DNA of 21,361 bases, from the IMG/VR virus record IMGVR_UViG_3300025120_000671, positions 1-21,361 of that record; one strand, 5' to 3'. The notes below the pieces were generated by a model that worked only from the letters and a program-made list of their open reading frames with translations, searched no databases and was not told the DNA's origin. Positions within the stretch are counted from its first letter, which is position 1. Every line of letters begins with the position of its first letter. Made by a program: the position numbers and the translations under genes. Origin of the DNA: a virus. This document shows, piece after piece, positions 1-21,361 of the stretch.

Positions 1-442
1 TCAGTTGTTTTAGCTCATCATGTTGAGTTAAAAGTACTGAATTTTTATAATGTTCCCAAGTTATAGGGAACTTAGTATCAACTACACCACCATTTAATTT
101 TTTAATTAATTCATTTAAAGCATTAATGGTGTAAAGTGTATTTGTTTCTTTTTTTCTATGAACTAAAATTGTATTATCCGGTAAGTCTGAAATGTTACCT
201 TGATCTATATTATAGGTGCAAACATATTCATCATTTTCTTTAATATACAAAACAAATATTTTATTATACATTATATTATATTTGTCTGTAATAGAACTTA
301 GAAGTAATTCTAAATTATCTAAGGTTGTAAATGTACAAAATAGTTTATTATTCAAATCTCCTAAATTTTGATTAGTAATGTCCGAAAAATCGTCCATAGT
401 ATACATATTAGGAGTATTATTTAAAATTGTAGTCGTTTCCAT
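1..442 (-). CDS. Unrecognised phage protein, C-terminus cut by window edge
   Basis: The frame is open from an ATG at 442 to the left edge without a stop, giving 147 visible codons. I do not recognise the family. Residues 1-35 are acidic and Asn-rich. Two strand-like segments follow around residues 61-68 (KIFVLYIK) and 74-80 (CTYNID). Residues 95-112 (HRKKETNTLYTINALNEL) look like a conserved core and lead into GGVVDTKFPITWEHY at 118-132. No signal peptide or membrane segment is seen. The frame is closed by a TAA four codons upstream of the ATG, and the leader is A-rich with no Shine-Dalgarno. The first 26 bases overlap the 3' end of the polymerase gene, so the two are probably translated from one message. 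The codon pattern fits real coding sequence. Function unknown. Confidence 0.7.
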   Translation of the reverse strand, partial: METTTILNNTPNMYTMDDFSDITNQNLGDLNNKLFCTFTTLDNLELLLSSITDKYNIMYNKIFVLYIKENDEYVCTYNIDQGNISDLPDNTILVHRKKETNTLYTINALNELIKKLNGGVVDTKFPITWEHYKNSVLLTQHDELKQL

Positions 443-1676
443 GGCATGTTTTTATTTGTAATTTATATTTATTAAATAGCTCTTTTATTTCATCTAAAAC
501 ACCTTCTTCTTCTTTATCTACATCAAATAAAAACGAATCATAAGTATATAAAACTATTTTTGTTTTTTTATTTCGTAATAACCTTATTATTTCCCACAAT
601 ATATGAACATTCATTGCCGTCTCCAAATTTTGTAGTAAATAATTTAATAATTTTTGTGGTTTCATTTCACTAAGCTTATCCTTTTCAAATCGATGTTTTG
701 AAATAGGACACTCAATCCAGCCTTTTTCCTTAAATTCTTCCCATAAATTATCAGTATATACTTGTACTTTTTGAAAAAACTCTAAATGTTTATATTGGTC
801 AAATACTCCTCCATATAATTGCTTAAATGTTAATTCTTTAGCTTTTTTATACTCCACTCCATACATTTTTGCAAAGGCAGAATGAATATCCTCATCACCA
901 AAATCAAAATCGACCAACTTAGCCAACAAAGTAGGGTGATAAGCACCAATGTCAAACTCAACGAATATATCATTGCGGGGTATAAAACTTTCTCTACTAT
1001 TATTTTCTTTGTTAAGTGCGGCATAATTTACTCCTTTAAATTTATTACTTGGTCTTCCTGTAAGGGTTTTAAAGTTGTACTGCGTGTAGACGTAGTCTCC
1101 ATCGATATCATGAAAGTGCGATTTGAATTTTGATTTATCAACTCGTATGCCACTTCTTTCAATGGCGTTGAAAACCACTGAAGATTTGTCATTGTAGAAT
1201 TCATTGATTTTTCCATTTATTTTTTCTTTAAGGTTATTATATATTTCTTCACAATACTCATAGTGTTTAACTATAGGTATAATTCTATTCACATCTTTTT
1301 TATTAGGATATCTCTTATTAAAAATATGATGTGTTTGTAGTAGTTCTGGTATATACGGAGGGTTTTGTTGGTTAATGTCAAGAAGACCTTTTAGTGGTAA
1401 ATAATGTAAAAATTCTTTCTTATCACGCACATATATGCTACTAAATTTATGTAACATCGTGTTTATCTCCGTCATATTTATATTTAAAGTTTCACTATGT
1501 GATAGTGGAACAATAAATCCTTTAGTTGATACTAACGGTTTAATATACAACGCACAAATATTATTTTGTGCAGGGTGTATTAAATAACTATTTGGAATTA
1601 CTTCTATAAAAACTTCTTCCCAATTAGCATTTGAAAATTGTTCAAATTGAACGTTACTTTCAACTAACCAAAACAT
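417..1676 (-). CDS. Family A (PolA-type) DNA polymerase, short and divergent
   Basis: Predicted DNA-dependent DNA polymerase, 419 residues, acting in phage genome replication. Family A landmarks appear in order: TGRPSN at 206-211 before motif A; motif A around 239-252 (VEFDIGAYHPTLLA) with metal ligand D242; an O-helix-like motif B with K280, F284, Y288, G289 (the K-x3-F-x3-Y-G spacing of E. coli Pol I K758/F762/Y766); and motif C at 377-382 (YTYDSF) with D380. The usual HDE of motif C is YDS here. Residues 1-200 show no 3'-5' exonuclease DxE motif and no 5' nuclease, so only a polymerase core plus an unassigned N-terminal region is present. It lies 31 bases after a virion gene on the same strand and overlaps the next gene. 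It could be a nuclease-partnered replicase or a specialised polymerase; activity is inferred. Confidence 0.8.
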   Translation of the reverse strand: MFWLVESNVQFEQFSNANWEEVFIEVIPNSYLIHPAQNNICALYIKPLVSTKGFIVPLSHSETLNINMTEINTMLHKFSSIYVRDKKEFLHYLPLKGLLDINQQNPPYIPELLQTHHIFNKRYPNKKDVNRIIPIVKHYEYCEEIYNNLKEKINGKINEFYNDKSSVVFNAIERSGIRVDKSKFKSHFHDIDGDYVYTQYNFKTLTGRPSNKFKGVNYAALNKENNSRESFIPRNDIFVEFDIGAYHPTLLAKLVDFDFGDEDIHSAFAKMYGVEYKKAKELTFKQLYGGVFDQYKHLEFFQKVQVYTDNLWEEFKEKGWIECPISKHRFEKDKLSEMKPQKLLNYLLQNLETAMNVHILWEIIRLLRNKKTKIVLYTYDSFLFDVDKEEEGVLDEIKELFNKYKLQIKTCHGNDYNFK

Positions 1677-1707
1677 AACTTTTTATTTTAAGATATGAAA
1701 ATTTTTT

Positions 1708-2673
1708 CTAATATCCACCCCCACCTGAAGATCCTCCACCTATTGAAGTAGATGTAGGCATTGATGAAGGAGTTAAAGTTGATGAATAATTAGGATCTGT
1801 TGATAGTTCTGATGTAAATTCAATTCTTTGTGATTCTCCAGTTTCAATAACTCCTTCTTGGTTTAAGGAATTAACTATTTTACTTTTATAAAACCTTCTA
1901 TAAAATAATTTTCTATGAGCTCCTTGTATATGAACTGCTCCTTCCATTGGACCTTGATCTTTATGGATATGGTAAGCACCTACATAATCTTCTCCTGTTG
2001 GGGTAATTAATTCACCACCAGTAGTAGTTAAGTTACTAGCTTCTGGGTATTCAAAATATTGAAGATATTCTTTTCCTAAGTAATCTTCTAATCCTTTTTT
2101 ATTTATTTCCTTTTCTTTTTCAAAAATTAATCCTTTATTATTATTAAATACTCTATCAATATTTCCTTTTATATACCAATCTAAAGTAAAAGGAACATAA
2201 TCTTCCCACACCCATACTTCATTTTTAGTGTCAATAAAATCATATGTTTCTTTATTAATTTCAATATATTGTAGTTGGTTTATTTTACATACAAAATATC
2301 TAGTGAACATACCTTTATCATAATCTTCAGATGATGGAAAAGTATAAGATAATTGGGGAATAGATTTAATTAAATTATAATTTGTATCAGTTAATATACC
2401 ATATATTTTTAAATCCCTATTTCTTACATTAGCATATTCTACAGTATTAGATTCTTGTTGAAAAGGATCAGTTGATAATTGAGATGAAACAATTGGTGTT
2501 TTTTTAAAAATTTCCTCATTAGGGGGATTATTAGGATTTCTACCAGTATATGCTGTTCCATTAGATAATAAATAATAAAAACCTGTGTAGGGGGAATTAT
2601 CCTTTACATAATACCACTCATTTCTTTGAGCGAATAAATTTTCTTTTATTTGTGAACTAGGAATATATACCAT
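1708..2673 (-). CDS. Baseplate/tail-associated structural protein with glycine tail
   Basis: 321 residues, no named family recognised. The N-terminus is rich in Tyr, Asn and Pro (NSPYTGFYYLLSNGTAYTG at 26-44). A module at 227-254 holds a His-rich motif: YHIH (234-237), GPMEGAVH (241-248) and H253. I recall similar YHIH...GPM.GA.H modules in tail proteins of other marine and metagenomic phages, but this is memory, not a search. The last 25 residues are Ser/Thr/Pro-rich and end in GGGSSGGGGY, a flexible tail. No signal peptide or membrane helix. It starts two bases after the hub-lysozyme stop codon, so it belongs to the baseplate operon and is probably a virion or assembly protein. The His cluster could bind metal; that is a guess. 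Confidence 0.7.
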   Translation of the reverse strand: MVYIPSSQIKENLFAQRNEWYYVKDNSPYTGFYYLLSNGTAYTGRNPNNPPNEEIFKKTPIVSSQLSTDPFQQESNTVEYANVRNRDLKIYGILTDTNYNLIKSIPQLSYTFPSSEDYDKGMFTRYFVCKINQLQYIEINKETYDFIDTKNEVWVWEDYVPFTLDWYIKGNIDRVFNNNKGLIFEKEKEINKKGLEDYLGKEYLQYFEYPEASNLTTTGGELITPTGEDYVGAYHIHKDQGPMEGAVHIQGAHRKLFYRRFYKSKIVNSLNQEGVIETGESQRIEFTSELSTDPNYSSTLTPSSMPTSTSIGGGSSGGGGY

Positions 2674-2675
2674 AA

Positions 2676-5600
2676 TTATGTTAAAAATAATTCTCTTTCT
2701 TGTTCTCGTCTTTTTGTCAATCCAGCTAATACGTTTCCACCTGCTTTATTCCATCTTAAGAACTCATCAGCTGCTCCATCATAATCACTTTGATTAAGTT
2801 TTTTTACTAAAGTTGAGCTGTTGAAATTTCCTGCTCCTACATTATAAATAAATGAAACTAGAGCATCAAATTCATTTTGAGTTAAATCAACTTTGATTTT
2901 GTTATAAATAAATCCTTGAACATTATCTCGTACATGCATCATTAACAATTCTGTAGCTTTTGCTTCAGTAATAGGTTGTTCATCATATATAAGATCATCC
3001 CATTCATAAGGATCATTAAAGCTCATTTCAGTTGTTCCATATCCTATTGTAAGTACACCTACACTATCATAATAAGAATTTGCTCTAAAAGCTTCACTTC
3101 TTTTTATTTCATCTATTCCCGCAGCACTAACAGTTAATAGTGTTGGGTCAACACGTGGTCCTCTTTCACCTTCTGCTACATCTTCTAGTTGTTTTTGTTT
3201 ATCATTTTCAGTTTCTTCTACCTCAACAGATGTAGGAGTTTTTATTGATATTCTAGGAACTGATAAAGTATCTATTGTGGTTGTCCAAGCTTGAGTAGTA
3301 ATACTATGATTAATTCCTTTAACTATTATATCAATACTATCTTTTTCATATGAAGGGGGAAGAATATCATCAGTTATTCTGAATTTTTGAAATAATCTCA
3401 TTCCTGCAAGACCATCCATTTCTAAATTTAAATTAAAAGGAAGGAAAAATGGGGCTGGTATTTTTTGATTTTCTGCTGCTTTTCCCTGTATTAATTTAAT
3501 ATAACTTGTATAATTTTCTAAAAAACTATCTAATGTATCAGCAGTAAAATCAAAACAAGATCTTCCTCCTCCTTGTACTTTTCCTTTAAATCTATATATA
3601 GCTGAAAATGGGGAGGTTTTATTTTTGTCAAGTTCATCTTTATAATATAATTTTTGTTTAAAGATTTTTAATGCATTTTTTCCAGGAGTGGAATTTTTAT
3701 CTTCTTTTTTAGTCCAATCATTTTTTTCGGGTAAAATCCTATCAACTAAGCCTTTATTATAATTTGAAAATGATGTAGCATTTCCTTGAAGATTATTTCC
3801 TGATACTTGAGATCCTATTGATACTTGGGCAGCAAAGTTACTAGGTATTTGGGCATCTAGTCCTATATTAGTAATAAATGATCCTGTAACATTTTGTTGG
3901 GAAAATATATTAGCTGCAACCTCTTCACTAGGTTCTAAACCTCGTTTTACCCCAAAAATATTAAAAGTAGTAAATTCATCATTATTAGACTCATCTAATC
4001 CTGGTTTTGGGGATTCATCATAAATTTTAATTACACCATCTATCTCATCATAAGTAACAGTAAAATTATTAATACTACCTAAAGATTCATTTATTCCTTG
4101 TAATATAGTTTTTACATATGTTAAAACAGATATAGCACCATCTTCATCTTTATTAGAATTTGCTAAAGTATCTGCTGCAAAAGATAAGTTAACCATTACA
4201 TTACCTAATCTTCCAATAAAAGGATTATTATTTACTAAAAAATTAGTATTTGTTAGTAATTTATTTAAATTTCCATCAGTAGGTAAGTCAAAACTTTTAT
4301 AATCTACAACACCTTCAATAGATGCTTTAGTAAAAGGTACAATACATTTATTAGGATTTGCAGAAAGATTAGGAGGCATAATTAACATGTAATTATCATC
4401 AAATTCATTAGAATAAGCAAAATCAAATTCTATCATTTTTTCTCCATCTTCTAAAAATAAATTACAATTTTTTTCAATCATCTGTAATAAAACTGAAAAT
4501 TTTATGTAAATACTTTTATATCTTTTACCATCTCCACTTGTATCAACATCACCTTTAAAAGTTTTAGTAATACACATTGCACCTTGTGGTACCCCATAAT
4601 AGAATTTTTTTACTTCAGATTTATCTATATCTGCAAAAGTTTGATATGCTGAATAAAAATCTTTGTTTAATTTTGTTTTAGTTTTGTTAGCTAAAATAGG
4701 ATCATTATTATCACTTGACGCCTGAATGTCTGCTTGGTTTTGGGCCGCTTCAACTAAAGCATCATATCTTGTTTTAGTCCAAGCTTTTATATCTTCTTTT
4801 TTTGCATTTCCGCCAAATTTTCCATTGCTCCTTCTATATAATTCTTTTGATTGTAAATTACCAAAGGTTTTAGCAGATGTAGAATAATTAGGATTTTGAA
4901 AATATTCATCATTAACAGTATTCCATAAATTTTTACCCCATTGTTTAAATCCAAATTGATCGTAAGTTAATTCATATTCAACTAGTTCTTTTTGTGTATT
5001 TGATTGATTATTATTATTAGGATCAATTATGTTTAATTTTAGAGATTCAAGAATATCTCCCATCCCTACCATATCTACAGAAACATCATAAGACCCATCC
5101 TTGCTAAAACTCCACTTAAAATTAGTTATTTTTCCATAAACAGCTTCATAATTTCCTTGGTATAATTGTCTTTCTTCTTTTATTCTTTCATACATTCCCC
5201 TTTTACCTGAGGGTTTAGGAAATATACTAGGATTTAAGAGGAATTGTAAAGGTGTAGAAGTATAAGTTTGGAAAGCTTGAAAACCCGTAGGTGTTAAATA
5301 CCCAGACCACCCAAATTCTAATAAAAGAGTATATCCAGGTCTTAAATACAAAACATCTAATAAAGAAAATTGGGCTTTACTATAACATTTTATGTTAACA
5401 GTTGCTTTACTTAAAGCACCATTATTATAATAAGTTGTTTGAGCTGAAGTAATACCGGGCATAGGAACATAACCTCTTTCTTTAATACCTCCCCACCCAT
5501 AAGCTCCATTAAAAATATTTCCATCAGTTAACCCTGAATTTAAACCTTTAAATGATGATATTGTATCTCCTAATTCTTCTTCATCCTGTAATGATGTGGC

Positions 5601-5870
5601 GCCTCCAAAAAGTACAAAGTTTTTTGCTAAATTATCATTAATTATATCATTTTTACTAAAACCATAATTTATTAATCTATTATAAACATCATCTCTATCT
5701 ACTACCCCCTTAACATCAACAGAACTTGCTAATCTTAACCAAGGAGTTTTAGTAGAATAATATTTTAAACTATCAGCGCCAATGTTAGAATATTGTCCTA
5801 ATGCTGTTTGTCTTATATCTACTTGATTTTTTACAAAACTTTCAAATGGACTACCTATAATGTTACCCAT
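2676..5870 (-). CDS. Baseplate hub protein with C-terminal GH24 lysozyme
   Basis: 1064-residue tail-tip protein. The C-terminal domain (about 912-1064) is a phage lysozyme of glycoside hydrolase family 24, which cuts peptidoglycan between MurNAc and GlcNAc. The T4 lysozyme triad is visible: E926 (KRSEAF), D935 and T941 (YYDSVGVLTIGYG), with the D-to-T spacing of six seen in T4 lysozyme. The N-terminal part (about 1-330) has hub-like segments such as LYLRPGYTLLLEFGWSGY at 174-191, which I relate tentatively to gp27-type hubs. The middle is long, Asn/Lys-rich and unassigned. In T4 the lysozyme sits inside gp5; here it ends one large protein, so hub and lysozyme may be one chain. It lies four bases after the LysM gene. 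The lysozyme call is firm; the hub assignment rests on context. Confidence 0.85.
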   Translation of the reverse strand: MGNIIGSPFESFVKNQVDIRQTALGQYSNIGADSLKYYSTKTPWLRLASSVDVKGVVDRDDVYNRLINYGFSKNDIINDNLAKNFVLFGGATSLQDEEELGDTISSFKGLNSGLTDGNIFNGAYGWGGIKERGYVPMPGITSAQTTYYNNGALSKATVNIKCYSKAQFSLLDVLYLRPGYTLLLEFGWSGYLTPTGFQAFQTYTSTPLQFLLNPSIFPKPSGKRGMYERIKEERQLYQGNYEAVYGKITNFKWSFSKDGSYDVSVDMVGMGDILESLKLNIIDPNNNNQSNTQKELVEYELTYDQFGFKQWGKNLWNTVNDEYFQNPNYSTSAKTFGNLQSKELYRRSNGKFGGNAKKEDIKAWTKTRYDALVEAAQNQADIQASSDNNDPILANKTKTKLNKDFYSAYQTFADIDKSEVKKFYYGVPQGAMCITKTFKGDVDTSGDGKRYKSIYIKFSVLLQMIEKNCNLFLEDGEKMIEFDFAYSNEFDDNYMLIMPPNLSANPNKCIVPFTKASIEGVVDYKSFDLPTDGNLNKLLTNTNFLVNNNPFIGRLGNVMVNLSFAADTLANSNKDEDGAISVLTYVKTILQGINESLGSINNFTVTYDEIDGVIKIYDESPKPGLDESNNDEFTTFNIFGVKRGLEPSEEVAANIFSQQNVTGSFITNIGLDAQIPSNFAAQVSIGSQVSGNNLQGNATSFSNYNKGLVDRILPEKNDWTKKEDKNSTPGKNALKIFKQKLYYKDELDKNKTSPFSAIYRFKGKVQGGGRSCFDFTADTLDSFLENYTSYIKLIQGKAAENQKIPAPFFLPFNLNLEMDGLAGMRLFQKFRITDDILPPSYEKDSIDIIVKGINHSITTQAWTTTIDTLSVPRISIKTPTSVEVEETENDKQKQLEDVAEGERGPRVDPTLLTVSAAGIDEIKRSEAFRANSYYDSVGVLTIGYGTTEMSFNDPYEWDDLIYDEQPITEAKATELLMMHVRDNVQGFIYNKIKVDLTQNEFDALVSFIYNVGAGNFNSSTLVKKLNQSDYDGAADEFLRWNKAGGNVLAGLTKRREQERELFLT

Positions 5871-5874
5871 AACT

Positions 5875-6195
5875 TTACCTATTTAATGCATTATAATTAC
5901 TTATTATAGCTCCAATATTTTGAGGAATTCTAATTTGTGAACCTATTGGAAGAAAAATAGATGAAAAATCAACTAAATTTGGATTAGCTGATGATATTAC
6001 CCACCATAATGTTATATCATTATAAAATTGAAATGCTAAACTATCAAATCTATCTCCCCATTCTGTAATAACATATATGTCATTTGGGTTTTGGGGTATT
6101 AAGGGATATTTAGGAGGAATTGAGTAAGTAGTTCCTCTACCTCTTACATTATTAGTTAGTGTTCGTAATAAAGGGGATATACTATATCTATTCAT
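5875..6195 (-). CDS. LysM-like baseplate protein (gp53/gpX-like)
   Basis: 106 residues. Residues 40-91 read as a LysM-like fold: IYVITEWGDRFDSLAFQFY, then a helix with LWWVISSANP and the closing strand LPIGSQIRIP. Small LysM proteins of this kind occur at the tail tip of contractile phages (P2 gpX, T4 gp53), where they join tube or hub to wedge rather than digest the wall. The first 35 residues are a basic, Pro-rich arm. The gene starts inside the end of the 642-residue baseplate gene (8-base overlap) and is followed four bases later by the hub-lysozyme gene, which fits co-translation of tail-tip parts. The domain is well supported; the exact T4 counterpart is inferred. Confidence 0.78.
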   Translation of the reverse strand: MNRYSISPLLRTLTNNVRGRGTTYSIPPKYPLIPQNPNDIYVITEWGDRFDSLAFQFYNDITLWWVISSANPNLVDFSSIFLPIGSQIRIPQNIGAIISNYNALNR

Positions 6196-8116
6196 TAACT
6201 TGAGATTTTACGGTTTGTCTATATTTAATTATACTATTATCACCTTCATAACCACTATTTGATATTCCTATTTTATTATTTAAACTTATAAAACGTTGGT
6301 TAGATACAGATTTTAATTCTCCAGTATCTTCATCATATATTAGTTTCTGTCTTGAAGGTAAGAAATCTTCTATTGGAGTAAACGCTAAGCTAACCTCTAT
6401 TCTATGGGGTAGTTCTGAAACTGAAGGGTCAGGTCCTCCCTCAGTATTTATTCCTATCTCCCATGTAGTATCATCAGGGATAGTATATGTTAATGAAGTT
6501 AAGATTCCTGGAACTTCATATAAATAACCCCCCATTGTCATCCTAACTATATTTCCTCTCATAAATCCATTATCACTATAATCAGGAGCTAAGGTTGATG
6601 CAAGAAAATTTAATTTTGTCATCATTGGTATTAATTCTGCTTTTGAAGTAGCCATTACAGTAAAACCCATTGATATATCTCTATTAAAACCACTATAACT
6701 TTTAAAACTATTTCCCCTTCCTACATATTGAACATCATTCCAAGTAGCTGCGTAATTATCTGTAAATCCATTTATATATGCTCTAAAATGTAGATATTGA
6801 GCAACTGCACCATCTGAAGGGCCATTTTTTATAACTGCTATTTTAAATTTAACTAAATCGTTAGTTGGTAAATCAGGAGGAGTATCTGCACCATTTGATT
6901 CATATATTTTCATAGCAGTAATTTTATCTAAAGCTTCCATTTCATATGCCGGAATACTATAATTAAATACATTTCTTACTTTATTTACTCCATCTAAAGC
7001 ATATGTAATATGTTGTCCTGGATCTCCTAAGTTTGTTCTTAATGCTTTATTTTGTTCTGTATAATTAGGTGCTTTATGTATTACTTTAGATATTACATCT
7101 CCTGTAGTATCATCAAATTCTACTTCAGAATCAATAACAAAATTCATAAAACTTCTAGGATATAGTCCTCTACGAGTAGTTAATTCATTTTCAGAATATA
7201 ATCTAAAACTATCACCATGTAATAAAGTAGAAGTACCTGAGGGTTGTGCTCCATTAAAATTAGGAAAAGTTAAAGATAAATTTTTGTAATTTCTTATAGC
7301 ATTATAAGTAGGTAAATTTTTAAAGATATTAGTTTTACCTATACCTAATATAGAACCTGGTCCTCCCGAATATGAATATAATAAAGGAGTATCTGGGTTT
7401 TCTGAAGTTGCATCAGGATTTACATTAAAATTAGCAAGACCAGATGTTATTGATTCTATAGCTTGTCCTAAAGGAGAAGCTGTGTTGCTTCCATATTTAC
7501 CACTTTTACCCCTAGATACTTTACTTTCAAAATCAACTAGTCTATTTTCTACTAAACTTTGATCATTTCTTACTACTACAGAATAGGGATTTAATGCACC
7601 CGCACCTCCTCTAGCATCTTTATTTGCACCAGCAGGTCCACCTAATGATCCTACAGGATTTAAACCAAATTTATTTAAATGTATACCTGCCCATCCTAAA
7701 CCAACATCAAGTAAAGTGCCTATAGGTAAATAAGCACCTTGATTCATAATACCTCCAAAATAACCTGTTCCAAATGATGCTTGGGTTTTTACATTTGTTC
7801 TTGATAATAAATTTTCTTTTAAAGTAAAAAATATACCTCTTGGAGATTTAGTATCAGTAAACATTTTAGCTAATCTACTTACATCTCTAAGAGCTTTTAA
7901 AGGTGCTAAAAATCCATCTCTTAATATAAAATCAGGACCTGATTGGAGAGGCATACCATCTCTTAAATATCCTGTTCCTGATGGTATATCTACTACTTCA
8001 TAAGGTTGGTTACTTGTACCTGAAGCAGGTCTATCTCCGCCAAACGTTAAATCTTTTAAGTTTGTTTTTAGATTAATTAGACGACCTCTAGATTCAGGTG
8101 TAAGTGTATTAGACAT
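6188..8116 (-). CDS. Large tail/baseplate structural protein (tube-initiator candidate)
   Basis: 642 residues. The N-terminal half is Gly/Asn/Pro-rich with no recognised domain (for example GAYLPIGTLLDVGLGWAG at 127-144). Residues 420-590 look like one β-rich domain, containing FRAYINGFTDNYAATWNDV (444-462), a YVGRGNSFKSYSGFNRDISMGF stretch (464-485), and LYEVPGILTSLTYTIPDDT (532-550), ending in LPHRIEVSLAFTPIEDFLP (569-587). Repeated β-strands and a place between tape measure and hub suit a protein that starts or caps the tail tube on the baseplate (the role of T4 gp48/gp54), but I see no direct homology. It starts 11 bases after the 101-residue gene and overlaps the LysM gene by 8 bases. 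Leader without Shine-Dalgarno. Confidence 0.72.
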   Translation of the reverse strand: MSNTLTPESRGRLINLKTNLKDLTFGGDRPASGTSNQPYEVVDIPSGTGYLRDGMPLQSGPDFILRDGFLAPLKALRDVSRLAKMFTDTKSPRGIFFTLKENLLSRTNVKTQASFGTGYFGGIMNQGAYLPIGTLLDVGLGWAGIHLNKFGLNPVGSLGGPAGANKDARGGAGALNPYSVVVRNDQSLVENRLVDFESKVSRGKSGKYGSNTASPLGQAIESITSGLANFNVNPDATSENPDTPLLYSYSGGPGSILGIGKTNIFKNLPTYNAIRNYKNLSLTFPNFNGAQPSGTSTLLHGDSFRLYSENELTTRRGLYPRSFMNFVIDSEVEFDDTTGDVISKVIHKAPNYTEQNKALRTNLGDPGQHITYALDGVNKVRNVFNYSIPAYEMEALDKITAMKIYESNGADTPPDLPTNDLVKFKIAVIKNGPSDGAVAQYLHFRAYINGFTDNYAATWNDVQYVGRGNSFKSYSGFNRDISMGFTVMATSKAELIPMMTKLNFLASTLAPDYSDNGFMRGNIVRMTMGGYLYEVPGILTSLTYTIPDDTTWEIGINTEGGPDPSVSELPHRIEVSLAFTPIEDFLPSRQKLIYDEDTGELKSVSNQRFISLNNKIGISNSGYEGDNSIIKYRQTVKSQVNE

Positions 8117-8127
8117 ATAAAACTATT

Positions 8128-8433
8128 TTAGCAAGATGATCCTGCAGGTAGGTTGTTTTTATATCTATTTGATTGTTCTTGTTGACCAAAAGATCTTTCA
8201 CCTAATTGCGATGTTGAAGGTGTTGAGTAAGCTATCGCTGATGCCCCAAAATTAGTATAAGCAGGTGGATTACTTTCCGGTGTACCTATATTAGAATATT
8301 CGTTATGTAATTCTGAATTTCCTACAACACTTACTTCATCTGATGTTGATGGACTTGAATTAGGAGAAACAGGTACAGCTAGTGGTGAACCATTTGTCTC
8401 AAATTTATTTTTTAATGAGTTTTCTGACGCCAT
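8128..8433 (-). CDS. Small disordered Ser/Pro/Asn-rich protein, first gene of baseplate run
   Basis: 101 residues of low-complexity sequence rich in Ser, Pro, Asn, Thr and Gly, with almost no hydrophobic core, so predicted largely disordered. The only cysteine is the last residue (PAGSSC). No family recognised, no signal peptide. It is preceded by a copy of the candidate late promoter 31 bases upstream of the ATG and followed 11 bases later by the 642-residue baseplate gene, so it opens the baseplate transcription unit. The ATG is preceded by AATTTTAAAAA with no Shine-Dalgarno. It may be a small baseplate or assembly component. The dedicated promoter and position argue that it is a real gene. 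Confidence 0.6.
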   Translation of the reverse strand: MASENSLKNKFETNGSPLAVPVSPNSSPSTSDEVSVVGNSELHNEYSNIGTPESNPPAYTNFGASAIAYSTPSTSQLGERSFGQQEQSNRYKNNLPAGSSC

Positions 8434-8464
8434 TTTTTAAAATTTTAATTATTAATTATTGTTT

Positions 8465-8475
8465 ATTATAAATAT
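8465..8475 (-). promoter_or_regulatory. Candidate late promoter before the baseplate run
   Basis: The coding strand reads ATATTTATAAT, an exact copy of the repeated element, with TATAAT ending 31 bases before the ATG at 8433. Its first base is the last base of the tape measure stop codon, so it lies right at the gene boundary. It would drive the 101-residue protein and the baseplate genes after it. Confidence 0.55.
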
Positions 8476-10736
8476 TACCCCATATTAGAAGTTACAAGTG
8501 CTAATGATTTGCCTACTTTATTTCCATCCATATAAACATCACCACCTTCTTTAACTGCTATTATTAACTCTTTTAATAATGCTGTAACTTCTCTATTATT
8601 ACCTCCTCCTAAACTAGTTCCCCCAACTATAACATCATCTTTTCTGAATTTTTGAATTGGTTGACCTGGTCTTGAAATAAAATCTGCTGCTTCATCATCT
8701 TTCATCTTTTGAGAAAATTCTGTATCAGCTCTTCCACCGAATAAAGTAAGTAAAGGAGAGGCAGCAAAACTATCTATAAAAGATGCAAATCTATCTAATG
8801 CTCCTCCTTCTACAAAAGAAGCAAATAAATCTTTTGCTCTAGATAATTGTTCATTGAATTTTTCTGTTGCTGATTGTTCTGATTTTCTTAAATAAATTTG
8901 ATCACCAAGAATTTCTCTTAATTCCGCTTCTGTTTTGTTTGCTGCTTGAGCAGCTATTCTAATTTCTTGTAATGAAGCTTTTTCTAAATCAAAGTTTTTA
9001 TCATCAATACTTAATCCTGCATCTTTTAGTTCATTTATTTTTTTTAAATTTGCTTTCGCTAATGCATCATTTTTAGCTTTTTTATCAAACATGTCAGCTA
9101 ATGCATTAACTTCTAACCCAACAGCTTTAGCTAATGCTTGTCTTTGAACAATATTCATTGATAAAAATTCTTCCTGGGTTCCTGCTTGTGCTGAAATTTC
9201 TTCCATCAACTTACCAGTTTGACCCATTAAAGCATATTCTCTTGCTTTTTCTAGATTTAACTGTTTACCTGTAAGTAATTCAGCTTCCATTTCACTTTCT
9301 ATAGAAGATTGGAAATCTAACATACTACTAGATATTCCTTCCATTTGGTTTAATTCAAAACCTAATCTTTTTGCATTAAATATACCATCCGCAATTGCAA
9401 ATGAACTGCCTCTGAAATTAGCTCTTAAATTTCCTGATACTTTTGTTGCTTCTTCTAAATTACCTATTACATCAGCTGTTAATCCTTCTTGTGAACTTAA
9501 AAGTCCTGCTTGACCAAAATATTCTTTAGTCATTTCTTTAAGAGGTTTACCAGTTTTAACTGACTCTAAAAATAATCTTGCGGAAGCATCAGCACTTAAA
9601 CCAAACTTTTCTGACATCATTGTAGCTTCTGCTACATTTGCTCTCATTTCTCCTCCAAAATCTCCTAATATATTTACTTGAAAACCTAATTTTTTATTAA
9701 TAGCATCCATGGTTTTTAATAACCCTTCTTGAGTTATTGCAACACCACCTGCTGCTTTTGAGGCTGCATTAAATTGTTTAACTGTGTCAAAAGTAGCATC
9801 TCTAAGTTCATTAGCTGCTTCTCTACCAATTAATAAATCATTTGAAAATTTAGCTGTTTGTTTTGATGCTGCAGTCATTGCCCCAACTACAAATTGAATA
9901 GCTTTTGCAATGGTTGTTAAAATTGCTAAAGGAGCAATAGCTTTTGAAATTATTCCTTTTAATCCCTTAAATCCTGCTTTCATTCCAGCTATACCTGAAG
10001 ATTGGGTTTTTGCTTGTTCTTTAGCACTTTTTAATAGATTACGTGCTGCAGCACCTGATTTTCCTTGGGTTATATCTTCTAAATTAAGAGATTTTAATCT
10101 TTCTCTTGTAAGTCCTTTACCTGTTTTTAATTCATCTTCAGTTAATTTGCTTAATCTTTCTTTTATATCTGAAGCTTTAGCATTACTTATTACAGTTTCT
10201 CTTGAAGCTTTAGCTGCTGCTTCAAAAGGTCCTGAAAGTACTCTTAAACCTGGTATGTCTTTTGTAAAATCAGAAAAAGCAGTAAACCACATTGTTTTTT
10301 TATCTAATGTAGATGATGATTGTGCTATTTTTCCAAATTCACCTGCTAAATCTTGAGCACTATCTCTTACAGATGATAATCGTTGAGCTTGAGCTTGAAA
10401 TAATTTTGATTGTGTTTCATTAGCTGTTAAGGATTTTTTATTTAACTCATTAATTTGAATATTAAGAGTTCTTACTATGGCTAATTGTTTAGCTTCACCT
10501 TTAATGGCCTCTGCTGTTGCTTTTGCTGATTTTGCTGCTTCATCTTGTAAATCAGCAAATCCTTGAGTTGCTGATACAATTTTAGTAATTTCACTACTAA
10601 CGGCTCCAGCACTTATTCCTAAATCTTTAAATTGTTTATTAGCTGCTGCTATTTCAGATTTTACATCTTTAACCGCAGCCCTAATATCAAGTACTCTTTT
10701 TAAGTCATCTTTTCCTAAACCTTCAAGTCCAGCCAT
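8475..10736 (-). CDS. Tail tape measure protein
   Basis: 753 residues, Ala/Lys/Glu-rich and mostly helical. Residues 10-145 look like long coiled coil, a hydrophobic stretch lies at about 258-290 (KGIISKAIAPLAILTTIAKA onward), and further helical repeats run to about 640. This is the usual make-up of a tape measure protein, which fills the tail tube, sets its length and is ejected before the DNA. By the rule of about 1.5 Å of tail per residue it predicts a tail near 110 nm, comparable to T4. It follows the chaperone/frameshift pair directly, the conserved place for this gene, and has its own candidate promoter 11 bases before the ATG. The C-terminal 100 residues (from about 650) are Gly/Asp-rich and may form the tip contact. 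Confidence 0.85.
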   Translation of the reverse strand: MAGLEGLGKDDLKRVLDIRAAVKDVKSEIAAANKQFKDLGISAGAVSSEITKIVSATQGFADLQDEAAKSAKATAEAIKGEAKQLAIVRTLNIQINELNKKSLTANETQSKLFQAQAQRLSSVRDSAQDLAGEFGKIAQSSSTLDKKTMWFTAFSDFTKDIPGLRVLSGPFEAAAKASRETVISNAKASDIKERLSKLTEDELKTGKGLTRERLKSLNLEDITQGKSGAAARNLLKSAKEQAKTQSSGIAGMKAGFKGLKGIISKAIAPLAILTTIAKAIQFVVGAMTAASKQTAKFSNDLLIGREAANELRDATFDTVKQFNAASKAAGGVAITQEGLLKTMDAINKKLGFQVNILGDFGGEMRANVAEATMMSEKFGLSADASARLFLESVKTGKPLKEMTKEYFGQAGLLSSQEGLTADVIGNLEEATKVSGNLRANFRGSSFAIADGIFNAKRLGFELNQMEGISSSMLDFQSSIESEMEAELLTGKQLNLEKAREYALMGQTGKLMEEISAQAGTQEEFLSMNIVQRQALAKAVGLEVNALADMFDKKAKNDALAKANLKKINELKDAGLSIDDKNFDLEKASLQEIRIAAQAANKTEAELREILGDQIYLRKSEQSATEKFNEQLSRAKDLFASFVEGGALDRFASFIDSFAASPLLTLFGGRADTEFSQKMKDDEAADFISRPGQPIQKFRKDDVIVGGTSLGGGNNREVTALLKELIIAVKEGGDVYMDGNKVGKSLALVTSNMG

Positions 10737-10747
10737 ATAGCAATTTT

Positions 10748-10758
10748 GTTATAAATAT
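10748..10758 (-). promoter_or_regulatory. Candidate late promoter before tape measure gene
   Basis: The coding strand reads ATATTTATAAC, an exact match to the ten-base core of the repeated element. TATAAC ends only 11 bases before the ATG at 10736. If it is a -10 box, the leader would be just a few bases, so the tape measure message would be nearly leaderless. It lies in the spacer after the frameshift extension's stop. Confidence 0.55.
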
Positions 10759-10767
10759 TAAAAACTA

Positions 10768-11061
10768 TTATTTCTTCAATTTTTTAGCTACATAACTTGG
10801 TGGAGATACTGTTCGTTTAGTTGGAAGTTTAGACTTGTCAGGATTAGCCATATCAATTTCACCTGCATTTTTGGGGTTTTGGGATTTTTCTTTAGCATCA
10901 AAAAATTCTTTCATTTTATTAAAAGTTAATCTACGCAACCAAAGAGGCATATTATACACAGTATGAAAGTCATAACCACCACCACCATGGAAAACTATTT
11001 CGTGTATTTCATGAAATATTTTTACCCGATACTTAGGAAAATCATTTAAAGATCGGGCCAG
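10768..11061 (-). CDS. -1 frame extension of the gp26-like chaperone (gp51-like tail)
   Basis: Reached by a -1 frameshift at the TTC codon 11063-11061; the fusion would be 238 + 97 = 335 residues. The -1 frame is open from a TGA just upstream of the slippery site to the TAA at 10770-10768. It has no ATG, GTG or TTG until GTG-TAT-AAT-ATG at 10968-10957, yet protein-like sequence begins much earlier: NDFPKYRVKIF, HEIHEIVFHGGGGYDFHTVYN, then MPLWLRRLTFNKMKEFFD. A start at 10959 alone would give a 63-residue stub and leave that region untranslated. From memory, the HGGGGYD...VYNMPLWLRR segment resembles small proteins that follow gp26 in other T4-like phages. Position just before the tape measure matches the frameshifted tail assembly chaperones of lambda (G/GT) and P2 (E/E'). 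The C-terminus is basic and ends in KKLKK. A separate internal start at 10959 remains possible. Confidence 0.8.
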   Translation of the reverse strand: MARSLNDFPKYRVKIFHEIHEIVFHGGGGYDFHTVYNMPLWLRRLTFNKMKEFFDAKEKSQNPKNAGEIDMANPDKSKLPTKRTVSPPSYVAKKLKK

Positions 11062-11070
11062 AAAAAATTT
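11025..11070 (-). other. Programmed -1 ribosomal frameshift signal
   Basis: The coding strand reads ATA AAT TTT TTC TGG near the end of the gp26-like gene. Two overlapping X-XXY-YYZ heptamers are present: A AAT TTT (11070-11064) and T TTT TTC (11067-11061). Six bases after the first and three after the second is a hairpin: CCCGAT (11057-11052) plus CTT (11051-11049) pairs with AAG (11034-11032) plus ATCGGG (11030-11025), nine pairs with one bulged T and a 14-base loop. The zero-frame stop TAA lies in the loop. A weak pseudoknot (loop ATTTT with a downstream AAAAT) is possible. Slippery site, spacer and hairpin in this order match known bacterial and phage signals. Confidence 0.78.
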
Positions 11071-11774
11071 ATGGTAATAGGAATTGAAATTTCAGTTCCA
11101 TCATCAGTTATATAATTTAAATCAACGTCAGGAGCTGTATCTCTAATATGATTTCTTAGTGCTCTAGAATCACGAGCTAAAAGAAAAGTATCAACATATT
11201 TACGAATTTCAGATTTATTATTATCCCCATTAACTGAAATAATTTGATGTTTTAATTTTGTAGTAATTTCAGGAGCTGCACCCTTACTTATTTTAGAAAT
11301 TCCTAATACTTCTTGAGTAATATTATCAACATCTTTTTCAGTTAAATGTTTATATTCTACTACAGTTCCATTTGAAGGCATTTCAAAAGTACCATAACCT
11401 TCATCTGATAGAGTTTTAACATCAAATGGTTTATTTTTAACTTTTGTTAAATCAATTGTATATTCTTTTCCAGCATATTCAAATTTATATTCTGAACCAT
11501 ATCCTAATATTCTAGCAGATATAAAAATTGCATTTTTATCCCCAGGATAAATATCTTTAACATCAAATTTATTCATAGTAAGAGCTTCTATTAATCTATC
11601 TAAAACAGTTCCTTTTTCTATGTAATTTTGGTTAGTTAAAATATCTTCTTCTTTAGCAGTCATATACTTCATTTCTACCCTTCCAGATGATAATGGGTGA
11701 TCTTTAGGATAAATTTTACCTTCTGATGGTAAATCAACAAATTCCGTAGGGAATTGAAATTCTTTTTCGCTCAT
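11046..11774 (-). CDS. gp26-like baseplate hub assembly / tail assembly chaperone
   Basis: 242 residues. The N-terminus has the pattern I associate with T4 gp26-related (T4_baseplate) proteins: FVDLPSEGKIYPKDHPLSSG, then VEMKYMTAKEEDILTNQNYI (33-52) and GDKNAIFISARILGYG (78-93). The protein ends INFFWPDL. It lies between tail tube and tape measure, where other myophages encode the tail assembly chaperone, and its 3' end carries a -1 frameshift signal, so I infer that it is the short chaperone form and the 335-residue fusion the long form. Such proteins bind the tape measure and tube subunits during assembly and are absent from the finished virion. It has its own candidate promoter and follows a terminator. 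The gp26 relation is from pattern memory and should be tested by profile search. Confidence 0.78.
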   Translation of the reverse strand: MSEKEFQFPTEFVDLPSEGKIYPKDHPLSSGRVEMKYMTAKEEDILTNQNYIEKGTVLDRLIEALTMNKFDVKDIYPGDKNAIFISARILGYGSEYKFEYAGKEYTIDLTKVKNKPFDVKTLSDEGYGTFEMPSNGTVVEYKHLTEKDVDNITQEVLGISKISKGAAPEITTKLKHQIISVNGDNNKSEIRKYVDTFLLARDSRALRNHIRDTAPDVDLNYITDDGTEISIPITINFFWPDL

Positions 11775-11803
11775 AATTTTTATTTATTAATAACTTGTGT
11801 TTT

Positions 11804-11814
11804 GTTATACATAT
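11804..11814 (-). promoter_or_regulatory. Candidate late promoter before gp26-like gene (one mismatch)
   Basis: The coding strand reads ATATGTATAAC, one base different from the main element. TATAAC ends 29 bases before the ATG at 11774. It lies just downstream of the tail tube terminator, so it would restart transcription for the chaperone gene. Confidence 0.5.
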
Positions 11815-11822
11815 ATAAAATA

Positions 11823-11849
11823 CAAAAAAGCTTGGCAAATACCAAGCTT
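11823..11849 (-). terminator. Rho-independent terminator after the tail tube gene
   Basis: On the coding strand AAGCTTGG, a 6-base loop TATTTG and CCAAGCTT form a perfect 8-bp stem, followed by a run of six T (two of them within the stem end). It begins 25 bases after the tail tube stop codon. It is the only clear terminator seen in the window and should separate abundant sheath/tube messages from the chaperone and tape measure genes. Confidence 0.85.
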
Positions 11850-11874
11850 AAATGTAAAATATGTTGTTTTTCTT

Positions 11875-12363
11875 TTAGAAATTTAATACACAATAATCCA
11901 TTCCTAATGTTAATGAAATATTCATTACAGTAGTATCATCATCCCAATTCATGTCTCCAAATGAAGCATCTTTAATAAATGCACCTTTAATTATCCACTC
12001 AGAAACTACATCACCTACAGGACCTAACACATCAATTGTTAAGTCTTTTTTATAGAAATCAGAATAACCATCTCTACCTGTTACTGATTCATGATGTAAT
12101 CTTGTCCACTCCATTACTGCTTGAGCTCCTGAAGGTGTGATTGGATCGAATAATTCCATTGTTAAATCATTCCATCTTAATTTACCTTTTACTTTTCTAT
12201 AGGTGTTTATATGATTTAATACTATTTCGTCTTGCGCGAACCCCATTCCACTAACTCCTTTAATTATATACGATGGTATACCATCAACATACAATACAAA
12301 TCTATTAGCTACTTTTGGTTCAAAAGCTGTGAAAAATATTTCGTTAGGATCTAATACTGCCAT
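11875..12363 (-). CDS. gp19: Tail tube protein (T4 gp19-like)
   Basis: 162 residues, almost the length of T4 gp19 (163). It begins MAVLDPNEIFFTAFEPKVANRF and shows the tube-protein pattern: a β-strand FVLYVDGIPSYIIKGVSGM (22-40), a long loop, then KLRWNDLTMELFDP and a C-terminal strand pair around MNISLTLGMDYCVLNF. Many copies stack into the inner tube that channels DNA and is pushed through the envelope on sheath contraction. The gene follows the sheath gene by 46 bases, has a candidate promoter 20 bases before the ATG within a leader almost identical to the sheath leader, and is followed by a terminator. Both suggest high, separately controlled expression. Confidence 0.9.
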   Translation of the reverse strand: MAVLDPNEIFFTAFEPKVANRFVLYVDGIPSYIIKGVSGMGFAQDEIVLNHINTYRKVKGKLRWNDLTMELFDPITPSGAQAVMEWTRLHHESVTGRDGYSDFYKKDLTIDVLGPVGDVVSEWIIKGAFIKDASFGDMNWDDDTTVMNISLTLGMDYCVLNF

Positions 12364-12395
12364 TTTTTATGTTATTTTATTTTATTATAAATATT
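12358..12395 (-). repeat. Leader repeat, tail tube copy
   Basis: 38 bases covering the ATGGCA start, the A-rich leader and the ATATTTATAAT element. It matches the sheath leader (15011-15048) at all but one position. No Shine-Dalgarno is present. The match ends within the third codon, so the shared part is regulatory and translational, not structural. Confidence 0.85.
12384..12394 (-). promoter_or_regulatory. Candidate late promoter before tail tube gene
   Basis: The coding strand reads ATATTTATAAT, an exact copy of the element, followed by AAAATAAAATAAC. TATAAT ends 20 bases before the ATG at 12363, the same spacing as in the sheath gene. Confidence 0.6.
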
Positions 12396-12409
12396 ATTAT
12401 TTTTCATTT

Positions 12410-15016
12410 TTATGCTGGGAAAGTAGCTCCAGTTGGTAAAATGTTAAAGTCTAGGTAGATAAATTCAGCTGTTTTAGTTGGTTGTAAATAAACAGCACCA
12501 ATTAATTCATTTCTATCAATTACATCTGGTGTGTTATTTGAATTATCCATTACAACTTTAAATGCATATAAACCTTGTCTTTGTTGTACTGACTCTAAGT
12601 AAGGATTAACTTGGCTTAAGAATGTGTTTCTTGTTGCTGCAGTATTTTGTTCGAATACTAATGTATCAGCGATTTGAGAAATATAATTTTTAAGTGTAAT
12701 TAATAATCTTCTTACATTTACTCTATCTAAAGCACTTGCTTTAGTTTGTAATGTTTTCTGTCCAAATACTACAATTCCTTGTCCTGGGAATGAAGCTATT
12801 GGGTTTACTTTTGCAGTATATAAAGTATCTCTATTAGTATTAGTTAATTTTCTTTCTGCTTGATTAACTGCTCCTAATCCACCTCTATTAATACCTGCTG
12901 GTGCAAACCACGGCTCACCTGCTCTATCATTATAAGCATAAACACCTGGTATCATTGTTGAAGCTGGAACCCAAACTAAATCTCTTGAATCTGGATCAAT
13001 TACCTGCAACCAAGGCCAATATGTAGCTACATATGAAGAATCAACTGAAGCTGCTTGACCAGTTATTTGTGTTATTGAAGAATTATAATTAACTAAATCT
13101 CCTACAAATATTGCATCTCCCCTTGTTTCACAATTTGATTGAATTGATGTCCAACCTGCTCCTGAAGTACCATTTGCTAATATTAAACCTGGTGAAGTAA
13201 TTAAGTTATATCTAAAATCATCTCTATTAGCTAATAGGTTAATTGCTGTATCATAATCTGATCCTACTAAACCTTGAGAATCTGTATTATCAATTGCTTG
13301 ATAGAATTTTGAAGGTGTACCACTTCCAGTTATATCACCTACAGCATTTCCAAATGTTCCTTGTGAAGAAATTGGAATAGATCCTGTAAATTCTGGTTTT
13401 GCTGTTCCATTATTATCAAAGTAGTTAGGAGTTTTTTTATTTACTGATTTTACTCTTACATATCTTGAAGCATTTGGGTAAGATCCAGATGATTGTAAAT
13501 AAACTCCAGTTCCTGATCCTCTTACTGTTTGTATTTGATCACCAATTACTTTTGAAACATAATTTGTAGCTAATGGGTCTAACGATAAGTTTGAAAATGT
13601 TTCAACTACTTGTTTTGAAGTAGTAGTATCATTACCTTGTCTTATTAATAATGAAAACACACCTGATGATGTATTTGGAGATGTAATTTCCCATCTAAAA
13701 TTATCGGAAGATCCTGACTCTAAGGTTCCATTTGCTCCTGTAGGACCTGTACTGTTCATTATATTACCATGAGCTAGTGTTTCTAATGTAAATGCTTCAA
13801 AATTTGGTATATCAGAAGCCTTTAATGTAATTGTACATACTGATGAATTTGTACCCATAGCACCACCTGCAATTACTAATTGATCATTAACTTTATATCC
13901 CGTACCTTCTGTAGCAGCATTTAAAGTTGTTAGTGCGTAAAATAAATCTGCTGCTGCTAATGTTAAAGCTCCTGCACTAGATAATTCAACATTTGAAGCT
14001 CCTAATGTAATTACTAAATCACCTGTTGCTCCTGTAAATCCAGCTGTAACTAAATCTGCTGCTGTAATTGTTAATACGTTAGCTGTAACGAAACCAGTTC
14101 CAATACTTCCTACTACAACTGAAGTTAAACCTCCTGCTCCATCACCTGTTACTACTATAGTAGCTCCAGTACCTGTTTGTTGTGAACCACCTGTTACTGT
14201 ATATCCACCTGTACCTTGAGAAAAAGTAAATGGTCCTGCTACGTTTCCAATTCCACCACCTGAAAGTGCACTTTGTGCTGTTATATTTTGAGCAGATATT
14301 AATTCACCATTTGATAAAGCACCTGCTGGGAAAGTTAAAGAATCTGAATCTGCATAACCCGAACCGGATGTTGCTGATGGAATGGTAATACCAGTAACTG
14401 TTTGTCCTGATACTGTAATTGAAGATGTTAAATTTGTTCCTGTTCCCCCAACTAATGGAACTGTGTAAGTTCCATCTACAGCATCTACTGGATTTGTTCC
14501 TGCATTCAAAGCGGTTAGTAATTGATTTACTGTACTCTTCACACCACCAGTTGTTGTTACTGCTGCATTAAGTGTTAATCCTGTTCCTGTTCCTCCTGTA
14601 AAAGAAGGTACTCCAGAAAATGTAGCATCTCCACCTCCACCTCCTACGGCAGATCCTAATAAATTAGTTGCAGCTAAAACTTTACCCGTTTCTTCAGCAC
14701 TTTGAATTATTGATGAAGTAGCAGCACTAAAAGATCCTGGAGTTACTCTAGTTACTAATAAAGAATTTCCACCATTTTGAAAATAGTTATAAGCTGAAAT
14801 CGAGGTAAAAAATGTATATTGATTCGATCCACTTAAAAATGTACTACCAAAATTAGCTAAATATTCAGAATAGCTAGTTACTAGTTTAGGAATATTTTGT
14901 TGACCTTTTACAGTTGGTCCAATAATTGCCGCACCAGCTTGTACTGGTCCTGCTGTTATTTGTGATTGGTCGTTTTCTCTTGCTAAAACACCCGGTGATA
15001 TTAATACTTCTGCCAT
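12410..15016 (-). CDS. gp18: Contractile tail sheath protein (T4 gp18-like) with repeat insertion
   Basis: 868 residues, longer than T4 gp18 (659). The N-terminus (ISPGVLARENDQSQIT, 6-21) and C-terminal part (VNVRRLLITLKNYISQIADT, then VFEQNTAATRNTFLSQVNPYL and a closing FIYLDFNILPTG) are typical of sheath proteins; the C-terminal domain holds the inner contacts to the tube. Residues about 120-405 are an extra Gly/Thr/Ser/Ala-rich region with degenerate β-repeats: SGSGYADSDSLTFPAGAL (217-234), SIGTGFVTANVLTITAADL (304-322) and ATEGTGYKVNDQLVIAGGAM (368-387). This insertion is probably surface-exposed. Many copies wrap the tube and shorten to drive it through the envelope. The gene has a candidate promoter and a strong A-rich leader. 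The sheath call is secure. Confidence 0.9.
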   Translation of the reverse strand: MAEVLISPGVLARENDQSQITAGPVQAGAAIIGPTVKGQQNIPKLVTSYSEYLANFGSTFLSGSNQYTFFTSISAYNYFQNGGNSLLVTRVTPGSFSAATSSIIQSAEETGKVLAATNLLGSAVGGGGGDATFSGVPSFTGGTGTGLTLNAAVTTTGGVKSTVNQLLTALNAGTNPVDAVDGTYTVPLVGGTGTNLTSSITVSGQTVTGITIPSATSGSGYADSDSLTFPAGALSNGELISAQNITAQSALSGGGIGNVAGPFTFSQGTGGYTVTGGSQQTGTGATIVVTGDGAGGLTSVVVGSIGTGFVTANVLTITAADLVTAGFTGATGDLVITLGASNVELSSAGALTLAAADLFYALTTLNAATEGTGYKVNDQLVIAGGAMGTNSSVCTITLKASDIPNFEAFTLETLAHGNIMNSTGPTGANGTLESGSSDNFRWEITSPNTSSGVFSLLIRQGNDTTTSKQVVETFSNLSLDPLATNYVSKVIGDQIQTVRGSGTGVYLQSSGSYPNASRYVRVKSVNKKTPNYFDNNGTAKPEFTGSIPISSQGTFGNAVGDITGSGTPSKFYQAIDNTDSQGLVGSDYDTAINLLANRDDFRYNLITSPGLILANGTSGAGWTSIQSNCETRGDAIFVGDLVNYNSSITQITGQAASVDSSYVATYWPWLQVIDPDSRDLVWVPASTMIPGVYAYNDRAGEPWFAPAGINRGGLGAVNQAERKLTNTNRDTLYTAKVNPIASFPGQGIVVFGQKTLQTKASALDRVNVRRLLITLKNYISQIADTLVFEQNTAATRNTFLSQVNPYLESVQQRQGLYAFKVVMDNSNNTPDVIDRNELIGAVYLQPTKTAEFIYLDFNILPTGATFPA

Positions 15017-15048
15017 TTTTTATGTTGTTTTATTTTATTATAAATATT
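15011..15048 (-). repeat. Leader repeat, sheath copy
   Basis: Partner of 12358-12395: ATGGCA, an A-rich leader and the ATATTTATAAT element, identical except for one base in the leader (C on the coding strand here, T in the tube copy). This is the closest match between any two leaders in the window. Confidence 0.85.
15037..15047 (-). promoter_or_regulatory. Candidate late promoter before sheath gene
   Basis: The coding strand reads ATATTTATAAT followed by AAAATAAAAC. TATAAT ends 20 bases before the ATG at 15016. Exact copy of the element. Confidence 0.6.
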
Positions 15049-15065
15049 GTGTTTTTTTTAAAAAA

Positions 15066-15320
15066 CTACTCTATTGGAGTAAATTTTCCTGTTTCTAATG
15101 AAATATTTCCTTTGCCATATTTTTTTTCTAAATCTATAGCTATTTTATTTTCTTTTTCTTGAATTAATTCTAATTCTTTTTCAAATTCTTTTTTTCTTTT
15201 ATTAAGATTCATTATTGCTATCTCAACATCTCCTACATTATTTACTAATATTTGAAAACTTTCTCTAACTTTTTTTATATTTTTAATTTCTATTTCTGTT
15301 AAAACTTTTACTTCTGACAT
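15066..15320 (-). CDS. Small coiled-coil protein between neck and sheath genes
   Basis: 84 residues. About residues 8-68 are almost all charged and hydrophobic in heptad order (EIEIKNIKKVRESFQILV, then a Lys/Glu-rich stretch), so a coiled coil or helical hairpin is likely. It ends with a short non-helical tail, YGKGNISLETGKFTPIE. From memory, small proteins ending in YG.G.I.LETG.FTP occur near tail genes of other phages, with no function assigned. No signal peptide. A candidate promoter variant lies 37 bases upstream of the ATG, and the leader AAAAATAAAAGTA has no Shine-Dalgarno. Its place beside the sheath gene suggests a tail assembly or structural accessory. Function unknown. Confidence 0.7.
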   Translation of the reverse strand: MSEVKVLTEIEIKNIKKVRESFQILVNNVGDVEIAIMNLNKRKKEFEKELELIQEKENKIAIDLEKKYGKGNISLETGKFTPIE

Positions 15321-15357
15321 TACTTTTATTTTTGATTAACTATCGATTTTATTACCA

Positions 15358-15368
15358 ATTATACATAT
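15358..15368 (-). promoter_or_regulatory. Candidate late promoter variant before the coiled-coil gene
   Basis: The coding strand reads ATATGTATAAT, the same one-base variant as at 11804-11814. TATAAT ends 37 bases before the ATG at 15320. Weakest of the seven copies because it has the longest leader and one mismatch. Confidence 0.45.
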
Positions 15369-15399
15369 TAATAAATTAGTTAAAATTAAATGATATTAA

Positions 15400-16389
15400 T
15401 TATTCTTGTGATGGAGATGGTGGTATTCTATTTGTATTAATTCTATTATTAGGTACTCTTGTTGAAGGAGGATCTACATAATTTACATTATCTGTAAAAT
15501 CAATGTTTGTCCTATTAGGTGGTGGTGGATTTATATCATTTACATTACTTACCATTTCACTATTAAATGTAATTGATGCTTTAGAATTATATTTTTTAAT
15601 TGAAGATAAATCTTTTTGTAGAATATTAGGCACTATATACCCATACATTTTTATACTAAAAGTACTTTTAACTAGTCTATCTTGATCTGCGGGCATATCA
15701 ATATTAGTTGCTACTGAGTCTATTCTTGCTCTAAATTGGTATCTTTCAGGATTACCCCAATATGAATCTGATGCATAATTTATTGCTTCTATTATCCCAT
15801 TCATCTGTTCCATATAATATGTTGAGATAATACAATCATAATTTAAAGTTACATAATCAGGAACAACAACCGCATACATATCTTTAACAGGTCTTCTATT
15901 ATTTAATATGTTAAATCTATCGTATGTATTTTTATTATTATAGGATTTTTCAAATACTCTGTAGTTATTAGGAAAATTAGCATCTAATTTATTAGTAATG
16001 CTTCTATTTTTTTCAATATTAGTTCTTTTAAAAGTAATTAAAGGCATCATTATTCTACCTTTTCTATCTCTAAAATATCCATCTTTTTGAATTTGATTCC
16101 ACCTTTCAGAATCAGCATAAATAACAGGAACTTCTTCTCTTCTACCATTTTGAATAACTGTAGGTTTTATTACATTATTAAAATAATATAATATAGTTTC
16201 ATCAATATCATATAAACCAACTGAAAAAGGTTTTACAGTATCACCCTTAAAAGAAATTTGATTACTTCTATCAGTTCTTTCATAAGCAGCATTATTAGGA
16301 TTACCTGCTTCCTCAGAATAAGGATGATGCATTCCTTTACTTATTTCTCTTTGAGATTTTGGTACTACTTTTCTTCCTTTACTTGACAT
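15400..16389 (-). CDS. Neck / tail-completion protein (position of T4 gp15)
   Basis: 329 residues. Conserved-looking core at 56-210: a segment SVGLYDIDETILYYFNNVI (56-74), PVIYADSERWNQIQKDGYF (88-106) and IIEAINYASDSYWGNPERY. I recall similar proteins in other T4-like phages, usually unnamed. The C-terminal 60 residues are Pro/Asn-rich (DINPPPPNRTN, then RIPPSPSQE) and likely disordered. In transcription order it follows the gp13- and gp14-like genes and precedes the sheath, which is where T4 encodes gp15, the protein that caps the tail and joins it to the neck, so that role is inferred from position. It overlaps the gp14-like gene by 11 bases. Confidence 0.7.
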   Translation of the reverse strand: MSSKGRKVVPKSQREISKGMHHPYSEEAGNPNNAAYERTDRSNQISFKGDTVKPFSVGLYDIDETILYYFNNVIKPTVIQNGRREEVPVIYADSERWNQIQKDGYFRDRKGRIMMPLITFKRTNIEKNRSITNKLDANFPNNYRVFEKSYNNKNTYDRFNILNNRRPVKDMYAVVVPDYVTLNYDCIISTYYMEQMNGIIEAINYASDSYWGNPERYQFRARIDSVATNIDMPADQDRLVKSTFSIKMYGYIVPNILQKDLSSIKKYNSKASITFNSEMVSNVNDINPPPPNRTNIDFTDNVNYVDPPSTRVPNNRINTNRIPPSPSQE

Positions 16390-16954
16390 GTTTTATACTT
16401 GATATTAATCTTTCTTCTGAAATACCTACTCTATCTGCTGGGACATAATGTGCTTCTGCTATTATTGATACATCATAGCCAAAGCTAGCTAAATCTGAAT
16501 TTCCATATGGGTTATATCCATTATCATCTTGATTAGGATAATCTGGGTCTTTGCCCACAAATAATTGGTTATTAATTAAATTATATATCTCATAATATCC
16601 ATTTTCATACCATATAATATCTCCTACTTCGGGAACAATTACTCCTATTTTACCTGATCCATTAGCTTCTACTCCTTTTAAATCATCTCTTAAAAATTTA
16701 AATGTACGACCTCCTGCAAAATCAATACCTAAATCTGTATTAGGAGAACTTTGATCTTGTCTATCAATTAAAGTATTAAGTAACATTGGGGCTTCATAAT
16801 ATTTTTCTTCAGCAGCTTCTCCATATATATTAACATTAGTTTCTTCTAATCTAAATTTATAAAGTGCGCATTCTTGGACAATAACATCCCACATTAGTTC
16901 TCTACTAATACCTCTAAACATACTTACGTCTCGTGCTGATCCAAATAATGCCAT
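16379..16954 (-). CDS. gp14: Neck protein (T4 gp14-like)
   Basis: 191 residues. Features seen: ELMWDVIVQECALYKFRLE near the N-terminus, an acidic middle (NIYGEAAEEKYYEAPMLLN at 42-60), and a β-rich half with a PEVGDIIWYENGYYEIYN segment, then NQLFVGKDP and VSIIAEAHYVP. This layout fits the head-completion neck protein gp14 of T4-like phages, which joins gp13 on the portal after packaging. It starts one base after the gp13-like stop codon and overlaps the next gene by 11 bases, so the three neck genes are probably translated together. The leader has a weak AGGAT but no full Shine-Dalgarno. It is shorter than T4 gp14 (256), and the assignment rests on pattern and order. Confidence 0.72.
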   Translation of the reverse strand: MALFGSARDVSMFRGISRELMWDVIVQECALYKFRLEETNVNIYGEAAEEKYYEAPMLLNTLIDRQDQSSPNTDLGIDFAGGRTFKFLRDDLKGVEANGSGKIGVIVPEVGDIIWYENGYYEIYNLINNQLFVGKDPDYPNQDDNGYNPYGNSDLASFGYDVSIIAEAHYVPADRVGISEERLISSIKHVK

Positions 16955-16955
16955 A

Positions 16956-18113
16956 TTATCCTATATAAATTGGGTAGGGAACTGCTGCTTCAATTCGTGT
17001 TAATGATTCAGCTTCTTCTGCTTTTACTGCTAATAAATTTTTTCTTGATGTTTCATCAAAATACTCTCTTAATCTTGTAATTAATGCTAATTTTTCTGTC
17101 CCTGCTGCTGCTAATAAGTCTTGTTGATTTAATACTGTTTCAGCTCCAGGAATTGGTACTTGTGTATATTTACCTCTAATATATCCTAATATTTCTTTAC
17201 ATATAGCTAATGTATAATCAAATATCCAACTTCTACCAATAGAATTAATTTCACAATAATCAGGGTTACAATAATTTACATTTGAAACATTTGTTACATT
17301 ATATTGTCCTTTAGGATATTTTGATATAGGATTATTTCTTTCAGATAATTTTATATATTGTATATTTAAATGTCCACTACGTTGGGGTATTGGAAATATT
17401 CTTAAATTATTATTAATTAATTCAAATGAAAATTGGGATCTTCTAACTGTATCACTCATTTCTATTGCTTGAATTTTTGCAATGTCAAAATTAAGAGGCA
17501 TTAATAAAAAGTTAGTTGCAGGAGAATAATTTCCCCATCCAAAAGAATCCATCATATTCATTATTCCTGTACCTGTACCAGCATAAGGATCAAAGAATTT
17601 AACAATTGCTGGGGTTGCTTCAAAAAATACTCTTTTTACTTCAATAAAATCTTTATTATCTAATTTTAATGAAGCTGATGCCCATGTTTTTAAATCATAA
17701 TCTTGCTGACCCGCTGTAACAGGAATAGATCCTGAGTACCAAGTTGTATTACCTCCAGTACCTGCTTCTTCCCCATATTGTTCTGAGTATCTTACTACAT
17801 TAGCAAAATTAGGGGTTATTAATTCATGGTTTAAATTTGAAGCAGTTGGTGATCCTTCAATAGATAAATAATTTTCTCTTACTTTATAAGCATATAATTC
17901 ATTACCGTAAGTAGTTACTGCATCTTCAAATGCAGCATAAAAATTTAAATCTTGTAATTCAACATCCATTATAGGATAACCTAATCTTCTTGCAACATAT
18001 GTTACTACTCTATCAGCATCTGTTTGAAAATCATATTGTTGATCATAAAATCCAAAGGGTGTATCCCCAGGAAAAAATGAGGATGAACCAGGATAAATAG
18101 GGATTACAGCCAT
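16956..18113 (-). CDS. gp13: Neck protein (T4 gp13-like)
   Basis: 385 residues. The N-terminus holds PGSSSFFPGDTPFGFYD, then DADRVVTYVARRLGYPIMD (33-51) and LQDLNFYAAFEDAVTTYGNE. The C-terminal part has IGRSWIFDYTLAICKEILGYI, a VPIPGAETVLNQQDLLAAAG segment and a final helix LREYFDETSRK. These helix-rich N- and C-terminal regions around a β-rich middle are what I expect from the gp13 neck protein, which binds the portal after DNA packaging and receives gp14. The ATG at 18113 is preceded by the ATATTTATAAC element 12 bases away and no Shine-Dalgarno. The gene is followed one base later by the gp14-like gene, matching T4 order 13-14. Confidence 0.78.
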   Translation of the reverse strand: MAVIPIYPGSSSFFPGDTPFGFYDQQYDFQTDADRVVTYVARRLGYPIMDVELQDLNFYAAFEDAVTTYGNELYAYKVRENYLSIEGSPTASNLNHELITPNFANVVRYSEQYGEEAGTGGNTTWYSGSIPVTAGQQDYDLKTWASASLKLDNKDFIEVKRVFFEATPAIVKFFDPYAGTGTGIMNMMDSFGWGNYSPATNFLLMPLNFDIAKIQAIEMSDTVRRSQFSFELINNNLRIFPIPQRSGHLNIQYIKLSERNNPISKYPKGQYNVTNVSNVNYCNPDYCEINSIGRSWIFDYTLAICKEILGYIRGKYTQVPIPGAETVLNQQDLLAAAGTEKLALITRLREYFDETSRKNLLAVKAEEAESLTRIEAAVPYPIYIG

Positions 18114-18125
18114 AATTTTAATTTT

Positions 18126-18136
18126 GTTATAAATAT
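18126..18136 (-). promoter_or_regulatory. Candidate late promoter before gp13-like gene
   Basis: The coding strand reads ATATTTATAAC in the 36-base spacer after the methyltransferase stop codon. TATAAC ends 12 bases before the ATG at 18113. Exact match to the ten-base core; it would start the neck-protein unit. Confidence 0.55.
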
Positions 18137-18149
18137 GGAAAAAAATTGT

Positions 18150-18707
18150 TTAATCAACAACCATTTTAATACAATAATAATCTTTTTTAGTAAAATATTT
18201 GTATTTCATTTCTTTAATAGGAGGATTTACATTAACATGAGTAAAAGTAATTTTTCCATTATTTATTTTAGAAGTGTGTTCTGATACTTCTTTTGTAAAA
18301 GGATTATAATAAGTTATTATTCCTTTAGGTTTTAAGTATTTTTTTACTGTAGGTACTAGATTATAAAAATTTTTATCTTCCCACGTATCATGCATTATAC
18401 CATCATATTTTTTATTAGGAATACTACTAAACCAATCACCTTTTATAGGAATAATATTAGGTTTATCTTTAGCCCATTTTAATAATCTATCAAATACTTG
18501 ATCATTAATTTCAATTATAGTATGAGATTTTATATTATGTTGTTGTATAAAATTTGAACATATACCCATTCCAAATCCTATTTCTAATATATCACCACCA
18601 TTTTCAGTTACAACTTTAGCATGCTCTTTCATAATAGGAGTTTCCCACTCCATCATTATTTCTTTTTTATTTTCATCTAAAATTTTATCTTTTAAAAAGG
18701 TATACAT
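18150..18707 (-). CDS. SAM-dependent methyltransferase, GAMT/RMT2-like
   Basis: 185-residue class I methyltransferase. The sequence follows guanidinoacetate N-methyltransferase (GAMT) and its relative, the protein arginine δ-N-methyltransferase RMT2: MMEWETPIMKEHA (18-30), motif I LEIGFGMG (41-48), HTIIEINDQVFDRL with the SAM-ribose acid E66, PIKGDW (87-92), YDGIMHDTWED (101-111) and LKPKGIITYYN. The two acids that contact the guanidino group in rat GAMT (E45 of WETP and D134 of YDT, from memory) match E22 and D107. A guanidino-type substrate such as arginine or an arginine side chain is therefore plausible, but unproven. It is shorter than GAMT (236) at the C-terminus. Its ATG directly abuts the stop of the 584-residue virion gene, suggesting co-translation. 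No signal peptide. Confidence 0.85.
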   Translation of the reverse strand: MYTFLKDKILDENKKEIMMEWETPIMKEHAKVVTENGGDILEIGFGMGICSNFIQQHNIKSHTIIEINDQVFDRLLKWAKDKPNIIPIKGDWFSSIPNKKYDGIMHDTWEDKNFYNLVPTVKKYLKPKGIITYYNPFTKEVSEHTSKINNGKITFTHVNVNPPIKEMKYKYFTKKDYYCIKMVVD

Positions 18708-20462
18708 CTAGCAAGCAGTTGGAGCAGTTTTTATAATTCCATTATAACCTAATTGGAATTGAGAAAATGATCTTCCCCCACCCGTACCAAAGTAAGAATT
18801 TGTCCCATTAACAGGATATAAGAAATTTTGATCCCAAAATAATACTGATCCTAAAGCTAATGTTGATGAAGGAGAGTATACTGTTGCATTATCAGCTAAA
18901 CCTTCACCCATATTTGTACAAGCAGCCGTTGAAGATTCCCAACCTTCTGCTTGTCCTGGTGTCCCCGTAGAAATTGATACAGCATATAAACCATGTGAAT
19001 TTGCAGTTGGTAAAGTAATATCATTAGACATAATATTAACTGTTTCATCTTTATCACTTGAATCTGTATCACAAAAACCTTGAACTGCTACATTACATAA
19101 GAAAAAATCTCCTGCAGTAGCTGATACTCCCGTTCCTGATCCGTTTCCAAAATAAGCTTTTGATGAGTGGGGAGCAGTAGTATTTTGTCCACTAAAAGAT
19201 TTTGCTTCTTGAAATGTTCCTGATGAGTTAAATCTCATAATTACATCTGCATATGCCGTATAGGCTGGTGTTGATCCTGAAAAACCTCGTGATACAAAAG
19301 CATTCCATGCACAAGATCCTCCTACTATTGTTCCTCTTCCATGTGCCTCTTTTGCAGTAAAAGGAGTCATTTCTGATCCATTCCCATCTGCTTGTGACTC
19401 TGCTGCAAATAATGTTAGTTGAGGTGAAGCTCCATAAACAGCTACACACTCACCCGAAAAATAACTTCCTCCAGAAGGTCCTCCAGCAATATCACTATAT
19501 GTATTATCTCTTCCACTACTAGGTGTACATAAAGTTTGTGTACTATTAGCTGAAGATCTTCCTGTAATAGTGTCTCCACCCCCAGAATTAGTTCTTCCAA
19601 CTTGTGCAGCATTTACTGCAAATGTATGACCTGATGTTGAAAACCAACCATATACAGGTCCTTCTAATACTAATGGATATAAAGGCATACAATCAAAAGA
19701 TGGTGCTTGTCCTCTCCAACATATAATAGGGCTATCTGCTAAAATATAATAATTTCCTGTTGTTGTTGTAGTATAAGTATTATCAGATCCTGCATTACCT
19801 GTTCCAGCAGGATCTAATTCTACTGTATGAACACTAGTCATAGAAGTTACATTACTTCCTCCTGTTGAAGTATACATTACTTGAACATTAGCTGATTTAG
19901 AAGTATCTAAATTTTGAAAATAAAAATTAATAGTGGATCTATCTCTTCTTGTTGCAAAAGCAAATCCAGCATATCCTGCATATGCTCCTATTAATCCAGG
20001 ATTACTAGAATTATAAACACCAAAAGGTTGAGTACAATGTATTTGATCTCCTACACTAAGAGTAGCAAGTCCAGCTGAGTCTCCTCTACTAGTTATAGTG
20101 GTTGCAGTACTACCATTTAAACTAATTGTGGTAGTACCACTATTCATCGCTATTACATTATATGATGTTGCATATGGTATAAACACAGTGTTACACCAAT
20201 CACCTACAGTAGATGAGGTTTTCATTGTTCTTTGAAATCCTGTATTATTTTCAGCTAAATTACTTTGAAAAGGAAATAAAGAATCTAATTTATAATTTGA
20301 TTCAGGATTTACTGTAGAATTTGAAGATGGAATAGATGCTTGGGCTCCTACTGTATTAAAAGTATTGTTTAGTGAATAATTAGCAGTTTGAGAATAAAAA
20401 GATGTATTATCCCATAATTTAATTATATTAGCCCATGCATTTGATAAACTTGTACTTGACAT
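18708..20462 (-). CDS. Virion surface/fibre-like protein at the wac position
   Basis: 584 residues, very rich in Ser, Thr, Gly, Ala and Asn, with short β-strand-like pieces and no helical core. About 11 cysteines (for example DWCNTVF, QIHCTQPF, IICWRG, FLCNVAVQGFCDTD and a C-terminal PTAC) are many for a phage protein and could form disulfides outside the cell. No signal peptide, coiled coil or catalytic motif recognised. It lies between the collagen/S74 fibre and the neck genes; in T4 the fibritin gene wac is next to 13 and 14, so a neck or head decoration or receptor-binding role is plausible. The N-terminal 60 residues may be the attachment part. Structural nature is likely; exact role unknown. 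Confidence 0.65.
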   Translation of the reverse strand: MSSTSLSNAWANIIKLWDNTSFYSQTANYSLNNTFNTVGAQASIPSSNSTVNPESNYKLDSLFPFQSNLAENNTGFQRTMKTSSTVGDWCNTVFIPYATSYNVIAMNSGTTTISLNGSTATTITSRGDSAGLATLSVGDQIHCTQPFGVYNSSNPGLIGAYAGYAGFAFATRRDRSTINFYFQNLDTSKSANVQVMYTSTGGSNVTSMTSVHTVELDPAGTGNAGSDNTYTTTTTGNYYILADSPIICWRGQAPSFDCMPLYPLVLEGPVYGWFSTSGHTFAVNAAQVGRTNSGGGDTITGRSSANSTQTLCTPSSGRDNTYSDIAGGPSGGSYFSGECVAVYGASPQLTLFAAESQADGNGSEMTPFTAKEAHGRGTIVGGSCAWNAFVSRGFSGSTPAYTAYADVIMRFNSSGTFQEAKSFSGQNTTAPHSSKAYFGNGSGTGVSATAGDFFLCNVAVQGFCDTDSSDKDETVNIMSNDITLPTANSHGLYAVSISTGTPGQAEGWESSTAACTNMGEGLADNATVYSPSSTLALGSVLFWDQNFLYPVNGTNSYFGTGGGRSFSQFQLGYNGIIKTAPTAC

Positions 20463-20468
20463 ATTAAC

Positions 20469-21361
20469 TTATTTTTTCTTTAATTCATCAACTTCAGCTT
20501 TTAATTCTTTAACAGCTTCAATTAATACAGCTACTAATTTATCGTATTTAACCGCTTTATAACCATTAGCTCTTGTTTCTACTAAATCTGGGAATACAGC
20601 TTCTATTTCTTGGGCTATAACACCTACATCTGATCCTTCATTAGCATGTATTGATTTATCTTTATTAGCTTCAAATTCTAACCAATCAAAAGTTACACCA
20701 TTTAATAAACTTACTTTATCTAAAGCATTAGGTATAGGTAATATATTAGTTTTTAATCTTCTATCTGATGAGTAAAATGCTATTACATCATTAGTTGCTC
20801 TAATTAATCCTGTTGTTGTAACACCTGTAGTACCTACTCCTAATCCTGCTGTAGTAATTTCTACTGAATTTTCAGCTACTTTTAACTGACCATTACCTCC
20901 AAAACCTATAATTGCAGTATAAAAATCTTCTGAGGAATTATTCAAAGTAAAAATATCACCACCAGCATCAGCATCTATTTCATAATTACCAAAAGCTAAT
21001 ATATTACTTGTATTATTATATGTAAAATTAGCTTGGGCATTTAAAACTCCTGCACTAGCATCACCAGTAATTACTCTATTAGCAGCATTATTATTTATAG
21101 TTGCTGTTCCTGTTGTACCTTGTCTACCTTGAGTACCCTGGTTACCTGTTGTACCTGTTGTACCAATTGTACCTTGTGCCCCTGTTGTACCAATAGTACC
21201 TTGTCTACCTTGAGTACCTTGATTACCTGTTGTTCCTGTTGTACCTATAGTACCTTGTCTTCCTTGAGTACCTTGATTACCTGTTGTACCTGTTGTACCA
21301 ATTGTACCTTGTGCCCCTGTTGTACCAATAGTACCTTGTCTACCTTGAGTACCTTGATTAC
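20469..21361 (-). CDS. Collagen-like fibre with C-terminal S74 self-cleaving chaperone (5' partial)
   Basis: The frame is open to the right edge, so the N-terminus is missing; 296 residues are visible. A TTG at 20945 is only an internal codon. The first visible part is Gly-X-Y repeats (see the repeat entry), then an Asn/Ala-rich linker ([18 protein letters not shown]), β-rich sequence around [19 protein letters not shown], and the S74 intramolecular chaperone: [10 protein letters not shown] with the Ser-Lys dyad (Ser at 20768-20766, Lys five residues later), [35 protein letters not shown] and a coiled-coil end. S74 domains help trimeric fibres fold and then cut themselves off at the Ser-Asp site. 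The collagen stretch suggests a trimeric stalk. Likely a tail fibre or other host-contact fibre. It ends six bases before the next gene. Confidence 0.88.
21102..21361 (-). repeat. Collagen-like tandem repeat within the fibre gene
   Basis: Coding repeat of Gly-X-Y triplets with a higher order. A core block ([15 protein letters not shown]) is followed either by an extra AQG TIG TTG and a closing TTG (27 residues, 81 bases) or only by the closing TTG (18 residues, 54 bases). From right to left the visible blocks are 27, 18 and 27 residues, then a shortened last block. Few codons are used (mostly GGT, ACA, CAA, ACT). The array continues past the window edge. Confidence 0.9.

Follow-up and report, generated by a model that had tools for sequence, protein, structure and literature searches.

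In tail assembly chaperones of the lambda kind a small share of ribosomes slips by −1 as the first ORF ends, and −1, −2 and +1 shifts are known across phages (PMC5009743); lambda itself makes a short form (gpG) and a frameshifted long form (gpGT) from a locus flanked by the genes for tail tube and tape measure. The same 2016 review calls the G–T frameshift widely conserved 'except T4'. T4 has gp26 (short) and gp51 (long), two genes on opposite strands, and a 2010 review of T4 tail assembly gives gp51 as essential with its function unknown (PMC3004832). Vladimirov et al. 2022 (Virology 566:9), as cited in PMC10885494 and PMC12846349, identified gp26 and gp51 as tail assembly chaperones; the citing passages also credit that work with T4-like phages that carry one short and one longer fused gene (PMC10885494) and with polyT −1 signals in T4-like TAC-N genes (PMC12846349). 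In phage Adele (Vandenendeviridae/Andersonviridae) a conserved polyT −1 site (GTTTTT) precedes the start-less −1 extension of the TAC locus, and earlier annotations of these families gave that extension as an ORF of its own or an intergenic one; the passages of that paper on these loci report no direction switch (PMC12846349).

We analysed a viral DNA window of 21,361 nucleotides (IMG/VR record IMGVR_UViG_3300025120_000671, positions 1 to 21,361), in which an original prediction had proposed a −1 programmed frameshift joining a gp26-like protein to a gp51-like tail. The same prediction took this to be not established for T4 gp26/gp51, but the chaperone identity of the T4 proteins had already been published by Vladimirov et al., and, going by the texts that cite that work, frameshifting T4-type chaperones are an already known kind. 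The window protein shares with gp26/gp51 its PHROG 150 membership and an architecture in which the short form equals the first part and the long form adds a C-terminal part. It differs in that T4 uses two separate genes with no frameshift between them; its extension has diverged from gp51, giving no direct match, and relatives of the window use the +1 frame. As with lambda gpG/gpGT, a locus placed after the tail tube gene and before the tape measure gene would yield a short and a frameshifted long form, but we found no sequence similarity to the lambda proteins, the slippery site is a different one, and the window has a hairpin with the stop codon in its loop. The Adele locus, with its polyT −1 site and start-less extension, is similar in layout and belongs to other phage families.

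The chaperone position in the window

Sheath and tail tube genes lie upstream of the candidate chaperone gene, the tail tube protein (11875..12363, minus strand) matching the PHROG 4542 tail tube family (E 9.9e-23) and Pfam gp19 at E 1.9e-5, under the Pfam cut-off. Downstream, and adjoining it, is the gene for a 753-aa tape measure protein (8475..10736, minus strand), recognized because the tape measure annotated in Flavobacterium phage immuto aligns with it over 386 aa at 27% identity (E 9e-27); this gene order is common to the window and immuto. Two overlapping ORFs (10768–11774) separate the tail tube gene from the tape measure gene, which is the usual place of the tail assembly chaperone in long-tailed phages.

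The nearest named relatives of the window are Flavobacterium phages. The 20 bases 5′ of its ORFs (417–20462) are AT-rich and mostly without an obvious Shine–Dalgarno sequence, as in Bacteroidota phages. Several other minus-strand genes are worth recording. A 419-aa protein in the tail cluster (417–1676) has a weak family A DNA polymerase match (PHROG 17, E 3.6e-7; Pfam E 0.003, below the cut-off); it is too short for a full polymerase, and no solved relative was found by sequence. A 1064-aa protein (2676–5870) has a C-terminal phage lysozyme domain (residues 923–1058, E 1.9e-40) and is probably a baseplate hub with a tail lysozyme at its C-terminus. A 185-aa methyltransferase-like protein (18150–18707; Pfam below the cut-off) sits among structural genes, and a Peptidase_S74 (endosialidase chaperone) domain protein (20469–20945), listed with a TTG start, adjoins a 584-aa protein without a family match.

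A slippery site, a hairpin and a start-less −1 frame

The zero-frame ORF (11046..11774, minus strand) encodes the gp26-like TAC-N, the 'G' part, of 242 aa, assigned by PHROG 150, its predicted fold and BFVD matches. It ends ATA AAT TTT TTC TGG CCC GAT CTT TAA, with the stop codon at 11048..11046. The slip site within this end, AAATTTTTTC (A_AAT_TTT_TTC, 11070..11061, minus strand), contains two overlapping X_XXY_YYZ heptamers, A_AAT_TTT and T_TTT_TTC, and a slip at either gives an identical 335-aa product. A putatively stimulatory 3′ hairpin is predicted at 11058..11024 (minus strand), made of 7 bp, a 1-nt bulge and 3 bp, with a minimum free energy of −11.2 kcal/mol (z −2.5, 39-nt stretch) and the zero-frame TAA in its loop. 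It begins 2 nt past T_TTT_TTC or 5 nt past A_AAT_TTT; when the closing G–U pair is ignored these spacers become 3 and 6 nt, matching the three to six bases predicted originally. The spacer of 2–3 nt for T_TTT_TTC is below the usual length; A_AAT_TTT gives 5–6 nt.

The open −1 frame spans 107 codons, from 43 nt 5′ of the zero-frame stop to 10771. Its portion after the site, the 'T' part (10768..11061, minus strand), comprises 97 codons from the CTG at 11061 to 10771, followed by a stop at 10770–10768, and is delimited by dN/dS and profile match as well as by its reading frame. TAC-NC would thus be TAC-N minus its last four residues plus a 97-residue extension. The earliest candidate starts in this frame are a GTG at +89 and an ATG at +98 nt past the stop position, leaving about 30 codons with none, and the most conserved segment of the extension, IHEIVFHGxGGY, precedes them all. 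The slippery site, bulged hairpin, stop in the loop, start-less frame, coordinates and product sizes of 242 and 335 aa thus all stand as first described.

These starts bear on whether the extension is instead a separate small gene, expressed from the internal GTG or ATG or by re-initiation past the stop. Arrangements of that kind have precedents: the counterpart ORF in the phiW-14-like Cygsa01 has its own TAATG start, P-SSM2-like cyanophages have an ATG at +5 and databases list a separate gp51 gene for them, and the immuto annotation contains only a 36-aa ORF from an internal ATG. In the window, translation from the first available start would cut off the best conserved segment, while the ATG just past the TAA is in the zero frame, meets a stop after 7 codons and is missing in several near relatives; the invariant slippery site, moreover, would serve no purpose. 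We regard a separate gene as extremely unlikely here.

Conservation and selection across the site

In-frame X_XXY_YYZ heptamers number 83 in the 6,452 codons of the window ORFs, unremarkable for an AT-rich genome. A long −1 frame opens at one of the 83, the AAATTTTTTC site, with 100 codons against 43 for the next best, and none of 9,734 alternative-frame sense positions in these ORFs is open for at least 90 codons. Chance does not explain the combination of slip site and long −1 frame.

The site is identical, letter for letter, in all 13 near-relative IMG/VR contigs that span it (a fourteenth, L015, ends before the site and is left out of the count), and each continues into the same −1 extension (73–94% amino-acid identity). 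Downstream of the zero-frame stop the median dN/dS is 0.19 in the −1 frame, compared with 1.7 and 2.2 in the other two; this check, proposed with the original prediction, shows selection on the −1 region as protein. Over the codons for N, F, F, P, D and L, no synonymous differences occur in the window clade where 37.5 are expected, which is weak evidence in a low-diversity clade with other windows of the gene equally conserved. Conservation of the hairpin, a further proposed check, came out in part: the arms GCCCGAT/ATCGGGT are unchanged in the 10 aligned rows of the window clade while the loop varies, but no covariation was found within that clade. A broken frame can also stem from misassembly or gene decay, and the window is, after all, a metagenomic fragment of an uncultured virus; with 13 related contigs, drawn from many metagenomes, sharing the site and with both of its flanks under purifying selection, such an artefact is next to impossible.

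Protein family and predicted fold

The 242-aa product matches PHROG 150, 'baseplate hub' (E 3.5e-8, residues 6–153), a profile that also matches T4 gp26 (positions 14–235) and T4 gp51 (13–280). PF12322 is not listed for the window protein in the Pfam search and is present in its relatives LR756508 and SP-15. Compared directly by profile, the window-type extension and the T4 gp51 C-terminus give no significant match (probability 0.2%). We keep the link between the two as a chain only: the fused forms of the window family match RM378/SP-15/GXN1 (E 1.8e-29, 269 columns including the extension), these match the cyanophage/Aeh1-type proteins (E 5e-13), and the latter match T4-type gp51 (E 2e-15); the fused window form also reaches the cyanophage/Aeh1 type directly (E 3e-6). 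Of the proposed pairing, the gp26-like first part therefore holds by its PHROG 150 match, but the gp51-like tail is connected through intermediates alone.

Structures were predicted for the unshifted first part and for a natural gp51-type protein. The 242-aa model is a confident one (pLDDT 89). Its BFVD matches include T4-like proteins of hub assembly as well as the baseplate hub subunit of SP-15 (E 1e-15), and Aeromonas phage 25 gp26 is a weak hit (E 1.6e-3). Foldseek alone returned no significant match for this model in the PDB. The best two of 856 re-aligned PDB chains are Bacillus subtilis YqbN (3klu, Z 5.0) and the HK97 tail assembly chaperone (2ob9, Z 4.7), a Z of about 5 being weak alone and below the tool's safe level; the same re-alignment of the gp51-type model gave no chaperone among its matches. 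The predicted fold of the first part thus weakly favours tail assembly chaperones as its best match.

A model for the two products

Position, conserved site, hairpin, a start-less −1 frame under purifying selection, family homology and a weak fold match together support the original reading of a frameshifting chaperone. We put at roughly 0.9 the probability that −1 programmed ribosomal frameshifting at this locus makes two chaperone forms, TAC-N (242 aa) and TAC-NC (335 aa). Most ribosomes would terminate at the TAA (11048..11046), giving TAC-N, and a minority, aided by the 3′ hairpin, would move back one base on A_AAT_TTT_TTC and continue in the −1 frame to give TAC-NC. If the roles follow those of lambda gpG and gpGT, TAC-N would coat the product of the adjacent tape measure gene downstream, and the part added in TAC-NC would bring in subunits of the tail tube. 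The sequence itself shows the site, the hairpin, the open frame with no start, its conservation and purifying selection, and the order of the genes; from these we infer that slippage occurs, at what rate, and that the products act as chaperones.

Slip sites in the wider T4-like family

The gp26 gene terminates in NNT TTT TTC, with a −1 extension after it, at 80 P-SSM2-like cyanophage loci and three Aeh1-like ones; T_TTT_TTC is present in 83 of 83. Where about 1,130 synonymous changes would be expected in the cyanophage TTT TTC, there are none, and the preceding codon always ends in T, though its amino acid varies. Given the ATG at +5, a separate start of the extension is possible in the cyanophages. 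Among the Aeh1-like loci, L142 is without a start before +50, and the others offer no start except a GTG at +8 or a TTG at −1. The cyanophage/Aeh1 extension matches the T4-type gp51 C-terminus (96.8%, E 2.5e-10). In contrast to the upstream regions of the window's ORFs, the cyanophage and Aeh1-like sites have a GAGGG-like sequence 5′ of the slip site.

Relatives with the extension in the +1 frame

The original prediction held that relatives without the slippery heptamer would count against it. Most relatives do lack a −1 extension; they have instead a +1 extension behind a conserved +1-type site, start-less before its conserved part. More distant IMG/VR relatives (45–59% identity) and immuto carry the homologous extension (..FFGLTPEYR..IHEIVFHGNGGYDWHTIYNMPIWLRKFTF..) in the +1 frame, and nearly all +1 relatives are without a start codon between the slip site and the conserved part of the extension. 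The slip codons of the 92 distinct genes of this type are TTT TTT TGG in 85, TTT CTT TGG in four, TTT TTT TTC in two and TTT TTT TAC in one. Farther relatives have TTT CTA (LR756508), TTT CAC (SP-15), TTT CGT (GXN1 and L238) and TTT TTT TGG (RM378). P-site tRNA re-pairing, of Phe from UUU to UUU/UUC or of Leu from CUU to UUU, fits all of these sites. A −2 slip suits poly-T but not TTT CGT (GXN1) or TTT CTA (LR756508), and because of this misfit +1 is preferred.

Known +1 sites include that of RF2, where CUU re-pairs to UUU, and UUU CGU in influenza PA-X. The +1 relatives resemble the former through TTT CTT TGG and the latter through TTT CGT; the genes are different, and the relatives have no stop codon in the A site.

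The N, F, F, P, D stretch has 0 synonymous changes against about 229 expected in the 19 distinct +1 genes first collected, and it is the lowest window of the +1 gene, at 0.06 of expectation, the next unrelated window standing at 0.64. As P and D fall in a dual-coding stretch, only part of this constraint is due to the slip; conservation of CCT GAC 3′ of the site may reflect dual coding, and the evidence for slippage lies mainly in TTT TTT and the preceding base.

The T-run raises a further alternative to ribosomal slippage, namely that RNA polymerase slips on it and leaves some mRNAs with an inserted or deleted U. Possible substrates are the T6 run of the window, the T7 run of most +1 relatives and the T8 run of L161, a relative with a −1 extension, but runs of 6–7 are short for transcriptional slippage. 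The run is, moreover, interrupted in four distinct +1 relatives (TTT CTT TGG) and replaced by TTT CTA, TTT CGT or TTT CAC in more distant ones, and slippage by ribosomes would make sense of the selection acting on the preceding base and of the hairpins in the −1 genes, both described below. Transcriptional slippage is, on this evidence, highly unlikely.

Immuto (L048, 3498–4461) has the site AGC TTT CTT TGG with its extension in +1; its public record lists only the last 36 aa of the extension, as a hypothetical protein, and misses the frameshift. In Pseudomonas phage Cygsa01 (L059, 2072–2982) and in LR756511 (L055) the extension ORF starts with its own ATG over the stop (TAATG), which suggests coupled re-initiation as a third route to the second product.

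A probable switch of frameshift direction

A first tree placed the two −1 groups apart; a second, of 105 first-part proteins, located the switch. Here the window's −1 clade groups with L161 at a support of 84%, a value from a quick tree method. Both fall, together with the +1 genes L159, L160 and L162, in a 14-row group with full support, and this group is in turn nested among +1 genes. L161 combines features of the two types: its site is +1-like (GGT TTT TTT TGG), yet its extension is in the −1 frame. Its hairpin, GGATCTCT AAA AGAGATCC, pairs perfectly over 8 bp and holds the stop in the loop; it lies at the same place as the window's but has another sequence. The hairpin z-scores of the −1 genes are −2.4 (L161) and −2.5 (window), and none was found at this place in the +1 sisters L159, L160 and L162 (z 0.2, 1.5 and −0.2).

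The base preceding the T-run also divides the two types. It is T in 11 of 11 −1 genes. In the +1 genes it is C or G in 86 of 92, against just 17% C or G at other third codon positions; the rows in these counts are related and are not independent events. This pattern points to selection for or against the T_TTT_TTY heptamer.

The frameshift direction in this one orthologous chaperone gene of uncultured T4-related phages has, we believe, probably switched from +1 to −1. TTT TTT TGG would be the standard +1 site of this large group of phages, with a poly-T stretch that permits both directions. A T, rather than C or G, before the run together with a new 3′ hairpin would set the direction to −1, and small downstream indels would bring the extension back into register. 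L161 would represent an intermediate, with the TTT TTT TGG of its +1 relatives, a T before it, a hairpin of its own and a −1 extension.

Implications

In the literature searched, we found no report of a +1 site or a direction switch within this gene family, and the search on the Flavobacterium phage group returned nothing on frameshift direction. The locus adds to the known frameshifting chaperones a large, mostly uncultured T4-related group with a conserved, unannotated frameshift. Gene callers shorten or overlook such proteins, as with the 36 aa annotated in immuto. What is new is the homologous extension in the +1 frame in 92 relatives, with a −1 clade nested among them and an intermediate. 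The nested +1 and −1 clades form a natural experiment on what governs direction: the base before the T-run, the A-site codon and the hairpin.
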